64,000 nt of DNA from Streptomyces sp. DT2A-34. Lineage in GTDB: Bacteria > Actinomycetota > Actinomycetes > Streptomycetales > Streptomycetaceae. The notes under the pieces are model-generated. The model was not told where the DNA came from, did no database searches, and worked only from the letters and a program-made list of their open reading frames with translations. This document shows, one piece after another, positions 1 through 64,000 of this stretch. The stretch is from the NCBI RefSeq assembly GCF_030499515.1, contig NZ_JASTWJ010000001.1, positions 4,940,001-5,004,000 of the forward strand, written 5' to 3'. Made by a program: the position numbers and the translations under genes. How positions within the stretch are numbered: the first letter of the stretch is position 1; each line of letters opens with the position of its first letter.

Positions 1-7
1 AGGCCGG

Positions 8-1558
8 TCAGAGGCCGTCGTCCGTCGGTGTCGGCAGCGTCGGGTCCTCCGTGGGGTCCTCCGTCGGGTCCTCGGTGGGGTCCTCCGTCGGGCCCTCGGT
101 CGGCTCGGCCGTGGTCGGGGTCTCGGTCGGCTCGGCCGTGGTCGGGTCCTCGGTCGGCGTGTAGGAGGGCTCGTACGACGGCGTGTAGTCCGGGTCGGTG
201 CCCGTACCGGTGCTGTCGTCCGTGTACTCGTCGGTCGGCTCCTCGGTCGCCTCGTCGCTCGGCGTCTCGCTGGGCGTGTCCTTGTCGGCGTTCTGCGAGG
301 TGGTGGGCGTCGGCGTGGTGTCGGTGCCGCCGCCCGAGCCGGTGTCCTTGAGCGCCAGCGCGACGCCCGCCGCGATCGCGATCACCGCGAGGACGGCGAG
401 GATCCACAGTTTGCCGCGACCGCTGCCCCTGTTGCCGTGCCCCTCGAAGCCGCCGTCGTCCCCGCCGCCGTACCCGGCGGGCAGGATCGGCTGCGGGACC
501 TGCGTCGTACCGGAACCGGAGTCCGAGGGGTGCCCCATGACGGTCGTGTTCGCGAAGCCCGCCGCCGGGGTGTGCCGGCCGTCGTGCATCGTCACCGGGC
601 CGGTGTTCCAGGTGCCGGTGTGGCCGCCCTGGTCGTACAGCATCTGCAGGCCGTACTGGACGAGGCCGCGCATCTCCTCGGCCGTCTGGAACCGGTCGTC
701 CGGCTCCTTGGCGAGCGAGCGCATGACCAGGCCGTCGAGCTCCGGCGGGCAGCCGTCGGAGAACTCGGACGGGGGCGTCGGGATGTCCTGGACGTGCTGG
801 TAGACCACCGACAGCGGGGTCTCGCCGGTGAACGGCGGGCGCAGCGCGAGGAGTTCGTAGAGCAGGCAGCCCGTCGCGTACAGGTCGGAGCGGTGGTCGA
901 CCGCCTTGCCGAGCGCCTGCTCGGGCGAGAGGTACTGCGGGGTGCCCATGACCATGCCGGTCTGCGTCATCGTCGACTGCGCGCCGTGCAGGGCGCGGGC
1001 GATGCCGAAGTCCATCACCTTCACAGCGCCGTTGTGGGTGATGATGACGTTGGCGGGCTTGATGTCGCGGTGCACGATGCCGTGCTGGTGCGAATAGGCG
1101 AGCGCCTCCAGGACGCCGGAGACGATGATCAGGGCCTGCTCGGGGCCGGGCGCCTCGGCGTTGAGGAGCAGGTCGCGGATGGTCCGCCCCTCGACGATCT
1201 CCATCACGATGTACGGCACGCTGTGGCCGCCCACGAAGTCCTCGCCGGAGTCGTACACGGCGACGATCGCGTGGTGGTTGAGGCCGGCCACCGACTGGGC
1301 CTCGCGCGTGAAGCGGGCCTTGGACACCGGGTCCTCGGCGAGGTCGGAACGCAGCAGCTTGACCGCCACGGTGCGGCCGAGGCGCACGTCCTCGGCCGCG
1401 AACACCTCGGCCATACCGCCCCGGCCGAGTCTGCGGGTCAGCCGATAACGGCCGTCCCCGACAAGCCCGCCGTTACCCCACATCTCCGGCGCGTCTGACA
1501 TACCGCCGCCAGCCGCCTCGGGGTCGGACGGGCCCTGAGCGCGCTGCTGCTGTGCCAT
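8..1558 (-). CDS. Membrane-anchored Ser/Thr protein kinase (Hanks type, no PASTA domain)
   Basis: A 516-residue eukaryotic-type protein kinase that phosphorylates Ser/Thr on proteins. The kinase domain spans about residues 38-300: glycine loop LGRGGMAEV near 44-52, ATP lysine K67 in AVK, catalytic HRDIKPAN at 163-170, DFG at 183-185, and a Thr-rich activation loop (TMTQTG). One membrane helix lies near 387-405. The outside tail (410-516) is low-complexity Thr/Pro/Glu/Asp with a TEDP-type repeat and no PASTA fold, so what it senses is unknown. The start at 1558 has GAGG five bases upstream; ATG at 1501 is an alternative. It is divergent from a second kinase, a pair known from origin-proximal Streptomyces DNA. 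Confidence 0.93.
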   Translation of the reverse strand: MAQQQRAQGPSDPEAAGGGMSDAPEMWGNGGLVGDGRYRLTRRLGRGGMAEVFAAEDVRLGRTVAVKLLRSDLAEDPVSKARFTREAQSVAGLNHHAIVAVYDSGEDFVGGHSVPYIVMEIVEGRTIRDLLLNAEAPGPEQALIIVSGVLEALAYSHQHGIVHRDIKPANVIITHNGAVKVMDFGIARALHGAQSTMTQTGMVMGTPQYLSPEQALGKAVDHRSDLYATGCLLYELLALRPPFTGETPLSVVYQHVQDIPTPPSEFSDGCPPELDGLVMRSLAKEPDDRFQTAEEMRGLVQYGLQMLYDQGGHTGTWNTGPVTMHDGRHTPAAGFANTTVMGHPSDSGSGTTQVPQPILPAGYGGGDDGGFEGHGNRGSGRGKLWILAVLAVIAIAAGVALALKDTGSGGGTDTTPTPTTSQNADKDTPSETPSDEATEEPTDEYTDDSTGTGTDPDYTPSYEPSYTPTEDPTTAEPTETPTTAEPTEGPTEDPTEDPTEDPTEDPTLPTPTDDGL

Positions 1559-1796
1559 CAGTCCTCGCCGTCGTTTCTGCCCGCGGTGCGCGCGGTGTTG
1601 TTACGGTCTCCGTCGGCCACGCTACAGCCTCCACGCAAGCCGTCGGTCCGAGACGGCCGCCCCAACCGGAGGGAGACGGACCGGCCATCAAACCGGCACC
1701 GCGTCCGCTCGTGCAAATTCTGTGTACCGCCCGTACTGCCCCGGTAACTCTTCCGCGACGCTTCTTTCGCGTACGGTCACGGAACGGGCACCGCGC

Positions 1797-1824
1797 TTGA
1801 CCTGTCAGTGCCGTGGGGCAGACT
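1797..1824 (+). promoter_or_regulatory. Candidate vegetative promoter for the rightward kinase gene
   Basis: TTGACC at 1797-1802 and CAGACT at 1819-1824, separated by 16 bases, resemble the TTGAC/TAGACT promoters read by the major sigma factor of Streptomyces. It lies about 100 bp before the kinase start at 1922. The rest of the 363-bp gap between the two divergent kinase genes (1559-1921) shows no further gene. Confidence 0.45.
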
Positions 1825-1921
1825 TGGCCGGGAATAGCAGTTGGATCACTCGGGATCAAACCCGATCCACGACAATCCACGGCAATCGCAGGCGCCTAAG
1901 AGGCTACGGGGGACGCAGCAC

Positions 1922-3556
1922 ATGAGCCAGGACGGCGCACAGGGCCGGTACGCGGGGCGGGCGCTCGCCGGCGGCCGCTATCAGCTGCGCGACTTGCTCG
2001 GCGAGGGCGGCATGGCCTCGGTGCACCTCGCCTACGACGCCGTGCTCGACCGGCAGGTCGCGGTCAAGACCCTGCACACCGAACTCGGCCGCGAGCAGGC
2101 GTTCCGCGAGCGCTTCCGCCGCGAGGCCCAGGCCGTGGCCAAGCTCACGCACACCAACATCGTCTCCGTCTTCGACACCGGCGAGGACGAGCTCGACGGC
2201 ATGACGACGCCGTACATCGTCATGGAGTACATCGAGGGCCGGCCGCTCAGCTCGGTCTTCGACGAGGACGTACGGCAGTTCGGAGCGGTGCCCGCCGACA
2301 AGGCGCTGAAGATCACCGCGGACGTGCTCGCGGCGCTGGAGATCAGCCACGAGATGGGGCTGGTGCACCGGGACATCAAGCCGGGCAACGTGATGATGAA
2401 CAAGCGCGGCGTCGTCAAGGTCATGGACTTCGGCATCGCGCGCGCCATGCAGTCCGGTGTGACGTCGATGACACAGACCGGCATGGTGGTCGGCACGCCG
2501 CAGTACCTCTCGCCCGAGCAGGCGCTGGGCCGGGCCGTGGACGCCCGCTCCGACCTCTACTCGGTCGGCATCATGCTGTTCCAACTCGTCACCGGGCGGC
2601 TGCCGTTCGACGCGGACTCGCCGCTGGCGATCGCGTACGCGCATGTGCAGGAGGAGCCGACCGCTCCGTCCTCCATCAACCGCGCCCTGCCGCCCGCCGT
2701 GGACGCGCTGGTCGCCCGCGCCCTGAGGAAGAACCCGAACGAGCGCTTCCCGAGCGCCGAGGCCATGCGCGACGAGTGCCTGCGCGTGGCCGCGTCCTTC
2801 CAGGCGGCCCCGCCGAGCATCGTGCCGGGCTCACAGGCGCAGAGCGGCCAGGGCGTCGGCGCCTCGGTGTTCCCGCCGGTCGGCCAGACGCCGCCGCCCG
2901 GGGGCCCGGTCCAGACGCCGTACCAGCCGACCCCGGCCCCGAACCCGTACGGCACCCCGCCGCCCGGGACGCCCCCGCCGGGGTACGGCTACCCGCAGCA
3001 GCCCGGCTACCAGACACCGCCGCCGGCGGCGTACTCCCCGCAGCCGGGCCATCCGACCCCGCCGCCGTACACCCTCTCGCCCCAGCCGCAGCCCACGTCG
3101 GGCGGCGGCAAGAACAACCGCGCGGTGATCATCGGCTCGATCGTCGTGTCCCTCGTCGCCGTGGGCGGCCTGATCGCCGCACTGACACTGACCGGCGGCG
3201 GCACCGAGGACGACGAGGGCGGGGGCGGCACGAGCACGTCGGCGCCGGCCACGAAGGCGGCCGGATACCGGGCGGGGGACAGTTCGAGGACGGTCGAGAC
3301 GACCACGTGCACCGAGCCGCGGGAGTCGTTCCTCGACCCCGACAAGGTACGGATGCCGGACTTCTCGTACCAGTACTGGCCTTCGGTCGTCGAGTGTCTC
3401 AAGGCTGCCGACTGGAAGTACGAGAAGACCTCCAAGGACGAGAACACGTACGGCGACGGCACGGTGCTGGTGCAGTCCCCCGAGACGGGCACTGACTTCG
3501 ATCCGGAGAACCCGCCGACGATGAAGTTCACGGTCTCGACGGGCAATCCGGAGTGA
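1922..3556 (+). CDS. Membrane-anchored Ser/Thr protein kinase with one PASTA-like outer domain
   Basis: A 544-residue Hanks-type kinase. It has a glycine loop (GEGGMASV), AVK, HRDIKPGN and a DFG motif in the first 290 residues, then a Pro/Gly/Tyr-rich juxtamembrane linker of about 110 residues and one membrane helix near 425-445. The outer part of about 95 residues ends in a single PASTA-like module (VLVQSPETGTDF followed by a beta strand), suggesting that it may bind cell-wall fragments; this last point is inference. The start at 1922 is chosen because GGGGGA lies 8 bases upstream; the frame stays open to 1841 without a better site. A strong hairpin follows the stop codon. Confidence 0.93.
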   Translation: MSQDGAQGRYAGRALAGGRYQLRDLLGEGGMASVHLAYDAVLDRQVAVKTLHTELGREQAFRERFRREAQAVAKLTHTNIVSVFDTGEDELDGMTTPYIVMEYIEGRPLSSVFDEDVRQFGAVPADKALKITADVLAALEISHEMGLVHRDIKPGNVMMNKRGVVKVMDFGIARAMQSGVTSMTQTGMVVGTPQYLSPEQALGRAVDARSDLYSVGIMLFQLVTGRLPFDADSPLAIAYAHVQEEPTAPSSINRALPPAVDALVARALRKNPNERFPSAEAMRDECLRVAASFQAAPPSIVPGSQAQSGQGVGASVFPPVGQTPPPGGPVQTPYQPTPAPNPYGTPPPGTPPPGYGYPQQPGYQTPPPAAYSPQPGHPTPPPYTLSPQPQPTSGGGKNNRAVIIGSIVVSLVAVGGLIAALTLTGGGTEDDEGGGGTSTSAPATKAAGYRAGDSSRTVETTTCTEPRESFLDPDKVRMPDFSYQYWPSVVECLKAADWKYEKTSKDENTYGDGTVLVQSPETGTDFDPENPPTMKFTVSTGNPE

Positions 3557-3567
3557 CGCCCATGTGA

Positions 3568-3599
3568 AAGGGCCCGGCAGCGCTGGCTGCCGGGCCCTT
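3568..3599. terminator. Bidirectional hairpin between convergent genes
   Basis: A perfect 14-bp stem (AAGGGCCCGGCAGC at 3568-3581 pairing with 3586-3599) with loop GCTG. It sits 12 bp after the kinase stop codon and 17 bp before the end of the convergent bpa gene, so it can serve both. Confidence 0.8.
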
Positions 3600-3615
3600 C
3601 GCGTGCGGGTGGGGT

Positions 3616-4158
3616 TTACAGGTACGGCCCGCCGGTGCGGCCCGCCTGGTGCTGATCGCCGTCCTCGTGACCGCCGACTCCCGGCGGCAGGGCGCGGCGC
3701 ATCTGCTCCAACTGGGCCCGGGCGGCCATCTGCTGGGCGAAGAGCGTGGTCTGGATGCCGTGGAAGAGGCCCTCCAGCCAGCCGACCAGCTGGGCCTGCG
3801 CGATGCGCAGTTCCGCGTCGCTCGGGGTCGCCTCGTCCGTGAACGGCAGGGAGAGCCGCTCCAGCTCCTCGACGAGTTCCGGTGCCAGGCCGTCCTCCAG
3901 TTCCTTCACGGAACTGGCGTGGATCTCCTTCAGCCGGACCCGGCTCGCCTCGTCCAGGGGAGCCACGCGCACTTCTTCGAGCAGCTGCTTGATCATGCTG
4001 CCGATCCGCATGACCTTCGCCGGCTGCTCGACCTGCTCCGTCACCGGGATCTCGCGGGAGTCCTCGTCTCCGTTGCCGCCGGTGAGCGCCATCCCGTCCT
4101 GGCCCACGACCAGGATCTGGGGGTTCTCGGACGGCCTTTCGTTCCTCGGCATCTCCAT
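3616..4158 (-). CDS. bpa: Bacterial proteasome activator Bpa/PafE (DUF2587)
   Basis: A 180-residue acidic helical protein of the family that forms a ring on the 20S proteasome and opens its gate without ATP, feeding unfolded or specific substrates. The conserved core (MRIGSMIKQLLEEVR ... IHASSVKELEDGL) and the C-terminal GGPYL are visible; the tail is the proteasome-docking motif, read as GQYL in Mycobacterium. The start is set at ATG 4158 because GAGAG lies 9 bases upstream; GTG 4176 is possible. No proteasome subunit gene is nearby, which is normal for this gene. Confidence 0.9.
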   Translation of the reverse strand: MEMPRNERPSENPQILVVGQDGMALTGGNGDEDSREIPVTEQVEQPAKVMRIGSMIKQLLEEVRVAPLDEASRVRLKEIHASSVKELEDGLAPELVEELERLSLPFTDEATPSDAELRIAQAQLVGWLEGLFHGIQTTLFAQQMAARAQLEQMRRALPPGVGGHEDGDQHQAGRTGGPYL

Positions 4159-4224
4159 GCCGCCATTCTCTCGCACCCGTACAGCTCATCATCGTGGTGC
4201 CCCCCGTGTGGGGTGATCCACCGT

Positions 4225-4568
4225 TTAGGCCGGGGGAGATTCCGTCAGTCGCCCAGTCACGCTGTCGCTCTTTGTTCCAGGACCAGCAGCCGGGCCATCT
4301 CGTCGGGGTGCTCGTGCGCCCGCGCCCGCGCCGGCCCCTCGGCCCTCCGCCGTACGTAACCGTGCGGGGTCCGGGTCACATGCCTGCGCTGCGCCCCCAC
4401 GACCTCGGCCCGCCCCCGCCAGCGCGTACAGCACCCGCCCCGCCTCGTCCACGCCGCCCTATTCAGCGGCCAGGTCCCGTCGGCACGCGTCTCGAACTCG
4501 GCACGCAGCCGCGAGCCGTAGCGGGGGCCGGCTTCCAGGAGCGCCAGCAGTCCGTGTCGTATCGACAT
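4225..4568 (-). pseudogene. Degenerate PadR-family transcriptional regulator
   Basis: The first 36 residues (MSIRHGLLALLEAGPRYGSRL and on to TWPLN) are a clear PadR winged-helix start. The next recognisable part (DEAGRVLYALAGAGR, the effector-proximal segment of the family) follows at once but in another frame, so the recognition helix and wing, roughly 35-40 residues, are missing and the frame is shifted near 4445-4460. What remains in either frame ends after 75-103 residues. This looks like a deletion remnant; a functional regulator is unlikely. Confidence 0.7.
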
Positions 4569-4646
4569 AACCGGATTGTGCGCCCGATTCGGTCGGGTGG
4601 CGGAGTCCGGAATGCCGGGTGCGTTCGGTGCTGTGAGGCTTGTGCC

Positions 4647-5579
4647 GTGACTTCATTGCTGGGGGCGACGCGGGGGTGGCGGTTCGTCCCGGGTAGCGGG
4701 TTCCTGACCTCGCCGGGCGCGGGGCGCGGGCTCGCGCGTTCGTCGTCGCCGGGGGCTGCGCCTGGGCTCAGGGCGGGGACGCTGGTGGTGCTGGTGGCGG
4801 GGTTGGTCGTCGGGTGGGGTGGGGGTGGGGTGTCGTACGGCCTTGATGGCCCGCGTGGTGCTGTCGCATCCGGCGATTCCTCCGGCTCCCCGGGTTCGCC
4901 CTCGCCCGTCTCCCCCCGTGCGGCCGCGTCCCCCTCCGCGTCCGTGGCTGACTCCGAGGCTTCCGCCAGCTCCTCGGTCGAGCCCCTGCCTTCCTCCGCC
5001 GCCGAGACTCCGTCCGGGGCGCCCTCCGCCTCCCCCGCCCCTTCCGGGGAGTCCCGGGCGTCCCAGGCCTCGGCCACCTCTCCCGCCCACGCGCCCACCG
5101 CCTCCCCTCCCGCCCCTCCCGCCCCTCCGGCCCCCTCCGACAAGCCGTCCCGGGCCGGGAGCAGGGCCGGTGAGGGGCGGGAGCGGCCGGGGCGGGAGAA
5201 AGGGCCACTGGAGGACGAGGAAGCTGCGGACAAGGAAGCGGCGGACGACGAAGCCACGGAGGAGGAAGCAGCGGAGGAGGAGCCGGACGGCGGCACGGGC
5301 GACGAGGACGGGGAGGGCTCGGCGTTGCCGGAGGACGAGGGTGAGGGTGAGGACGACGGCGGGGGCGTGGCCGAGCGTCCGGACGGCGCCGGTGACTCCG
5401 CCGCGGACTCCGCCACGGTGCCCTCGGCCCCGTCGAACCGTCCCGCACGGCAGCCCGTCCCGCATGCCGAGAGCCCGACCGAGCCCGTGCTGCAGGTCCT
5501 GCCCCTCGGCAGCGGGCTGGTGCTCATCGGGCTCGGTCTGGGGCTCGCCTTCGTCGGTCTGCGGTTGCGGCGCGGCTAG
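4647..5579 (+). CDS. Low-complexity membrane/cell-surface protein
   Basis: About 310 residues, not assigned to a family. An N-terminal membrane helix (TLVVLVAGLVVGWGGGG) is followed by some 110 residues of Ser/Pro/Ala, then a block of about 80 residues very rich in Glu/Asp, and a C-terminal helix (GLVLIGLGLGLAFVGL) with RLRRG at the end. Two anchors with a long disordered outer loop is one reading; a signal anchor plus a sortase-independent tail anchor is another. GTG 4647 is chosen (TGAGG nine bases upstream); upstream sequence in this frame overlaps the padR remnant. The stop codon lies inside the left CTAG of the adjacent MITE, so the original C-terminus may have been changed. Confidence 0.6.
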   Translation: MTSLLGATRGWRFVPGSGFLTSPGAGRGLARSSSPGAAPGLRAGTLVVLVAGLVVGWGGGGVSYGLDGPRGAVASGDSSGSPGSPSPVSPRAAASPSASVADSEASASSSVEPLPSSAAETPSGAPSASPAPSGESRASQASATSPAHAPTASPPAPPAPPAPSDKPSRAGSRAGEGRERPGREKGPLEDEEAADKEAADDEATEEEAAEEEPDGGTGDEDGEGSALPEDEGEGEDDGGGVAERPDGAGDSAADSATVPSAPSNRPARQPVPHAESPTEPVLQVLPLGSGLVLIGLGLGLAFVGLRLRRG

Positions 5580-5727
5580 GCCCTGTCGTCAAATTCCCGT
5601 CGTCCGCCCGAAGGGCGGGCCGCGCGGCGTGAGGTGCGTGCTCTCGGCGTGCCGCGTGGGGGGTGCCCCCTCTGGGGGAGCGTGCATGGCGTCGCGCGGC
5701 AGGCGGGAATTTGACGACAGAGCCTAG
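5576..5727. mobile_element. MITE with 20-bp terminal inverted repeats and CTAG flanks
   Basis: The termini GCCCTGTCGTCAAATTCCCG (5580-5599) and its near-complement at 5704-5723 match at 19 of 20 positions. Both ends are bordered by CTAG (5576-5579 and 5724-5727), which is either the target duplication or part of the ends. The 144-bp interior has short hairpins and no ORF, so movement would depend on a transposase encoded elsewhere, probably of an IS5-like element sharing these ends. Confidence 0.8.
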
Positions 5728-5750
5728 GGGGTTCCTGCACCGCGCCAGCC

Positions 5751-6731
5751 TTACGGCGCGACCAGGAGCACCTTCCCGACGTGCCCGCTCTCCTCCACCA
5801 CCCGGTGGGCCTCGGCCGCGTCGTTCATCGGGATCTCGCGGTCGACGACCGGACGTACATGGCCGGCGTCCACCAGGGGCCACACATGCTCGCGTACGGC
5901 CGCGACGATCGCCGCCTTCTCGCCGAGCGGACGGGCCCGCAGCGAGGTCGCGCTGATGGCGCCGCGCTTGGCCAGGAGCGCGCCGATGTTGAGTTCGCCC
6001 TTGACGCCGCCCTGCATGCCGATGATCGCCAGGCGCCCGCTGACGGCGAGGGCCCGGACGTTGCGGTCGAGGTACTTGGCGCCCATGTTGTCGAGAATGA
6101 CGTCGGCTCCGGCCCCGTCGGTGGCCTTCTTGACCTCGTCGACGAAGTCCTGCTCCCGGTAGTTGATCAGGACGTCGGCGCCCAGCTCGGCGCACCGGTC
6201 CAGCTTCTCCGGCGTGCCCGCCGTGACGGCGACCTTGGCGCCGACGGCCTTGGCGAGCTGGATGGCCATGGTGCCGATGCCGCTGGAGCCACCGTGCACG
6301 AGCAGGGTCTCGCCCGGGCGGAGGTGGGAGATCATGAAGACGTTGGACCAGACCGTGCAGACCACCTCGGGCAGGGCAGCGGCCCGCGTCAGGCTCACGC
6401 CCTTGGGTACGGGCAGCAGCTGGCCGGCCGGCACGGCGACCTTCTCGGCGTAGCCGCCGCCCGAGAGCAGCGCGCACACCTCGTCGCCCACGGCCCAGCC
6501 GGAGACGCCGGGGCCGAGCTCGGCGATCCGGCCGGAGCACTCCAGGCCGGGGTAGGGGGAGGCGCCGGGCGGCGGGTTGTAGAAGCCCTGGCGTTGCAGG
6601 ATGTCGGCGCGGTTGACGGCCCCGGCCACCACCTCGACCAGCACCTCGCCCTCACCGGGCACGGGATCGGGGACCTCGTCCCACACCAGCGCCTCGGGCC
6701 CACCAGGTTCGGGAATCGTGATCGTATGCAT
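5751..6731 (-). CDS. NAD(P)H:quinone oxidoreductase (zinc-independent MDR family)
   Basis: A 326-residue cytosolic medium-chain reductase resembling the PIG3/QOR group. It has an N-terminal GroES-like half with NRADILQRQGFYNPPPG and YPGLECSG, and a Rossmann half starting at HGGSSGIGTMAIQLAK that binds NADPH. The catalytic-zinc Cys/His set of alcohol dehydrogenases is absent. The start at 6731 gives the family-standard MHTITIPEPGGPEAL beginning; the longer reading to 7001 crosses the promoter of the divergent ABC genes. Likely role: reduction of quinones or enones in detoxification. Confidence 0.9.
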   Translation of the reverse strand: MHTITIPEPGGPEALVWDEVPDPVPGEGEVLVEVVAGAVNRADILQRQGFYNPPPGASPYPGLECSGRIAELGPGVSGWAVGDEVCALLSGGGYAEKVAVPAGQLLPVPKGVSLTRAAALPEVVCTVWSNVFMISHLRPGETLLVHGGSSGIGTMAIQLAKAVGAKVAVTAGTPEKLDRCAELGADVLINYREQDFVDEVKKATDGAGADVILDNMGAKYLDRNVRALAVSGRLAIIGMQGGVKGELNIGALLAKRGAISATSLRARPLGEKAAIVAAVREHVWPLVDAGHVRPVVDREIPMNDAAEAHRVVEESGHVGKVLLVAP

Positions 6732-6891
6732 GGCACGGACGCTACTCCCCGGCCTCCGACCCCCTGCCCCTCGGTCCTTGGACGGGTTCGGACGGAAAAT
6801 CCGGTGCGGCACCGATGAGTTTGCGCGACCGTAAAGGTCTCCCCATACGCAGCCCAAGAACGCGGAAGGACCACTCGGAAGGACCCGAAGC

Positions 6892-7920
6892 ATGAGCACG
6901 CAGACGACGTCCGGTCTCGCGATCGAGACGGCAGGCCTGGTGAAGACGTTCGGTGAGACACGGGCCGTCGACGGCGTGGACCTCGCGGTTCCGGCCGGCA
7001 CGGTCTACGGCGTCCTCGGCCCGAACGGCGCCGGCAAGACGACCACGGTGAAGATGCTCGCCACCCTCCTACGACCCGACGGCGGCGAGGCCCACGTCTT
7101 CGGCCACGACATCGTGCGTGAGGCCGACGAGGTGCGCGGCCGGGTGAGCCTCACCGGCCAGTACGCCTCCGTGGACGAGGACCTCACCGGCACCGAGAAC
7201 CTGGTCCTGCTGGCCCGGCTCCTCGGCCACGGCAAGCCCGCCGCGCGGGAGCGTGCCGCGCAGCTGCTGGAGGCCTTCGGGCTTTCGGACGCGGCCGGGA
7301 AGCAGGTCAAGAACTACTCCGGCGGCATGCGGCGCCGTATCGACATCGCCGCGTCCATCCTCAACACCCCCGACCTGCTCTTCCTCGACGAGCCGACGAC
7401 CGGCCTCGATCCGCGCAGCCGCAACCAGGTGTGGGACATCGTGCGCGCCGTCGTCGCCCAGGGCACCACCGTGCTGCTGACCACGCAGTACCTGGACGAG
7501 GCCGATCAGTTGGCGTCCCGGATCGCCGTCATCGACCGCGGCAAGGTGATCGCCGAGGGGACCAAGGGCGAGCTCAAGGCGTCCGTCGGCGCCGGGTCCG
7601 TCCATCTGCGGCTGCGTGACGCGGCGCAGCGGCCGGACGCCGAGCGCGTGCTGCGGCTGACGCTCGACGCGGACGTGCAGCTGGAGCCGGATCCCGTGGC
7701 CCTCACCGCCCGCGTCGGCTCCGGGGCGGCCAATGGACAGGGCGCGGCGGAGCAGGCCGCCCGCGCGCTCGCCGAACTGGCCCGCACCGGCATCACCGTC
7801 GACAACTTCTCGCTGGGCCAGCCCAGCCTGGACGAGGTGTTCCTCGCCCTCACCGGACACGACACCCACGACACCCACGACGAGCCCGGCAACGACGACA
7901 AGGACGAGGTGGCGGCATGA
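6892..7920 (+). CDS. ABC exporter ATP-binding protein, DrrA family
   Basis: A 342-residue nucleotide-binding subunit. It shows Walker [10 protein letters not shown] at 43-51, Q-loop region TGQYASVD, signature YSGGM, Walker [13 protein letters not shown], and the DrrA-type C-terminal extension (about 110 residues) of daunorubicin-resistance exporters. GGAAGGA sits 8 bases before the start. It overlaps the permease gene by ATGA (7917-7920), so the two are co-translated. The substrate is unknown; such pairs pump out lipophilic drugs or lipids. The broken padR gene nearby belongs to a family that often controls these pumps. Confidence 0.93.
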
Positions 7921-8765
7921 GCACCGTGACGCAGACCGAGAGCAAGGAACTCGCCCCCGTCAGCGCCGAGTCGCTCGCCGCGCTGCTCGTCTCCGGGGAG
8001 CGGCCGCCGCGGCCCAGCGCCTGGTCGGCCTCGATGACGTTCGGCTGGCGGGCGATCCTGAAGATCAAGCACGTACCCGAGCAGCTCTTCGACGTCACCG
8101 CGTTCCCGATCATGATGGTGCTGATGTACACGTACCTGTTCGGGGGCGCCCTGGCCGGGTCCCCGAGGGAGTACATCCAGTTCCTGCTGCCGGGCATCCT
8201 GGTGATGTCGGTCGTGATGATCACGATGTACACCGGCGTCTCGGTGAACACCGACATCGAGAAGGGCGTCTTCGACCGGTTCCGGTCGCTGCCCATCTGG
8301 CGGCCGTCGACCATGGTCGGCTATCTGCTGGGCGACGCCCTGCGCTACACGATCGCGTCCGTGGTGATGCTCACCGTCGGCATGATCCTGGGCTACCGCC
8401 CGGACGGCGGGGTCGTCGGGGTGCTCGCGGGGATCGCGCTGCTGGTCGCCTTTTCGTTCGCGTTCTCGTGGATCTGGACGATGTTCGGGCTGATGCTGCG
8501 CACCGAGAAGTCGGTGATGGGCGTCAGCATGATGGTGATCTTCCCGCTGACGTTCCTGTCCAACGTCTTCGTCGACCCGAAGACCATGCCGGGCTGGCTC
8601 CAGGCCTTCGTCAACAACAGCCCGATCACTCATCTGTCCTCGGCGGTACGGGGGTTGATGGCCGGTGACTGGCCGGCGGCCGAGGTGGCCTGGTCGCTGG
8701 GGTGGGCGGGCCTGTTCGTGCTGGTCTTCGGGCCGATCACGATGCGGCTGTACAACCGCAAGTAG
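7917..8765 (+). CDS. ABC-2 type permease, DrrB family
   Basis: A 282-residue membrane subunit that pairs with the upstream ATPase. About six hydrophobic helices are seen after a 60-residue cytoplasmic start; the ABC-2 region with [20 protein letters not shown] and the loop [14 protein letters not shown] before the last helices are typical of the DrrB/NodJ group. Translation is coupled to the ATPase gene by a 4-bp overlap. It converges on the channel gene with only 13 bp between stop codons. Confidence 0.92.
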
Positions 8766-8778
8766 TCGAAGCGGCCCG

Positions 8779-9897
8779 TCAGATGGGCTTCATCCCTGGG
8801 GGCAGACGCCGGTCATCGGGTGCCACCTGAGTGCCCGGCGTCGCCCGCACGATGGTGATGAGCCGGTCCGTCAACTCCAGCGTCCCCACGGCCGGATCGT
8901 CGTATCCGAGCACCCGGTGCCCCCGTACGACGCTCACCACCAGGTCGTCCGTCTGCCGTGGGCTCTTGCCCACCTCGGCCTTTATGACCGGTCGTTCGAC
9001 GATGTCGAGCCCGCTGCCCTGCTGGATCAGGTCCTCCAGGACCATCCCGGCGGCGGGGCTGAGCACGGAGAGGCCGAGGAGCCGACCGGCCGCGCTGGCG
9101 CTGGTGATGACCGCGTCGGCGCCGGACTGCTTCAGCAGCGGCGCGTTCTCCTCCTCGCGCACCGCGGCCACGATCTTCGCGCCGCGGTTGAGCTGCCGGG
9201 CCGTCAGCGTCACCAGGACGGCGGTGTCGTCGCGCTGGGTCGCGATGATGATCTTCCGCGCCTTGTGCACCTCGGCCCGCATCAGGACGTCACTGCGCGT
9301 GGCGTCCCCGGTGACCCCGGCGTACCCGTCCCCGACCGCCGCATCGATCACCTTGGAACTCGGGTCGACCACGACGACCTGGTCCTTCCTCAGGCCGGTG
9401 GCGCAGACGGTCTGGATCGCCGAACGCCCCTTCGTTCCGAAGCCGATGACGACGGTGTGGTCGCGCAAGGTGGACCTCCAGCGGTTCAGACGCCACTCCT
9501 CCCGGGTCCGTTCGGTGAGGACCTCGAGCGTGGTGCCGACCAGGATGATCAGGAACAGCACGCGCATGGGCGTGATGACGAAGATGTTGGTGAGCCGGGC
9601 GGCGTCACTGACGGGGGTGATGTCGCCGTATCCGGTGGTGGAGAGGCTGACGGTCGCGTAGTAGAAGGCGTCGAGGAGGTCGACGGAACCGTCGGAGTTG
9701 TCGTTGTAGCCGTCGTGGTCGGCGTAGACGATCAAGGCGGTCGCCACGAGCAGCGTCAGGGCCAGCACGACCCGCTTGGCAACCTGCCGGAACGGATGCT
9801 CCACGATCTTCTTCGGGAGCTTCACCCGGTAGGTCGCGACGCGCTCGTCCGCCCGACGGGCGATCGCGTCCTGGCCCGGAAGTTTCACGTGAAACAC
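8779..9897 (-). CDS. Two-helix potassium channel with RCK/TrkA-N domain
   Basis: A 372-residue Kch/MthK-type channel subunit. A first membrane helix (42-58) and a pore loop with the K+ filter TTGYGD (87-92) precede a second helix (about 103-122). The Rossmann RCK domain starts at VVIGFGTKGRSA (149-160) and a TrkA-C-like part follows. It would form tetramers gated by a ligand at the RCK ring. The GTG start at 9897 lies 13 bp inside the end of moeA; GTG 9888 is a second option. The first codons (F-H-V-K) are encoded by a parS palindrome, so here a segregation site doubles as coding sequence. Confidence 0.9.
   Translation of the reverse strand: MFHVKLPGQDAIARRADERVATYRVKLPKKIVEHPFRQVAKRVVLALTLLVATALIVYADHDGYNDNSDGSVDLLDAFYYATVSLSTTGYGDITPVSDAARLTNIFVITPMRVLFLIILVGTTLEVLTERTREEWRLNRWRSTLRDHTVVIGFGTKGRSAIQTVCATGLRKDQVVVVDPSSKVIDAAVGDGYAGVTGDATRSDVLMRAEVHKARKIIIATQRDDTAVLVTLTARQLNRGAKIVAAVREEENAPLLKQSGADAVITSASAAGRLLGLSVLSPAAGMVLEDLIQQGSGLDIVERPVIKAEVGKSPRQTDDLVVSVVRGHRVLGYDDPAVGTLELTDRLITIVRATPGTQVAPDDRRLPPGMKPI
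9882..9895. promoter_or_regulatory. parS site (ParB binding), perfect 14-mer
   Basis: GTTTCACGTGAAAC is a perfect palindrome identical to the core parS sequence that ParB binds in Streptomyces and Bacillus for chromosome segregation. It lies in the moeA stop/channel start overlap. In Streptomyces most parS copies cluster around oriC, so this supports the position of the window. Confidence 0.85.
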
Positions 9898-11255
9898 ACC
9901 TCGATGCCGGCACTCGCCCAGGGCAGGTCGAGCAGTTCGGTCTCCTGACCTGCGCGGACACCGCCCGGCGGTACGACGGCGACGGCGTCGGCCGCCGCCA
10001 TGCCCCGCAGCATGGCCGGCCCGTGGTAGTGCAACGGCACGGCGTGGTCGCCGCGCAGCACGACGGGGATGAGCCGGGTGTCGTACGGATGCCCGTGGGC
10101 CGCCTCCTTCAGGGGGAGTGTGTACGGCTCCGGGGACGGGTGGGCGGCGAGCGTGCGCAGCAGGGGTTCGGCGAGGGTGAGCAGGCCGGAGACGGCGGCG
10201 AGGGGGTTGCCGGGCAGGCCGACGAAGTGCTGGTTCTCCTTGGTGCGGGCCAGCAGCATGGGGTGGCCGGGCCGTACCTTGACGCCGTCCACCAGGAGTT
10301 CGGCGCCGATGCGCCGCAGCGTGGGGTGGACGTGGTCGACGGGGCCGGCCGCGGTGCCGCCGGTGGTGACGATGAGGTCGGCGTCGGAGCGGGTGAGGGC
10401 CTTGTGCAGGGCCTTGGCGTCGTCACCGAGCCGGCGCACGGAGGTGACGTCGGCGCCGAGTGCGCGCAGCCAGGGCGGCAGCATCGGGCCGAGGGCGTCG
10501 CGGATCAGCCCGTCGCGCGGAAGCCCCGCGGTGAGCAACTCGTCGCCGAGGACGAGGACTTCGACGCGGGGACGCGGTACGGCGGTCACGGTGTCGTATC
10601 CGGCGGCGGAGGCCAGGCCGAGGACGGCCGGGGTCACGAGGGTGCCGACGGCGAGCAGTTGGTCGCCGTTACGGCATTCCTGGCCGCGTGGGCGGATGTC
10701 CTGGCCGGGCTGGATCTCCCGGGTGGCGTGCAGACGGTCCTTGGCGTCCGTGCGGCCGTGCTCGCTGCGCAGGACGGCGGTGGTGTCCGGCGGGATCCGG
10801 GCGCCGGTCGCGATCCGGACGGCTTCTCCGTCGGTGAGCGGCTCGGGCTCGGCGTGCCCGGCCAGCACTCCCTCGTCCCGTACGTCCCAGGGGCCGGGGC
10901 CCGCGACCGCCCAGCCGTCCATGGCCGAGGTGTCGAAGGAGGGCAGGTCGGTGAGGGCGGTGAGGGGGGCGGCCAGGGTGAGGCCGAGGGCCGCGTCGAG
11001 GGGGACGGAGACGGGAGCGCGGCCGGCGGCCCGGGTGGCGGCACGCGCGGCACGGGCGGCGGTCTCGCGGGCCTCGCGCCAGGGGGTGGCCTGGTGGTGG
11101 CGGTCCGGGTGGGGGGAGCCCGGGGCGGGTGCGCCGGGTGCGGGCCCGTGGTCGCCGGGGGTGTGGGGGCCGTTGTGTTCGTTCACGAGGGCGAGCACCT
11201 CCTCGACGTCGAGGTCCTCGGCGTCCTCGTCCGCCTGGACGCCGCGGGCGGTCAT
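9885..11255 (-). CDS. moeA: Molybdopterin molybdenumtransferase MoeA
   Basis: A 456-residue enzyme that inserts molybdate into adenylylated molybdopterin to give Mo cofactor. Family marks are SFDTSAMDGWAV, the catalytic region VLVLGDEL, TTGGTAAGPVDHV and LPGNPLAAV. An extra acidic N-terminal stretch of about 65 residues, which may be disordered, precedes the domain. ATG 11255 overlaps the stop codon of the mobA-like gene (ATGA), so the two are translationally coupled; the longer frame upstream is a shadow of that gene. The channel gene follows with a 13-bp overlap. Confidence 0.9.
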   Translation of the reverse strand: MTARGVQADEDAEDLDVEEVLALVNEHNGPHTPGDHGPAPGAPAPGSPHPDRHHQATPWREARETAARAARAATRAAGRAPVSVPLDAALGLTLAAPLTALTDLPSFDTSAMDGWAVAGPGPWDVRDEGVLAGHAEPEPLTDGEAVRIATGARIPPDTTAVLRSEHGRTDAKDRLHATREIQPGQDIRPRGQECRNGDQLLAVGTLVTPAVLGLASAAGYDTVTAVPRPRVEVLVLGDELLTAGLPRDGLIRDALGPMLPPWLRALGADVTSVRRLGDDAKALHKALTRSDADLIVTTGGTAAGPVDHVHPTLRRIGAELLVDGVKVRPGHPMLLARTKENQHFVGLPGNPLAAVSGLLTLAEPLLRTLAAHPSPEPYTLPLKEAAHGHPYDTRLIPVVLRGDHAVPLHYHGPAMLRGMAAADAVAVVPPGGVRAGQETELLDLPWASAGIEVCFT

Positions 11256-12211
11256 CCGGCGTCCGGGCGGGTGTCGGGCGTGGCGTCGGGGGCCGCGTCG
11301 GACTTCGCGGCGGCCGCCTCCTCCGCCCAGCGCAGGGCGAGGGCGGTGGCCTTGCGGGAGGCCTCGGCGACGGCTTCGGGGCCGCCTTCGCCTCCCTTGG
11401 CCTGCGCTGCCGCGTACCCGACGAGGAAGGTCGTCAGCGGGGCCGCGGGGCGCGCCACCCCGTGGGCGGCGTCGCGGGCGAGATCGAGCAGGACCTTGGT
11501 GTCGACGTCGAGCTCGATGCCGAGCTCGTCCTTGACTGCGGAAATCCATTCATCCAACACGTGCCCATGCTCCCTGATGCGTGCCCTGGCGGTGGCGATG
11601 TCGTCCCAGGTGTCGCAGTCGAAGGACGCGACGGGGTCGGGGACGCGGGTGAGGCCGAGCGCGCCGGTCAGCCGGCGCAGGGGGAGGCCGGTGAGGCCGT
11701 CCCGCCCTTGGGCGAGCGCCTCCAGTTCGCGGCGCAGCGCGGGCGCGCGGTACGCGGCGACGAGCGGCTGGTCGCGGCCGTCGGCGTCGGTGAGCAGCGC
11801 ACCGTCGGCGCCGCTGGTGCGCAGGGCGGCCAGCAGCCGCCGTACCGTGCCGTCGTCGAGGAACGGCAGGTCGGCGGAGAGGACGACGACCCGCTGTGCC
11901 GTGGTGTGGCGCAGCCCGGCGTCGAGTGCGGCCAGCGGGCCGCCGCCGGGTGGGTCCTCGCGCGCCCAGGTGACCGGGCGCGCGGTCGGGCGGGGGTCGG
12001 CGACGACGACGGTGGACCGCGCGTCGGCGCAGGCGGCGAGGACGCGGTCGAGCAGGGCCCGCCCGCCGACGCGCACCCCCGGCTTGTCCGCGCCGCCGAG
12101 CCGCCGCGCCGCACCTCCGGCGAGCACGACGGCGTCGTACGCGACGTCGTGCCCGGCCTCCTGCTGGGCGTCGGCGGCGCCTTGCCCGCCCGGCGGTTCG
12201 TACGCGGTCAC
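11252..12211 (-). CDS. MobA-like nucleotidyltransferase fused to a DUF6457 domain
   Basis: A 319-residue protein. Residues about 20-185 form a MobA-type NTP transferase (LAGGAARRLGGADKP glycine-rich start, LSADLPFLDD metal site, FDCDTWDD near the end) that would attach GMP to molybdenum cofactor. The last 100 residues form a separate helical domain (LDEWISAVKDELG ... LTTFLVGYAAA), recognised as DUF6457. It is the first gene of a mobA-moeA-channel set. GTG 12211 is chosen; the upstream G-run is very close, so initiation is not certain. CMP or GMP specificity cannot be told. Confidence 0.85.
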   Translation of the reverse strand: MTAYEPPGGQGAADAQQEAGHDVAYDAVVLAGGAARRLGGADKPGVRVGGRALLDRVLAACADARSTVVVADPRPTARPVTWAREDPPGGGPLAALDAGLRHTTAQRVVVLSADLPFLDDGTVRRLLAALRTSGADGALLTDADGRDQPLVAAYRAPALRRELEALAQGRDGLTGLPLRRLTGALGLTRVPDPVASFDCDTWDDIATARARIREHGHVLDEWISAVKDELGIELDVDTKVLLDLARDAAHGVARPAAPLTTFLVGYAAAQAKGGEGGPEAVAEASRKATALALRWAEEAAAAKSDAAPDATPDTRPDAG

Positions 12212-12278
12212 CCCCCGAGTATGCGTGCCTCCACGATCACAGGGAACGCAGGGGAGGCGGCCGGCCGTGGTGGCTGTG

Positions 12279-13679
12279 TCACAGCGTGCGCAGCAGCACC
12301 GCCGGCTGTTCCACGCAGTCCGCCACATACCGCAGGAAGCCGCCTGCCGTGCCGCCGTCGCAGACCCGGTGATCGAAGGTGAGCGAGAGCTCCACGACCT
12401 GGCGCACCGCCAGTTCGCCCTCGTGCACCCACGGCTTGGGGATGATGCGGCCGACGCCGAGCATCGCGGCCTCGGGGTGGTTGATGATCGGCGTGGAGCC
12501 GTCGACGCCGAACACGCCGTAGTTGTTCAAGGTGAAGGTGCCGCCGGTGAGTTCCGCGGGCGTGAGGGTGCCCGTGCGGGCCGCCTCGGTCAGCCGGGCG
12601 AACTCCGCGGTCAGCGACTCCGCGTCCCGCGCGTGCGCGTCCCGTACGACCGGGACGACCAGGCCCCGCTCGGTCTGCGCCGCGAACCCAAGGTGCACCT
12701 GGTCGAGCTGGATGACCTCCCGGGCCTCCATGTCCACCGTGGAGTTGAGCTCGGGGAACCGGGCCAGGGCGGCGGTGCAGATGCGGGCCAGCAGGGCGAG
12801 GAGGGAGATCTTCGGCCCACCGGCGGCGTTCATCGCGGTCCGCGCCCTCATGAGCTCCGTGGCGTCGGCGTCCACCCAGCAGGTCGCGTCGGGGATCTCC
12901 CGCCGGCTGCGGGAGAGCTTGTCGGCGACGGCGCCGCGGATGCCCTTGAGGGGGGTACGGATGCCTTCAGGGGCGGCCTTGGCGTGGGCAGGGGGAGCAG
13001 GTGCCGGTGTGACTGCCGGTGCCTTGGCCACGCGCTCCTGCGCGGAGGCGGCCCGCAGCGCGTACTCCACATCCGCCCGCAGGATCAGCCCCTCGGGTCC
13101 GGAACCGTGCAACTCCCGCAGGTCCAATCCGTTCTCGCGGGCGAGGCGGCGCACCAGGGGGGAGATCACCGGAACAGGGCCCTCGTGGTTGCCGTTGCGG
13201 GCGTCGGCCCGGTCCGGGCCGGCGGGTGCGGTGGCGGACGCGGGACCGGCCGCCTGTGGCCGCACCGGAGCCGTCGGCCGTACCCTGCGCCGCCGCGAGG
13301 GCGCCTCGGAGGTGCCGTATCCCACCAGCACGTTTCCGGAGCCCTCGGTCGTACCGCCGAAGGCGGCCGCGCTCTCGGCCGCGCCCCGGGCCGTGCCCTC
13401 GCCCGGACTCTCTGCCGGTCCGCCGGAGGCAGGCGCCCCCACCGCCACCGTGAGCAGCGGCGCCCCGACGGGCAGCTCCGTGCCCTCCTCGCCGAAGCGA
13501 GCCGTGACCACGCCGCCGTAGGGGCAGGGGATGTCGACCATCGCCTTGGCCGTCTCGACCTCGACGACCGGCTGGTCGACGGTGACGACGTCACCCACCT
13601 CCACCAGCCAGCGGACGATCTCCGCCCCGGTGAGCCCCTCCCCGAGGTCGGGAAGCTTGAACTCCAGCACCTGTGGCAT
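12279..13679 (-). CDS. bkdC: Branched-chain 2-oxoacid dehydrogenase E2 (dihydrolipoyl acyltransferase)
   Basis: A 466-residue core subunit of the complex that turns 2-oxoacids from Val, Leu and Ile into acyl-CoAs. It has a lipoyl domain with the modified lysine K45 (ETAKAM), a flexible Pro/Ala/Gly linker, a subunit-binding domain (SPLVRRLARENG, about 170-205), and a catalytic CoA-acyltransferase domain ending in DHRVCDGG with the active histidine. The ATG shares its A with the E1beta stop codon (TGATG). The products prime branched fatty acids and some polyketides in Streptomyces. Confidence 0.93.
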   Translation of the reverse strand: MPQVLEFKLPDLGEGLTGAEIVRWLVEVGDVVTVDQPVVEVETAKAMVDIPCPYGGVVTARFGEEGTELPVGAPLLTVAVGAPASGGPAESPGEGTARGAAESAAAFGGTTEGSGNVLVGYGTSEAPSRRRRVRPTAPVRPQAAGPASATAPAGPDRADARNGNHEGPVPVISPLVRRLARENGLDLRELHGSGPEGLILRADVEYALRAASAQERVAKAPAVTPAPAPPAHAKAAPEGIRTPLKGIRGAVADKLSRSRREIPDATCWVDADATELMRARTAMNAAGGPKISLLALLARICTAALARFPELNSTVDMEAREVIQLDQVHLGFAAQTERGLVVPVVRDAHARDAESLTAEFARLTEAARTGTLTPAELTGGTFTLNNYGVFGVDGSTPIINHPEAAMLGVGRIIPKPWVHEGELAVRQVVELSLTFDHRVCDGGTAGGFLRYVADCVEQPAVLLRTL

Positions 13680-14683
13680 CAGCCCTCCGCCTCCCACTGC
13701 AGACGCCCCACGGCGTCCAGGATCCGGTCCACGCCGGGCAGGTGGTGACGCTCCAGCATCGGCGGCGGGTAGGGGATGTCGAACCCGGCCACGCGCAGCA
13801 CCGGCGCCTCCAGGTGGTGGAAGCAGCGCTCCGTGATCCGGGCCGCGATCTCCCCTCCCGGGCCGCCGAACCCGCCCGACTCGTGCACGACGACCGCTCG
13901 CCCGGTCCGCCGTACCGAGGCGGCGACCGTCTCGTCGTCGAACGGCACCAGCGAGCGCAGGTCGACGACTTCCAGGTCCCACCCCTCCTCGCGCGCCGCC
14001 TCGGCGGCTTCGAGGCAGACGGGCACGGACGGTCCGTACGTGATGAGCGTGGCGCTCCGGCCCGAGCGCCGCACCACCGCGCGGCCAATCGGTTCAACGT
14101 CCGTCGGGTGTTCCGGGTTCCAGGAGTCCTTCGACCAGTACAGGCGCTTGGGCTCCAGGAAGACGACCGGGTCGTCGGAGGCGATGGCGGAGCGCAGCAG
14201 CCCGTAGGCGTCGGCGACGGTCGCGGGCGTGACGACATGGAGCCCCGGAGTCGCCATGTAGTACGCCTCGGAGGAGTCGCTGTGGTGCTCGACGCCGCCG
14301 ATGCCGCCGCCGTAGGGGACGCGGACGGTGATCGGCAGCGGCATCGTGCCGCGCGTGCGGTTGCGCATGCGTGCCACGTGCGAGATGAGCTGCTCGAACG
14401 CCGGGTAGGCGAACGCGTCGAACTGCATCTCCACGACCGGGCGCAGGCCGTACATGGCCATGCCCACCGCCGTGCCCAGAATCCCCGCCTCGGCCAGCGG
14501 CGTGTCCGTGCAGCGGTCCTCGCCGAACTCCTTGGCGAGTCCGTCGGTGACGCGGAAGACGCCGCCGAGGGTGCCGACGTCCTCGCCCATGACGTGCACG
14601 GTGGGGTCGTCCGCCATGGCGTCGCGCAGCGCGCGCGTGAGGGCCTGCGCCATGGTGGCCGGCTTGACGGCGACGGTGGTCAT
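13679..14683 (-). CDS. bkdB: Branched-chain 2-oxoacid dehydrogenase E1 beta
   Basis: A 334-residue thiamin-diphosphate enzyme subunit that pairs with E1 alpha to decarboxylate branched 2-oxoacids and acylate the lipoyl arm of E2. The family pattern GEDVGTLGGVFRVT ... DTPLAEAGILG near the start and HESGGFGGPGGEIAA near the end are present. It overlaps the E1 alpha gene by 4 bp and the E2 gene by 1 bp, so the three subunits are made from one transcript in order. Confidence 0.93.
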   Translation of the reverse strand: MTTVAVKPATMAQALTRALRDAMADDPTVHVMGEDVGTLGGVFRVTDGLAKEFGEDRCTDTPLAEAGILGTAVGMAMYGLRPVVEMQFDAFAYPAFEQLISHVARMRNRTRGTMPLPITVRVPYGGGIGGVEHHSDSSEAYYMATPGLHVVTPATVADAYGLLRSAIASDDPVVFLEPKRLYWSKDSWNPEHPTDVEPIGRAVVRRSGRSATLITYGPSVPVCLEAAEAAREEGWDLEVVDLRSLVPFDDETVAASVRRTGRAVVVHESGGFGGPGGEIAARITERCFHHLEAPVLRVAGFDIPYPPPMLERHHLPGVDRILDAVGRLQWEAEG

Positions 14684-15816
14684 CGGTGCGACCCTTCCGA
14701 CTCGGCGTCGAGCTCGGCACGCAACTGGGCCTGCTGTTCGCGCAGTTGCGGGGTGGGCTCGGCGTACACGTGGGCGAACAGGTCCATCGGGTCGAGCACC
14801 GGGTCCTGGTTCATGCGCTCGCGCAGGTCGGCGGCCATCGCCTCGGCGGCGTCCCGCGCGGCCTGCTTGCCGGCCTCGTCGAGGAGGCCGCGCTCGGTCA
14901 GCTCGTGCTCCAGGAGGGCGAGCGGGTCGTGCCCGCGCCAGGTCTCCACCTCGGAGTCGCCGCGGTAGCGGGTCGCGTCGTCGGCGTTGGTGTGGGCGTC
15001 GATGCGGTAGGTGATCGCCTCGATCAGCGTCGGTCCGCCGCCCGCGCGGGCGTGCCGTACGGCGTCGCTCAGCACCTCGTGCACGGCGGCCGCGTCGTTG
15101 CCGTCGACCAGGCGGCCGGGCATGCCGTAGCCGACTGCCTTGTGGGCCAGCGACGGGGCCGCGGTCTGCTTGGCGAGCGGGACGGAGATCGCGAAGCCGT
15201 TGTTCTGGACCAGGAAGACGACCGGCGCCTGCCACACGGCGGCGAAGTTCAGCGCCTCGTGGAAGTCGCCCTCGCTGGAACCGCCGTCGCCGACCATGGC
15301 GAGCGCGACCACGTCGTCGCCCTTGAGGCGGGCGGCGTGCGCGAGGCCGACGGCGTGCGGGAGCTGGGTGGCGAGCGGGGTGCACAGGGGGGCCACGCGG
15401 TGCTCGTGCGGGTCGTAGCCGGTGTGCCAGTCGCCGCGCAGCAGGGTCAGCGCCTGGACGGGGTCCAGGCCGCGGGCCACGGCGGCGAGGGTGTCACGGT
15501 AGCTGGGGAACAACCAGTCGCGGTCCTCCAGCGCCAGCGCGGCGGCGACCTCGCAGGCCTCCTGGCCGGTGCTGGACGGGTACACGGCGAGGCGACCCTG
15601 CTTCGTGAGCGCGGTCGCCTGCGCGTTGTACCGACGGCCCCGCACCAGCTCGGCGTAGAGCCGGCGCAGCAGGCCCGGATCGGCCTTCGCGGCGGCCTCG
15701 GTGCCGAGGACGCGGTACGGCTCCGCGTCGGGCAGCAGCGGCGCGGGGTCCATGCGGGGCTGCCAGGCGGGCGGCGGCGATGGCCGGTACGCGCCTCGCT
15801 GCTCCATGACCGTCAT
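14680..15816 (-). CDS. bkdA: Branched-chain 2-oxoacid dehydrogenase E1 alpha
   Basis: A 378-residue subunit that binds thiamin diphosphate through GDGGSSEGDFHEALNFA (GDG...N motif) and closes the active site with AITYRIDAHTNADD. GAGGAGG lies just upstream of ATG 15816; ATG 15807 is a second in-frame option. It is the first gene of the bkdABC operon, divergent from an Lrp-type regulator 175 bp away, the arrangement seen for bkd genes in Streptomyces. Confidence 0.93.
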   Translation of the reverse strand: MTVMEQRGAYRPSPPPAWQPRMDPAPLLPDAEPYRVLGTEAAAKADPGLLRRLYAELVRGRRYNAQATALTKQGRLAVYPSSTGQEACEVAAALALEDRDWLFPSYRDTLAAVARGLDPVQALTLLRGDWHTGYDPHEHRVAPLCTPLATQLPHAVGLAHAARLKGDDVVALAMVGDGGSSEGDFHEALNFAAVWQAPVVFLVQNNGFAISVPLAKQTAAPSLAHKAVGYGMPGRLVDGNDAAAVHEVLSDAVRHARAGGGPTLIEAITYRIDAHTNADDATRYRGDSEVETWRGHDPLALLEHELTERGLLDEAGKQAARDAAEAMAADLRERMNQDPVLDPMDLFAHVYAEPTPQLREQQAQLRAELDAESEGSHR

Positions 15817-15924
15817 GACGGCACCTCCTCGTGGGAGCGGCTACGGAAGGCGCAGCTCTTGTGATGCGCCTCACCTACCGATTGTTCGGTCGTCGGCACA
15901 TTTTGGCTACAGGCACCCTCAGGC

Positions 15925-15946
15925 TGTGGACAAACGGTTCTCCACA
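15925..15946. promoter_or_regulatory. Inverted pair of DnaA-box-like 9-mers in the bkdA-bkdR control region
   Basis: TGTGGACAA at 15925-15933 (the reverse of TTGTCCACA, the favoured Streptomyces DnaA box) faces TTCTCCACA at 15938-15946. They lie between bkdA and the regulator gene, 46 bp before the latter. A separate inverted repeat, ACCGATTGTTCGGT at 15877-15890, sits closer to bkdA and may be an operator. Confidence 0.5.
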
Positions 15947-15991
15947 GCCTGCAATGAACGCAGTACGTCCACGGCAGGAAGGTGGGGGGAC

Positions 15992-16492
15992 ATGGCGCCT
16001 GAACAAATGGCCGAGAGCCCGGACAGCGGCACCCCCTTGCCGCCCCCGCGCCCGCTCGACGCCATCGATCAGGACATCCTCCAGATGCTCCAGGCGGACG
16101 GCCGCGCCTCGATACGGTCGGTCGCCGAGCGGGTCCATGTCTCCCGTGCCAACGCCTACGCGCGCATCAACCGCCTCATCGAGGACGGTGTCATCCGGGG
16201 TTTCGGCGCCCGCGTCGACCACGAACGCGCAGGCCAGGGCACCTCGGCGTACATCACCCTGAAGATCGTCCAGAACTCCTGGCGCACGGTGCGCGAGCAG
16301 CTCAGACAGCTCCCCGGCGCCTCTCACATCGCCCTCGTCGGGGGCGATTTCGATGTGCTGCTGCTGGTCCACACCCCCGACAACAGGGCACTGCGCGAGC
16401 TGGTCCTCACCCGGCTCCAGGCGATCCCCGAGGTGCTCAGCTCGCGCACGCTGCTGGTGTTCGAGGAGGAGGACCTGGAGCCGCAGGGCTGA
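15992..16492 (+). CDS. bkdR: Lrp/AsnC-family regulator, likely BkdR
   Basis: A 166-residue DNA-binding regulator. It carries an AsnC-type helix-turn-helix (LDAIDQDILQMLQADGR ... VSRANAYARINRL) at about 22-75 and a RAM/AsnC ligand domain with GDFDVLLLVH. GGGGGGA is placed 2-8 bases before ATG 15992; the longer open frame would run through the promoter. Position and family fit the regulator of branched-chain 2-oxoacid dehydrogenase that responds to branched amino acids or their oxoacids. The ligand is inferred. Confidence 0.88.
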   Translation: MAPEQMAESPDSGTPLPPPRPLDAIDQDILQMLQADGRASIRSVAERVHVSRANAYARINRLIEDGVIRGFGARVDHERAGQGTSAYITLKIVQNSWRTVREQLRQLPGASHIALVGGDFDVLLLVHTPDNRALRELVLTRLQAIPEVLSSRTLLVFEEEDLEPQG

Positions 16493-16508
16493 GCATCCGT
16501 CCCGGGGG

Positions 16509-16718
16509 TCAGCCGGAGGCCATCGCCGTGCCCATGAGCAGCATCCGCGCCGACCGGCGGAGTCCCCCGTAGACCATCACGTCGAGGCTGCTGACGTAGC
16601 TGTCGATGCCGAAAATGATGCACTCCCCCACGAGGAGCGGCAGTCCGGCCAGCGTGGCCACGAAAGGCGCCGTCCACCCCGTCGGGTCGGCTGCGAGCTC
16701 CGCGTCGTTCTCGATCAT
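16509..16718 (-). CDS. Small hypothetical protein with a hydrophobic segment
   Basis: A 69-residue product that I do not recognise. Third codon positions are about 90% G/C throughout, as in the neighbouring genes, which argues for real coding. A hydrophobic stretch (FVATLAGLPLLVGECIIFGI) may be a membrane helix; the C-terminus is basic. It converges on bkdR with 16 bp between stops. No clear ribosome binding site is seen before ATG 16718. Confidence 0.5.
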   Translation of the reverse strand: MIENDAELAADPTGWTAPFVATLAGLPLLVGECIIFGIDSYVSSLDVMVYGGLRRSARMLLMGTAMASG

Positions 16719-16815
16719 GCGTCACAGCCCACCGGCCGGGAACGCCCGCGGACATCGGGCGGCGCACTCATCCGTCCACGCGCGCGTACTCAACCCGCCG
16801 CCGCACCAGGGGCGG

Positions 16816-17406
16816 TCAGCCCGCCTGCCGCAGTCCCCCGAAGACCAGCCGCACCACCGTGTCGGCGACCTCGCGCTCGTTCATGCCGCGGCCGTCCGGC
16901 CGGTACCACTCCACGATCGAGTTGATCATCCCGAAGACGAGCCGCGTCGCCAGCCGCACCTCCACGTCGGCGCGCACCTCCCCGTCGGCGGCGGCCGCCT
17001 TGAGCAGTGCGGCGACCTGGTGGTCGAAGTCGCGGCGCCGGTCCAGGGCCCACCGCTCGGTGTCGGTGTTGCCGCGCACGCGCAGCAGCAGCGTCACATA
17101 GGGCAGGTCGCCTATGAGCACCTCGACCATGCGCCGTACGACGTACTCCAGGCGGTCGGCGGCGTGCCCCTCGCGCGCGTGCTCCTCGTCGAGGATCCCG
17201 AAGAGCCCGTCGAGCGCCCGGCTGACGGCGCGGCGCAGCAGCTCCTCCTTGCCCGAGACGTGGTGGTAGATCGACGACTTGGAGATGCCGGCCGCCTTGG
17301 AGAGATGCTCCATGGAGGTGCCGTCGTAACCGCGCTCGTTGAAGATCCGCACGGCGACGGAGAGCAGTGTCTCGGGCGTGTACGTGTCGCGCTTGGCGGT
17401 GGTCAT
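16816..17406 (-). CDS. TetR-family regulator (PaaR-like)
   Basis: A 196-residue repressor with an N-terminal TetR helix-turn-helix (TSMEHLSKAAGISKSSIYHHVSGKEEL, about 30-55) and a C-terminal ligand domain. It lies 19 bp after the 3-hydroxyacyl-CoA dehydrogenase gene on the same strand, and that gene is divergent from paaN with a TetR-type palindrome between them. Regulation of phenylacetate catabolism with phenylacetyl-CoA as effector is the likely role by analogy to PaaR of Corynebacterium; the effector is inferred. Confidence 0.85.
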   Translation of the reverse strand: MTTAKRDTYTPETLLSVAVRIFNERGYDGTSMEHLSKAAGISKSSIYHHVSGKEELLRRAVSRALDGLFGILDEEHAREGHAADRLEYVVRRMVEVLIGDLPYVTLLLRVRGNTDTERWALDRRRDFDHQVAALLKAAAADGEVRADVEVRLATRLVFGMINSIVEWYRPDGRGMNEREVADTVVRLVFGGLRQAG

Positions 17407-17425
17407 TCGGTGCTGCCCTCCCGGG

Positions 17426-18988
17426 TCATGAGGTGCTGCCCTCGCGCTTGTCGGAGGCGTACGCGTGGCGGTACAGCGCGAGGGACGGCGCGTAGCGCCC
17501 GGAGGGGTCGCGCAGGTGCAGGTCGTCGAGGAGGGCGTACGCCCAGTTGCGGCCGAGCCGGCGGCTCCACTCGAAGGGGCCGAGCGGGTAGTTCACGCCG
17601 AGACGCATCGCGGTGTCGATGTCCTCCTCGGTGGCCACGCCCTTGGCGACGGCGTCGTGCGCGAGGTCGACGATCCGGGCGACCGTGCGGGCGACGATCA
17701 TGCCGGGGACGTCGCCGATGACGCTGACGTCCTTGCCGAGCGCCTGGAAGAGGCCGGTGGCCTCGGCGAGGGTCTGCGGCGCGGTGTCCTGGGAGGCGGA
17801 CAGGGCGATGCGGGTGGCCCGGCGGTAGTCGAGGGCGAGGTCGAAGTAGACGACGTCCCGGAACTCCACCGACGTCTGGCCGTCGGCGAGCGCGAGCTGG
17901 CCACCACTGGGCAGCACCAAGCGGGTGCCGTGGTCCTCGTCCTCCTCGCGCACCGGGATGCCCGCCTCGCGGATCAGCGCGAGCAGCTCGGAGGCCGGGC
18001 CCAGGTCGCCCTCGGCGACGACATAGGCGGGCGTCCGGCCCTTCTCCGCGGTGTGCGGCTCGTCGCGCTCGGCAGCCCCGTTCTCATCGGAGTAGTCGTA
18101 CCAGCCGCGCCCGCTCTTGCGGCCGAGCCGGCCGGACTCCACCAGGCGGCGCTGGGCGAGCGAGGGCGTGAAGCGCACGTCCTGGAAGAAGGACTGCCAG
18201 ACGGAGTGGGTGACCGACTCGTTGACGTCCTGGCCGATGAGGTCGGTGAGTTCGAAGGCGCCCATCTTGAAGCCGCCGCACTCGCGCAGGACGGCGTCGA
18301 TGGTGGCGGGGTCCGCGCCTTGCGCCTCGTAGACGGCGAAGGCCTCGGCGTAGAAGGGCCGGGCGATGCGGTTGACGATGAACCCGGGGGTGTCGGCGCA
18401 GGCGACCGGCGTCTTGCCCCAGGCGCGTGCCGTCTCGTACGCGCGCGTGGCCGACGTGACGTCGGTGGCGAACCCGGAGACCACCTCGACGAGCGGCAGC
18501 AGTGGCGCCGGGTTGAAGAAGTGCAGGCCGACGAAGCGGCCCGGGTTGGCGAGGGCGCCGCCGATGGCCGTGACGGACAGGGACGAGGTGTTGGTGGCGA
18601 GCAGGCAGTCCTCGCCGACGATGCCCTCCAGCTCCCGGAACAGCTCCTGCTTGACGTCCAGGCGCTCCAGGACGGCCTCGACGACCAGGGCGCAGTCCGC
18701 GAGGTCGGCGAGTGACTCGGCGGGCAGCAGCCGGGCGCGGGCGGCGATGGGGGTGCCCCCGCGCGAGGTTGTTCGAGCGTGGGGGAGGTCGGCGCCGGTG
18801 AGGCGGTCCTTCTCGACGAGCCGGTCGAGGCGCGCGCCGATCGCGTCGGCCGCTGCCTGGGCGCGCCCGGGAGCGGCGTCGTACAGCCGTACGGGATGGC
18901 CCGCGACCAACGCGACCTGGGCGATGCCCTGGCCCATGGTGCCGGTGCCGACAACGGCCACGGGGCTGCTGAGGTCGAGTGCTGTCAT
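17426..18988 (-). CDS. 3-hydroxyacyl-CoA dehydrogenase, phenylacetate pathway type (PaaH-like)
   Basis: A 520-residue NAD-dependent enzyme that oxidises 3-hydroxyacyl-CoA, in the paa pathway 3-hydroxyadipyl-CoA. It has a Rossmann start (VAVVGTGTMGQGIAQ), an ATNTSSLSVTAI loop, the HFFNPAPL catalytic His region, and two helical HCDH modules (about 190-285 and 415-510), as in long PaaH proteins. Residues 67-80 (LPHARTTSRGGTP) look out of place: they are encoded by a palindromic repeat common in Streptomyces that seems to have inserted in frame. It is divergent from paaN and followed by the TetR gene. Confidence 0.9.
   Translation of the reverse strand: MTALDLSSPVAVVGTGTMGQGIAQVALVAGHPVRLYDAAPGRAQAAADAIGARLDRLVEKDRLTGADLPHARTTSRGGTPIAARARLLPAESLADLADCALVVEAVLERLDVKQELFRELEGIVGEDCLLATNTSSLSVTAIGGALANPGRFVGLHFFNPAPLLPLVEVVSGFATDVTSATRAYETARAWGKTPVACADTPGFIVNRIARPFYAEAFAVYEAQGADPATIDAVLRECGGFKMGAFELTDLIGQDVNESVTHSVWQSFFQDVRFTPSLAQRRLVESGRLGRKSGRGWYDYSDENGAAERDEPHTAEKGRTPAYVVAEGDLGPASELLALIREAGIPVREEDEDHGTRLVLPSGGQLALADGQTSVEFRDVVYFDLALDYRRATRIALSASQDTAPQTLAEATGLFQALGKDVSVIGDVPGMIVARTVARIVDLAHDAVAKGVATEEDIDTAMRLGVNYPLGPFEWSRRLGRNWAYALLDDLHLRDPSGRYAPSLALYRHAYASDKREGSTS
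18748..18789. repeat. Small palindromic repeat inserted in coding sequence
   Basis: An imperfect palindrome with GGGTGCCCCC at one side and GTGGGGGAG at the other and a GTT-rich loop. The same GGGTGCCCCC...GGGGGAG pattern occurs inside the MITE at about 5660-5680. It adds about 14 residues to the dehydrogenase without breaking the frame. Confidence 0.6.
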
Positions 18989-19040
18989 GTGCGCGATCCT
19001 CCCGCACGGGGTTTTCCACAGATGCGGCGGACCCCCTTGA

Positions 19041-19058
19041 ACCGACCGATCGTTCGGT
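19041..19058. promoter_or_regulatory. TetR-type operator between paaH-like gene and paaN
   Basis: ACCGACCGATCGTTCGGT is an 18-bp near-perfect inverted repeat in the divergent control region. It resembles the ACCG...CGGT pattern bound by PaaR-type TetR repressors. It would let the TetR protein encoded at 16816-17406 control both transcription units. Confidence 0.6.
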
Positions 19059-19148
19059 TACTCTAACTCTGACCGCCTGTTCCTGCCCATGTTTCTGCCC
19101 AGGTCATGAGCTCAACGAAGAGCTCTTCAGACGAGGAGTTGGTCCCGC

Positions 19149-20843
19149 ATGGCCACCGCCGAACTGACCACCCACGAGCTGATCGCCAAGCACCGGCCCA
19201 CCCTCGACCAGGCGCTGGAGGCGATCCGCACCCGCGCGTACTGGTCCCCGCACCCGGAGCACCCCAAGGCCTACGGCGAGAACGGCAGCCTGGACGCGGC
19301 AGCGGGCAAGGCCGCCTTCGACGCCCTGCTGGGCAACCGCCTCGACCTCGGCCAGGCCGGCACGGACGACTGGGTGGGCGGCGAAGTGTCCCCGTACGGC
19401 ATCGAGTTGGGCGTCGAGTACCCGCACGCGGACATCGACGTACTACTGGCCGCCATGAAGTCCGGCCAGCGCGAGTGGCGGGACGCGGGCGCGGAGGTGC
19501 GCGCCGTGGTCTGTCTGGAGATCCTCAAGCGGATCAGCGACCGGACGCACGAGTTCGCGCACGCGGTCATGCACACCTCCGGCCAGGCCTTCATGATGGC
19601 CTTCCAGGCGGGCGGCCCGCACGCGCAGGACCGTGGCCTGGAGGCGGTGGCGTACGCATACGTCGAGCAGGCCCGCACCCCCGACACGGCGGAGTGGACC
19701 AAGCCGCAGGGCAAGCGCGACCCGCTCGCCCTGAACAAGCAGTTCACGCCGGTCCCGCGCGGGATCGCGATGGTCATCGGCTGCAACACCTTCCCGACCT
19801 GGAACGGCTACCCGGGCCTGTTCGCCTCCCTCGCCACCGGCAACGCGGTCCTGGTGAAGCCCCACCCGCGCGCGGTACTGCCGCTCGCGCTCACCGTGCA
19901 GGTCGCGCGGCAGGTGCTGACCGAGGCCGGCTTCGACCCGAACCTGGTGGCGCTGGCGGCCGAGCGACCCGGCGAGGGCATCGCCAAGACGCTGGCTCTC
20001 CGCCCGGAGATCCGGATCATCGACTACACCGGCTCGACCGTGTTCGGCGACTGGCTGGAGGCCAACGCCCGCCAGGCGCAGGTCTACACGGAGAAGGCCG
20101 GCGTCAACACGGTGATCGTCGACTCGACGGACGACTACAAGGGGATGCTGTCCAACCTGGCCTTCTCCCTCTCCCTGTACAGCGGCCAGATGTGCACCAC
20201 GCCGCAGAACCTGCTCATCCCCCGCGACGGCATCCGCACCGAGGAGGGCCCCCGGACCTTCGACGAGGTCGTCGCCGACCTCGCCCGCTCGGTCGACGGC
20301 CTCCTCGGCGACGACGCCCGCGCGAACGCCCTGCTCGGCGCGATCGTCAACCCCGACGTCAAGGCCCGCTTGGAGGCCGCGGCAGGGCTCGGCGAAGTCG
20401 CCCTCGCCTCCCGCGAGATCAGCAACCCGGAGTTCCCGGACGCGGTGGTCCGTACGCCGGTGATCGTCAAGCTGGACGGGGCCAAGCCGGACGACGAGGC
20501 CGCCTACATGAGCGAGTGCTTCGGGCCGGTCTCGTTCGCCGTCGCGGTCGACTCGGCGACGGAGGCGGTGGAGCTGCTGCGGCGGACGGTGCGGGAGAAG
20601 GGCGCGATGACGGTCGGTGCGTACACCACCGACGAGGAGGTCGAGCAGGCCGTACAGGAGGCCTGCCTGGAAGAGGCGGCCCAGCTGTCGCTGAATCTGA
20701 CGGGCGGGGTGTACGTGAACCAGACGGCCGCGTTCTCCGACTTCCATGGGTCGGGGGGTAACCCCGCGGCCAACTCGGCGCTGTGCGACGGGGCGTTCGT
20801 CGCCAACCGGTTCCGGGTTGTCGAGGTGCGTCGGGAGGCCTAA
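19149..20843 (+). CDS. paaN: Phenylacetic acid degradation protein PaaN (aldehyde dehydrogenase superfamily)
   Basis: A 564-residue protein of the actinobacterial PaaN group, which works in the aerobic phenylacetyl-CoA pathway at the ring-opening aldehyde step. Aldehyde dehydrogenase features are TPVPRGIAMVIGCNTFPTW, KPHPRAVLPLAL (cofactor site) and LYSGQMCTTPQN with the catalytic Cys. GAGGAG precedes ATG 19149 by about 10 bases. Its stop overlaps the stop of the convergent methyltransferase gene. The ring epoxidase genes paaABCDE are not in the window. Confidence 0.9.
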   Translation: MATAELTTHELIAKHRPTLDQALEAIRTRAYWSPHPEHPKAYGENGSLDAAAGKAAFDALLGNRLDLGQAGTDDWVGGEVSPYGIELGVEYPHADIDVLLAAMKSGQREWRDAGAEVRAVVCLEILKRISDRTHEFAHAVMHTSGQAFMMAFQAGGPHAQDRGLEAVAYAYVEQARTPDTAEWTKPQGKRDPLALNKQFTPVPRGIAMVIGCNTFPTWNGYPGLFASLATGNAVLVKPHPRAVLPLALTVQVARQVLTEAGFDPNLVALAAERPGEGIAKTLALRPEIRIIDYTGSTVFGDWLEANARQAQVYTEKAGVNTVIVDSTDDYKGMLSNLAFSLSLYSGQMCTTPQNLLIPRDGIRTEEGPRTFDEVVADLARSVDGLLGDDARANALLGAIVNPDVKARLEAAAGLGEVALASREISNPEFPDAVVRTPVIVKLDGAKPDDEAAYMSECFGPVSFAVAVDSATEAVELLRRTVREKGAMTVGAYTTDEEVEQAVQEACLEEAAQLSLNLTGGVYVNQTAAFSDFHGSGGNPAANSALCDGAFVANRFRVVEVRREA

Positions 20844-21592
20844 GCCCGGGACGCGCCCCCGGTGAGACTCCAGTGGTACAGCGTCATCGCCACGCTGGTC
20901 GCGAGGTTGTAGCTGGAGACCTGAGGACGCATCGGCAAGGACACCAAATGGTCGGCACGCGCGCGTAGTTCGGCCGAGAGGCCACTTCGCTCCGACCCGA
21001 AGGCGAGGACGGCGTCGTCCGGGAGCTTGCTGCCCCGGATGTCGTCGCCCTCCGGGTCCAGCGCGAAGACCGGCCCGGGCGGCAGCTCGTCCACGTCCAG
21101 CCGCTCCACCGCCGTCGCGAAATGCAGGCCCGCCCCGCCTCGTACGACCGTCGGATGCCACGGGTCGAGGGTGCCTGTCGTGACCACGCCCGTCGCGCCG
21201 AAACCGGCGGCCAGGCGGATCACGGCTCCCGCGTTGCCGAGGTTGCGCGGGTTGTCGAGGACCACGACGGGGGCGGTACGGGGGGTATGCGCCAGCTTCT
21301 CGAGGTTGGCCGCGCGGGACGGACGTACCGCCAAGGCGGCCACCGCGGTGGGGTGCGGGCGCGGAACGAGCGAGGCGTACGTCGTCTCGGGGACCTCCGT
21401 CAGCAGCGCGTCCAGCGTCTCCCGTACGTCCGGCGCCAGCTGCTCGGCGAGGGCGAGCACGGCTTCCCGGTCGACAGCGACCGCCACGGGGACCTCGGCG
21501 CCGAAGCGCAGCGCGTGTTTAAGGGTGTGGAAGCCGTCGAGCAACACGGCACCGTCGGCGCGCTCGCGCCAGCGGGTCACGGGATCGGTCAT
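20840..21592 (-). CDS. TrmH/SpoU-family RNA 2'-O-methyltransferase
   Basis: A 250-residue SPOUT enzyme that would transfer methyl from S-adenosylmethionine to a ribose in rRNA or tRNA. The three SpoU motifs are visible: LDNPRNLGNAGAVIR (motif 1), ALDPEGDD/FGSERSGLS (motif 2) and LPMRPQVSSYNLATSVAM (motif 3). The substrate nucleotide cannot be told from sequence. The 214 bp between this gene's start and the HTTM gene end (21593-21806) hold no supported gene. Confidence 0.9.
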   Translation of the reverse strand: MTDPVTRWRERADGAVLLDGFHTLKHALRFGAEVPVAVAVDREAVLALAEQLAPDVRETLDALLTEVPETTYASLVPRPHPTAVAALAVRPSRAANLEKLAHTPRTAPVVVLDNPRNLGNAGAVIRLAAGFGATGVVTTGTLDPWHPTVVRGGAGLHFATAVERLDVDELPPGPVFALDPEGDDIRGSKLPDDAVLAFGSERSGLSAELRARADHLVSLPMRPQVSSYNLATSVAMTLYHWSLTGGASRA

Positions 21593-21806
21593 GCCGTGAA
21601 GCGTCTCAGATTGGCTTAGTGATCCCCAATGTTGCTCAGGGATGTGAGCCCATCGCCTTCGTGCCCTGGTGCTGAACGGCGCGAGCCGTCAGCCCTCGTG
21701 GCACGTCCCTCCGGACGCTGGTCGATGAGGCCGCACGACCTCATCGAGGAGGGTGCCCGACGTCGCCTGGGCGCCGGCCGCGCGCGTGACAGTCTGCACA
21801 GCATCA

Positions 21807-23021
21807 CTACGGACCGCTAATCCCACTGGTGGCCCGCTCGTCATCGGGGACGCGGGGCAACGGCAGCACACGGGAGCCGCCCCGCCCGGACAGCCGTCCA
21901 CGCGCGCGTGCCGCCCACTCGCCCAGGCGGCGCAGGAACGACGTCGGCAAAAAGACCGCGTCCGCCGCGATCATCGCGAGCGAGAAGAAGGGCAGGCCGA
22001 GGACGACGGCGATCACGGCGTGCTCGGTGATCATCGCGGCGAGGAGGACGTTCTTGACCCGCCGGTTGAACAGCGTGAACGGGAAGGCGACCTGCACGAC
22101 GACCGTGCCGTAGGTGATGAGCATCACCATCGTGCCGCTGGACGACAGCACATCGGCGAGGGCGGGCCAGGGCGAGAAGTAGTCGAGGTGCAGCGGGTAG
22201 TAGACAGCTGTGCCGTCCTGCCAGCGGGAGCCCTGGATCTTGTACCAGCCGGCCGTCGCGTAGATCAGGCAGGCCTCGGCCATGATCACGAGCAGGGCGC
22301 CGTTGTGCACGATGTTGCCGATGACGTCGAGCAGGATGCGGGGCTGGGGGGTCCGGGCACGGCGGCCCACGATCCACCACACGGCCTGCCCCAGCCAGAC
22401 GCCCCACAGGATCACCGGCACGGTCAGGTCGCCGTCGAGGCGGCCCGCCGCGGTCACCGCGACCAGCGCGAACCCGAACACGCCCCACAGGGCCGGGCCC
22501 ACCCGGTCGGGCCCGATCCGCTCGCCACGCGCGTGTGCCTCGCGTGCGAGCCGTGCCCGGCGCTCGTCCAGCGACCAGACCTGGCCGCAGCGCGTGAACA
22601 CCAGGTAGACGCACATCAGGTGCAGGACGTTGTCACCGCCGTCGCCCATGAAGATGGAGCGGTTCTGCAGCGAGAGCACCCCGACCATGAACAGCACGGA
22701 CATCGTGCGGGTGCGCCAGCCGAGCAGCAGCAGAACGCCGGCCAGGACGGCGAGGGCGTACACGGACTCGAACCAGAACCGGCTGCTCGACCACATCAGC
22801 GCGGTGAACGAGCCGTTCGTCCCGATCAGCTGCTGGGCGAGGTCGAAGTCCCACGGGCCGTCGGGGCCGTACAGCTCCTGGCGGTGGGGGAACTCGCGCA
22901 GCAGGAACAGCAGCCAGGTCGCGGTGAAGCCGATGCGGATCACGGCCGTCTGGTACGGGCCGAGGGCGGACTCGGTGACGCGGGCGATGCCCGAGGAGAT
23001 CGCGAGGGTGAAGCGGTTCAC
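21807..23021 (-). CDS. HTTM-domain membrane protein
   Basis: A 404-residue protein with about eight hydrophobic segments. Recognised family features of the HTTM (vitamin K carboxylase-like membrane) domain are RIGFTATWLLFLLREFPHR near the start, SLQNRSIFMGDGGDNVL and YATAGWYKIQGSRWQDGTAVYY. These bacterial proteins have no proven reaction. It is coupled by a 4-bp overlap to the DUF5819 gene upstream, a pairing seen in other Streptomyces, so both probably work together at the membrane. Confidence 0.85.
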   Translation of the reverse strand: MNRFTLAISSGIARVTESALGPYQTAVIRIGFTATWLLFLLREFPHRQELYGPDGPWDFDLAQQLIGTNGSFTALMWSSSRFWFESVYALAVLAGVLLLLGWRTRTMSVLFMVGVLSLQNRSIFMGDGGDNVLHLMCVYLVFTRCGQVWSLDERRARLAREAHARGERIGPDRVGPALWGVFGFALVAVTAAGRLDGDLTVPVILWGVWLGQAVWWIVGRRARTPQPRILLDVIGNIVHNGALLVIMAEACLIYATAGWYKIQGSRWQDGTAVYYPLHLDYFSPWPALADVLSSSGTMVMLITYGTVVVQVAFPFTLFNRRVKNVLLAAMITEHAVIAVVLGLPFFSLAMIAADAVFLPTSFLRRLGEWAARARGRLSGRGGSRVLPLPRVPDDERATSGISGP

Positions 23022-23794
23022 CGGGCGCCCTCCTGGGTGGCGGCCTCAGGGGCGGTCCCGTCCTTCGGCACCCACCACCACGGCAGCACGCGGTAGGTCG
23101 GCTTGTCCGAGACCTGCTCCTCGCTCCACTTGGGCGGGCGCACATGGGTGGTGCGGGAGCGGACCTGGACGCGTTCGACGACGCCGCCGTCGCCGGCCGC
23201 GTTCGCACGGTCGAGGCGCAGCTGCACGATGTGCCGCAGATACGTCTCGGACAGGGCGCCGCGCAGACCCACGGGACGGTTCTGGGCGTCATGCGTGGCG
23301 AGGAAGAAGTCCCAGGCCCGGCGCAGCTCGTTCTGCTGGGTGTGGCTGGGCAGCAGATTGCCGTCGATGGCCCGGCCGTCCTGGGCGGACAGGTCGTACC
23401 AGCCGGTGGTGCGGGTGCCGCCGTCGGCCGCGGCGACCTGGGCACGGACCTGCACGGCGATGTTCTGCTGCAAGGGGTTCGGGGCGAACAGCTTCCAGTT
23501 CTGCTCGAACTCCGGGTATATCCAGTCGTCGATCGCCTTGCCGTGCTGCTTGGTGACCGTGTTCGGCGGCGCGACGTGCAGGAAGACCATGCCTATGTGG
23601 ACACAGACGGCGATCGCCACGACCGCGAGCGCGAGGGCGGCGCCGATCTGGTACCGCAGGGACAGGGCGGCCACGCCGGTGCGGGGTTCCGGGGCCGGCG
23701 GGGGTGGGGCAGGCGGGGCCGCGATGGCGGACGGGGCGTCCTGCGGCTCCTCGTCCGGCCGGCGGGCGGCCGAGCCTGCGTCGTAGGCGTCCAT
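23018..23794 (-). CDS. DUF5819-family membrane protein
   Basis: A 258-residue protein with a Pro-rich cytoplasmic start, one membrane helix (IGAALALAVVAIAVCVHIGMVFLH, about 50-72) and an outer domain containing WIYPEFEQNWKLFAPNPLQ, the recognisable core of DUF5819. The function is unknown. ATG 23794 is chosen; the frame extends to 23902 without a better start. It is translated just before the HTTM protein. The order suggests a soluble outer partner for the HTTM enzyme-like membrane protein. Confidence 0.8.
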   Translation of the reverse strand: MDAYDAGSAARRPDEEPQDAPSAIAAPPAPPPPAPEPRTGVAALSLRYQIGAALALAVVAIAVCVHIGMVFLHVAPPNTVTKQHGKAIDDWIYPEFEQNWKLFAPNPLQQNIAVQVRAQVAAADGGTRTTGWYDLSAQDGRAIDGNLLPSHTQQNELRRAWDFFLATHDAQNRPVGLRGALSETYLRHIVQLRLDRANAAGDGGVVERVQVRSRTTHVRPPKWSEEQVSDKPTYRVLPWWWVPKDGTAPEAATQEGAR

Positions 23795-23958
23795 TCTGCC
23801 CCGTTCCCTGATTCCGGTTCGTCTTCCCTCAGCGCTCGCACGGGAACGGTACTCAGGCCCACCCGCCGGGCACAGCCCCTGCCGGGCCGCCGTTGCCCAC
23901 ACCTTACGGGGGCCCTACGAGACCTTACGGGGGTCCGCCGAGGACCATTCCCTTCTTC

Positions 23959-23972
23959 TAGAACCTGTTCTA
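23959..23972. promoter_or_regulatory. KstR-like palindrome upstream of the acyl-CoA dehydrogenase gene
   Basis: TAGAACCTGTTCTA is a perfect inverted repeat that fits the TNNAACNNGTTNNA pattern bound by the TetR repressor KstR, which controls sterol/cholesterol side-chain and ring catabolism in mycobacteria and Rhodococcus. It lies 56 bp before the GTG start at 24029. Confidence 0.6.
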
Positions 23973-24028
23973 TCTTGACGCTCCGTCAGATCGCCGTGAG
24001 TGTGCGTGGGTGTGGAAGGGCAGGCATC

Positions 24029-25162
24029 GTGGACTTCACCTTCACCGAGGAGCAGCAGGCGGCGGCCGAGGCGGCGCGCGGAGTGTTCGCCGGGGTCGCG
24101 CCGGACGCGGTGCCCTCTCCCGCGCTCACCCCGGGCGCCGTCGCCGACGGCTTCGACCGCCCACTGTGGGACCGCCTCGCGGATGCGGACCTGCTGAGTC
24201 TGCTGCTCGCCGAGGAGTACGGCGGGGCGGGCCTCGACGCCATCGCGCTGTGCCTGGTGCTGCGCGAGTCGGCGAAGGTACTGGCCCGGGTGCCGCTGCT
24301 GGAGAGCAGTGCGGCGATGGCGGCGGTCCAGGCGTACGGCGGCCCGGAGCTGAAAGCCGAGCTGCTCGCCCGTGCGGGGCGCGGCGAGGTGGTGCTGACG
24401 GTCGCCGCACACGGCCGCACCGGCCACGACCCGGCGGAACTCGCGGTGACCGCGCGGCAGGACGGTTCGGGGTGGGTGCTGGACGGGGTGCAGACGGCGG
24501 TGCCTTGGGCCTACGACGCCGATCTCGTCCTCGTGCCGGCCCGTACGGCCGCCGACCGGACCGTCCTCGCGCTGGTGCGGCGCGATGCGGAGGGGGCCAC
24601 GCTCGCCGAGCAGTTCTCGACCAGCGGGGAGCGGCTGGGGGAGCTGCGGCTGGAGTCGGTGCGGCTCGCGGCTCGGGACGTCGTCGACGCGGAGGGGGCG
24701 TGGGAGTGGCTGCGGGAACTGCTGGCCACCGGGACGTGTGCGCTGGCCCTCGGGCTGGGCGAGCGGGTGCTGGGGATGACCTCGGAGTATGCGAGCAAGC
24801 GGGAGCAGTTCGGGCATCCGATCGCCACGTTCCAGGCGGTCGCCGTGCAGTCCGCCGACCGCTACATCGACCTGCGCGCGATGGAGGCCGCGCTGTGGCA
24901 GGCCGCGTGGCGGATCACCTCCGGGGCGCCGGGGGCGCTGCCTGCCTCCGGAGACGTGGCCGTGGCCAAGATCTGGGCCTCGGAGGGCGTACGGCGGATC
25001 GTGCAGACGGCCCAGCATCTGCACGGCGGCTTCGGCGCGGACGTCGACTATCCGCTGCACCGGTACCACGCCTGGGCCAAGCACCTGGAGCTGGCGCTCG
25101 GCCCGGCGGCGGCGTACGAGGAGGCGCTGGGGGACCTGCTGGCGGCGCATCCGCTGGGGTGA
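24029..25162 (+). CDS. Acyl-CoA dehydrogenase (steroid/branched acyl type)
   Basis: A 377-residue flavoprotein that would introduce the alpha-beta double bond into an acyl-CoA. It has an N-terminal helical domain (EEYGGAGLDAIALCLVL), a middle beta domain and a C-terminal helical part with KREQFGHPIATFQAV and AQHLHGGFGADVDYPLHRY. The usual catalytic Glu position is not obvious, and sequences of this kind often work as one half of an alpha2beta2 enzyme in steroid side-chain degradation. GTG 24029 has GGAAGGG eight bases upstream. The KstR-like palindrome in its promoter supports a sterol link. No partner dehydrogenase gene is adjacent. Confidence 0.85.
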   Translation: MDFTFTEEQQAAAEAARGVFAGVAPDAVPSPALTPGAVADGFDRPLWDRLADADLLSLLLAEEYGGAGLDAIALCLVLRESAKVLARVPLLESSAAMAAVQAYGGPELKAELLARAGRGEVVLTVAAHGRTGHDPAELAVTARQDGSGWVLDGVQTAVPWAYDADLVLVPARTAADRTVLALVRRDAEGATLAEQFSTSGERLGELRLESVRLAARDVVDAEGAWEWLRELLATGTCALALGLGERVLGMTSEYASKREQFGHPIATFQAVAVQSADRYIDLRAMEAALWQAAWRITSGAPGALPASGDVAVAKIWASEGVRRIVQTAQHLHGGFGADVDYPLHRYHAWAKHLELALGPAAAYEEALGDLLAAHPLG

Positions 25163-25180
25163 CCCGCGGACACCGGGTGC

Positions 25181-25528
25181 CTACAGCACGTACCCGGGCT
25201 GTCCCTCGTCGTTCACCACGGGGCGTCCCGCTGCTGCCCACACCTGCATGCCACCGTCGACGTTCACGGCGTCGATGCCCTGCTGGACGAGGTACATCGT
25301 GACCTGCGCCGAGCGGCCACCGGAGCGGCAGATCACATGGACGCGGCCGTCCTGCGGGGCGGCCTCGGCCAGCTCGCCGTAGCGGGCGACGAACTCGCTG
25401 ATGGGGATGTGCAGGGCGCCCTCGGCGTGACCCGCCTGCCATTCGTCGGCCTCGCGGACGTCCAGGAGGAAGTCGTCGTCCTTGAGGTCGGTGACCTCGA
25501 CTGCGGGCACGGCAGATCCGAAATTCAT
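25181..25528 (-). CDS. Rhodanese-like sulfurtransferase domain protein
   Basis: A 115-residue single-domain rhodanese. LLDVREADEWQAGHAEGALHIP opens the fold and the active loop VICRSGGRSA carries the catalytic Cys that forms a persulfide. It would carry sulfur to an unknown acceptor in the cytosol. ATG 25528 gives the family-length protein; the longer open frame upstream lies in a repeat-containing gap. Confidence 0.88.
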   Translation of the reverse strand: MNFGSAVPAVEVTDLKDDDFLLDVREADEWQAGHAEGALHIPISEFVARYGELAEAAPQDGRVHVICRSGGRSAQVTMYLVQQGIDAVNVDGGMQVWAAAGRPVVNDEGQPGYVL

Positions 25529-25602
25529 GACTCCGACGCTACCTGACGGGTGGTGCAGGGTTCGCCGTGGTCGTTCGCGCCCACGCGGCGGAACCGCACA
25601 TC

Positions 25603-25662
25603 GATACCGTCCCGCGCCCCTCAGGCGATTCCGTCCCGCGCCTCTCAGGCGATTCCGTCCCC
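25603..25662. repeat. 24-bp tandem direct repeat, 2.5 copies
   Basis: Units beginning GATTCCGTCCCGCGCC at 25603, 25627 and (partial) 25651 lie directly after the 3' end of the J-domain-like gene. No gene is seen between 25529 and 25662. Confidence 0.6.
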
Positions 25663-26565
25663 CTAACCGAGCAGTGCCGCGAGCTCCGCCTCCCGCTCCG
25701 TCACCTGGGCCAGGAGCTGATCGGCGATCTCGTCCAGGAGGCGGTCCGGGTCGTCCGGGGCCAGGCGGAGCATCGCGCCGATCGCGCTCTCCTCCAGCTC
25801 CTTCGCGACGAAGGCGAGCATCTCCTTGCGCTGGGCGAGCCATTCGAGGCGGGCGTAGAGCTCCTCCGCAGGGGTCGGGCCCTGTTCCTTGGGCGCCGGT
25901 CCCGCGGCCCATTCCTCGGCCAGCTCCCGCAGCAGCGCCTCGTCGCCACGGGCGTAGGCGGCGTTGACGCGGGTGATGAACTCCTCACGCCGGGACCGCT
26001 CGGCGTCTTCCTGCGCCAGGTCGGGGTGGGCCTTGCGGGCCAGCTCGCGGTAGAGCTTGCGGGCCTCGTCGCTGGGGCGCACCCGCTCCGGGGGTCGAAC
26101 GGGCTGGTCCGTGAGCATCGCGGCGGCCTCCGGGAACAGCCCCCCGCCGTCCATCCAGCCGTGGAACAGTTCCTCGACGCCGGGCATCGGCAACACCCGG
26201 GCACGTGCCTCGTCGGCCTTGCGGATGTCCTCGGGATCGCCGGTGCGGGCGGCCGTGGCTTCCGCGATCCGGGCGTCCAGCTCGTCGAGGCGGGCATACA
26301 TCGGGCCGAGCTTCTGGTGGTGCAGGCGGGAGAAGTTGTCCACCTCGACGCGGAAGGTCTCCACCGCGATCTCGTACTCGATCAACGCCTGCTCGGCGGC
26401 CCGCACGGCCCGCTCCAGCCGCTCCTTGGGTCGCCCCGCACCGTCCTCGGCGGTCACCTGCGCCTCACCACCCTGCTCAGCTCCACCGGCGGGCACCTCG
26501 GCACCGCCCCGCGTCCCCGCACCAGCGGGCTCGGCCTGGGACTGCTCAGCTTCCGGCGTCGTCAC
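25663..26565 (-). CDS. J-domain-like protein
   Basis: A 300-residue, mostly helical, acidic protein. About residues 165-225 look like a J domain (EARKLYRELARKAHPDLA, with the HPD tripeptide that activates Hsp70 ATPase), flanked by coiled-coil-like helices (RAAEQALIEYEIAVETFRV and a C-terminal EELYARLEWLAQRKEML). No zinc repeats or Gly/Phe region of full DnaJ are present, so it may be a specialised co-chaperone for DnaK. The 235 bp beyond its start (26566-26800) hold only a CGCACC simple repeat. Confidence 0.75.
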   Translation of the reverse strand: MTTPEAEQSQAEPAGAGTRGGAEVPAGGAEQGGEAQVTAEDGAGRPKERLERAVRAAEQALIEYEIAVETFRVEVDNFSRLHHQKLGPMYARLDELDARIAEATAARTGDPEDIRKADEARARVLPMPGVEELFHGWMDGGGLFPEAAAMLTDQPVRPPERVRPSDEARKLYRELARKAHPDLAQEDAERSRREEFITRVNAAYARGDEALLRELAEEWAAGPAPKEQGPTPAEELYARLEWLAQRKEMLAFVAKELEESAIGAMLRLAPDDPDRLLDEIADQLLAQVTEREAELAALLG

Positions 26566-26800
26566 CCGACCAGCCTAGGCCACGCCGTGACCGCGTCGGC
26601 TGAGCCGAGCCCCCGGGCACCGCCGCCCGGAAGAGACCCGGCGTTGTCGCAGGCCCAGCTGGGGCTGCCGCCCCGGCGCCCACGGGGTGCCACCAGCGCC
26701 CACCCGTAAACGCTGCGCGTACCCCACCGCACCCGCACAGGCCACCGCAGGCATCCAGGCATCCTCCCGCCCACGCACCCGCACCCGCACCCGCCCTACG

Positions 26801-28279
26801 TCACACCCCCACCTCCGCCGCGATCCGCCCCGCCCGCACCGCCATCACCAGTGCCGCGTGGTCCGCCTCCGTGCGGTCGGCGTAGGTGACGGCGAACGTG
26901 GCGATCGCCTCGTCCAGTTCCTCGTTCCTGCCGCAGTAGCCGGAGATCAGGCGGGGGTCGGCGCTGTGGGAGTGGGCGCGGGCCAGGAGGGCGCCGGTCA
27001 TGCGGGCGTAGTCGTCTATCTGGTCGGCGGCCAGCGCGGCCGGGTCGACGCTGCCCTTGCGGTTGCGGAACTGGCGTACCTGGAAGGGGAGTCCGTCGAC
27101 CGTCGTCCAGCCCAGCAGTATGTCGCTGACCACCTGCATGCGCTTCTGCCCGAGGACCACGCGCCGTCCCTCGTGCTCCGTCTGCGGCGCCTCGAAGCCG
27201 GCCGTCACCAGGTGCGGGACGAGAGCCGAGGGGCGGGCCTCCTTCACCTGGAGGACCAGGGGTTCGCCACGGTGGTCCAGGAGGAGGACGACGTACGAGC
27301 GCGTGCCCACGCTGCCCGTGCCCACCACACGGAATGCCACGTCGTGCACCGAGTGGCGGGACACGAGGGGATGGCGGTCCTCGGAGAGCGTGGTGACCCA
27401 GCCCTCCAGCGACGCCGCCACCGCCGCCGCCTCCGCGTCCGGTACCCGGCGCAGTACCGGCGGGGCGTCGACGAAGCGGCGGCCGCCGTCCTCGGTCGGC
27501 TCCGTCGACTTCGCCGCGAAGCGCCCGCTGGTGTTGGCCCGCGCCTTCTCCGCGACCCGTTCCAGCGTGCCGAGCAGGTCATGGGCGTCGGTGTGGGAGA
27601 CGAGCTCCTCGTCCGCGATCGCGTTCCACGCGTCCAGCACCGGGAGCTTGGCCAGCAGCCGCATGGTGCGCCGATAGGCACCGACCGTGTCGTGCGCCGC
27701 CTTGCGGCACGCGTCCTCGTCCGCGCCCGCCTCCCGGCCCGCGAGCACGAGCGAGACGGCGAGCCGCTTGAGGTCCCACTCCCAGGGGCCGTGCAGCGTC
27801 TCGTCGAAGTCGTTCAGATCGATGACCAGGCCGCCGCGCGCGTCGCCGTACAGACCGAAGTTCGCCGCGTGTGCGTCGCCGCAGATCTGGGCGCGGATCC
27901 GGGTCATTGGAGTGCGGGCGAGGTCGTACGCCATGAGCCCCGCCGAGCCGCGCAGAAACGCGAAGGGCGTCGCCGCCATCCGGCCCACCCTTATCGGGGT
28001 GAGCTCGGGAAGCCGGCCGAGGTTGGACTCCTCGACGGCCGCCACGGCGTCGGGACGGTCGGCATCGAGGTCGAAGAGCGCGTGCTCACCGCGCGGCACC
28101 CGCCTGCGCAGCGCCTTGCCCTCCTCCTTGGGCGACCCACCGCCGGGCCACTGCGCGAAGCCGCGCACCCGGGGGAGCCGGCGCGCCACGGATTCCGACG
28201 CCGCGGATTCAGATGCCGGCGCCGACTCCGACGCCCCCGCAGCCGCCTCCGCCGTAGCCCCGCCACCGACCTCGGTCAT
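26801..28279 (-). CDS. DUF2252 family protein (kinase-like fold)
   Basis: A 492-residue cytosolic protein. Recognised DUF2252 features are RVGRMAATPFAFLRGSA, ICGDAHAANFGLYG and LNDFDETLHGPWEWDLKRLA, an arrangement resembling the catalytic loop of phosphotransferases of the aminoglycoside-kinase fold. No substrate is known. The first 30 residues are Ala/Ser/Glu-rich and may be disordered. It reads away from a gap that holds DnaA-box-like 9-mers and a minisatellite. Confidence 0.85.
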   Translation of the reverse strand: MTEVGGGATAEAAAGASESAPASESAASESVARRLPRVRGFAQWPGGGSPKEEGKALRRRVPRGEHALFDLDADRPDAVAAVEESNLGRLPELTPIRVGRMAATPFAFLRGSAGLMAYDLARTPMTRIRAQICGDAHAANFGLYGDARGGLVIDLNDFDETLHGPWEWDLKRLAVSLVLAGREAGADEDACRKAAHDTVGAYRRTMRLLAKLPVLDAWNAIADEELVSHTDAHDLLGTLERVAEKARANTSGRFAAKSTEPTEDGGRRFVDAPPVLRRVPDAEAAAVAASLEGWVTTLSEDRHPLVSRHSVHDVAFRVVGTGSVGTRSYVVLLLDHRGEPLVLQVKEARPSALVPHLVTAGFEAPQTEHEGRRVVLGQKRMQVVSDILLGWTTVDGLPFQVRQFRNRKGSVDPAALAADQIDDYARMTGALLARAHSHSADPRLISGYCGRNEELDEAIATFAVTYADRTEADHAALVMAVRAGRIAAEVGV

Positions 28280-28357
28280 ACCGACCGCCTCCCCCGCTCA
28301 CACACGAACATCAACTCGTGCCGACGGTACAGCCGGTGGCCGAAACGCGTCACACCC

Positions 28358-28450
28358 TGTGGACAACTCCACGGCTGTGGACAACTCGCCGACTGTTCCC
28401 GACTCCACAGCTTGTGGAAAACGTGGCTCGGCGGCCCGGCCTGTGGAAAA
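28358..28450. promoter_or_regulatory. Group of four DnaA-box-like 9-mers
   Basis: TGTGGACAA occurs at 28358-28366 and 28376-28384 (both equal TTGTCCACA on the minus strand), and TGTGGAAAA at 28413-28421 and 28442-28450. They lie 79-171 bp upstream of the DUF2252 start, all in the same orientation. The first two match the preferred Streptomyces DnaA box; the other two are weaker. Confidence 0.5.
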
Positions 28451-28466
28451 CGCCCGTGCTGACAGC

Positions 28467-28575
28467 GGCTTCGTACCGACAGCGGCTTCGTACCGACAGC
28501 GGCTTCGTACTGGCAACGGCTTCGTACTGGCAACGGCTTCCTGCCGGTAGCGGCTTCGTATCGGTAGCGGCTCGC
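28467..28575. repeat. 17-bp tandem repeat, about 6.5 copies
   Basis: Units GGCTTCGTACCGACAGC start at 28467, 28484, 28501, 28518, 28535, 28552 and 28569 with small changes (CCGACA, CTGGCA, CCGGTA). The unit length is not a multiple of three, so it is not coding in one frame. The repeat and the DnaA-box-like 9-mers fill the 321-bp gap 28280-28600. Confidence 0.85.
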
Positions 28576-28600
28576 GGAGAACCCCGCCGAATCACCGACC

Positions 28601-28963
28601 TCAGCAGCCCTCGGGCCCCGCCCCGTCCGCCAGATACTTCTTCGCCCACCCACCCAGTTCGGTCAGCGCGGGCTCCAGCGCGGCGCCCGCCTCCGTCAAC
28701 CGGTACACCACCCGCAGCGGCGGCCCGTCGTACACCTCGCGCACGACGAGTCCGGCGGCGGCCAGCTCGGTGAGCCGGTCGGAGAGCATGCGCTCGCTGA
28801 TACCGGGAATCGCCCGGCGCAAGGAGACGAAGTGCGCGGGCCCGGTGGTCAGGACGGACACGATCGGGCCGGTCCAGCGCTTGCCGAGCAGCTGGAAGAC
28901 GCGGGTGATGCCGTCGTCGACCCGCTTGCACGCCGCTACGTCGTGACTCTGCTCAGCCGCCAT
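28601..28963 (-). CDS. HxlR-family transcriptional regulator
   Basis: A 120-residue winged-helix protein of the HxlR/YodB type. FQLLGKRWTGPIVSVL and the wing-forming ISERMLSDRLTELAAAGLVVRE are diagnostic. A Cys near the start (ACKRVDD) matches the redox-sensing Cys of YodB/QorR-like members. It is divergent from an azoreductase gene, and an inverted repeat lies between them; quinone or electrophile sensing is the likely role (inference). Confidence 0.9.
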   Translation of the reverse strand: MAAEQSHDVAACKRVDDGITRVFQLLGKRWTGPIVSVLTTGPAHFVSLRRAIPGISERMLSDRLTELAAAGLVVREVYDGPPLRVVYRLTEAGAALEPALTELGGWAKKYLADGAGPEGC

Positions 28964-29008
28964 GCCTTCAGGGTACTGCCCTGCCGTACGGGGATGAAAA
29001 AAAGTAAG

Positions 29009-29029
29009 CGACTGTGTTATTCATAGTCG
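29009..29029. promoter_or_regulatory. Candidate HxlR operator
   Basis: CGACTGTG and CATAGTCG (7 of 8 paired) flank an AT-rich TTATT centre in the 127-bp space between the divergent hxlR-type and azoreductase genes. The AT-rich spacer is unusual for this DNA and suits a YodB-like operator overlapping the promoter. Confidence 0.5.
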
Positions 29030-29090
29030 GGTACGAATCCTCAGCCCGTGGCCGGAGCCCCGGCCGCTGCCGTCCCCTTTTGGAGACCTC

Positions 29091-29741
29091 ATGGCAACGC
29101 TCCTGCACATCGACTCCTCGGTCTTCCCCGCCGACGCCTCCACCTCCCGCACCGTCACCGACGCCTTCCGCCGCACCTGGCAGGAACAGCACCCCGAGGG
29201 CACGGTGATCCACCGCGACCTAGCCATGAACCCCGTGCCGCACATCTCCGCCCACGCCCACACGGCCGGGTTCTCCGATCCGGCCACGCACACCCCTGAA
29301 CAGGCCGCGGCCTTCGCCGAGCGCGTGCAGCTGATCGAGGAGCTGGAGCGTGCGGACGCGGTGCTGATCGGCGCCCCGATGTACAACCTGACGATCCCGT
29401 CGACGCTGAAGGCCTGGCTGGACAACGTGGTCCTGTTCGGCCGTACGGCGGGCGCCGCCCAGTCGGTCAAGGGCACCCCCGTCACCGTCATCGCGAGCCG
29501 CGGCGGCGCCTACGGGCCGGGGACGCCGCGCGAGGGCTACGAGTACGTGCAGAACTACCTGTCGGCGATCCTGGCCGACTTCCTCGGCGCCGACCTCGAC
29601 TTCATCGTCCCGGAGCTCACGATGGCCCCGGCCAACCCGGAGATGGCCGACCTGGTCCCCCTCTTCGAGGCCTCCCGCGAGCGCGCCCTCGACGAGGCCG
29701 CCACGAAGGCGAAGCAGCTGGCCCAGCGGCTCACGGCGTAG
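29091..29741 (+). CDS. azoR: FMN-dependent NADH-azoreductase / quinone reductase
   Basis: A 216-residue flavodoxin-fold enzyme reducing azo bonds and quinones by two-electron transfer. The FMN phosphate site (HIDSSVFPADASTSRTV) and the IGAPMYNLTIPSTLKAWLDNVV segment are typical of AzoR/AcpD. GGAGA is 6 bases before ATG 29091. It is divergent from the HxlR regulator, as such enzymes commonly are. Confidence 0.92.
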   Translation: MATLLHIDSSVFPADASTSRTVTDAFRRTWQEQHPEGTVIHRDLAMNPVPHISAHAHTAGFSDPATHTPEQAAAFAERVQLIEELERADAVLIGAPMYNLTIPSTLKAWLDNVVLFGRTAGAAQSVKGTPVTVIASRGGAYGPGTPREGYEYVQNYLSAILADFLGADLDFIVPELTMAPANPEMADLVPLFEASRERALDEAATKAKQLAQRLTA

Positions 29742-29784
29742 CCAAGGCCCGGGTCCGGCGTCGGCGCGGCACGGTCGGCGGCCG

Positions 29785-29845
29785 CACGCGCGCGTAGGGG
29801 CCCGTTCCAGCAGTGCGGGTTCCAAGGCGTCCCTACGCGCGCGTG
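29785..29845. repeat. 15-bp perfect inverted repeat after the azoreductase gene
   Basis: CACGCGCGCGTAGGG at 29785-29799 pairs fully with 29831-29845 across a 31-base loop. It may act as a terminator-like structure for azoR. A GGAATC hexamer repeat follows at 29868-29893. Confidence 0.5.
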
Positions 29846-29903
29846 GCAGGGAGTTCGAGCCGGAGCCGGAATCGGAATCGGAATCGGAATCGGCCACGAC
29901 GCT

Positions 29904-30089
29904 TCACCGAGCGTCGTCGACTCCCCGCACCGAAACACCGGTTGCGTACCCCGGCGGATTCCCCGACGAGCTCCCCCGCGAGGCCCCCGCCGCGGACTGC
30001 CCCACCGACGGCAGGCACAGCGCCACGACCAGCCCGACCACCGCGAGCACGGTGACCCGCGCCAAATACGCGCCTCGGCGCTCCGTCAC
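29904..30089 (-). CDS. Small putative secreted or membrane protein
   Basis: About 61 residues from GTG 30089: a basic start, one hydrophobic helix (VTVLAVVGLVVALCLPSV) and a Gly/Ser-rich tail. I do not recognise it. Third codon positions in the hydrophobic part are nearly all G/C, which favours real coding. The frame runs on to GTG 30164 through a 33-bp tandem duplication (30076-30141) encoding GGRSWGV-type repeats, so the start is uncertain and the gene may overlap the mannosyltransferase gene. The rest of 29742-30147 shows no other gene. Confidence 0.4.
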   Translation of the reverse strand: MTERRGAYLARVTVLAVVGLVVALCLPSVGQSAAGASRGSSSGNPPGYATGVSVRGVDDAR

Positions 30090-30147
30090 TCCCCACGAAC
30101 GCCCGCCCCGGCGCTCCGCCACTCCCCACGAACGCCCGCCCCGTCCC

Positions 30148-31461
30148 TCACCCACGCCCGACACCCGCCCCCACCACCCACCCGACCCGACGAGCAGCCG
30201 CCACCAGCTCCGTACGCCGGAACCAGGTGGCCAGCACCAGGGGATAGACCAGGTACCCGAACCGCGTCGCCGGGATCAGGCACATCGCCAGCCCCAAGCC
30301 GACCGCCAACCGGTCCGCCGCCGCGACCACGGTCCGGGGCGGGCGTACCGCCAACGACACCGCCACGCCGACGGCGGCGGCCGCGAGGGCTGCCATGGCG
30401 AGGACGGAACCGCCGGGGACGTACGTGGCCAGCAGGTACCCCGGCAGCGGGCTGGCCGCCGGCGAGCGCACCCCGCCCTCGCCGAGCGGGAAGAGCACCA
30501 CGTGCTCGACGAAGGCGTGCGGGTCGGCCAGGGCCACCGGCACCACCGCGGCCGCGGCCACCAGCACGGCGACCACACCGGCCCGTACCGCCGCCCGCCG
30601 CCCCGCCGTCACCGCGAGCAGCACCAACCCCACCGGCAGCAGCGGCCAAGCCGTCCACTTCAGCGCGGCCGCGGCCCCCATCGCCAGCCCGGCCGCCGTA
30701 CCGGACCCCTTCCGGCCGGCGAGCGCCAGCCCCAGGCACATCAGCCCGATCACCGGAAGGTCGACGCCACCGACAGCCAGAGGCAGCGCTACGGCCGGGA
30801 AGGCCGCGAGGAGCAGCACGGCGGCGCGCGCCCTCGACTCCCCGTCCGCTCCCAGGGAGACGCGCCCCGAGCGCCGGGCGGCGACGAGCATGCTCGCCAG
30901 GAACGCCGCGCAGAACCACACCCGGGCGTCCGCGAGCGGCGTGCCGCCGAACAGCGCGTGGGGTATCCCGAACAGCGCCATGCCGGGCAGGTAGGGGTTG
31001 TAGTCGTCGACGCCGGCCGGATGCGGCAGGTACGGGCTGCCCGAGTGCAGCAGCAGACCGCCCGAGTGCTCGACGACCCGCACCTCCGACTGCGCGCCGC
31101 CAGCGACGATCACGAACGCCAGCGGGACCACGACGGCTCCGAGCAGCGCCGCGACCGCACTGCGGCCGCCCCAGGGGCGCGGCGCCCGGCGGGCGAACTC
31201 CGCCGCGACGACGTATCCAACAGCGGCGCAGGCACCCCAGATCCGGTGCGGGGTGAGGGTCGTGACCAGGGCAAGCGACAGCGCGAAACCCGCGCAGCCG
31301 AGCCAGAACAGCACGTCCCGGCGCACACGGGGCGCCACACGGCGAGCCCTGCCGGGCGGCTTACGGCTGCCTTGGGAGGACGCCTGCCGTGCGGGGGCGG
31401 GGACAGGCAGGGCAACGCCGGGCCTGACTGCGGCGACGAAGGCGATTGACTCGGGTGGCAT
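30148..31461 (-). CDS. Polytopic membrane mannosyltransferase-like protein (GT87/DUF2029)
   Basis: A 437-residue protein with about ten membrane helices. VDDYNPYLPGMALFGIPHALFG and YLLATYVPGG are the sort of outer-loop features found in polyprenol-phosphate-mannose transferases of family GT87; the acidic catalytic residue on the first outer loop is probably in the GVDDYNPY region. It would move mannose from a lipid carrier to a glycolipid or protein outside the membrane; the acceptor is unknown. ATG 31461 has AGGAG seven bases upstream. Confidence 0.75.
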   Translation of the reverse strand: MPPESIAFVAAVRPGVALPVPAPARQASSQGSRKPPGRARRVAPRVRRDVLFWLGCAGFALSLALVTTLTPHRIWGACAAVGYVVAAEFARRAPRPWGGRSAVAALLGAVVVPLAFVIVAGGAQSEVRVVEHSGGLLLHSGSPYLPHPAGVDDYNPYLPGMALFGIPHALFGGTPLADARVWFCAAFLASMLVAARRSGRVSLGADGESRARAAVLLLAAFPAVALPLAVGGVDLPVIGLMCLGLALAGRKGSGTAAGLAMGAAAALKWTAWPLLPVGLVLLAVTAGRRAAVRAGVVAVLVAAAAVVPVALADPHAFVEHVVLFPLGEGGVRSPAASPLPGYLLATYVPGGSVLAMAALAAAAVGVAVSLAVRPPRTVVAAADRLAVGLGLAMCLIPATRFGYLVYPLVLATWFRRTELVAAARRVGWVVGAGVGRG

Positions 31462-31610
31462 CGGTGGGCTCCTGGGGGAGGGGAGCTCCAATCTCGCGCC
31501 GAGCCCCCAGCGGCCACCTCGGCCGAACGGCCACCGTTCACCACCCTCGCGCCGGGCAGCTCAGCCGAACGACCGATCAACCACAGACACCGCACCGGCA
31601 CCATCACCGC

Positions 31611-31943
31611 ATGCATCTGATCTCTGTCGTCCTCGTCGCCCTCATGGCGCTGCTGCACGCCTACATCCTGGTCCTGGAGATGTTCCTGTGGCAGCGCGGC
31701 CCGGGCCGCCGCTTCTCCGGCTTCGACGCCGAGCTGGCCCGTTCCACCGCGGCGCTGGCGGCCAACCAGGGCCTCTGCAACGGCTTCTTGGCCGCGGGCC
31801 TGGTCTGGGGCCTCATCGCCGACGACCCGACGGGCTACCGCGTCCAGATCTTCTTCCTGTCCTGCATCATCGTCGCGGGCCTCTACGGCGCGGCCACCGC
31901 CAACCGCCGCATCCTCTTCGCCCAGGCCCTGCCCGGCCCGTGA
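31611..31943 (+). CDS. DUF1304 membrane protein
   Basis: A 110-residue protein with four hydrophobic helices beginning MHLISVVLVALMALLHAYI. The ALLHAYILVLEMFLW and ANQGLCNGFLAAGL segments are characteristic of DUF1304. The function is not known. ATG 31611 starts right at the first helix, as in the family. Confidence 0.85.
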   Translation: MHLISVVLVALMALLHAYILVLEMFLWQRGPGRRFSGFDAELARSTAALAANQGLCNGFLAAGLVWGLIADDPTGYRVQIFFLSCIIVAGLYGAATANRRILFAQALPGP

Positions 31944-32075
31944 CCCTCGCCACGGTCATCGCGGCCGGCTGAGTCCCGTGCCGTGACCTGAGAGCTTCGT
32001 CACAGGTCATGGCCGCCGAGGACCCCGTACCGAAGCACAACGTGTCGAACGCAACAGAACACCGGAACACAACAG

Positions 32076-32109
32076 AAGAGGCGGCATCGTGATTACGATG
32101 CCGCCTCTT
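32076..32109 (-). terminator. Terminator of the tRNA-Leu gene
   Basis: A perfect 15-bp stem (AAGAGGCGGCATCGT, 32076-32090, with 32095-32109) and loop GATT lies directly beyond the 3' end of the tRNA. Confidence 0.8.
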
Positions 32110-32115
32110 CGAGCG

Positions 32116-32199
32116 TGCGCGAGGGGGGAGTTGAACCCCCACGCCCTTGCGGGCACTGGAACCTGAATCCAGCGCGTCTGCCTATTCCGCCACCCGCGC
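32116..32199 (-). tRNA. tRNA-Leu (anticodon CAG)
   Basis: Read on the minus strand the 84 bases fold with acceptor GCGCGGG/CTCGCGC, a D arm, an anticodon stem CTGGA/TCCAG with loop TTCAGGT (anticodon CAG), a long class II variable arm (GTGCCCGCAAGGGCGT) and a T arm with GGTTCAACTCC. The discriminator is A and CCA is not encoded. It reads CUG codons, frequent in this genome. Confidence 0.95.
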
Positions 32200-32527
32200 A
32201 TTGGGTGTGTCTTCGGGCTTCTTTCCTTGCGGTCCGGCGCCTTCCGACACGCAGAACATTAGCACGCCGGCCAGGGTGGGTTCACATCCCTTACCCCCGG
32301 GCAGCCGCCCCACAGCCGCCCACCAGCACCGTCGGCACTCCCGCCGACAGCCCCCGACAACACCGACAAACCCGCGGCGCCCGCCGTTCCGTATCAACGA
32401 GTACCTGTTCACGTATCAACCTCGTACCGGTACCACGTATCTGTCCAGGAGCCGGTAGGGGTCCACAGTCAGGTGCGGGACACTGGTTTGCGGCCGCCTC
32501 TACGATCCATGGCAGGACGATGTCCCT

Positions 32528-32555
32528 GAGGAGTTCGAAGCGAGGAGTTCGAAGC
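32528..32555. repeat. 14-bp tandem duplication upstream of fhaA
   Basis: GAGGAGTTCGAAGC occurs twice head to tail; each copy holds the palindrome TTCGAA. It lies in the 521-bp gap 32200-32720 before fhaA, about 165 bp upstream of the start, and could be a regulator site. I see no gene in the gap. Confidence 0.5.
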
Positions 32556-32720
32556 AGAGCCCCACAGGGAACTTCGAGGGCGTCGACACCCGTCGACCGG
32601 GCCGACAGGGGGAACCAGCCGATTGACCGGCTGCGTGGATACGATCAGTAAGCAGTACCAGGTGAAGCAGTGCCCGCCCCGCGGGATGCAGGACGAAACA
32701 GGCGACGGAGGAGGTGCCCC

Positions 32721-33599
32721 ATGGGAGTCCTGAAGAAGTTCGAGCAGCGTCTCGAAGGTCTGGTCAACGGCACCTTCGCCAAGGTGTTCAAGTCAGAGGT
32801 CCAGCCCGTGGAGATCGCGGGAGCGCTCCAGCGCGAGTGCGACAACAACGCGACCATCTGGAACCGCGACCGTACGGTCGTCCCCAACGACTTCATCGTG
32901 GAGCTGAGCGCGCCGGACCACGAGCGCCTGAGCCCCTACTCCGGCCAGCTCGGCGACGAGCTCGCCGGCATGGTCCGCGACTACGCCAAGCAGCAGCGCT
33001 ACACCTTCATGGGCCCGATCAAGGTCAACCTGGAGAAGGCCGACGACCTCGACACCGGCCTGTACCGCGTACGCAGCCGTACCCTCGCCGGCTCCACCGA
33101 CCAGCAGAGCGGCGGCCGACCGGCTCCCGCACCCGCCGCCCCGGCCGGGCGGCCCGGCGGCGCCCAGGGCCAGGGCGGCTACGGCTATCCGCCGGCCGCC
33201 GCACCCGCGGGGGCCCCGCCCATGCCGACCGCGCCGCCCCCGGGCGGTCGCCCCGGCGGCTACGGCTACCCGCAGCCCGCGGGCGGCCAGCGCCCCGCGG
33301 CTCCCGCGGCCGCCGGACGCACCCGCTACTGGATCGAGATCAACGGCACCCGCCATCAGATCTCCCGCCCGACGCTGGTGCTGGGCCGCAGCACCGAAGC
33401 CGACGTGCGGATCGACGACCCCGGCGTCTCGCGCCGGCACTGTGAGATCCGGACCGGAACGCCCTCGACGATCCAGGATCTCGGGTCCACCAACGGCATC
33501 GTGGTGGACGGGCAGCACACCACCCGCGCTACGCTCCGCGACGGCTCGCGGATCGTCGTGGGCAGCACCACCATCATTTACCGGCAAGCCGAAGGGTGA
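32721..33599 (+). CDS. fhaA: FHA-domain protein FhaA (DUF3662)
   Basis: A 292-residue cytosolic scaffold of the growth-control cluster. The N-terminal 120 residues are the DUF3662 domain (MGVLKKFEQRLEGLVNGTFAKVF), then a Gly/Pro/Tyr-rich linker and a C-terminal FHA domain (LVLGRSTEADVRI, SRRHCEI, LGSTNG) that binds phosphothreonine. In mycobacteria it binds PknB-phosphorylated MviN and so links kinase signalling to peptidoglycan synthesis. GGAGGAGG precedes ATG 32721. It is first in the fhaA-fhaB-pstP-rodA-pbpA-pknB series. Confidence 0.95.
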   Translation: MGVLKKFEQRLEGLVNGTFAKVFKSEVQPVEIAGALQRECDNNATIWNRDRTVVPNDFIVELSAPDHERLSPYSGQLGDELAGMVRDYAKQQRYTFMGPIKVNLEKADDLDTGLYRVRSRTLAGSTDQQSGGRPAPAPAAPAGRPGGAQGQGGYGYPPAAAPAGAPPMPTAPPPGGRPGGYGYPQPAGGQRPAAPAAAGRTRYWIEINGTRHQISRPTLVLGRSTEADVRIDDPGVSRRHCEIRTGTPSTIQDLGSTNGIVVDGQHTTRATLRDGSRIVVGSTTIIYRQAEG

Positions 33600-33609
33600 A
33601 GCGGGGGCA

Positions 33610-34122
33610 ATGTCAGAGCTGACCCTCACGGTCATGCGGCTGGGTTTCCTGGCCGTACTGTGGCTGTTCGTGATCGTGGCCGTGCAGGTCATCCGCAGCG
33701 ACCTGTTCGGTACGCGCGTCACCCAGCGCGGCTCCAGGCGCGAGGCCGGCCGGGCGCAGCAGGCGGCCCGGCAAGCGGCGCCGCCGCAGCAGCGCGGCCA
33801 GCAGGGCGGCGGCCGCCAGCGCCGTAACGCCCCCTCCAAGCTGGTCGTGTCCGAGGGCACCCTGACCGGCACCACCGTCGCGCTCCAGGGCCAGACCATC
33901 ACCCTGGGCCGGGCGCACGACAGCACCATCGTGCTGGACGACGACTACGCCTCCAGCCGACATGCCAGGATCTACCCGGACCGCGACGGCCAGTGGATCG
34001 TCGAGGACCTGGGCTCCACCAACGGCACGTACCTCGACCGAACGCGGCTGACGACCCCCACACCGATTCCGCTGGGCGCGCCGATCCGCATCGGCAAGAC
34101 CGTCATCGAGCTGCGGAAGTAG
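33610..34122 (+). CDS. fhaB: FHA-domain protein FhaB (FipA-like)
   Basis: A 170-residue protein with an N-terminal membrane helix (LTVMRLGFLAVLWLFVIVAVQVI) and a C-terminal FHA domain (ITLGRAHDSTIVL, SSRHARI, LGSTNGTYL) joined by a Gln/Arg/Gly-rich linker. It binds phosphothreonine peptides and in mycobacteria tethers FtsZ and FtsQ at the septum. It starts 10 bp after fhaA and belongs to the same operon. Confidence 0.95.
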   Translation: MSELTLTVMRLGFLAVLWLFVIVAVQVIRSDLFGTRVTQRGSRREAGRAQQAARQAAPPQQRGQQGGGRQRRNAPSKLVVSEGTLTGTTVALQGQTITLGRAHDSTIVLDDDYASSRHARIYPDRDGQWIVEDLGSTNGTYLDRTRLTTPTPIPLGAPIRIGKTVIELRK

Positions 34123-34250
34123 TGCTACATCATGAATAGGCGCGAGCGGAGCGAGCACGCGGCGTGGGCCCCCACCCCGGGCCCCGGCGCGCTCCCGACC
34201 GGAGGGTGGGCACCGTGCGGATGTACCCGGAGCCGACGGGCGAGGTGCGC

Positions 34251-35795
34251 ATGAGTCTGTCACTGCGCTTCGCCGCCGGATCGCACAAAGGCATGATCCG
34301 GGAGGGCAACGAGGACTCCGGATACGCCGGACCCCGCCTGCTCGCCATCGCCGACGGCATGGGCGGCGCGGCCGCGGGCGAGGTCGCCTCCTCCGAGGCC
34401 ATCTCCACCATCGTCGCGCTCGACGACGACGTCCCCGGCTCGGACATCCTCACCTCGCTCGGCACCGCCGTACAGCGCGCCAACGACCAGCTGCGCTCGA
34501 TGGTCGAGGAGGACCCCCAGCTCGAAGGCATGGGGACGACCCTGACGGCCCTGCTGTGGACCGGTCAGCGCCTCGGCCTCGTCCACGTCGGCGACTCGCG
34601 CGCCTACCTGCTCCGCGACGGCGTCCTCACGCAGATCACGCAGGACCACACGTGGGTGCAGCGCCTCGTCGACGAAGGCCGCATCACCGAAGAGGAAGCC
34701 ACCACCCACCCGCAGCGCTCCCTGCTGATGCGCGCACTGGGCAGCGGCGACCACGTCGAGCCCGACCTGTCGATCCGCGAAGTCCGCGCCGGCGACCGGT
34801 ACTTGATCTGCTCCGACGGCCTGTCCGGGGTGGTGTCCCACCAGACCCTGGAGGACACCCTCGCCAGCTACCAGGGCCCCCAGGAGACCGTCCAGGAGCT
34901 CATCCAGCTCGCGCTGCGCGGCGGCGGCCCCGACAACATCACCGTGATCATCGCGGACGTCCTCGACCTGGACACCGGCGACACCCTCGCCGGGCAGCTG
35001 TCCGACACCCCGGTCGTGGTCGGCGCCGTCGCCGAGAACCAGCACCAGCTGCACGACAACGGCATCATGCAGACCCCCGCCGGACGCGCCTCCGGGCTCG
35101 GCCGCCAGGTGCCCGGGCAGAGCGGCGGAGGCGGCGAGTTCGGCCCGCCCGGCTCCGGCGACACCACCGGCTACATCCCGGCGGGCAGCTTCGGCGACTA
35201 CGGCGACGACGACTTCGTCAAGCCCCGCAAGGGCCGCAAGTGGCTGAAGAGATCCTTCTACATCGCCCTCGCGCTCGGCGTGATCGGCGGCGGTCTGTAC
35301 GGCGGCTGGCGCTGGACGCAGACCCAGTACTACGTCGGCGCCAACGAGGAACACGTCGCGCTGTACCGGGGGATCAGCCAGGACCTGGCCTGGGTCTCGC
35401 TCTCGAAGGTGGAGAAGGACCACCCCGAGATCGAACTCAAGTACCTGCCGCCATATCAGAGGAAGCTGGTCGAGGGGACCATCACCGAGGGCGGCCTGAA
35501 GGACGCCCAGGCGAAGATCGACGAGCTCGCCCTGCAGGCCTCCGCGTGCCAGAAGCGGGCCGAGCAGCAGGCCACCGAGAGCGAGAAGAACTCCAGGACG
35601 GGCGAGGGCGAGGCCGGAGGCACCATGGGAACCACCCGTACCTCTCTTACGTCCAAGGCGACACCCACGCCGAATCCGTCGGCCACCAACTCCCCGAACC
35701 CGTCCACCTCCCCGACACCGACTGCGACGCCAAACCCCGGCCCGACTCTCTCGGAGGAAGAGCAGAAGGTCGTCTCGAACTGCGGTACGCAGTAG
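34251..35795 (+). CDS. pstP: PP2C-family Ser/Thr protein phosphatase PstP
   Basis: About 514 residues. A metal-dependent phosphatase domain fills the first 240 residues (NEDSGY, ADGMGG, VGDSRAYLLRDG, DGLSGVV, GGPDNITV with the Mn2+ Asp residues), followed by a linker, one membrane helix (SFYIALALGVIGGGLYGG) and an outer part of about 150 residues ending in a Pro/Thr-rich tail. It removes phosphate from the kinases and FHA partners of the cluster. ATG 34251 is used; in-frame GTG 34215 and ATG 34221 are alternatives and add up to 12 residues. Confidence 0.93.
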   Translation: MSLSLRFAAGSHKGMIREGNEDSGYAGPRLLAIADGMGGAAAGEVASSEAISTIVALDDDVPGSDILTSLGTAVQRANDQLRSMVEEDPQLEGMGTTLTALLWTGQRLGLVHVGDSRAYLLRDGVLTQITQDHTWVQRLVDEGRITEEEATTHPQRSLLMRALGSGDHVEPDLSIREVRAGDRYLICSDGLSGVVSHQTLEDTLASYQGPQETVQELIQLALRGGGPDNITVIIADVLDLDTGDTLAGQLSDTPVVVGAVAENQHQLHDNGIMQTPAGRASGLGRQVPGQSGGGGEFGPPGSGDTTGYIPAGSFGDYGDDDFVKPRKGRKWLKRSFYIALALGVIGGGLYGGWRWTQTQYYVGANEEHVALYRGISQDLAWVSLSKVEKDHPEIELKYLPPYQRKLVEGTITEGGLKDAQAKIDELALQASACQKRAEQQATESEKNSRTGEGEAGGTMGTTRTSLTSKATPTPNPSATNSPNPSTSPTPTATPNPGPTLSEEEQKVVSNCGTQ

Positions 35796-35802
35796 GCAAG
35801 CC

Positions 35803-37272
35803 GTGAGAGGCCCCGTCACATCCATGAGCGGTACGAATTCAACGAACTCGCCGACGCACCACACATCCACGATCGGCGCGATCGGCGCGCCGAGCCGGCG
35901 CAACACCGAGCTCGCGCTGCTGGTCTTCGCGGTCCTCATCCCGGTGTTCGCCTACGCCAACGTGGGGTTGGCGATCGACGACCAGGTGCCGGCCGGGCTG
36001 CTCAGCTACGGCGTGGGGCTCGGCCTGCTGGCCGGCGTGGGCCATCTCGCCGTACGGAAGTTCGCGCCCTACGCGGACCCGCTGCTGCTGCCGCTGGCGA
36101 CGCTGCTGAACGGACTGGGGCTGGTGGCCATCTGGCGGCTGGACCAGTCGAAGCTGCTGCAACAGATCGGGCAGGCCGGCGGCAAGGCCACCAACCAGCT
36201 GATCTACACGGCGATGGGGATCGCCCTGTTCATCGTGGTGCTGATCTTCCTCAAGGACCACCGCACGCTGCAGCGCTACACCTACATCTCCATGGTCGGC
36301 GCGCTGATCCTCCTGCTGCTACCGCTCGTCCCGGGTCTCGGCGCCGAACTCACCTACGGAGCCAAGATCTGGATCCAGGTCGGCAGCTTCACCATCCAGC
36401 CCGGTGAGTTCGCCAAGATCGTGCTGGCGGTCTTCTTCGCCGGCTACCTCATGGTGAAGCGCGACGCGCTGGCCCTCGCCAGCCGCCGCTTCATGGGCCT
36501 GTACCTGCCGCGCGGCCGCGACCTCGGCCCGATCATCGTCGTCTGGATGATCTCGATCCTCATCCTGGTGTTCGAGACCGACCTGGGTACGTCCCTGCTG
36601 TTCTTCGGAATGTTCGTCATCATGCTGTACGTCGCCACCGAGCGGACCAGCTGGATCGTCTTCGGTCTGCTGATGTCCGGGGCCGGCGCCGTCGGCGTGG
36701 CGAGCTTCGAACCGCACGTCCAGCAGCGCGTCGCCGCCTGGCTCGACCCGATGCGCGAGTACACCCTCAGCCAGCAGGGAGTCGGCGGACACTCCGAGCA
36801 GTCGATGCAGGCCCTGTGGGCCTTCGGCTCCGGCGGCACCCTCGGCACCGGCTGGGGCCAGGGCCACTCCGAGCTCATCCGGTTCGCCGCCAACTCCGAC
36901 TTCATCCTCGCCACCTTCGGCGAGGAGCTGGGCCTCGCCGGCGTCATGGCGATCCTGCTGATCTACGGCCTGATCGTGGAGCGCGGCGTGCGCACCGCCC
37001 TCGCCGCCCGCGACCCCTTCGGCAAGCTGCTCGCCATCGGCCTCTCCGGCGCCTTCGCGCTCCAGGTCTTCGTCGTGGCCGGCGGTGTGATGGGCCTGAT
37101 CCCGCTGACCGGTATGACGATGCCGTTCCTGGCGTACGGCGGCTCCTCCGTCATCGCCAACTGGGCACTCATCGGCGTGCTCATCCGCATCAGCGACACC
37201 GCCCGCCGCCCCGCCCCCGCCCCCGCCCCCAACCCCGACGCCGAGATGACCCAGGTGGTCCGACCGTCATGA
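35803..37272 (+). CDS. rodA: SEDS-family peptidoglycan polymerase (FtsW/RodA/SpoVE)
   Basis: A 489-residue membrane glycosyltransferase that polymerises lipid II, working with the transpeptidase encoded next. About ten to twelve helices are seen. Conserved SEDS features are FTIQPGEFAKIVL, FETDLGTSLLFF, AAWLDPM with the catalytic Asp, and the PFLAYGGSS motif near the end. GTG 35803 is used and ATG 35824 is an alternative. The stop overlaps the pbpA start (ATGA), so polymerase and transpeptidase are made together. Confidence 0.93.
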   Translation: MRGPVTSMSGTNSTNSPTHHTSTIGAIGAPSRRNTELALLVFAVLIPVFAYANVGLAIDDQVPAGLLSYGVGLGLLAGVGHLAVRKFAPYADPLLLPLATLLNGLGLVAIWRLDQSKLLQQIGQAGGKATNQLIYTAMGIALFIVVLIFLKDHRTLQRYTYISMVGALILLLLPLVPGLGAELTYGAKIWIQVGSFTIQPGEFAKIVLAVFFAGYLMVKRDALALASRRFMGLYLPRGRDLGPIIVVWMISILILVFETDLGTSLLFFGMFVIMLYVATERTSWIVFGLLMSGAGAVGVASFEPHVQQRVAAWLDPMREYTLSQQGVGGHSEQSMQALWAFGSGGTLGTGWGQGHSELIRFAANSDFILATFGEELGLAGVMAILLIYGLIVERGVRTALAARDPFGKLLAIGLSGAFALQVFVVAGGVMGLIPLTGMTMPFLAYGGSSVIANWALIGVLIRISDTARRPAPAPAPNPDAEMTQVVRPS

Positions 37273-38744
37273 ACAAGCCCCTGCGCCGGATCGCGATCTT
37301 CTGTGGCCTCCTCATCCTCGCCCTGCTCATCCGGGACAACTGGCTCCAGTACGTCAAGGCCGACAGCCTCAAGGACGACCCCAAGAACCGCCGGGTCGCC
37401 ATCGAGCGCTATGCCACGCCGCGCGGCGACATCATCGTCGGCGGAAACCCGATCACCGGGTACGCGGAGACGACGACGGGCGACTTCAAGTACAAGCGCA
37501 CGTACAAGAACGGCGCGATGTGGGCGCCCGTCACCGGCTTCGTCTCGCAGGCCTACGGCGCCAACCAGCTGGAGTCCATCGAGGACGGCATCCTCAGCGG
37601 CACCGACGACCGCCTCTTCTTCCGCAACACCCTCGACATGATCACGGGCAAGGAGAGGGAAGGCGGCAACGTCGTCACCACCCTCAACGCCGCCGCGCAG
37701 AAGGCCGCGTACAACGGCCTGAAGGCGCAGGGCGGCAAGGGCGCCGTGGCCGCCATCGAGCCGTCCACCGGCAAGATCCTGGCGCTGGCCTCCTACCCGT
37801 CGTACGACCCCGGCACGATCGCCGGCGGCAGCACCTCCGACGAAGAGGCCTGGAAGAAGCTCCAGAAGAAGAACAACCCCGACGACCCGATGCTCAACCG
37901 GGCGCTGCGCGAGGTCTACCCGCCCGGCTCGACCTTCAAGGTCGTCACCGCGGCCGCGGCCCTGGAGAACGGCCTCTACACGGACGCGGACCAGAACACC
38001 AGGACGCCGCTGCCGTGGACCATGCCGGGCACCACGACCGTGCTGAAGAACGAGGGCAACATCCCCTGCAAGAACGCCAAGCTGCGGGTCGCCCTGCAGT
38101 ACTCCTGCAACACCGTCTTCGGCAAGATCGGCTCCGACCTCGGCAACGACAAAATGCTGGAGGAAGCCAAGAAGTTCGGCTTCACCGAGGAGCAGTTCAC
38201 GCCGGTCCGCACCAGCGCATCGGTCTTCTCCGACGACATGAACCCCTCGCAGACCGCGCTGTCCTCCATCGGCCAGTTCAACACCGCCGCCACGCCCCTG
38301 CAGATGGCCATGGTCGCCTCGGCCGTCGCCAACGACGGCACGCTGATGAAGCCGTACATGGTCGACGAGGTCCAGACGCACAACCTCGACCCCCTCGAGA
38401 AGACCACCCCCGAGGAGATGAGCAAGCCGCTCTCGGCGGCGAACGCGGAGATCCTGCAGTCGATGATGGAGACGGTCGTCGATGAGGGCACGGGTAAGAA
38501 CGCCCAGATCGACGGCGTCAAGGTGGGCGGCAAGACCGGCACCGCCCAGCACGGCGTGGACAACAGCGAGAACCCCTACGCGTGGTTCATCTCCTACGCC
38601 AAGCTCAGCGACAACAGCTCACCCGTCGCCGTGGCCGTGGTCGTCGAGGACGAGAACGCGGTCCGCGACGACATCTCCGGCGGCGGCCTCGCGGCCCCCA
38701 TCGCGAAGAAGGTCATGGAGGCGGTCATCGGCAACAGGAAGTGA
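37269..38744 (+). CDS. pbpA: Class B penicillin-binding protein PbpA
   Basis: A 491-residue transpeptidase with one N-terminal membrane helix (8-22). Active-site motifs are S221-T-F-K (SxxK), S279-C-N (SxN) and K422-TGT. It crosslinks peptidoglycan outside the membrane and is the partner of the SEDS protein whose gene it overlaps by 4 bp. In actinobacteria the pair acts in growth and division under PknB control. Confidence 0.95.
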   Translation: MNKPLRRIAIFCGLLILALLIRDNWLQYVKADSLKDDPKNRRVAIERYATPRGDIIVGGNPITGYAETTTGDFKYKRTYKNGAMWAPVTGFVSQAYGANQLESIEDGILSGTDDRLFFRNTLDMITGKEREGGNVVTTLNAAAQKAAYNGLKAQGGKGAVAAIEPSTGKILALASYPSYDPGTIAGGSTSDEEAWKKLQKKNNPDDPMLNRALREVYPPGSTFKVVTAAAALENGLYTDADQNTRTPLPWTMPGTTTVLKNEGNIPCKNAKLRVALQYSCNTVFGKIGSDLGNDKMLEEAKKFGFTEEQFTPVRTSASVFSDDMNPSQTALSSIGQFNTAATPLQMAMVASAVANDGTLMKPYMVDEVQTHNLDPLEKTTPEEMSKPLSAANAEILQSMMETVVDEGTGKNAQIDGVKVGGKTGTAQHGVDNSENPYAWFISYAKLSDNSSPVAVAVVVEDENAVRDDISGGGLAAPIAKKVMEAVIGNRK

Positions 38745-38913
38745 CCCCGCTCACGCCCCCTTCACATCGGTGCACGTTGCGATACCGGTCCTGTATCGGG
38801 TTACGGGCTTGGCCAGGTCACACAAGATGAGCCGGGTACGGTATGCCCGGACGGACCACCGCCACACCCGCAAGGGTGACGGCGGGACCGACGGAGAGGG
38901 CTGGTAGGTAGCT

Positions 38914-40923
<2,010 letters not shown>

Positions 40924-40936
40924 CCCCGGCCTACCT

Positions 40937-40978
40937 GGCTGAGCCCCGGCGCCCTGAGCAGGGTGCCGGGGCTCAGCC
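40937..40978 (+). terminator. Terminator at the end of the fhaA-pknB cluster
   Basis: A 20-bp stem starting GGCTGAGCCCCGGC (40937) pairs with 40959-40978 with a single imperfect pair and a very short loop. It is 13 bp after the pknB stop. Confidence 0.8.
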
Positions 40979-41126
40979 ATGTCGGGCTGCCATGACCACC
41001 GAGCTGTAGGTCAATCGTTCCTACGTCGATCGTGTCTTCCCATTTCACGACTCGTTGATCGGGTGGGGTGGGGAGTCAGAGCTCTGCCCCGGCCATACGG
41101 CCACACCGCGAACAGAGGGGCAGAAC

Positions 41127-42167
41127 GTGATCAACGAATCGGCACTGCTGGAATCGAAGAGCCTGCGCGACAGCGTGCTGGAACGAACCGACGTCCTCGA
41201 CAAAGTGAAGGCGCTGTCGCTTCTGCCGGACGGGATGCATGTGACGACGGCGATGGTGGCGGCGTACTTCGGGGTAAGCGCCGAGGCGATCCGCCAGCTC
41301 AAGGCACGCCACCACGAGGAGCTGTCGTGCAATGGAATGGTGACGCTCCAGGGCTCTGAGCTCGCAGAATTCAAGCGTGACGTCTTGTCACGCTTTCCGG
41401 GAGGTTATCCACAGCCTCGGTCGAGCCTCACTCTCTACCCGCGCCGCGCAGTCCTCAACGTCGCCATGCTCCTCCGAGACAGCAACGTCGCCCGTCAGGT
41501 ACGCACGTACCTCCTCGACATGGAGTACCTGGCCCGCACACAGCCTGTGGAAAACCCAGCCCCCGCTGACGTCATCTCCCTCGACGACCGCGTCGGCCAA
41601 CACATCACCCACATCCTCGGCAAGACCGTCGTCCCCATGTTCAACGCCCTGATCGCCACCGCCGGCGAACACCGCCGCGAACTCATCGAGCTCCGCGAGG
41701 ACATCGAGAACGTCGAGCGCAAGCTCTGCTGGCATCACCGGCGGATCAGCACCCTGGAAGGAGAAGCCCCGACGGACCAGATCAGGGCCTCCATCGCGGC
41801 CATGACCTGGCAGGCGTTCGAGCGCCACGTCGCCGACCTGCTGCGCCGGGACGGCTGCACGGACGTCGTCGTACGGCAGGCCCGCAGCGACCGCGGCATC
41901 GACATCACCGGGCGCACGGCCGACGGACGCAGCGTGGCCGTCCAGTGCAAGAACCGGGCTGGTCGATCGTCCGTCCCCAGCGCTGACATGCAGAAGTTCG
42001 CCGGCGCCGCCCGAGCCGTCGACCGCGTCGACATCGCACTGTTCGTCGCCACCTGCAACTTCAGCCTGGAAGCACAGGCGATCGCCGACCTGAGCGGCGT
42101 CATCACTGTGAACCGCGACGAGCTGGAGGCATGGAGCGCCGGAGTGCGGCTCAAGGCACTGCGATAG
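41127..42167 (+). CDS. Antirepressor-like DNA-binding domain fused to an Mrr-type nuclease domain
   Basis: A 346-residue protein. Residues 20-135 resemble phage antirepressor/regulatory N-domains (LPDGMHVTTAMVAAYFGVSAEAI as a helix-turn-helix, then LTLYPRRAVLNVAMLL and RQVRTYLLDMEY). A helical connector follows (150-215). From 226 (MTWQAFERHVADLL) to 335 is an Mrr-like restriction endonuclease fold with E232, D259 (RGIDIT) and Q273-C-K275. That suggests a nuclease that finds DNA through the N-domain; type IV restriction or phage defence is inference. GTG 41127 has AGAGGGG six bases upstream. It stands alone between two terminators. Confidence 0.8.
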   Translation: MINESALLESKSLRDSVLERTDVLDKVKALSLLPDGMHVTTAMVAAYFGVSAEAIRQLKARHHEELSCNGMVTLQGSELAEFKRDVLSRFPGGYPQPRSSLTLYPRRAVLNVAMLLRDSNVARQVRTYLLDMEYLARTQPVENPAPADVISLDDRVGQHITHILGKTVVPMFNALIATAGEHRRELIELREDIENVERKLCWHHRRISTLEGEAPTDQIRASIAAMTWQAFERHVADLLRRDGCTDVVVRQARSDRGIDITGRTADGRSVAVQCKNRAGRSSVPSADMQKFAGAARAVDRVDIALFVATCNFSLEAQAIADLSGVITVNRDELEAWSAGVRLKALR

Positions 42168-42180
42168 GCACCACGCGCAA

Positions 42181-42219
42181 AGGCCCGAAGCCGCAAGAGC
42201 AAGTTGCGGCTTCGGGCCT
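42181..42219. terminator. Strong bidirectional terminator
   Basis: A perfect 16-bp stem (AGGCCCGAAGCCGCAA with 42204-42219) and a 7-base loop lies 13 bp after the nuclease gene and 40 bp before the end of the convergent sortase gene. Confidence 0.85.
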
Positions 42220-42258
42220 CCGCCATGTTAGGGGACAGAGGTCCTCGAAGAACCTCTG

Positions 42259-43038
42259 TCAGCCGCGCAGTTCCTCCGGCAACGTCCGCTCCGCATCCAC
42301 CTTCTCCACCCGCTCCAACTCCCCCCACACGATGTACCGGTACCGGCTCGTATACACCGGCGTACACGTCGTCAGTGTGATGTAGTGGCCCGCCTTCGTC
42401 TTACCCGACTCCTTCGGGACGGCGGAGAGGACCTTGACGTTGTACTTCGAGGTCTCGGGAAGGACGGCGTAGACCTTGTAGACGTACCACTTGTCCTTCG
42501 TCTCGAAGACGATCGGGTCACCCTTCCCGATCTTGTGGATGTTGTGGAACTCCGCGCCATGGCCGTCGCGGTGGGCGGCGAGGGAGAAGTTGCCCTTCTT
42601 GCCCGAGGTCGGCAGAGTCGCCTTGACCGGGTCGGTGTAGTAGCCGGCCACGCCGTCGTTGAGGATCTTCGACGACGTGCCCTTCTCGACCAGGATGTCG
42701 TCCCCGCTCATCGTCGGCACATGCAGGAAGCCGATGCCGTTCTTCGAGTCGAACTCGGCGGGACGGCCGGAGTCCCCGTCGTCCTGGTGGGCCCAGATGT
42801 CACGCACCTTGTCGGCCTGTTTGCTCGCCTCACGGTCGGCGACGACGTTCGTCCACCACAGGGAGTAGACGACGAACAGGCCCAGCACCAGGCCCGCCGT
42901 GATGAGGAGTTCGCCGAAAACGCTGATCGCCGTCGCGATCCGGCCCATGCCGCGGCGGCGAGCCGGCCGGCGCGTGGACTCGGTCGCGGCGGTGCGCTCC
43001 GTGTGCTCGGTGTCGTCGGTGGTCGCTGCCACGTTCAT
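42259..43038 (-). CDS. srtE: Class E sortase
   Basis: A 259-residue transpeptidase anchored by one helix (38-60). The sortase core carries H156 (SLAAHRDGHG), C225 (TLTTCTP) and R232 (TSRYR). Class E enzymes join LAXTG-tailed proteins, in Streptomyces the long chaplins, to the cell wall. It follows a second class E sortase gene by only 6 bp; the pair corresponds to srtE1/srtE2 next to pknB in Streptomyces coelicolor. Which of the two this is cannot be fixed from sequence alone. Confidence 0.92.
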   Translation of the reverse strand: MNVAATTDDTEHTERTAATESTRRPARRRGMGRIATAISVFGELLITAGLVLGLFVVYSLWWTNVVADREASKQADKVRDIWAHQDDGDSGRPAEFDSKNGIGFLHVPTMSGDDILVEKGTSSKILNDGVAGYYTDPVKATLPTSGKKGNFSLAAHRDGHGAEFHNIHKIGKGDPIVFETKDKWYVYKVYAVLPETSKYNVKVLSAVPKESGKTKAGHYITLTTCTPVYTSRYRYIVWGELERVEKVDAERTLPEELRG

Positions 43039-43044
43039 CTGCCC

Positions 43045-44334
43045 TTAACTGACGAGCGCATCCGGCTTGCCCTTGCTGCGCGGCCGTTCCTCGACCATCT
43101 TGCCCCAGACGATCAACCGGTACTTGCTGGTGAACTCCGGCGTGCACGTGGTGAGCGTGATGTAACGGCCCGCCTTGGTGAAACCCGAGTCCCGCGGAAC
43201 CGGATCCAGCACGCTCACATTGCTCGGCGACGTCACCGGCAGGATCGACGCCATCTTGTAGACGAAATACTTGTCCTGCGTCTCCACGACGATCTCATCA
43301 CCGGGCGTGAGCCGGTTGATGTACCGGAACGGTTCGCCGTGCGTATTACGATGCCCCGCCAGCCCGAAGTTCCCGGTCTTGGCATCCGGCATCGCCGTCT
43401 TCAGCTTGCCCTCGCCGTAGTGACCGACCATGCCCCGGTCGAGCACCTTCTTGTTGCTGACGCCCTCCGCGATCGGAACGACGACGTCCAGCTTCGGAAT
43501 GTGCAGGATGGCGAAACCCTGCCCCGGCTCGAACGTCCCCGGGTTGCGCTTGCCGCTCGCCCAGTCGTCCTGGAGGCTGCTCGCCTCCTTGTCCGCCTGC
43601 GCATGCGCCCGGACGTTCGTCCACCACAGCTGGTAGCTCACGAACAGCAGCATCAGCACACCGGTGGTGATGAACACCTCACCGATCGCCCGGCTGGCAA
43701 GGACGGCCGGGCTGGGCCTGCGCGCCCGCGCCTGCCTACGGGCCTCCAGACGCGAGAGGGGGGCCTGAGAGGCCTCCGAGCCACTCTCGGCCGCCTCACC
43801 GGCCTCGGACTCCTGACGGGAGCCGCCATGACGCCCGTGACGCCGCTTGGCGGCCTTTCTACGGGCCGCACGGCCGCCCGTAGGGGTTCCTGTGGCCGAA
43901 GGGGCGGAGGTGGCCGGAGAGGCCGATATGGACCCGCCGACGGGCGGATCGGCTATCCGCAACGCCACGGTCTCGTCGTCGGGAGGGGGTACATACGGCT
44001 CCGCGTACGGTTCCACGGGCGGCTCGGCGTACGGTTCCACACGCGGTTCCGCATACGGCTCTTGGGACGCGGCAGCCCCCTCGGCGCCGTAACCGCCAGC
44101 GCCGTAGCCCTCGCCCCCATAGCCATCGCTGCCGTAACCGTCAGCGCCATACCCCTCGGCGCCCCGCCCCTGAGCGACGTGAGTCTCCCCGCCGTACCAC
44201 TCCCCGAGCGCACCGGACTCCTCGTACGGCTGCTGCCCGTACGAGGTGCCCTGGCCGCCGGCGCCGCCGTAGGAATCCGTGAAGGACTCCCCGTACGCGG
44301 CGCCGGACTCGCGCTCGGGGCGCAGCGCGGTCAC
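43045..44334 (-). CDS. srtE: Class E sortase with long N-terminal tail
   Basis: A 429-residue sortase. The first 215 residues are a cytoplasmic, low-complexity Gly/Tyr, then Pro/Glu/Tyr and Arg-rich tail; a helix at about 219-237 anchors the protein. The outer catalytic domain has H328 (GLAGHRNTHG), C397 (TLTTCTPEFTSKYR) and the Arg of that segment. It attaches LAXTG proteins to peptidoglycan. GTG 44334 overlaps the stop of the amidotransferase gene (GTGA), so the reading that begins at 44400 is not needed. It is followed closely by the second sortase gene. Confidence 0.9.
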   Translation of the reverse strand: MTALRPERESGAAYGESFTDSYGGAGGQGTSYGQQPYEESGALGEWYGGETHVAQGRGAEGYGADGYGSDGYGGEGYGAGGYGAEGAAASQEPYAEPRVEPYAEPPVEPYAEPYVPPPDDETVALRIADPPVGGSISASPATSAPSATGTPTGGRAARRKAAKRRHGRHGGSRQESEAGEAAESGSEASQAPLSRLEARRQARARRPSPAVLASRAIGEVFITTGVLMLLFVSYQLWWTNVRAHAQADKEASSLQDDWASGKRNPGTFEPGQGFAILHIPKLDVVVPIAEGVSNKKVLDRGMVGHYGEGKLKTAMPDAKTGNFGLAGHRNTHGEPFRYINRLTPGDEIVVETQDKYFVYKMASILPVTSPSNVSVLDPVPRDSGFTKAGRYITLTTCTPEFTSKYRLIVWGKMVEERPRSKGKPDALVS

Positions 44335-44969
44335 GCCGTGGCCCTGCCCACCACCGGGGCGAGCCCCGCCGACCTCGCCACCGCACCCTGGTCGCCGCAC
44401 TCCACCAGCCAGTTGGCCAGCATCCGGTGCCCGTGCTCGGTCAACACCGACTCGGGGTGGAACTGCACACCCTCGACCGGAAGTTCACGGTGACGCAGGC
44501 CCATGATGATGCCGTCGTGCGTGCGCGCGGTCACCTCCAGCTCGGTCGGCACCGTCTCCGGCTCGGCGGCGAGGGAGTGGTAGCGCGTCGCCGTGAACGG
44601 CGTCGGGAGGCCCGCGAAGACACCCCTGCCCGCGTGCTCCACCAGCGAGGTCTTGCCGTGCAGCAACTCCGGCGCACGGTCCACCACACCGCCGTACGCC
44701 ACCTGCATCGACTGCATGCCGAGACAGACACCGAAGACCGGCACCCCGGTCGAGGCACAGTGCCGCACCATCTCGATGCAGACCCCGGCCTCCTCCGGCG
44801 TACCCGGGCCCGGCGACAGCAGCACGCCGTCGAAGCCGTCCTGGGCGTGCGCCGTCGACACCTCGTCGTTGCGCAGCACCTCGCACTCGGCGCCCAGCTG
44901 GTACAGGTACTGGACCAGGTTGAAGACGAAGCTGTCGTAGTTGTCCACGACAAGGATGCGCGCGCTCAC
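44331..44969 (-). CDS. Glutamine amidotransferase, PabA/TrpG type
   Basis: A 212-residue class I amidotransferase that releases ammonia from glutamine for an anthranilate or aminodeoxychorismate synthase. Family marks are VVDNYDSFVFNLVQYL at the start, LLSPGPGTPEEAG, GVCLGMQ with the nucleophilic Cys, and GVQFHPES with the His/Glu of the triad. No synthase large subunit is beside it. It is held between sortase genes with 4-bp overlaps on both sides, which ties its expression to cell-surface genes; the reason is unknown. Confidence 0.92.
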   Translation of the reverse strand: MSARILVVDNYDSFVFNLVQYLYQLGAECEVLRNDEVSTAHAQDGFDGVLLSPGPGTPEEAGVCIEMVRHCASTGVPVFGVCLGMQSMQVAYGGVVDRAPELLHGKTSLVEHAGRGVFAGLPTPFTATRYHSLAAEPETVPTELEVTARTHDGIIMGLRHRELPVEGVQFHPESVLTEHGHRMLANWLVECGDQGAVARSAGLAPVVGRATA

Positions 44970-45127
44970 TGGTTGTCCACCGTCACATCGTTGAAGGGCA
45001 GCAGCGGTTCGGCCCACGGGAAGACGTAGTTGAACAGGACGTAGACCACGGCCACGACCAGAGCGAGCGAGATCAGCGCCCTCACCCACGCATTCCCCGG
45101 CAGATGCCGCCAGATCCAGCCGTACAT
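44966..45127 (-). CDS. Small single-helix membrane protein
   Basis: A 53-residue protein starting MYGWIWRHLPGNAW with one membrane helix (ALISLALVVAVVYVLFNYVF) and a short outer tail (PWAEPLLPFNDVTVDNQ). Its last codons overlap the amidotransferase start (GTGA). It sits between sortase genes in a conserved place, so a role in that cell-surface module is possible. The longer open frame to 45271 lacks a proper start. Confidence 0.8.
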   Translation of the reverse strand: MYGWIWRHLPGNAWVRALISLALVVAVVYVLFNYVFPWAEPLLPFNDVTVDNQ

Positions 45128-45180
45128 GCCGTCCCTTCCGTCGCACCACGGCACCAGACTCACGCCGTACAGCCAACAGA

Positions 45181-45894
45181 CTAACGGCGCAACGCCTCCG
45201 GTATCCCGGCCTCCACAGGCTGGACGGAGTCCAGATGCGCCCACACGATCAGCCGGTGACTGTGCCCCCACTCCGGATCACACGTGGTCAGGGTCAGATA
45301 ACGGCCCTCCCTCGTGTACCCCGACTTACGAGGCACAGGGTCGATCACCTCAATGTCCGTGGGCAGTGTTTTGTAAGGGCCTTTGTCGATCCGATACGTG
45401 AACCAGGACGCCCCGTCCGTCAGCACCACCGCGTCACCGGGACGCAGCCTGGGGAAGTCCTTGAACGGATCACCGTACGTACGCCGGTGGCCGGCCACCG
45501 AGAAGTTGCCCTTCTGACCGAGCTCGGCGGTGTTCGCGTAGTGGCCCAGCCCCTTCTTCAGGGTCTTGGCGGCGGTGCCTTCGAGAACCGGCTTGTTCCA
45601 CGTGAAACCAAGACGCGGGATGTACATGATCGCGAAGGGCTCGTCCGCGGTGTACGGCCCCGGCTTCGGCGGACTCGACTGCGAACTCTCACCCGGACTC
45701 GCGGCGCCACCGGATGCCGCACCCGTCGGCCGCACCGCCCCCTGCGCCCACTGCTCCTGTAACCGATCGATCTGATCGTCCATGACATGGTCGGCCTTCA
45801 CGCCCGTCCAGAACAGCACATAGACGACAAAAAGAACGATCACCGTGCCCACGGTGATACACAGCTCGCTGACGGTCCTGACCACGACACGCAC
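45181..45894 (-). CDS. Class E sortase (third copy)
   Basis: A 237-residue sortase with an N-terminal helix (10-30) and catalytic residues H136 (SVAGHRRTYG), C205 (TLTTCDP) and R214. It is shorter at the N-terminus than its two neighbours and has a Ser/Gly/Pro linker at 55-82. It is 19 bp downstream of the DUF881 gene. Its substrate set may differ from the srtE pair (inference). A parS-like palindrome lies inside the gene. Confidence 0.9.
   Translation of the reverse strand: MRVVVRTVSELCITVGTVIVLFVVYVLFWTGVKADHVMDDQIDRLQEQWAQGAVRPTGAASGGAASPGESSQSSPPKPGPYTADEPFAIMYIPRLGFTWNKPVLEGTAAKTLKKGLGHYANTAELGQKGNFSVAGHRRTYGDPFKDFPRLRPGDAVVLTDGASWFTYRIDKGPYKTLPTDIEVIDPVPRKSGYTREGRYLTLTTCDPEWGHSHRLIVWAHLDSVQPVEAGIPEALRR
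45595..45608. promoter_or_regulatory. parS-like site, one mismatch
   Basis: GTTCCACGTGAAAC differs from the parS core GTTTCACGTGAAAC at one base. It is within the sortase coding sequence, as many Streptomyces parS sites are within genes. Confidence 0.6.
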
Positions 45895-45913
45895 CGGCAG
45901 CTCCAGAGAAGGC

Positions 45914-46690
45914 TCACTCCACGGGCTTGGCGTACTGCAGATCCACTGTGCCGGAGTAGCCCGGCAGAGTCACCGTCCCGTCCTCGGTCACTTTCCAGCC
46001 GAGACCGTAGACATTGACGTACACCATGTAGTTCTGGATCGCCGACGAAGCCGCGAGCGCCTTCTGCATCTTCTCCGGATCACCGACCGCCGTGATCTTG
46101 TACGGCGGAGAGTAGACCCGGCCCTGGAGAATCAGGGTGTTGCCCACGCAGCGCACCGCGCTGGTGGAGATCAGCCGCTGGTCCATGACCTTGATGCCCC
46201 TGGCACCGCTCTGCCACAATGCGTTGACCACGGCCTGGAGATCCTGCTGGTGAATGACCAGATAGTCCGGCTGCGGCTCGGGATAACCGGGGAGCTTGGC
46301 CGTGGCGTCCGGCGGGGCGTCGTTCAGCGTCACCGTGATCGCCTCGCCCGTGAGCTTCTGCGTCCCCGCACGCCGCTCCAGCGCCGCCAGCTTGTCGTCC
46401 TCGGCCTTGGTGCTGCCGTCGTCCCGCTCGGCGAGCGCCTCCACGTCGTCCCGCAGGGCCGCGTTGGACTCGTTGAGCTCGCCGTTCTCGTGGCTGCGCT
46501 CCTGAATCAGGTCCGAAAGCTTCAGGAGCGAGGCGTCCGTGCGGATGTTGGTGCCCTTGGCCGTGTTGAAGCTCGTGCAGAATATGAGCCCCGCAAGAGC
46601 GAAGACAGCCGCGGTCAGCACCCACACCGGCCGAAAACGGCTGCGGACAGGACTGGATCCTGACCCGGGAGAGTCGGCAGAATTGCTCAA
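45914..46690 (-). CDS. DUF881 family protein
   Basis: A 258-residue protein with a membrane helix (VWVLTAAVFALAGLIFCTSF, 22-41), a coiled-coil stretch (about 55-110) and the DUF881 domain (ITVTLNDAP, DLQAVVNALWQSGARGI, GNTLILQGRVYSPPYKI). Such proteins sit next to crgA in actinobacteria and are thought to act in envelope or division functions, resembling YlxW/YlxX of Bacillus. It is divergent from crgA with 141 bp between them. Confidence 0.88.
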   Translation of the reverse strand: MSNSADSPGSGSSPVRSRFRPVWVLTAAVFALAGLIFCTSFNTAKGTNIRTDASLLKLSDLIQERSHENGELNESNAALRDDVEALAERDDGSTKAEDDKLAALERRAGTQKLTGEAITVTLNDAPPDATAKLPGYPEPQPDYLVIHQQDLQAVVNALWQSGARGIKVMDQRLISTSAVRCVGNTLILQGRVYSPPYKITAVGDPEKMQKALAASSAIQNYMVYVNVYGLGWKVTEDGTVTLPGYSGTVDLQYAKPVE

Positions 46691-46831
46691 CGTACCCTTA
46701 TCTCCTTCGGCGCCGCGGAAGCACTACGCTAACGGACGCCCGGGGGAGCAATCAGAGTCCCCTTGTACGCTGCCCCGAGCCAGCCACAGTTCCCTGCGCG
46801 GCCACGCAGCGCATCGACAGGAGAGACCCTC

Positions 46832-47086
46832 GTGCCGAAGTCACGTATCCGCAAGAAGGCCGACTACACGCCGCCGCCGTCCAAGCAGGCGACCGCCATC
46901 AAGCTGAACAGCCGCGCGTGGGTCGCCCCCGTGATGCTGGCCATGTTCCTCATCGGCCTCGCCTGGATCGTCGTCTTCTACGTGACCGACGGTTCGCTGC
47001 CCATCGACGCGCTGGGCAACTGGAACATCGTGGTGGGCTTTGGCTTCATCGCCGCCGGATTCGGCGTCTCCACGCAGTGGAAGTAG
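46832..47086 (+). CDS. crgA: Cell division protein CrgA
   Basis: An 84-residue protein with two membrane helices (about 29-51 and 64-81). The start [15 protein letters not shown] and the end VSTQWK are diagnostic. CrgA inhibits FtsZ ring formation and coordinates growth with septation in aerial hyphae of Streptomyces. GGAGAG lies 9 bases before GTG 46832. Confidence 0.96.
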
Positions 47087-47133
47087 CGCGGAAGCAGCGG
47101 TGAACGCAGCTCTGCCCAGGGCTATCCGGTGAG

Positions 47134-47346
47134 TTATCCACAGCCGTTTTCCACAGTGTTGAAAAAGAAAGACGATCTGTGGATAACCCATCGGCAGTTG
47201 ACGCCGGTGTGACGGAACTACCGGTCAATCGCGACTTGCCGAAAGCTTGTTCGCCCCCTGTCTGACCTGCGGAAACGGCAGTCTCGGACAGGGGGCACAG
47301 TTGTTCCCACACAGCGTGCACAAGATCCGGCACACGCTGTGGACAA
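47134..47346. promoter_or_regulatory. Group of four DnaA-box-like 9-mers downstream of crgA
   Basis: TTATCCACA at 47134-47142, TTTTCCACA at 47147-47155, and on the other strand TTATCCACA (TGTGGATAA, 47178-47186) and TTGTCCACA (TGTGGACAA, 47338-47346). They lie in the 269-bp space between the ends of crgA and the rhomboid gene, where no promoter is expected, around an A-rich tract at 47161-47170. Confidence 0.55.
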
Positions 47347-47355
47347 CAGGACGCG

Positions 47356-48243
47356 TCAGGTGAGCTGCGCGGTCCTGAGCAGGGTCAGGAGCACTACGAC
47401 AGCCAGTACGAGAGCGGCAGCCCCGTACTGTACGAGAGCGCGGTGTTCGCGCGGGGCGTGGACCATCGCATACCCCGTGATGACACCGGCGACGAGGCCG
47501 CCGATGTGGGCCTGCCAGGAGATGTTGAAGCCTGGGCTGAAGGTGAAGATCAGGTTGATCACCAGCAGGGCGATGATCGGCCGCATGTCGTAATTGAGCC
47601 GCCGCATCAGGACGGCGGTGGCGCCGAACAGGCCGAAGATGGCACCGGAGGCGCCGAGGGTGGCCGTGGTCGGAGAGGCCAGCAGATAGGCGAGGGCGCT
47701 GCCCGCCAGGCCCGAGACGAAGTAGACCGTGAGGTAGCGGGCCCGGCCGAGGGCGGCTTCCAGAGGGCCGCCGAGAAACCACAGGCTGAGCATGTTGAAG
47801 CCGATGTGCCATGGCTCCTCGTGCGTGAACATCGAGGTGACCAGGCGGTACCACTCGCCTCCGGCGACGCCCTCGGTGGGCGTGAACGGGGCCGGCGGCC
47901 ACGCGCCGAGGAGGACCAGGTCGGTGAGTAGTGACGACCGCGCGTGCACGGCGATGAAGACCGCGACGTTGATCCCGATGAGGATCTTGGTGAACAGCCG
48001 AGGGTCGGCCGTGATGGTGCCGCCGGCCAGAGTGCGGGGCTGGGAGGCGGTGGGGGCGTGTCCCGTGCCGGAGCCGCTACGGACGCAATGGGGGCACTGG
48101 AAGCCGACGGAAGCGCTGACCATGCAGTCCGGGCAGATAGGGCGCTCGCAGCGGGTGCAGCGCACGCCGGTCTCTCGGTCGGGGTGGCGGTAGCAGACGG
48201 GCAGGCTCTGCGCGTCCTGCGGGCTGCCTGCCGGCTGGTCCAT
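47356..48243 (-). CDS. Rhomboid intramembrane serine protease with N-terminal zinc-finger-like region
   Basis: A 295-residue protein. Residues 17-53 have a B-box/RING-like spacing of Cys and His (CYRHPD, CTRCERPICPDC, CPHC). Six membrane helices follow, with catalytic S199 in GASGAIFGL and H246 in AHIGGLVAG. It cuts membrane proteins within the bilayer; its substrates are unknown. The zinc module at the N-terminus is usual in actinobacterial rhomboids. Confidence 0.92.
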   Translation of the reverse strand: MDQPAGSPQDAQSLPVCYRHPDRETGVRCTRCERPICPDCMVSASVGFQCPHCVRSGSGTGHAPTASQPRTLAGGTITADPRLFTKILIGINVAVFIAVHARSSLLTDLVLLGAWPPAPFTPTEGVAGGEWYRLVTSMFTHEEPWHIGFNMLSLWFLGGPLEAALGRARYLTVYFVSGLAGSALAYLLASPTTATLGASGAIFGLFGATAVLMRRLNYDMRPIIALLVINLIFTFSPGFNISWQAHIGGLVAGVITGYAMVHAPREHRALVQYGAAALVLAVVVLLTLLRTAQLT

Positions 48244-48287
48244 GAGGTCCCCTAGGTCGTTTTACGCGGTGCACGTCCTCAATGCAC

Positions 48288-48320
48288 CGCCCCCGCTCAT
48301 CCTTACGGACGAGCGGGGCG
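48288..48320 (-). terminator. Hairpin after the cyclophilin gene
   Basis: CGCCCCCGCTCATCC at 48288-48302 pairs imperfectly with 48307-48320 around TTAC. It lies between the cyclophilin stop (48365) and the rhomboid start (48243). Confidence 0.5.
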
Positions 48321-48364
48321 TTTGGTTCCCTGTGGGAGGTGTCGGACTCAGCTGCGTCTCGGAC

Positions 48365-48898
48365 TCAGCCTTCGCGGGTCTCGACGACCACCGACTCGAT
48401 GACGACGTCGCTCAGCGGGCGGTCGGTGCGCGGGTTGGTCTGGACGGTCGCGATGGCGTCGACGACCTTCTGGCTGGCGGGATCGGTGACCTCGCCGAAG
48501 ATGGTGTGCTTGCGGTTCAGCCAGGTCGTCGGGGAGACGGTGATGAAGAACTGCGAGCCGTTGGTGCCCGGGCCTGCGTTGGCCATGGCGAGCAGGTAGG
48601 GCTTGTCGAAGCGGAGGTCCGGGTGGAACTCGTCCTGGAACTGGTAGCCGGGGCCGCCGGTGCCGTTGCCGAGCGGGTCGCCGCCCTGGATCATGAAGCC
48701 GCTGATGACGCGATGGAAGACCGTGCCGTCGTAGAGCTTGGCGGCGGACTTCTCACCGGTGGTGGGGTTCGTCCACTCACGCTCGCCCTTGGCTAGCTCG
48801 ACGAAGTTCTTGACCGTGATCGGCGCGTGGTTCGGGAGGAGCCGGACCTGGATGTCGCCGTGGTTGGTCTTCAGGGTGGCGTAGAGCTGCTCGGCCAC
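48365..48898 (-). CDS. ppiA: Cytosolic cyclophilin-type peptidyl-prolyl isomerase
   Basis: A 177-residue enzyme that speeds cis/trans rotation at proline bonds. Active-site features are FHRVISGFMIQGGDP (with the catalytic Arg), NGSQFFIT and KHTIFGEV. No signal peptide is seen, so it acts in the cytosol. It precedes the rhomboid gene on the same strand, with a hairpin between. The following 327 bp (48899-49225) hold no supported gene. Confidence 0.95.
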   Translation of the reverse strand: MAEQLYATLKTNHGDIQVRLLPNHAPITVKNFVELAKGEREWTNPTTGEKSAAKLYDGTVFHRVISGFMIQGGDPLGNGTGGPGYQFQDEFHPDLRFDKPYLLAMANAGPGTNGSQFFITVSPTTWLNRKHTIFGEVTDPASQKVVDAIATVQTNPRTDRPLSDVVIESVVVETREG

Positions 48899-49225
48899 GA
48901 TCTGCCTTCCGTTGTCTTTCTGTGACTCCCCGATCCTCGCATGGACGGTGGCTCACGTCCCCCGTCGCTCGTTCATGGGCACGCAACCTGGGCGATCCCT
49001 TGCAGAAAACTGCGCGAGTAGTCCCGGGACGGGGCGCGCGGCGCGGGGATCCGTGGCATTGTCGACGACAAGCTCCCGTTGTCCCTTATTGATCCGCTAT
49101 TGCAGTCGATCAACTCGATCCGCACCCATATGCCTGCCTTCGCATGCTGCGGAGCGGTCGGGGAGGCATGATCCGTAAAAGGGTGGAGAGTCGAAATACC
49201 GTACGCCACCGAGGAGGAGGATCCC

Positions 49226-49939
49226 GTGACCCGCATCGACAGCGTGCGCGCCGCGACCGGCTCGGCGAAGGACAGCGTGCTGCACGCCGCGGAAGTGGTG
49301 GCGCCCTACGCCGACACCGCCAAGGACAGGGCCGCGCACTACGCACACGAGGCACGCGTACGGCTCGCGCCGAAGGTGACGCAGGCCACCGAGCAGGCTC
49401 GCGCGCAAGCCCTGCTGCAATACGGGGCGTATGTCGCGCCGCGTCTGGAGCAGGCCCGTTCACATGTGCCGCTGAAGGTCGACCTGGCCGCTCATGAGGC
49501 GGCCGCCCGTACACGCAAGGCGGCCCGGCAGGCCGCCGACTATTCCCGGCCGAGGATCGAGCAGGCGGTGGCCGCGGCCGGGCCCGTCAGGGGCGAGGCC
49601 GCTGCGCGTGGCGCCGCCGCGCTGGCTGCGCTGCGCGGTCAGGTCTCGCCGAAGGAGATCGAGAAACTGGTACGCAAGCATCAGCGGCGTGCGAAGGCCG
49701 GCCGTGCCGCGAGGGTGCTGGCGGTGGTCGGTGTTCTCGCAGGTGGTGCCTTCGCCGCCTGGAAGTGGTGGGACAAGCAGGCCAACCCGGACTGGCTGGT
49801 CGAGCCCCCTGCCGCGACCGAGGTGCCGGAGTCGAGCCGTCTTTCTTCGGTGGACGGCAGCGGCCAGTCCGCTCTCGATCCTGAGGTCCAGGTGAAGGAG
49901 GCCGAGGAGGAGGCTGCCCGGCGCGACGAGGGCCGGTGA
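49226..49939 (+). CDS. DUF5324 family protein
   Basis: A 237-residue, Ala/Arg-rich helical protein starting with TRIDSVRAATGSAKDSVLHAAEVVAPY, the conserved start of the DUF5324 family. A hydrophobic helix (VLAVVGVLAGGAFAAWKWW, about 161-180) is followed by an acidic tail. The function is unknown; the periodic A/R helices could bind membranes or nucleic acid. GAGGAGGAGG directly precedes GTG 49226. Confidence 0.85.
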   Translation: MTRIDSVRAATGSAKDSVLHAAEVVAPYADTAKDRAAHYAHEARVRLAPKVTQATEQARAQALLQYGAYVAPRLEQARSHVPLKVDLAAHEAAARTRKAARQAADYSRPRIEQAVAAAGPVRGEAAARGAAALAALRGQVSPKEIEKLVRKHQRRAKAGRAARVLAVVGVLAGGAFAAWKWWDKQANPDWLVEPPAATEVPESSRLSSVDGSGQSALDPEVQVKEAEEEAARRDEGR

Positions 49940-49990
49940 TGTGAGGGCAGCTGATGTGTGAGGGCCGGTGACGGCCTGCACGCCGAACTG

Positions 49991-50032
49991 CGCTGTGGGG
50001 CGGAGGACTTGAGGGTCCTCCGCCCCACAGCG
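49991..50032 (+). terminator. Strong terminator after the DUF5324 gene
   Basis: A perfect 18-bp stem (CGCTGTGGGGCGGAGGAC, 49991-50008, with 50015-50032) and a 6-base loop. A parS-like palindrome begins two bases further on. Confidence 0.85.
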
Positions 50033-50034
50033 AT

Positions 50035-50048
50035 GTTTCACGTGGAAC
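50035..50048. promoter_or_regulatory. parS-like site, one mismatch, intergenic
   Basis: GTTTCACGTGGAAC differs from the parS core at one base. The wider 16-mer TGTTTCACGTGGAACA is also symmetrical except there. It is the third such site in the window. Confidence 0.65.
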
Positions 50049-50243
50049 ATCTCCCGTGCTCGCGGTAAGGCCGCCTCTTTCGCCGGGGCCGAAGCGCAGG
50101 AAGGTGACGTCCGTCTGACGCGGCGGCAGTCGCCCGATCGCTGCGCAGAGGTCGAGGCTTTCCCCGAGGCTGTCAGCGCCCCCGGCGACCTCGGGACGGC
50201 GCGTGTTTACGCCCTGCCTCCGCGATGACGTTTGCAACGGGCC

Positions 50244-50271
50244 GTCTGTGCGGGTCCCGCACAGACTTTCT
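50244..50271 (+). terminator. Hairpin followed by a T-rich tract
   Basis: GTCTGTGCGGG at 50244-50254 pairs with CCCGCACAGAC at 50256-50266 and TTTCTT follows. It lies in the gap 50050-50533, where I can support no gene; what it terminates is unclear. It may mark an unannotated short RNA. Confidence 0.45.
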
Positions 50272-50533
50272 TAACGGGGCGCATCCTTCTGGTTACCCGT
50301 CTGCGTTCATGCCAGCTCACACAAGGTCTCCGCAGTGGAGCGCGTGACCCTGGCGCCGTGTGGGACACCGGTCCGACCATCCCCCGCGCTGCGTTCACCG
50401 CACCGGTTTGCGCAAACATCCGCAACGACGCCACCGCCCGTCACGTGATGCAGGTCACCCAGGGGGCTCCGTCGGTGCCTGCGGAATGCAAAACCGGCCA
50501 GAGGCCGCGAGGGCGTCTGACCGGTCCGAGGTG

Positions 50534-50606
50534 TGGAGCCTAGGGGAGTCGAACCCCTGACATCTGCCATGCAAAGACAGCGCTCTACCAACTGAGCTAA
50601 GGCCCC
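50534..50606 (-). tRNA. tRNA-Ala (anticodon TGC)
   Basis: Read on the minus strand the 73 bases fold with acceptor GGGGCCT/AGGCTCC, D arm AGCTCAGTTGGTAGAGC, anticodon arm CTGTC/GGCAG with loop TTTGCAT (anticodon TGC) and T arm GGTTCGACTCC. The discriminator is A; CCA is not encoded. Confidence 0.95.
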
Positions 50607-50788
50607 GGAAGGGAAGCATCCCACCGGAAGAACCACGTACCGGCAGGTGCCGCAGACCAGACTACCGGGTCGCCCCCCTGATCTCGCAAAAAGATTGGGG
50701 GTCCCGATGAACGACCACTCTCCGTAAGATGCTCGGCGTGGTTCGCTACAGCGAACCACGGTTTTTGGGGAAGCGATGGGGAGACGCA

Positions 50789-51337
50789 ATGGACGCCGCA
50801 CAGCAGGAAGCGACCGCAAGAGCGCGGGAACTGCAGCGGAACTGGTACGGGGAGCCGCTGGGGGCGCTCTTCCGTAAGCTCATCGACGATCTTGGTCTCA
50901 ACCAGGCTCGTCTCGCGGGGGTACTGGGACTGTCCGCACCGATGCTGTCGCAGCTGATGAGCGGCCAGCGGGCGAAGATCGGCAATCCCGCCGTGGTCCA
51001 GCGGGTGCAGCTGCTGCAGGACCTGGCAGGGCAGGTCGCGGACGGCAGCGTGAGCGCGGCCGAGGCCACCGACCGCATGGAGGAGATCAAGAAGTCGCAG
51101 GGGGGCTCGGTGCTCAGCAACACGACGCAGACAACAAGCAGTTCGGGGGCGCCCACGGTCAAGCGGGTGGTCCGCGAGATCCAGTCGCTGCTGCGCTCGG
51201 TGGCCGCTGCGGGGGACATCATCGAGGCCGCGGACACCCTCGCCCCCACCCACCCGGAACTGGCAGAGTTCCTTCGGGTGTACGGCGCCGGCCGCACCTC
51301 CGACGCGGTCACGCACTACCAGTCCCACCAGAACTGA
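50789..51337 (+). CDS. Helix-turn-helix DNA-binding protein
   Basis: A 182-residue protein with an XRE-like helix-turn-helix (LGLNQARLAGVLGLSAPMLSQLMSG, about 35-60) near the start, a short helical middle, a Ser/Thr linker and a C-terminal helical region (VVREIQSLLRSVAAAGDIIEAADTL) that may oligomerise. Similar proteins are conserved near the kinase gene that follows in Streptomyces, but I know of no assigned role. GGGGAGA lies just upstream of ATG 50789. Confidence 0.85.
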   Translation: MDAAQQEATARARELQRNWYGEPLGALFRKLIDDLGLNQARLAGVLGLSAPMLSQLMSGQRAKIGNPAVVQRVQLLQDLAGQVADGSVSAAEATDRMEEIKKSQGGSVLSNTTQTTSSSGAPTVKRVVREIQSLLRSVAAAGDIIEAADTLAPTHPELAEFLRVYGAGRTSDAVTHYQSHQN

Positions 51338-51343
51338 CCCCGG

Positions 51344-51378
51344 GGCCCGGTCGCCGAAGGGGGTTCGGCAGCCGGGCC
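51344..51378 (+). terminator. Hairpin after the helix-turn-helix gene
   Basis: GGCCCGG (51344-51350) plus GCCGAA (51353-51358) pair with TTCGGC (51364-51369) and CCGGGCC (51372-51378) around a five-G loop, with a two-base internal mismatch. Confidence 0.65.
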
Positions 51379-51519
51379 GACGGCCCAGGTTCTGGGCGGT
51401 CATGAGCAGGCCGTGATGAGCAGGCCGTACGGTTCACCGGCGCGACCACGCGGGGAAACTGGCCGGCCGTTCACGGTGGGACTACGACGGGGGCGTGTCC
51501 CTCACAGGGAAGGGCGCGC

Positions 51520-51660
51520 GGGGCAGGCAGCAACGGGGGAGCCCGCGAAGGGGTTCACGGGGGGCCGACAGGGGAGTCCGCAAAGGGAGGGGACTGCGAG
51601 GGGAGTCGTATCGCTCGTCGAGGGGGAAGCAAGGGGGGTAACCGAAGGGGGAGGAGCGAC
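51520..51660 (+). promoter_or_regulatory. G-run-rich leader before the kinase gene
   Basis: About ten runs of four to six G on the coding strand fall within 140 bases just upstream of the kinase start (for example GGGGGAG, GGGGGGCC, AGGGAGGGG, AGGGGGAAG, AGGGGGGT). The density and strand bias would allow G-quadruplex folds in DNA or mRNA. The rest of the gap 51338-51668 holds the terminator and nothing else I can support. Confidence 0.4.
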
Positions 51661-51668
51661 GCACAGCC

Positions 51669-53330
51669 ATGGGTGAGGTCTTCGCCGGCCGGTACGAACT
51701 GGTCGACCCGATCGGACGCGGAGGCGTCGGCGCCGTCTGGCGCGCCTGGGACCACCGCCGCCGCCGGTACGTGGCCGCCAAGGTCCTGCAGCAGAGCGAC
51801 GCGCACTCCCTGCTGCGGTTCGTCCGCGAACAGGCCCTGCGGATCGATCATCCCCATGTGCTCGCGCCCGCCAGCTGGGCCGCCGACGACGACAAGGTCC
51901 TGTTCACCATGGACCTGGTGGCCGGCGGTTCACTGGTCCATCTCGTCGGGGACTACGGCCCCTTGCCGCCCTCCTTCGTCTGCACGCTCCTCGACCAGCT
52001 CCTCGCCGGTCTGGCCGCCGTGCACGCGGAGGGCGTCGTCCACCGGGACATCAAGCCCGCCAACCTGCTCCTCGAGGCCACCGGCACTGCTCGCCCGCGG
52101 CTTCGCCTGTCCGACTTCGGCATCGCCATGCGGCTGGGCGAACCCCGCCTGACCGAGACCAACCTCGTGGTGGGAACGCCCGGTTACCTCGCGCCCGAGC
52201 AACTCATGGGCGCGGAACCGGACTTCCCCGCCGACCTGTTCGCCGTAGGACTGGTCGCGCTGTATCTGCTGGAGGGCGCCAAGCCGGACACCAAGGCGCT
52301 CGTCCAGTACTTCGCCGCGCACGGAACACCCGGTGCGCCCAAGGGAATTCCCGAACCACTGTGGCAGGTCGTGGCCTCGCTGGTGCAGCCGGATCCGCAG
52401 GCCCGGTTCCGCACGGCCACCGGGGCACGCAAGGCTCTCGCCTCGGCCGCCGAGCTCCTGCCGGAACCGGGCCCCGACGACGAGCTGATCGAGATCTTCG
52501 ACCAACTCGGACCGCTGCCACCGGGGTTCGAGGCGGGCGGGCCGCTCAAACCGGCGCCAGGAGTCGACCGGGGCAGGGGTGGCTCCGGGCAGTTCGGCAC
52601 GGGCACCGCGGGTGCTGGTGTCACCGGCTCGGGGCTGACGGGCACCGGCTCCGTACCGAGCGATCCACGGCACAGCGTGGCGGGGCCGATCCCGGCCTCG
52701 GAGGTCTCGGCGCCCCCCTCCACGCCCGCCCCGCCGACGCCCCGACCCGGGTCCCAGCCACCCGTCGCTCAGGAGCCGTCCATCCCTTCGCAGCCCAGCG
52801 ACGGGGACGCTCCTCTCCCCATGTCGGACACCGGCAGCTTCCACCTGCCCCCGCCTGACGCCACAGGCTCCTCCCCCCGGACCCAAACGCCCCCGTCACA
52901 GCCACACGTGGCGCAGGCACCAGCCCGCATGCAGGCACATGCACCGGCACAGGCACAGGATCGGAGACCGGGGGGCCAGTCACACCATGGCGCGCAGCAT
53001 CACTCCGCTCACATCTCCCCCTACGACAACACACACGTCCTGTCCTCCCCTCACTCGCACGCGCCTCAGTACCCGGCTCAGCCCCCGACGCCGGCGCAGC
53101 ACCAGCGCGTCGATGCCTCTACCGCTTCGTACACCGCTCAGAGCCCTCAGGTTCCGTCTTCGGAGCCCCCGATTCGGCAGCCTCGCCGCCGCGGCGGCCA
53201 CCGTGCCACCCGGCGCGCCTCCCACGGCCTCGCACGACGGCCCGGCCCGCCCGCCAAGGTGACCGTCCCCCTCCTGCTGCTGGCGCTGGCCTGCTACGCC
53301 GTGGGTTTCTGGGCACTGACCCGCATCTGA
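51669..53330 (+). CDS. Membrane-anchored Ser/Thr protein kinase with C-terminal tail anchor
   Basis: A 553-residue kinase. The kinase domain (about 7-265) has GRGGVGAV in the glycine loop, AAKVL, HRDIKPANLLLE and SDFGIAM. A long Pro/Ser/Gln/His-rich segment (about 280-520) leads to a C-terminal helix (VPLLLLALACYAVGFWAL) with only four residues outside, so unlike the other three kinases here it has no sensor domain beyond the membrane. The activation segment is short (LTETNLVVGTPGYLAP). It may be controlled through its cytosolic linker or by partners. Confidence 0.93.
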   Translation: MGEVFAGRYELVDPIGRGGVGAVWRAWDHRRRRYVAAKVLQQSDAHSLLRFVREQALRIDHPHVLAPASWAADDDKVLFTMDLVAGGSLVHLVGDYGPLPPSFVCTLLDQLLAGLAAVHAEGVVHRDIKPANLLLEATGTARPRLRLSDFGIAMRLGEPRLTETNLVVGTPGYLAPEQLMGAEPDFPADLFAVGLVALYLLEGAKPDTKALVQYFAAHGTPGAPKGIPEPLWQVVASLVQPDPQARFRTATGARKALASAAELLPEPGPDDELIEIFDQLGPLPPGFEAGGPLKPAPGVDRGRGGSGQFGTGTAGAGVTGSGLTGTGSVPSDPRHSVAGPIPASEVSAPPSTPAPPTPRPGSQPPVAQEPSIPSQPSDGDAPLPMSDTGSFHLPPPDATGSSPRTQTPPSQPHVAQAPARMQAHAPAQAQDRRPGGQSHHGAQHHSAHISPYDNTHVLSSPHSHAPQYPAQPPTPAQHQRVDASTASYTAQSPQVPSSEPPIRQPRRRGGHRATRRASHGLARRPGPPAKVTVPLLLLALACYAVGFWALTRI

Positions 53331-53432
53331 GCCGCTGCCGACGGCCAAGGCCGCCCCGAGCGCAGCTGCCCGAGTGGCCCAGTCGGCGCGCTCCGGACCC
53401 CGAGCCGGCACCCTCCCGGCCAGGACCACGCC

Positions 53433-54767
53433 CTACCAGGCCCCAACCCTCCGCCGAGCCACCACAGCCCACACCCCCAGCACCACCAGCACCAAAGTCC
53501 CCGTTCCGATCCCGCTCACCGCGAGCACGGTCATCGCAGCGTCACCGCCACCCCCGGCCGCCCCGCCTCCCGCAGCCACCCACCGATCGCCTTCCACGAC
53601 CTGAAAGACGTCTCCGGGCTCCGGCTCCCCCGCATAGCCGGGCCCAGCCTCCGCCGCACCCCCCACCCGCAGGCGCAACGTCAGCTGGAGCGGCCCGTCG
53701 CCGTAGTTCTCGGCCACGTCGGCCGCGAGGTGCACCACGAGGTAGTAGGAACCGGCGAACCGCATGCCTTTGAACCGTTTGGGAACGGCGTACCGGTTCT
53801 CGTACGCGACCGGCGGCAGGGGACCGATCTCGACGGCCTCTTGGCTGCCGTTGTAACTGGTGCTGGCATCGTCGACGAAGCCACGTACGGGGTTGTAGAG
53901 CGAGAGGTTCAGCGCACCGGCCACGTAGCCGTCGCGGCCGTTCGAACCGCCCAGTTCGGCGGTGACGGACAGCTGCCGGCCCCAGTCGAGCGGCACCTCG
54001 TAGACCAACGTCCGGCCGGGCTCGATGCCGGAGTTCCAGACGCCCTGCCCCACGGGTGCCGCCGAGGCGAATCCGGAGCCGCCGGCGCGGCGCACGCCCT
54101 CGCCGGTGACGGGCTCTGGTGAGGTGGAGTTCCAGGCTTCGGGGGAGCTCGTGGCTCCGGCCTGTTTCAGGGCCGGCTCAGCGGTGGCGAAGAGCTCCAG
54201 GTCCCAGGTGTCCTGGGCGGAAACCGCCGTACCGATGCGCTCGACGAGCACGTAATAGGTACCCGCGCCCTCGCAGCGAGGCCGCTTGGAGGAGACCTCG
54301 CGTGCGGCCCACGCCGCGATCGGGCGTGGTGTGTGGACGACGCCGAAGGTCTTGGTGCCGGAGGAGCAGTCGCGGCCGTCCGCGTTCTGCACGGACACCT
54401 TGATGCCGTCGCCCGCGGCGACGGAGGTGCCGGGGGCGGGGATGGCCGTCGCGGAGACGTACGCGTCGGAGGTGGCGTCGAGGTCGAGGCGGTAGTAGCT
54501 CTTCGCGCCGCTCGGCAGGGAGCTCTTGTACGTCGTGCCGGGCACAAGGGGTGCGGCGTCCGCGGCGTCCGTCGCGCCGGCGACGGGGCGGGCGTCCGGA
54601 GCGATGGCGTAAGGGCTCGGCGTTCCGGCCGCGAGGGCGGGCCGGCCCGGCAGGGCGGCCGTCGTACACAGCAGCAGTGCGGCTACGACAGCCGTACGCG
54701 CGCGTGCCGAGCGATGTCCGTGCCTCATCCCCGCGCGACGCCACCGCGCCGTACGCCGCCGCCCCAT
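53433..54767 (-). CDS. Secreted protein with C-terminal membrane anchor
   Basis: About 444 residues from ATG 54767 (GAGGAG nine bases upstream). A basic N-terminus and signal helix (TAVVAALLLCTTAALPGRPALA) precede two beta-rich segments with the pattern SYYRLDLDATSDAYVSATA and TLVYEVPLDWGRQLSVTAEL, which look like repeated pre-peptidase-like beta domains. A helix near the end (MTVLAVSGIGTGTLVLVVLGVWAVV) and ARRRVGAW form a stop-transfer tail. No catalytic motif is recognised. It converges with the kinase gene, 102 bp away; a functional link is only suggested by position. Confidence 0.8.
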   Translation of the reverse strand: MGRRRTARWRRAGMRHGHRSARARTAVVAALLLCTTAALPGRPALAAGTPSPYAIAPDARPVAGATDAADAAPLVPGTTYKSSLPSGAKSYYRLDLDATSDAYVSATAIPAPGTSVAAGDGIKVSVQNADGRDCSSGTKTFGVVHTPRPIAAWAAREVSSKRPRCEGAGTYYVLVERIGTAVSAQDTWDLELFATAEPALKQAGATSSPEAWNSTSPEPVTGEGVRRAGGSGFASAAPVGQGVWNSGIEPGRTLVYEVPLDWGRQLSVTAELGGSNGRDGYVAGALNLSLYNPVRGFVDDASTSYNGSQEAVEIGPLPPVAYENRYAVPKRFKGMRFAGSYYLVVHLAADVAENYGDGPLQLTLRLRVGGAAEAGPGYAGEPEPGDVFQVVEGDRWVAAGGGAAGGGGDAAMTVLAVSGIGTGTLVLVVLGVWAVVARRRVGAW

Positions 54768-55032
54768 CACGCGCCGCTCCTCGTCGTCACCGGACCATCG
54801 ACCGTCGCCCATCCTGCCCAGCCCGGCCGCTCGTCACCCGCGCAATCCGTACGACCGTCCGAAACGCCCGGCTCTAGGACCTCCGCGCCGCTCCCGCAAC
54901 TCGAAGCCACGGCACTCCGCGACACGACAAGGGACGGCGCGAACCCGGCGCGAACGCGGCGAGCTCTCGGCGAGCACACAAAACCCCGACCGCGAGGGCG
55001 GCCGGGGTCTGTTCAGATTCCGCTGTGGTGAC

Positions 55033-55161
55033 TCACGAACCCGTGGGCACGGAGTCAGTCGCCTCCGTCCACAGATCCTGCTCGGCGCGATCCGCCTGGA
55101 TCTGGCGGTACACGAGGAGCCCGCCGATGGCGGCCAGTGCGACCAGGAGAAGCTTCTTCAC
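55033..55161 (-). CDS. DLW-39 family small protein
   Basis: A 42-residue product beginning VKKLLLVALAAIGGLLVYR, a signal-like helix, and containing the AEQDLWTEATD segment that names the DLW-39 family. The family is conserved in actinobacteria close to gyrA and tRNA-Ile/tRNA-Ala, and nothing is known of its action. GTG 55161 is the start that gives family length; GAGG lies eight to ten bases upstream. Confidence 0.88.
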   Translation of the reverse strand: MKKLLLVALAAIGGLLVYRQIQADRAEQDLWTEATDSVPTGS

Positions 55162-55206
55162 CGCGCGACCTCGTCTTTCCTTGACGTAGGGGACCTCTGG
55201 CGCCCG

Positions 55207-55236
55207 ACTATACACACCGACCGATATCGATCGGTG
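55207..55236 (-). promoter_or_regulatory. Promoter with overlapping palindrome for the DLW-39 gene
   Basis: TATAGT on the minus strand (55207-55212) is a good -10 element 45 bp before the start. An almost perfect 22-bp palindrome (55215-55236, core CGATATCG between CACCGA and TCGGTG) covers the spacer and -35 region and may be an operator. Nothing else is seen in the gap 55162-55497. Confidence 0.5.
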
Positions 55237-55497
55237 ACCTGCGCCGGGGCTCAACTGCCGTCCGGTACAGCGCAGTAGAAGCGGACGACGGCGCTGTGAT
55301 CGGAGAGTGATGACGCCTCGACAGATGGTGACTTTGCTCCCCTTCCTTCACTTCCGGCACTTTTCAGGTCTGATGCGCCCATTCGTGTGGTGTTCATCTG
55401 AAGATCGGCGCTTCATGGGCGTCGGTCCATGACTTCTCGGCCCCCATACACATCATGAGGAAAGTACGCAAATCGCCCAACCCGAAAGTGAGGGGCC

Positions 55498-55872
55498 ATG
55501 GCCCGGAACAAGGTCATGAACCTGTGGACCACCATCGTCACTGCCTTCCTCGCGCTCTGCACGGCGCTCGGATTCGTCACGACGACCGCCGCCGCGGCCG
55601 CACCGCACAAGGAGGCGGCGCGCAAGAGCGACAGCGAGCGTGACACCAGCACCCAGCTGACAGTGCCGGCGATGCCCCAGTGGGCTTGGTCCTACGCCAG
55701 AGCACTGCCCCCCACTATGAAGCAGCGCATCCGCGCCGAGGCGCACGGCAAGACCCCCAGCTGCCGCCACCGTCCGCTCACGGACACCGAAGCGGCCCCT
55801 CCCACCTCGGCCGTCGGCGCCTGCGACTCCGCCGCGCCCCCGGCCCAGCCCCTGGTCCCGCACCAGCGCTGA
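55498..55872 (+). CDS. Small secreted protein
   Basis: A 124-residue product with a signal peptide (LWTTIVTAFLALCTALGFVTTTAAAAA) and a mature part with MPQWAWSYARALPPTMKQRIRAEAHGK and two Cys (SCRH, GACD) that could form a disulfide. I cannot name the family with certainty. GAGGGG is very close to ATG 55498, so ATG 55516 may be the true start. It faces the AAA ATPase gene. Confidence 0.7.
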   Translation: MARNKVMNLWTTIVTAFLALCTALGFVTTTAAAAAPHKEAARKSDSERDTSTQLTVPAMPQWAWSYARALPPTMKQRIRAEAHGKTPSCRHRPLTDTEAAPPTSAVGACDSAAPPAQPLVPHQR

Positions 55873-55963
55873 GCCCACGGCTCGCCCCGAGCCGTAACCG
55901 CGTAATCCCATTGTCCAGACCGCACCGCCACGGCGAGCTTGCGTACACAGCACCGCACACAGT

Positions 55964-56025
55964 CAGTACCGCTCAAGCACAGCACCGCTCAAGCACAGCA
56001 CCGCTCATACACAGCACCGCTCAGG
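55964..56025. repeat. 16-bp tandem repeat, four copies
   Basis: CAGCACCGCTCAAGCA-type units begin at 55964, 55980, 55996 and 56012 with one or two changes each. The array lies between the convergent secreted-protein and AAA ATPase genes. Confidence 0.75.
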
Positions 56026-56047
56026 ACGCCGGCCCCTACGACGTACC

Positions 56048-56791
56048 TCATCCCCCTTCGACGATGTGCCGGAGATAGGCCCAAGGGTCGTTGAGGTAAC
56101 GCCGCCAGTGGTCGACGAGTTCCAGTTCCCGCCAGTCGGCGGGACGCATTCCGTGGTCGCCCACCTCGATGATCTCGGCGCCGGGCAGCGCCGTCAGCAC
56201 GGGTGAGTGCGTGGCGCAGATGATCTGCGCGCCGGAACGCCCCAGTTCATGCAGCAGCCCGACGAGTTGAAGACAAGAAGCGAAGGACAGCGCGGCCTCG
56301 GGCTCGTCCAGGACGTACAGCCCCAGCTCCTGGAACCGCTCTCGGAAGGCCATCAGAAAGCCTTCGCCGTGGCTCATCTCGTCCGCGGCCCCGGACAGCC
56401 GCCCCGTCTCCTGCTCCCGGCCCAGCGCTTCGAGCGCGGTCTCCGCCCGCAGGAAGAAGCCTCTACGGCGTGTACGCGGCCCGCGCAGCATGCGGCGGCC
56501 GGCCGCCGTCGCCTCGAACCGTATCCGCCCGCCCAACGCCGACGGCTCACGCCCACTGGCGTATCGGTAGCCCGCGGATCCGCCCCAGGAGTCCAGGCCG
56601 AACCCCTCCGCCAGCGCCTCGACGAGCGTCGACTTGCCCGAGCCGTTCTCCCCCACCAGGAACGTGACCGGCGCGGTGAACTTCAGGCCGTCGTCGAGCA
56701 GCTGCCGCACGCACGGCACCGACCACGGCCACTGGCTCTCCTCGCCCAGCTCGCCCTCGGCAACATGCGCGTATGCCCGTTCGACGATCAT
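56048..56791 (-). CDS. AAA-family (ABC/SMC-like) ATPase
   Basis: A 247-residue ATPase. Walker A GENGSGKST is at 47-55, an ABC-like signature MSHGEGF near 157, Walker B LYVLDEPEAAL near 176 and an H-loop ATHSP near 212. The protein has no long coiled coil, unlike SMC or RecF, and no transporter partner is nearby. Such solitary ATPases may act in DNA transactions or nucleotide-gated signalling; the role is unknown. Confidence 0.88.
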   Translation of the reverse strand: MIVERAYAHVAEGELGEESQWPWSVPCVRQLLDDGLKFTAPVTFLVGENGSGKSTLVEALAEGFGLDSWGGSAGYRYASGREPSALGGRIRFEATAAGRRMLRGPRTRRRGFFLRAETALEALGREQETGRLSGAADEMSHGEGFLMAFRERFQELGLYVLDEPEAALSFASCLQLVGLLHELGRSGAQIICATHSPVLTALPGAEIIEVGDHGMRPADWRELELVDHWRRYLNDPWAYLRHIVEGG

Positions 56792-56831
56792 GCCGCCAGG
56801 CTCTCATCCGGCACTGACAATCGTGCGTGCG

Positions 56832-56866
56832 AAGGACCCCCAGTCCGTGTGGACTGGGGGCCTTTT
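56832..56866 (+). terminator. Hairpin with T-tract, upstream of the AAA ATPase gene
   Basis: CCCCCAGTCC (56837-56846) pairs with GGACTGGGGG (56851-56860) and CCTTTTC follows on the plus strand. Between it and 57242 I see no supported gene. Confidence 0.6.
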
Positions 56867-57242
56867 CACTGGTGAGGCCAACAACAGCCAGCCACAACGG
56901 CGGGTTCGTCGGCCGGTCAGGCGCGCGTATGCCTCGCTGCACCCCCACCGGCCTCGGCCTCGGCCTCGCTACCGGCTTGCGCCGTCGACCAGAGCAGAGG
57001 CGGCCAGAGCAGAGGCGGGGAGGCAGACCCGTGCGCGTGGACTCCATCACCTTGCGGGGTACCAGAACGCGGGCGGCGCCCGAAAGGGCAGGACTGGCCG
57101 GGCGAGGCGATCGGGTCCCCACCCGACGGTGGGTCAGGAACGACCGTCTCAACCACGCCGGATGGAGGACCCGCTAATCGGCTGACCGCAGCCGTTCACC
57201 GCCGTTGGTGTCAACTGGTGGTGTCAGCTGTTGATGTCAAAA

Positions 57243-57265
57243 ACCCCCGGACCGATGGTCCGGGG
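57243..57265 (-). terminator. tRNA-Ile terminator
   Basis: CCCCCGGACC (57243-57252) pairs with 57256-57265 around GAT. On the minus strand the stem is followed by TTTTT, so it ends transcripts coming from the tRNA-Ile side. It now follows only the 3' fragment of that tRNA. Confidence 0.8.
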
Positions 57266-57274
57266 GTCTTCTGG

Positions 57275-57321
57275 CTGGTGGGGCTAACAGGATTTGAACC
57301 TGTGGCCTCATCCTTATCAGG
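57275..57321 (-). other. att site: 3' part of tRNA-Ile(GAT)
   Basis: Read on the minus strand, about 47 bases match tRNA-Ile from the anticodon loop (CCTGATAA, anticodon GAT) through GGATGAGG, the T arm ACAGGTTCAAATCCTGT and the acceptor TAGCCCC-A-CCA. The 5' half (acceptor 5' strand, D arm, 5' side of the anticodon stem) is absent and replaced by unrelated DNA. This is the structure left at one end of an element that integrated into the 3' end of the tRNA gene. Confidence 0.85.
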
Positions 57322-57500
57322 TCGATCACGGCGAGCTGACGGTACCGGCTCACGAGCTCCCGGCCTCGGATGCGCTTCCGCTGAGAGCCGGGTCTGACCG
57401 CTCGCGTCCGGGTCTGTTGGTGTCAGCCACTGGTGTCAGATGCTAGGGCTCCCCTTGACATCTGCGCCGAAGAACTGCGTTGGGAACCCGTGAAGGGTGA

Positions 57501-58448
57501 TCAAGGGTGGGGTAGTAGGTCAGCGTCCGAGCACTGGTAGCCGCTCCCATGAGGCCAGATGATCGCCTGCCCAGCAGCGTTCGCGAGCCCAATGAGGTCA
57601 GCTCGGGGCTTGCTCGGCAATAGAACGGCTTGATACTTGGCGCCCACGAAGCGGTTGTAGTCGATCAGCTGACCCAGGGCCATACGCATATTTTCCCTCG
57701 TCACGCTGCCTTTGGCCTCGATCAAAACGTCTAGGTCTGGCACGTAGAGGTCTGTGAGGAGGGGCCTAGTCTCCCCTTCTGGCAGGATGCGTTGGCGGTG
57801 CACGCGGTAGCCCTTGGTGCGCAGGTACGCGCTGAAGTCCAGCACCAGCTTGCTTTCTCGGCGCTCGGCCTCGTACGGCTCGCGGTTCGGGTCAACGAAC
57901 GTCTTCTCGGTTTCGAGCCGCTCGATGTCGATCTCGGTGACCGTCTCACCACGCTGCTCCGCGAGTAGCCGGCCCAACTTCGTGCCAGGGTGCTTGGCTG
58001 GGATGTCCAAGGGGTGAAGCTTGAAGACAATGACCTTGCGCAGCGGGCCGTCTCCCGTCTCCGGCGCGTCTGCTTCGTACCATCCCGCGACGGCAAAACG
58101 GCCGAGGTAGGTCACGTTGCCGCGGGCGCCCTGGAAGACGCGCAGGGCTCGCCCCTCGGCCTCATGGTTCAGGATGCTGGCGTTTCCGGAGAGCATCCGC
58201 TGGTCTCCGTACTGCCCTTCCCCGCTGTAGTGGAAGAGCCCATCGGGCATCCAGCCGTCGTAATACCCATGCTTCTCGCCAGCGATCGGATCCGTAAAGA
58301 TCATCACGTTCGGCGTCTTCGCCGAGGGTCCGATGCCGCCCTGCGTCCGTCCGCCGTACTTGACGTGCAGTTGCTTGCGCTCGATCACAGCACCTGGTTC
58401 GAGATCCCACTCGATGGCCTCGTGCTCCGCGGAGCTCACCTCCGTCAC
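57501..58448 (-). CDS. Putative modification-dependent restriction endonuclease (SRA-like + PD-(D/E)XK)
   Basis: A 315-residue protein. Residues 15-120 look like the SRA-type module of ScoMcrA-like enzymes (GAVIERKQLHVKYGG, IFTDPIAGEKHGYYDGW, GEGQYGDQRMLSGN, FQGARGNVTYLG), which reads modified DNA bases. Residues 200-300 form a PD-(D/E)XK nuclease: D238, E244-A-K246 (PDLDVLIEAKG) and Q260xxxY264. So it would cut modified foreign DNA; the specific modification is not known. GAGGAGG precedes GTG 58448 by nine bases. It is the first gene inside the element and reads toward the att site. Confidence 0.75.
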   Translation of the reverse strand: MTEVSSAEHEAIEWDLEPGAVIERKQLHVKYGGRTQGGIGPSAKTPNVMIFTDPIAGEKHGYYDGWMPDGLFHYSGEGQYGDQRMLSGNASILNHEAEGRALRVFQGARGNVTYLGRFAVAGWYEADAPETGDGPLRKVIVFKLHPLDIPAKHPGTKLGRLLAEQRGETVTEIDIERLETEKTFVDPNREPYEAERRESKLVLDFSAYLRTKGYRVHRQRILPEGETRPLLTDLYVPDLDVLIEAKGSVTRENMRMALGQLIDYNRFVGAKYQAVLLPSKPRADLIGLANAAGQAIIWPHGSGYQCSDADLLPHP

Positions 58449-58494
58449 GGTTGCTCGCCTCCTCAGTCCAGCCGCGTCTACTACGGCTCGTCGT

Positions 58495-58522
58495 ACTGTA
58501 CGCTGTCCGGGACGGATGTGAA
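58495..58522 (-). promoter_or_regulatory. Candidate promoter of the restriction gene
   Basis: On the minus strand TTCACA (58517-58522) and TACAGT (58495-58500) are 16 bases apart, with the start codon 46 bp downstream. A 9-bp inverted repeat (GAATCGGAT at 58533-58541 and ATCCGATTC at 58555-58563) lies just upstream and may bind a regulator. The rest of 58449-58783 is A+T-rich and shows no gene. Confidence 0.45.
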
Positions 58523-58783
58523 TCAGACACAGGAATCGGATGCGTGATTTCGGTATCCGATTCGGACAGGGCGTGCCACGACGACGAACCTGTGACGAGC
58601 TTTGGAAGGAATGAATTGATCTGCGCGGCTTGCTAATTCGCTCTACTAATTACGCTCCGTGGAGCATTAGAAGCGGCAGGTAAGCTGTCGCCATCTGACT
58701 TCTCACCGATCCCTGCTCTTGACCTGCACATGGTCGAGGGGGCCCAGGTTCGCCGGGTCCCACCACTCAGGTGAGGAGAAGAG

Positions 58784-58921
58784 ATGGAGAAGCGAGAGCC
58801 TGAGGAGCAGGAAGAGAAGTCTGATCGCGGCCCGGACCCACGGTGGTTCCGGCTCCTGATCGCTACTCTGACCGCTGCGGCGGCTATCGCAGCCTGTGTG
58901 GAGCAGCTGGCGCGGCTCTAG
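58784..58921 (+). CDS. 45-residue single-helix membrane peptide
   Basis: A short gene with a good ribosome binding site (GAGGAGAAG) right before ATG 58784. The product is highly charged at first (MEKREPEEQEEKSDRG) and then has one helix (RLLIATLTAAAAIAACVEQL). The stop codon lies inside a perfect palindrome (CGCGGCTCTAGAGCCGCG, 58911-58928). Small anchors of this shape occur in mobile elements; I do not know its function. Confidence 0.55.
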   Translation: MEKREPEEQEEKSDRGPDPRWFRLLIATLTAAAAIAACVEQLARL

Positions 58922-58962
58922 AGCCGCGAGTTGAAGTGGTGCCGGGCGATGGTGGACCGCAA

Positions 58963-59005
58963 CGAAGCGGGTCCGACCGTCTGATACTCGGCCGGACCCG
59001 CTTCG
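58963..59005. terminator. Hairpin after the small membrane peptide gene
   Basis: CGAAGCGGGTCCG at 58963-58975 pairs perfectly with 58993-59005 across a 17-base loop. Confidence 0.65.
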
Positions 59006-59086
59006 ATTACTCCACGCACGAGCCCGGTCCTGGTCGGCAAACCTGGGCCGGGCCTCCGTGCTGGAGAGCCTAGGTGCGCTGCGGGC

Positions 59087-59125
59087 TTGCAATCCGAAGT
59101 TGCAACCCGAGATTGCAATGTCAAC
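59087..59125. repeat. 13-bp iterated TTGCAA motif, three copies
   Basis: TTGCAA occurs at 59087, 59100 and 59113 with units TTGCAATCCGAAG, TTGCAACCCGAGA and TTGCAATGTCAAC. The exact 13-bp spacing on one strand, next to an A+T-rich stretch (CTATATCT), suggests an iteron or a multi-copy operator. Confidence 0.6.
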
Positions 59126-59235
59126 CCACTATATCTGTCTTGCCTCCAGTTACCCCTAGATGGTTCTGGATGCCGTTAGCGGCTTCATCGCGGTACGTCG
59201 CGCTACGGGCTTCAGCAACCCACCACTCTCCCCAG

Positions 59236-59385
59236 CTCCCATCCCGTACGCCGTCGACCCACACACCGTGGAGCAGGCGTGGTTCATGGCGTCCAGGTGG
59301 AGCGCGCCACTGTACGAACGACCTGGACGCCATGGGCCGCGCCTGCTCGGCTCTGCCTGGGTCGATGGCGTACGGGATGGGAGCC
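59236..59385. repeat. Large imperfect inverted repeat, 64-bp arms, 22-bp loop
   Basis: The arms 59236-59299 and 59322-59385 pair at roughly 80% of positions, with perfect runs at both ends (GCTCCCATCCCGTACGCC outside, CATGGCGTCCAGGT at the loop). Short frames on both strands here are mirror images of each other and are not genes. With the iterated motif and a GGAGCGG-rich stretch (59490-59640) it fills the 819-bp gap 58922-59740. A replication or transfer origin, or a structured RNA, is possible. Confidence 0.75.
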
Positions 59386-59740
59386 TCCCGCGCACGCCAC
59401 TATGGACCCGCGGTCGGGAACGGCGCCCCCTCCATCCCGGTGCCGGCCGATCCCCCGCCGGAGGCACTGTTCTAACCCGCGGGCGTTATGTGCGGTGATC
59501 GACTCATGGCTACCGGCCCTATCCACGTGTGGGCGCGCGTCGGCGCAGCGCGGGCGGAGCGGGCCGAAGGCAGGAGCGGCGCCCGGAGCGGAGCCGGGAA
59601 GCGCGCCCGGCGGAGCGGAGCGCAGCCGGGTGCCTTGATGAGGTAGAGAAACCTGTAACAGCTCATGGCCTGTCCGGGCCTGGGCAGAGAAGCCGTCTCC
59701 GTGGTGATCTGGCAGTTCAGTCACACGCGAGGGGGCAGGT

Positions 59741-60358
59741 GTGCAGCCGTTGGCAGATGACTTGGCACGTAATCGGCCCGGCGACGCGGTGCGCCGCAAG
59801 ATCCGGGAGTTGCAGCCGAACCCTCTGCTGAGACTGGTCGATCGGTGGCGGCCCGATACGGACGTCTACAACTGGGCTGTCGGCCTCCGTGGTGAACTGC
59901 TCACCGCCCGGCGACTGAGCAGGCTCCGTGGCCATGGATGGTTCACCCTTCACGCTGTCCAGTGGGTGACCGGCACGGACATCGATCACCTCACCATCGG
60001 GCCAGCCGGCGTCTTCTCCATCAACTCCAAGCGGCACCGGGGAAAGACGGTCTGGTACGGAGACAGGGCCATCACTGTGAACGGCACTCCTACCCGCCAC
60101 ATCGCGGCCAGTCAGTCCGAAGCGCGTCGAGTCTCCCGCACCCTGTCCGAACACTGCGGATTCGATGTGCCAGTCCGCCCCGTGATCTCTGTCGTGCACG
60201 CGGGGAAGCTCACCGTCAAGAGCGCCAATCCGCCGGTGCTCGTCCTCGCTGTCGATCAACTCGACCGAGTTCTGTCCGGGCTGACACCGACGCTGTCAGC
60301 CGACCAGGTGTCCCACATCTACGGAGTCGCACGGCGGGCTCAAATCTGGTCTGGCTGA
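59741..60358 (+). CDS. NERD-domain protein
   Basis: A 205-residue protein with a nuclease-related domain over about 45-170: GLRGELLTARRL, TGTDIDHLTIGPAGVFSINSK with acidic D80/D82 and the N-S-K at 95-97 in place of the usual E/QxK. The first 40 residues are a charged helix. NERD proteins are common cargo of actinobacterial elements; a DNA-processing or defence role is guessed from the fold. GAGGGGG lies before GTG 59741. Its end touches the convergent GntR gene without a gap. Confidence 0.8.
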   Translation: MQPLADDLARNRPGDAVRRKIRELQPNPLLRLVDRWRPDTDVYNWAVGLRGELLTARRLSRLRGHGWFTLHAVQWVTGTDIDHLTIGPAGVFSINSKRHRGKTVWYGDRAITVNGTPTRHIAASQSEARRVSRTLSEHCGFDVPVRPVISVVHAGKLTVKSANPPVLVLAVDQLDRVLSGLTPTLSADQVSHIYGVARRAQIWSG

Positions 60359-61117
60359 TCAGGCGTCGAAGTCGTACTCAAGGACGTAAGAGGCTGCGTC
60401 AAGCGTCATTTCGTTGATCTCCACGGGACGCCCCTCGTCTGCGAACGCGGTTCGGCAGATGAGTATGACCGGCGTACCTGCGGAGATGCTCAACTGTGCT
60501 GCCTCGTCCCTCGTGGGCATGCGTGAGCGGATCTCTTCGCGGAAGTGCACTGGCTTGTAGCCGAGTTCAGCAAGGCGGGCGTACGTTCCGCCGGGCCCCG
60601 TGTCCTCCTGAGTGATCGCCGACCCTGCGACCACCGCCGTGGGGAGATAGCTCGTCGCGAGAAGAACAGGCTTCCCGTCCAAGACAAACCGCCGGCGTCG
60701 GACGCAGACGGTGTCCCCTTCGCTCAGGTCCAACACCTGCCCGATCTGCTCCGGTGCGGCTTCCTCCGACACCGTCACTTGATCCACCAAAAGGGTGCGG
60801 TTCTCGATGTCGGCAGACCAGATGGACCGGCCGCTGCCCCACTGCTCCTGTGCAAGCCGCTGGATGCCTCGGCGCCTCAACGGGCGGAAGGATCGAACGA
60901 AGACGCCAGCGCCCTTGCGGGATTCGGCAACGCCCTCATCCTTGAGCACGCTCAACGCCTGGCGCGCTGTCATGCGAGCCACGCCATGCGCGGCCATCAG
61001 GTCGTTCTCCCCCGGAAGCCGATCACCAGGACCGTACTCGCCCGACTGGATCGCTTCTCGTAGAGAGTCCGCAATCCGCTGGTACTTCGGCCGACGGTCG
61101 TCGTCGGTGGTGGCCAT
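60359..61117 (-). CDS. GntR/HutC-family regulator (KorSA-like)
   Basis: A 252-residue regulator with a GntR winged helix (KYQRIADSLREAIQSGEYGPGDRLPGE ... GVARMTARQALSVL, about 11-75) and a UTRA effector domain (about 95-245). In AICEs such as pSAM2 the GntR protein KorSA represses the activator of replication and transfer. Here it is divergent from the small-protein/translocase genes, and TCTAGA palindromes fill the space between, so it very likely represses both sides. The signal that lifts repression is unknown. Confidence 0.88.
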   Translation of the reverse strand: MATTDDDRRPKYQRIADSLREAIQSGEYGPGDRLPGENDLMAAHGVARMTARQALSVLKDEGVAESRKGAGVFVRSFRPLRRRGIQRLAQEQWGSGRSIWSADIENRTLLVDQVTVSEEAAPEQIGQVLDLSEGDTVCVRRRRFVLDGKPVLLATSYLPTAVVAGSAITQEDTGPGGTYARLAELGYKPVHFREEIRSRMPTRDEAAQLSISAGTPVILICRTAFADEGRPVEINEMTLDAASYVLEYDFDA

Positions 61118-61137
61118 TCGGGAGCCCTCCTCTCTTC

Positions 61138-61265
61138 TCTAGACAGCCTAGGCCATGGGTAAGTCGCTCGCTCTGTGCGTGTATCCGCAATCCTTCGCCG
61201 ACAACATCTCTAGACATCTCCCTTGACGGCATCTCTAGAGATGTGCTCCCATGGATATGTCTAGA
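61138..61265. promoter_or_regulatory. Four TCTAGA operators for the GntR regulator
   Basis: TCTAGA is found at 61138-61143, 61209-61214, 61234-61239 and 61260-61265. The third copy is inside a perfect 14-bp palindrome CATCTCTAGAGATG (61230-61243), and the second and fourth carry CATC/ATGT-like flanks. The last three are spaced 25 and 26 bp, a little over two helix turns. Confidence 0.7.
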
Positions 61266-61306
61266 GAGGTCGCGCAAGGTGACCTCACAGAACGAGGGAT
61301 GTGCTG

Positions 61307-61636
61307 ATGCCGTCTTTCAAGATCGACACCTCGACCGCCGTAGTGTTCGTGGCGACCGCGCCGGAACCGAAGATGGTCAACAAGAAGACCGGCGAGCGGG
61401 CCGTGGACCGGGAGACCAACGCGAGCCTCTCGACCGTGGGTCTGCTGGTCTCGGACGAGGGGGAGGGGAACCTCTACCAGGTGACCGTGCCGGAGACCGG
61501 CCTCCCCGAGGGTCTGGCGCCGGGCATGCCGGTCAAGGTCATCGGCCTGAAGGCCCGTGACTGGGAGAACGAGTTCAACGGCCAGAAGCGGCACGGGATC
61601 TCGTTCCGCGCGGTCGCGATCACCCCGGCGGCCTGA
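61307..61636 (+). CDS. Conserved small protein of actinomycete integrative elements
   Basis: A 109-residue product (start PSFKIDTSTAVVFVA, then VNKKTGERAVDRETNASLSTVGLLV) of a kind I associate with the gene just before the translocase in AICEs. It looks like an all-beta fold with no known catalytic motif; single-stranded nucleic acid binding is a guess. ATG 61307 has GAGGG nine bases upstream; GTG 61301 is too close to it. It ends 2 bp before the translocase gene. Confidence 0.75.
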   Translation: MPSFKIDTSTAVVFVATAPEPKMVNKKTGERAVDRETNASLSTVGLLVSDEGEGNLYQVTVPETGLPEGLAPGMPVKVIGLKARDWENEFNGQKRHGISFRAVAITPAA

Positions 61637-61638
61637 CC

Positions 61639-62979
61639 ATGACCGACCTGACGATGTGGCTGGAGGCCACGGGAGCCCTGGCCGGTGCCGGCGGTCTCGG
61701 CTACGCGAAGTACCGCGCACCGCGTGTGTACTGGTCGCTGGTCGGGATGCCGGTGACGTGGGGCCGCTTCACCCTCTCGTACCGGTCGACCATGGACGTG
61801 TGCGGGCTGACGGTGCAGCCGTCGGGTCTGCGGGCGTTCATGACGCGCAGCGTTGCCCGTCGTGAGGTTCAGCCGGTCCCGCCGAAGATCCGCCGGGTAC
61901 GCGGCACGTCGACCGGACTGCGGGTGACCCTGCGGCTTCCCGCCGGCCTGGAGCCCGCCGACGTGATCGCCTCCTCGGAACGGCTCCGGCACGCCTGGGG
62001 CGTCCACTCCGTGACCGTGGTCGAGACGAAGCCCGGCTTCGTCGAACTGCGGATGACCGGCTACGACGTGCTGCGCCGGGTGAAGATGCCCCGCAAGGCC
62101 GTACCCCACGACATGGCCGTTCCGGTCGCGGTGCGGGAGGACGGGACCGCGTTCGAGCGGGACTACCGCAAGGCACCGATGGCGCTCACCCTGGGCGCCA
62201 ACCACTCCGGCAAGTCCATGTATCAGCGCAACCTGATCAAGGGACTGGCGCAACTGCCGGTGGCCCTGGTCGGGGTCGACTGCAAGCGAGGGGTGGAACA
62301 GTCCGCCTTCGCGCCTCGTCTGTCGGCTCTGGTCACCAACCCCGACGATGCCAGCTCACTGCTCGGCGTCCTGGTCGCGGAGATGGAAGACCGCTTCGAC
62401 CTGCTGAGCCGTCACGGCGTCTCGGACCTGTGGGAACTCCCCGCAGAGCTGCGCCCGGTGCCGGTGGTCGTCCTGGTCGACGAGGTGGCGGAACTGTTCC
62501 TGATCTCCTCCAAGAAGGATGAGGAGCGCCGGGAACGGATCGTCACCGCGCTGATCCGCCTCGCGCAGATGGCCCGCGCGATCGGCATCTATCTGGAGAT
62601 CTGCGGGCAGCGCTTCGGCTCCGACCTGGGCAAGGGCGCCACCATGCTCCGCGCTCAGCTCACCGGCCGCGTGGTGCACCGCGTCAACGACAAGCAGACC
62701 GCCGAAATGGGCCTGGCGGACGTGGCCCCGGACGCTGTGCCGGCCGCGAGCCTGATCCCGATGAACCGCCCCGGCACGGCTGTCGCGGCGGACTCCTCGG
62801 GCGGCTGGTCGAAGATCCGCACCCCGAACACCAGCCGGGATGAAGTCGTGGCGGTCTGCCGGGAGTTCGCCCACCTGGTCCCGGAGCTGCCGTTCCTCGG
62901 CCCGTTCCGCCCTTACGTGCCCGCCCCCGCGCCGGCGGCCGGTCCGTCGCTGGTCAAGCCCCGCCCGGTCACCGACTAG
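61639..62979 (+). CDS. FtsK/SpoIIIE-type DNA translocase (TraSA/TraB-like)
   Basis: A 446-residue ATPase. Walker A is GANHSGKS (186-193) and Walker B VVVLVDEVAEL (about 277-287); the N-terminal part has a hydrophobic stretch (about 8-20) and no large membrane domain. Actinomycete TraB/TraSA proteins move double-stranded DNA between mycelia without relaxase. It is the conjugation motor of the element and is coupled to the small gene upstream. Confidence 0.88.
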   Translation: MTDLTMWLEATGALAGAGGLGYAKYRAPRVYWSLVGMPVTWGRFTLSYRSTMDVCGLTVQPSGLRAFMTRSVARREVQPVPPKIRRVRGTSTGLRVTLRLPAGLEPADVIASSERLRHAWGVHSVTVVETKPGFVELRMTGYDVLRRVKMPRKAVPHDMAVPVAVREDGTAFERDYRKAPMALTLGANHSGKSMYQRNLIKGLAQLPVALVGVDCKRGVEQSAFAPRLSALVTNPDDASSLLGVLVAEMEDRFDLLSRHGVSDLWELPAELRPVPVVVLVDEVAELFLISSKKDEERRERIVTALIRLAQMARAIGIYLEICGQRFGSDLGKGATMLRAQLTGRVVHRVNDKQTAEMGLADVAPDAVPAASLIPMNRPGTAVAADSSGGWSKIRTPNTSRDEVVAVCREFAHLVPELPFLGPFRPYVPAPAPAAGPSLVKPRPVTD

Positions 62980-63062
62980 CACCCCGCTCCACCCCGGTCG
63001 GCGCGACCGCATCGCGCCAGGTCCCTACCCGAGCCATGCCCGAACGCAGGGAGGTACGCACG

Positions 63063-63320
63063 ATGTCCGCCTCTATGTCCTTCCACGGGGAGCCCTCCAC
63101 CTGGGTCCACGTTCACGACTACGGCACCGTCCACCCGCCCATCCTGGCCCTCGACGGAGACGGCTACCACCTGACCATCTCGGTCTTCGAGAGCCGCTCG
63201 CCCGCCGACCACAAGGCGTTCGCCGAGAGCCTCGCCCGGACGGTGACCGGCTACCTCGCGGCCGTGGACCGCTGGGCCGCCGCGCAGAGTGCCGACACCG
63301 CGACCACGCAGGACGGGTGA
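63063..63320 (+). CDS. Hypothetical protein of the integrated element
   Basis: An 85-residue acidic protein (MSASMSFHGEPSTWVHVHDYG, then ALDGDGYHLTISV and a C-terminal helix AFAESLARTVTGYLAAV). No known domain is recognised. GGGAGG lies nine bases before ATG 63063; ATG 63036 would add nine residues. Its stop overlaps the next start (GTGA). Confidence 0.65.
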   Translation: MSASMSFHGEPSTWVHVHDYGTVHPPILALDGDGYHLTISVFESRSPADHKAFAESLARTVTGYLAAVDRWAAAQSADTATTQDG

Positions 63321-63508
63321 TCGCCGTGGCCGCACGGAAGACCCCCGCCCCGGTGACCGCCGACCCGGAGCCCGCGAAGTGCCCGACGTGCCACGGCTCC
63401 GGGGAGGTCTCCCGAACCGTCCGCGTCGGCCGCAAGCGCCGCACCGTCGGCCGGCAGACCGGCCTGTGCCTGGCCTGCCTCGGGTCCGGCGAAGCCCCCA
63501 CCGACTGA
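63317..63508 (+). CDS. Small zinc-ribbon-like protein with two CxxCxGxG motifs
   Basis: A 63-residue basic protein with CPTCHGSG and CLACLGSG separated by a basic stretch (VRVGRKRRTVGRQTG). The spacing resembles one DnaJ-type zinc site. It could bind nucleic acid or a protein partner in transfer. GTG 63317 is coupled to the previous gene; GTG 63326 is another option. Confidence 0.65.
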   Translation: MIAVAARKTPAPVTADPEPAKCPTCHGSGEVSRTVRVGRKRRTVGRQTGLCLACLGSGEAPTD

Positions 63509-63586
63509 ACCCCCGCCGGGGCTGGGCCGCCCAGACACCGTTCCCCGCCCGCCCCTGGCCCGACTCCCTGAAGGGAGGTGCCCCGC

Positions 63587-64000
63587 ATGTCCCGACCGAT
63601 CCGCCCGGATGCCGTACTCGTACAGGCTGTCATCGCCGGCGCGCTGTCCTTCGCCCACCTGCACGACTTGGCCGAAGCCGCCGGACAGACCGGCTGGAAG
63701 GCCTGGGCCTACCCGGTCTCGGTCGACCTGCTGTTGGTCGCCGCCTGGCGTCGGCTGCGCACGGCTCGCCGCGACCGGTCCGCCTGGACCTGGTTCGTGA
63801 TCGCCCTGTTCGCCTCGCTCGGCGCGAACATCGCCACCGCCGGACTCCTCGACCTGGCCCACGTGCCCGCGTGGCTGTGCATCCTCGTCGCCGGCTGGCC
63901 CGCCCTGGCCTTCCTCGGCGGAACCCTCCTGGTCCACTCGCCCACCGACGCGGCCACTCCTCCACAGCCTGTGGAAGAGGTGACCGCGCCGGAAGTCGAG
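63587..64000 (+). CDS. DUF2637 membrane protein (SpdB-like), cut by the window end
   Basis: The first 138 codons of a gene that continues beyond the window. Four hydrophobic helices are seen (AVIAGALSFAHLHDLA, AYPVSVDLLLVAAWR, TWFVIALFASLGANIATA, AWLCILVAGWPALAFLG), then a Pro/Glu-rich part. DUF2637 proteins are spread (Spd) components of actinomycete elements, needed for plasmid movement within recipient mycelium. AAGGGAGGTG lies 7 bases before ATG 63587. Confidence 0.8.
   Translation, partial: MSRPIRPDAVLVQAVIAGALSFAHLHDLAEAAGQTGWKAWAYPVSVDLLLVAAWRRLRTARRDRSAWTWFVIALFASLGANIATAGLLDLAHVPAWLCILVAGWPALAFLGGTLLVHSPTDAATPPQPVEEVTAPEVE

Follow-up and report, generated by a model that had tools for sequence, protein, structure and literature searches.

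A compact gene joining a ScoMcrA-type SRA domain to a PD-(D/E)XK nuclease at the att end of a Streptomyces AICE, and a deficit of C5-methyltransferase genes among its carriers

The window, which is the whole stretch of 64,000 nucleotides from Streptomyces sp. DT2A-34 analysed here, contains a restriction gene and neighbouring genes of an AICE. The restriction gene was found with the coordinates and strand given in a preliminary description of this DNA. The features of the locus are as follows:

57501..58448, minus strand, SRA-PD-(D/E)XK restriction gene of 315 codons (315 aa) with a GTG start
58458..58463, minus strand, ribosome-binding site AGGAGG, read from the sequence, 9 nt upstream of the GTG
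57990..58412, minus strand, ScoMcrA-type SRA domain, residues 13-153
58224..58265, minus strand, predicted flipped-base pocket, residues 62-75, from conservation and analogy with TagI
57504..57956, minus strand, PD-(D/E)XK nuclease domain, residues 165-315
57657..57752, minus strand, active-site stretch D233, E244-x-K246, Q260xxxY264, from conservation in a 41-row alignment
57274..57321, no strand assigned, att end of the AICE, copy of the tRNA-Ile(GAT) 3' end, 48 identical bases
59741..60358, plus strand, NERD-domain protein of the AICE (PF08378, E 5e-12)
60359..61117, minus strand, GntR/UTRA regulator (PF00392, PF07702)
61639..62979, plus strand, TraB/FtsK-type transfer ATPase (PF01580, E 2e-28)
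63578..64000, plus strand, continuing beyond the window, DUF2637 (Spd-like) protein (PF10935, E 9e-23)

The window protein has 890 homologues at E<=1e-3, and PF26348 was found in 120/120 of those listed (the best 120 of 890). Therefore, the ORF at 57501-58448 is not a chance ORF. Among the listed homologues the top identity was 96%; many carry the source name 'restriction endonuclease' and some 'ScoMcrA-like SRA domain-containing protein'. The dN/dS of the gene against 11 relatives was 0.08-0.19, and that of the nuclease half alone was 0.07-0.15 in four comparisons. The restriction gene is under purifying selection. An NCBIfam search with the window protein returned no family, and PDB matches to IBDV polymerase (E 0.11 and 0.21) and Ino80 (E 0.06) were taken as chance. 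Beyond Streptomyces, the gene was found in Azospirillum, Ferirhizobium and a Chloroflexi MAG, among others. Relatives were present in 23 plasmid records, with identity below 60% in every one, and in 2 of 50,697 phage records, both of Gordonia phage Sidious. In the viral contig set, neither of 2 pattern matches was confirmed as a relative. A divergent small ORF of 45 codons with a hydrophobic stretch lies on the plus strand at 58784-58921.

The gene had been described as cargo at the att end of an AICE, and this placement was borne out. The 3' end of tRNA-Ile(GAT) is duplicated in the 48 bases at 57274-57321, and the second copy lies inside the intact tRNA-Ile(GAT) at 68235-68311 on the window's scale (L075:12235-12311), past the right window edge. 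Between the two copies are the restriction gene, the NERD, GntR, TraB/FtsK and DUF2637 genes, RepSA (E 1e-154) and a tyrosine integrase adjoining the tRNA gene; a gyrA-like gene was read from the sequence beyond tRNA-Ile. The marks of an AICE (integrase, RepSA, TraB/FtsK and att repeats at a tRNA gene) are all present, and the element is an AICE of ~11 kb that is presumably mobile. The restriction gene occupies the att end opposite the integrase. A Pfam scan of eight AICE proteins, with four small element ORFs outside the scan, found no methyltransferase. Just outside the att end, 57163-57273 holds codons resembling an integrase tail (MEDPLIG, then a stop) together with a duplicate of the tRNA's downstream sequence. 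This segment, left of 57274, probably remains from an earlier element that had integrated at this tRNA-Ile. An empty insertion site was sought via tRNA-Ala(TGC) in 12 loci, one being that of the window and 11 those of relatives; no tRNA-Ile was found in their ~1.5-kb flanks. Parts of PMC9513070 describe AICE accretion in Streptomyces and restriction-modification genes as AICE cargo. The word 'restriction' is absent from the available main text of the AICE survey PMC3218068.

In eight distinct elements, including the AICE of the window, a repeat beyond the SRA gene was paired with a tRNA gene at the end that carries the integrase. The tRNA and the distance from the SRA gene to the repeat were as follows:

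Window AICE, tRNA-Ile(GAT), 180 bp
L044, Ala(CGC), 109 bp
L082, Ala(CGC), 2050 bp, with a further ORF within
L047, Arg(ACG), 124 bp
L054 (same contig as L087), Arg(CCT), 883 bp
L083, Pro(CGG), 951 bp, with a further ORF within
L084, Gly(CCC), 252 bp
L085, Gly(CCC), 240 bp, with three repeat copies

No integrase was found in L085 by BLAST, and a 386-codon ORF occupies its place. For the AICE-borne copies L086/L068 and L090/L049 the search for an att repeat was negative, and the available stretches of L050 and L058 yielded no integrase. The integrases found by BLAST were 23-44% identical to that of the window AICE, and RepSA and TraB mostly 50-90%. The order (Rep)-Spd-Tra-(GntR)-SRA gene was seen in 9/32 genome-contig loci (L044, L047, L049, L050, L051, L053, L054, L058 and L068), of which L050 begins after Rep and L053 has no GntR match. 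In L060 and L061 the Tra genes stand at a greater distance from the SRA gene. The remaining 21/32 loci gave no Tra or Rep match, and some of these contigs end near the gene (L043, L045, L046, L065, L071 and L073).

The segments GYYDGW (residues 61-66) and GEGQYGDQRM (residues 76-85), which had been associated with ScoMcrA, are present and align to its SRA domain. Residues 24-106 matched the ScoMcrA SRA in PDB 5zmn (E 2.4e-6) and 5zmm (E 4.8e-6), and the ScoMcrA SRA was the best match of the N-terminal half both by sequence and by fold. The canonical SAD_SRA model (PF02182) was missed, with 11.9 bits (E 0.19) against a Pfam gathering score of 30.7. In an alignment of 41 rows (A3), from which rows with a C-half of another kind were left out by choice, Y62 was conserved in 41/41, D64 in 39/41, Y74 in 41/41, and S or T at position 75 in 41/41. 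The pocket of TagI consists of Tyr55, Asp58 and Tyr67 according to parts of PMC6212794. The tyrosine spacing of 12 is common to TagI and the window protein, whereas the Asp is at Tyr+2 in the window protein and at Tyr+3 in TagI, that is, one residue nearer. By this analogy, Y62, D64, Y74 and S75 may form the flipped-base pocket. We infer this mapping, because ScoMcrA itself lacks the contacts of UHRF1/SUVH5 in the available text of PMC6224610.

The C-terminal half has a PD-(D/E)XK core fold with the D...(D/E)xK and QxxxY motifs. In A3, D233 was conserved in 41/41 rows, E244 in 40/41, K246 in 40/41, Q260 in 41/41 and Y264 in 40/41; in a 49-row alignment (A2) that includes some C-halves of other kinds, D233, E244 and K246 were found in 44, 42 and 42 rows. 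The proposed E244-A-K246 and QxxxY (Q260xxxY264) motifs stand at 40-41 of 41 rows. D238, proposed as the catalytic acid, is D in just 12/41 rows of A3, and its catalytic role was rejected in favour of D233. In the close family, the active site was intact in 25/25 rows. By sequence and fold matches, a domain of a modification-reading type and a nuclease are joined in one protein; these matches and the conserved residues support the preliminary reading of a ScoMcrA-like SRA module followed by a PD-(D/E)XK nuclease.

Orthologues in databases and the pairing of SRA with PD-(D/E)XK, the latter from MspJI, were already known. In the open-access literature, we found no experimental paper on the combination of a ScoMcrA-type SRA with PD-(D/E)XK, a motif name that is itself unsearchable, and none on PF26348 orthologues of Streptomyces. 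ScoMcrA (Sco4631; SBD-SRA-HNH; PDB 5zmm) is also from Streptomyces and has the same SRA type, being the best sequence and fold match. The window protein differs from it in having no head or sulfur-binding domain, in the replacement of HNH by PD-(D/E)XK and in its length (315 vs 561 residues). The MspJI family (SRA-like N-terminus, Mrr-cat PD-(D/E)XK C-terminus; PDB 4f0p) shares the order of domain types. Alignments with 4f0p cover both halves (Foldseek E 9e-9) but have an rmsd of 15-18 A, which indicates that the halves of MspJI are arranged differently. MspJI has 450 residues, and by Z its SRA is less like that of the window protein than those of ScoMcrA or SUVH5. Its active-site motif, as given in a part of PMC3874153, is (D/E)..(D/E/Q)XK, compared with D...ExK...QxxxY in the window protein. 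The SRA-HNH enzymes TagI, Sco5333 and Tbis1 are two-domain reader-cutters of similar size that read 5mC/5hmC (parts of PMC6212794); in contrast, their nuclease is HNH, and the canonical SAD_SRA model does not recognise the window protein. The 'restriction endonuclease' proteins of PF26348 in Streptomyces are direct orthologues, up to 96% identical among the listed matches, with no difference in architecture among 25 aligned rows. McrBC is an unrelated, NTP-driven machine. According to section headings of PMC2614495, it inhibits the establishment of a DNA methyltransferase gene. The effect proposed below, a barrier to methyltransferase genes, is the same, shown there by experiment and here by gene distribution.

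The same SRA type was found by tblastn or phmmer in other architectures. In Roseomonas p1318-6 (L102) and in L036 an HNH nuclease comes after it; in L019 the C-half after it matches XisH weakly, with E 0.004, which falls short of the cut-off. On a haloarchaeal (Natrarchaeobaculum) plasmid (L101, 3455-8417), it occupies roughly residues 182-323 of a 1,207-residue AAA protein. Pfam gave AAA models for this protein and nothing for the following 448-residue gene; the pair looks like McrB and McrC, that is, a McrBC-type system with an SRA reader. Two relatives (L103:4001-4927 and L023:1441-2430) keep the SRA and have lost the ExK motif, possibly forming a nuclease-dead subgroup of readers, and L029 has A and R where the motif should be. 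In L035:1336-2376, from a genome of the same class, an HU-type DNA-binding domain (PF00216) and a C-half like that of the window protein (residues 193-293 matched) form one ORF. Gordonia phage Sidious (L100:3995-6394) encodes the homologue gp63, which is 33% identical and in which E-x-K and QxxxY were recognised by eye; two N6_N4 methyltransferase genes come after it.

The distribution of C5-methyltransferase genes was analysed in 295 genomes of the genus, 67 of which match the window protein. These were sorted by hand into 15 close carriers (E<=1e-79), 40 distant carriers (matches to both halves, as a single piece or as two) and 12 one-part matches counted as non-carriers, giving 55 carriers and 240 others. 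C5-methyltransferases were scored as PF00145 matches by E value, and 238/295 genomes had a match. The cut of E<=1e-20 and the set of 40 distant genomes were fixed after the tables had been seen. At this cut, matches were present in 2/15 close carriers (p 6.8e-6) and 8/40 distant carriers (p 3.7e-10), compared with 174/240 others; for all carriers the figure was 10/55 (p 1.1e-13). At E<=1e-3, the counts were 6/15 (p 7.6e-5), 24/40 (p 1.6e-4) and, jointly, 30/55 (p 5.3e-7) against 208/240. The joint p was 1e-10 at a cut of 1e-30 and 8e-7 at 1e-40. Thus, 10/55 carriers have a strong match despite carrying the gene, two of them from the close family (G013 and G112), and 20 more have a weak match (E 1e-20 to 1e-3). 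The control N6_Mtase (PF02384), which matches 265/295 genomes, was found in 46/55 carriers and 219/240 others (p 0.13), and in 33/40 of the distant set alone (p 0.09). Among 11 genomes with a ScoMcrA-like gene (SRA-only match, ORFs of 495-625 aa), 1/11 had a strong C5 match, and 5/11 overlap with the 55 carriers. The only PF00145 matches of the host of the window are weak and in different reading frames (C1:4377019-4377568 and C1:8931481-8932655). The host also has a second, canonical SRA gene at C1:6397427-6397921 (L116; PF02182, E 7e-31). No report of a C5-methyltransferase deficit in carriers was found in the open-access literature.

A tree of one gene, gyrA (1,245 columns), was used as a phylogenetic control. 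It included the 55 carriers and 90 systematically chosen non-carriers, minus G032, which had no match, giving 144 tips; strong C5 matches were present in 10/55 carriers and 62/89 non-carriers. When each carrier was paired with its nearest non-carrier, the match was in the carrier only in 4 pairs and in the neighbour only in 35 (p 3.4e-7), and for the close family alone these numbers were 1 and 11 (p 0.006). At E<=1e-3 they were 3 and 20 (p 0.0005), and 1 and 9 in the close family (p 0.02). Shuffles within 5, 10, 20 or 30 clusters gave p 0.0002 each, and 0.0002-0.0004 at E<=1e-3. The Pagel test for strong C5 gave LR 38.97 (p 7e-8), with fitted C5 gain of 0.31 with the SRA gene vs 8.4 without it and fitted C5 loss of 7.7 vs 2.7, several rates being at their bounds. 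At E<=1e-3 it gave LR 19.0 (p 0.0008) in an unstable fit with one rate at the upper bound. For N6_Mtase, the pairs were 5 vs 9 (p 0.42) and the Pagel p was 0.47. The fitted gain of the SRA gene was 1.03 in genomes with C5 and 0.00 in genomes without. Because the fitted SRA gains occur only with C5, these data agree with loss of C5 after arrival of the SRA gene but not with C5 as a barrier to that gene.

From the domain folds, conserved residues, selection, AICE placement and C5-methyltransferase deficit observed here, we consider it very likely that the protein is a compact restriction endonuclease of type IV (modification-dependent) that has no NTPase part, is carried as AICE cargo and acts on 5mC (or 5hmC) DNA. 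Because carriers mostly have no strong matches to the genes that make the mark, the data suggest that the enzyme polices 5-methylated cytosine. We infer its working, including base flipping, cleavage and the direction of cause, as follows. The N-terminal ScoMcrA-type SRA would bind DNA and flip a 5-modified cytosine into the Y62/D64/Y74/S75 pocket, and the C-terminal PD-(D/E)XK domain (D233, E244, K246 and Q260) would then cut near the site, probably as a dimer. The closest working models would be TagI or MspJI, which flip and read a 5-modified cytosine and cut nearby. In the host, incoming plasmids, phages and elements bearing 5mC (or 5hmC) would be destroyed. Genomes with both an active cytosine-C5-methyltransferase and the enzyme would be restricted or inviable, and carriers would lose or never keep such genes.

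Other explanations were weighed against this enzyme reading. The same enzyme may have a main target other than 5mC, namely 5hmC, glucosyl-5hmC or another bulky cytosine modification of phages. ScoMcrA 'preferentially cleaves 5hmC modified DNA', as stated in a part of PMC7461809 that reports action on both 5mC and 5hmC DNA, and TagI shows a slight preference for 5hmC (parts of PMC6212794). However, what carriers lack are C5-methyltransferase genes, whose product is 5mC, and the same parts of PMC6212794 model a clash of the glucosyl group in TagI. An enzyme that reads both 5mC and 5hmC would be consistent with all of these observations, and we regard a main target other than 5mC as unlikely, though worth keeping in mind. 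The deficit could also be a by-product of clade structure or other defence genes and say nothing of the enzyme: the tree rests on one gene and 144 of 295 genomes, the cuts were chosen after a first look, the tests have no covariate for other type IV genes, and the host has its second SRA gene. Against this, the deficit persists in nearest-neighbour pairs, cluster shuffles and the Pagel test at two cuts and is absent for N6_Mtase, so that a by-product seems somewhat less probable still than a different target.

Two further explanations concern the use of the protein. The AICE might be protected against rivals by another route, such as conjugal immunity or silencing by DNA binding, with the nuclease dispensable. 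The gene's placement on AICEs and the relatives altered at the ExK motif (L103, L023 and L029) would agree with this, but the intact active site throughout the close family and the low dN/dS of the nuclease half make it highly improbable. Lowest of all we rate the idea that the SRA half binds DNA regardless of modification and that the protein serves as nuclease in a restriction-modification pair, ordinary or phage-borne. The two methyltransferase genes after gp63 in Sidious speak for it. The Pfam-scanned AICE proteins, in contrast, include no methyltransferase, and a crude methyltransferase motif scan of the ORFs of L043-L081 gave four matches: a homologue of the restriction gene itself (L081), one C5-like ORF ~6 kb from the gene (L059) and two amino-type ORFs 3.4 and 4.7 kb off (L063 and L046). 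A C5 deficit in carriers is also the opposite of such a pair.

With the type IV reading preferred, we put forward, tentatively and with more doubt than belief, that the AICE's own 5mC-dependent nuclease governs the host epigenome: it would hold a fixed end slot beside interchangeable integrases, spread genus-wide, and keep genomes nearly free of C5-methyltransferases and of rival elements bringing them. The enzyme reading gives a common, uncharacterised database family of 890 homologues a specific target and an effect that can be tested. In-silico evidence for what a type IV enzyme recognises seldom takes the form of a phylogeny-controlled C5-methyltransferase deficit. The data suggest an influence of AICE cargo on the methylomes of hosts and on the movement of methylated DNA, among it the dcm+ E. 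coli DNA used for Streptomyces engineering.
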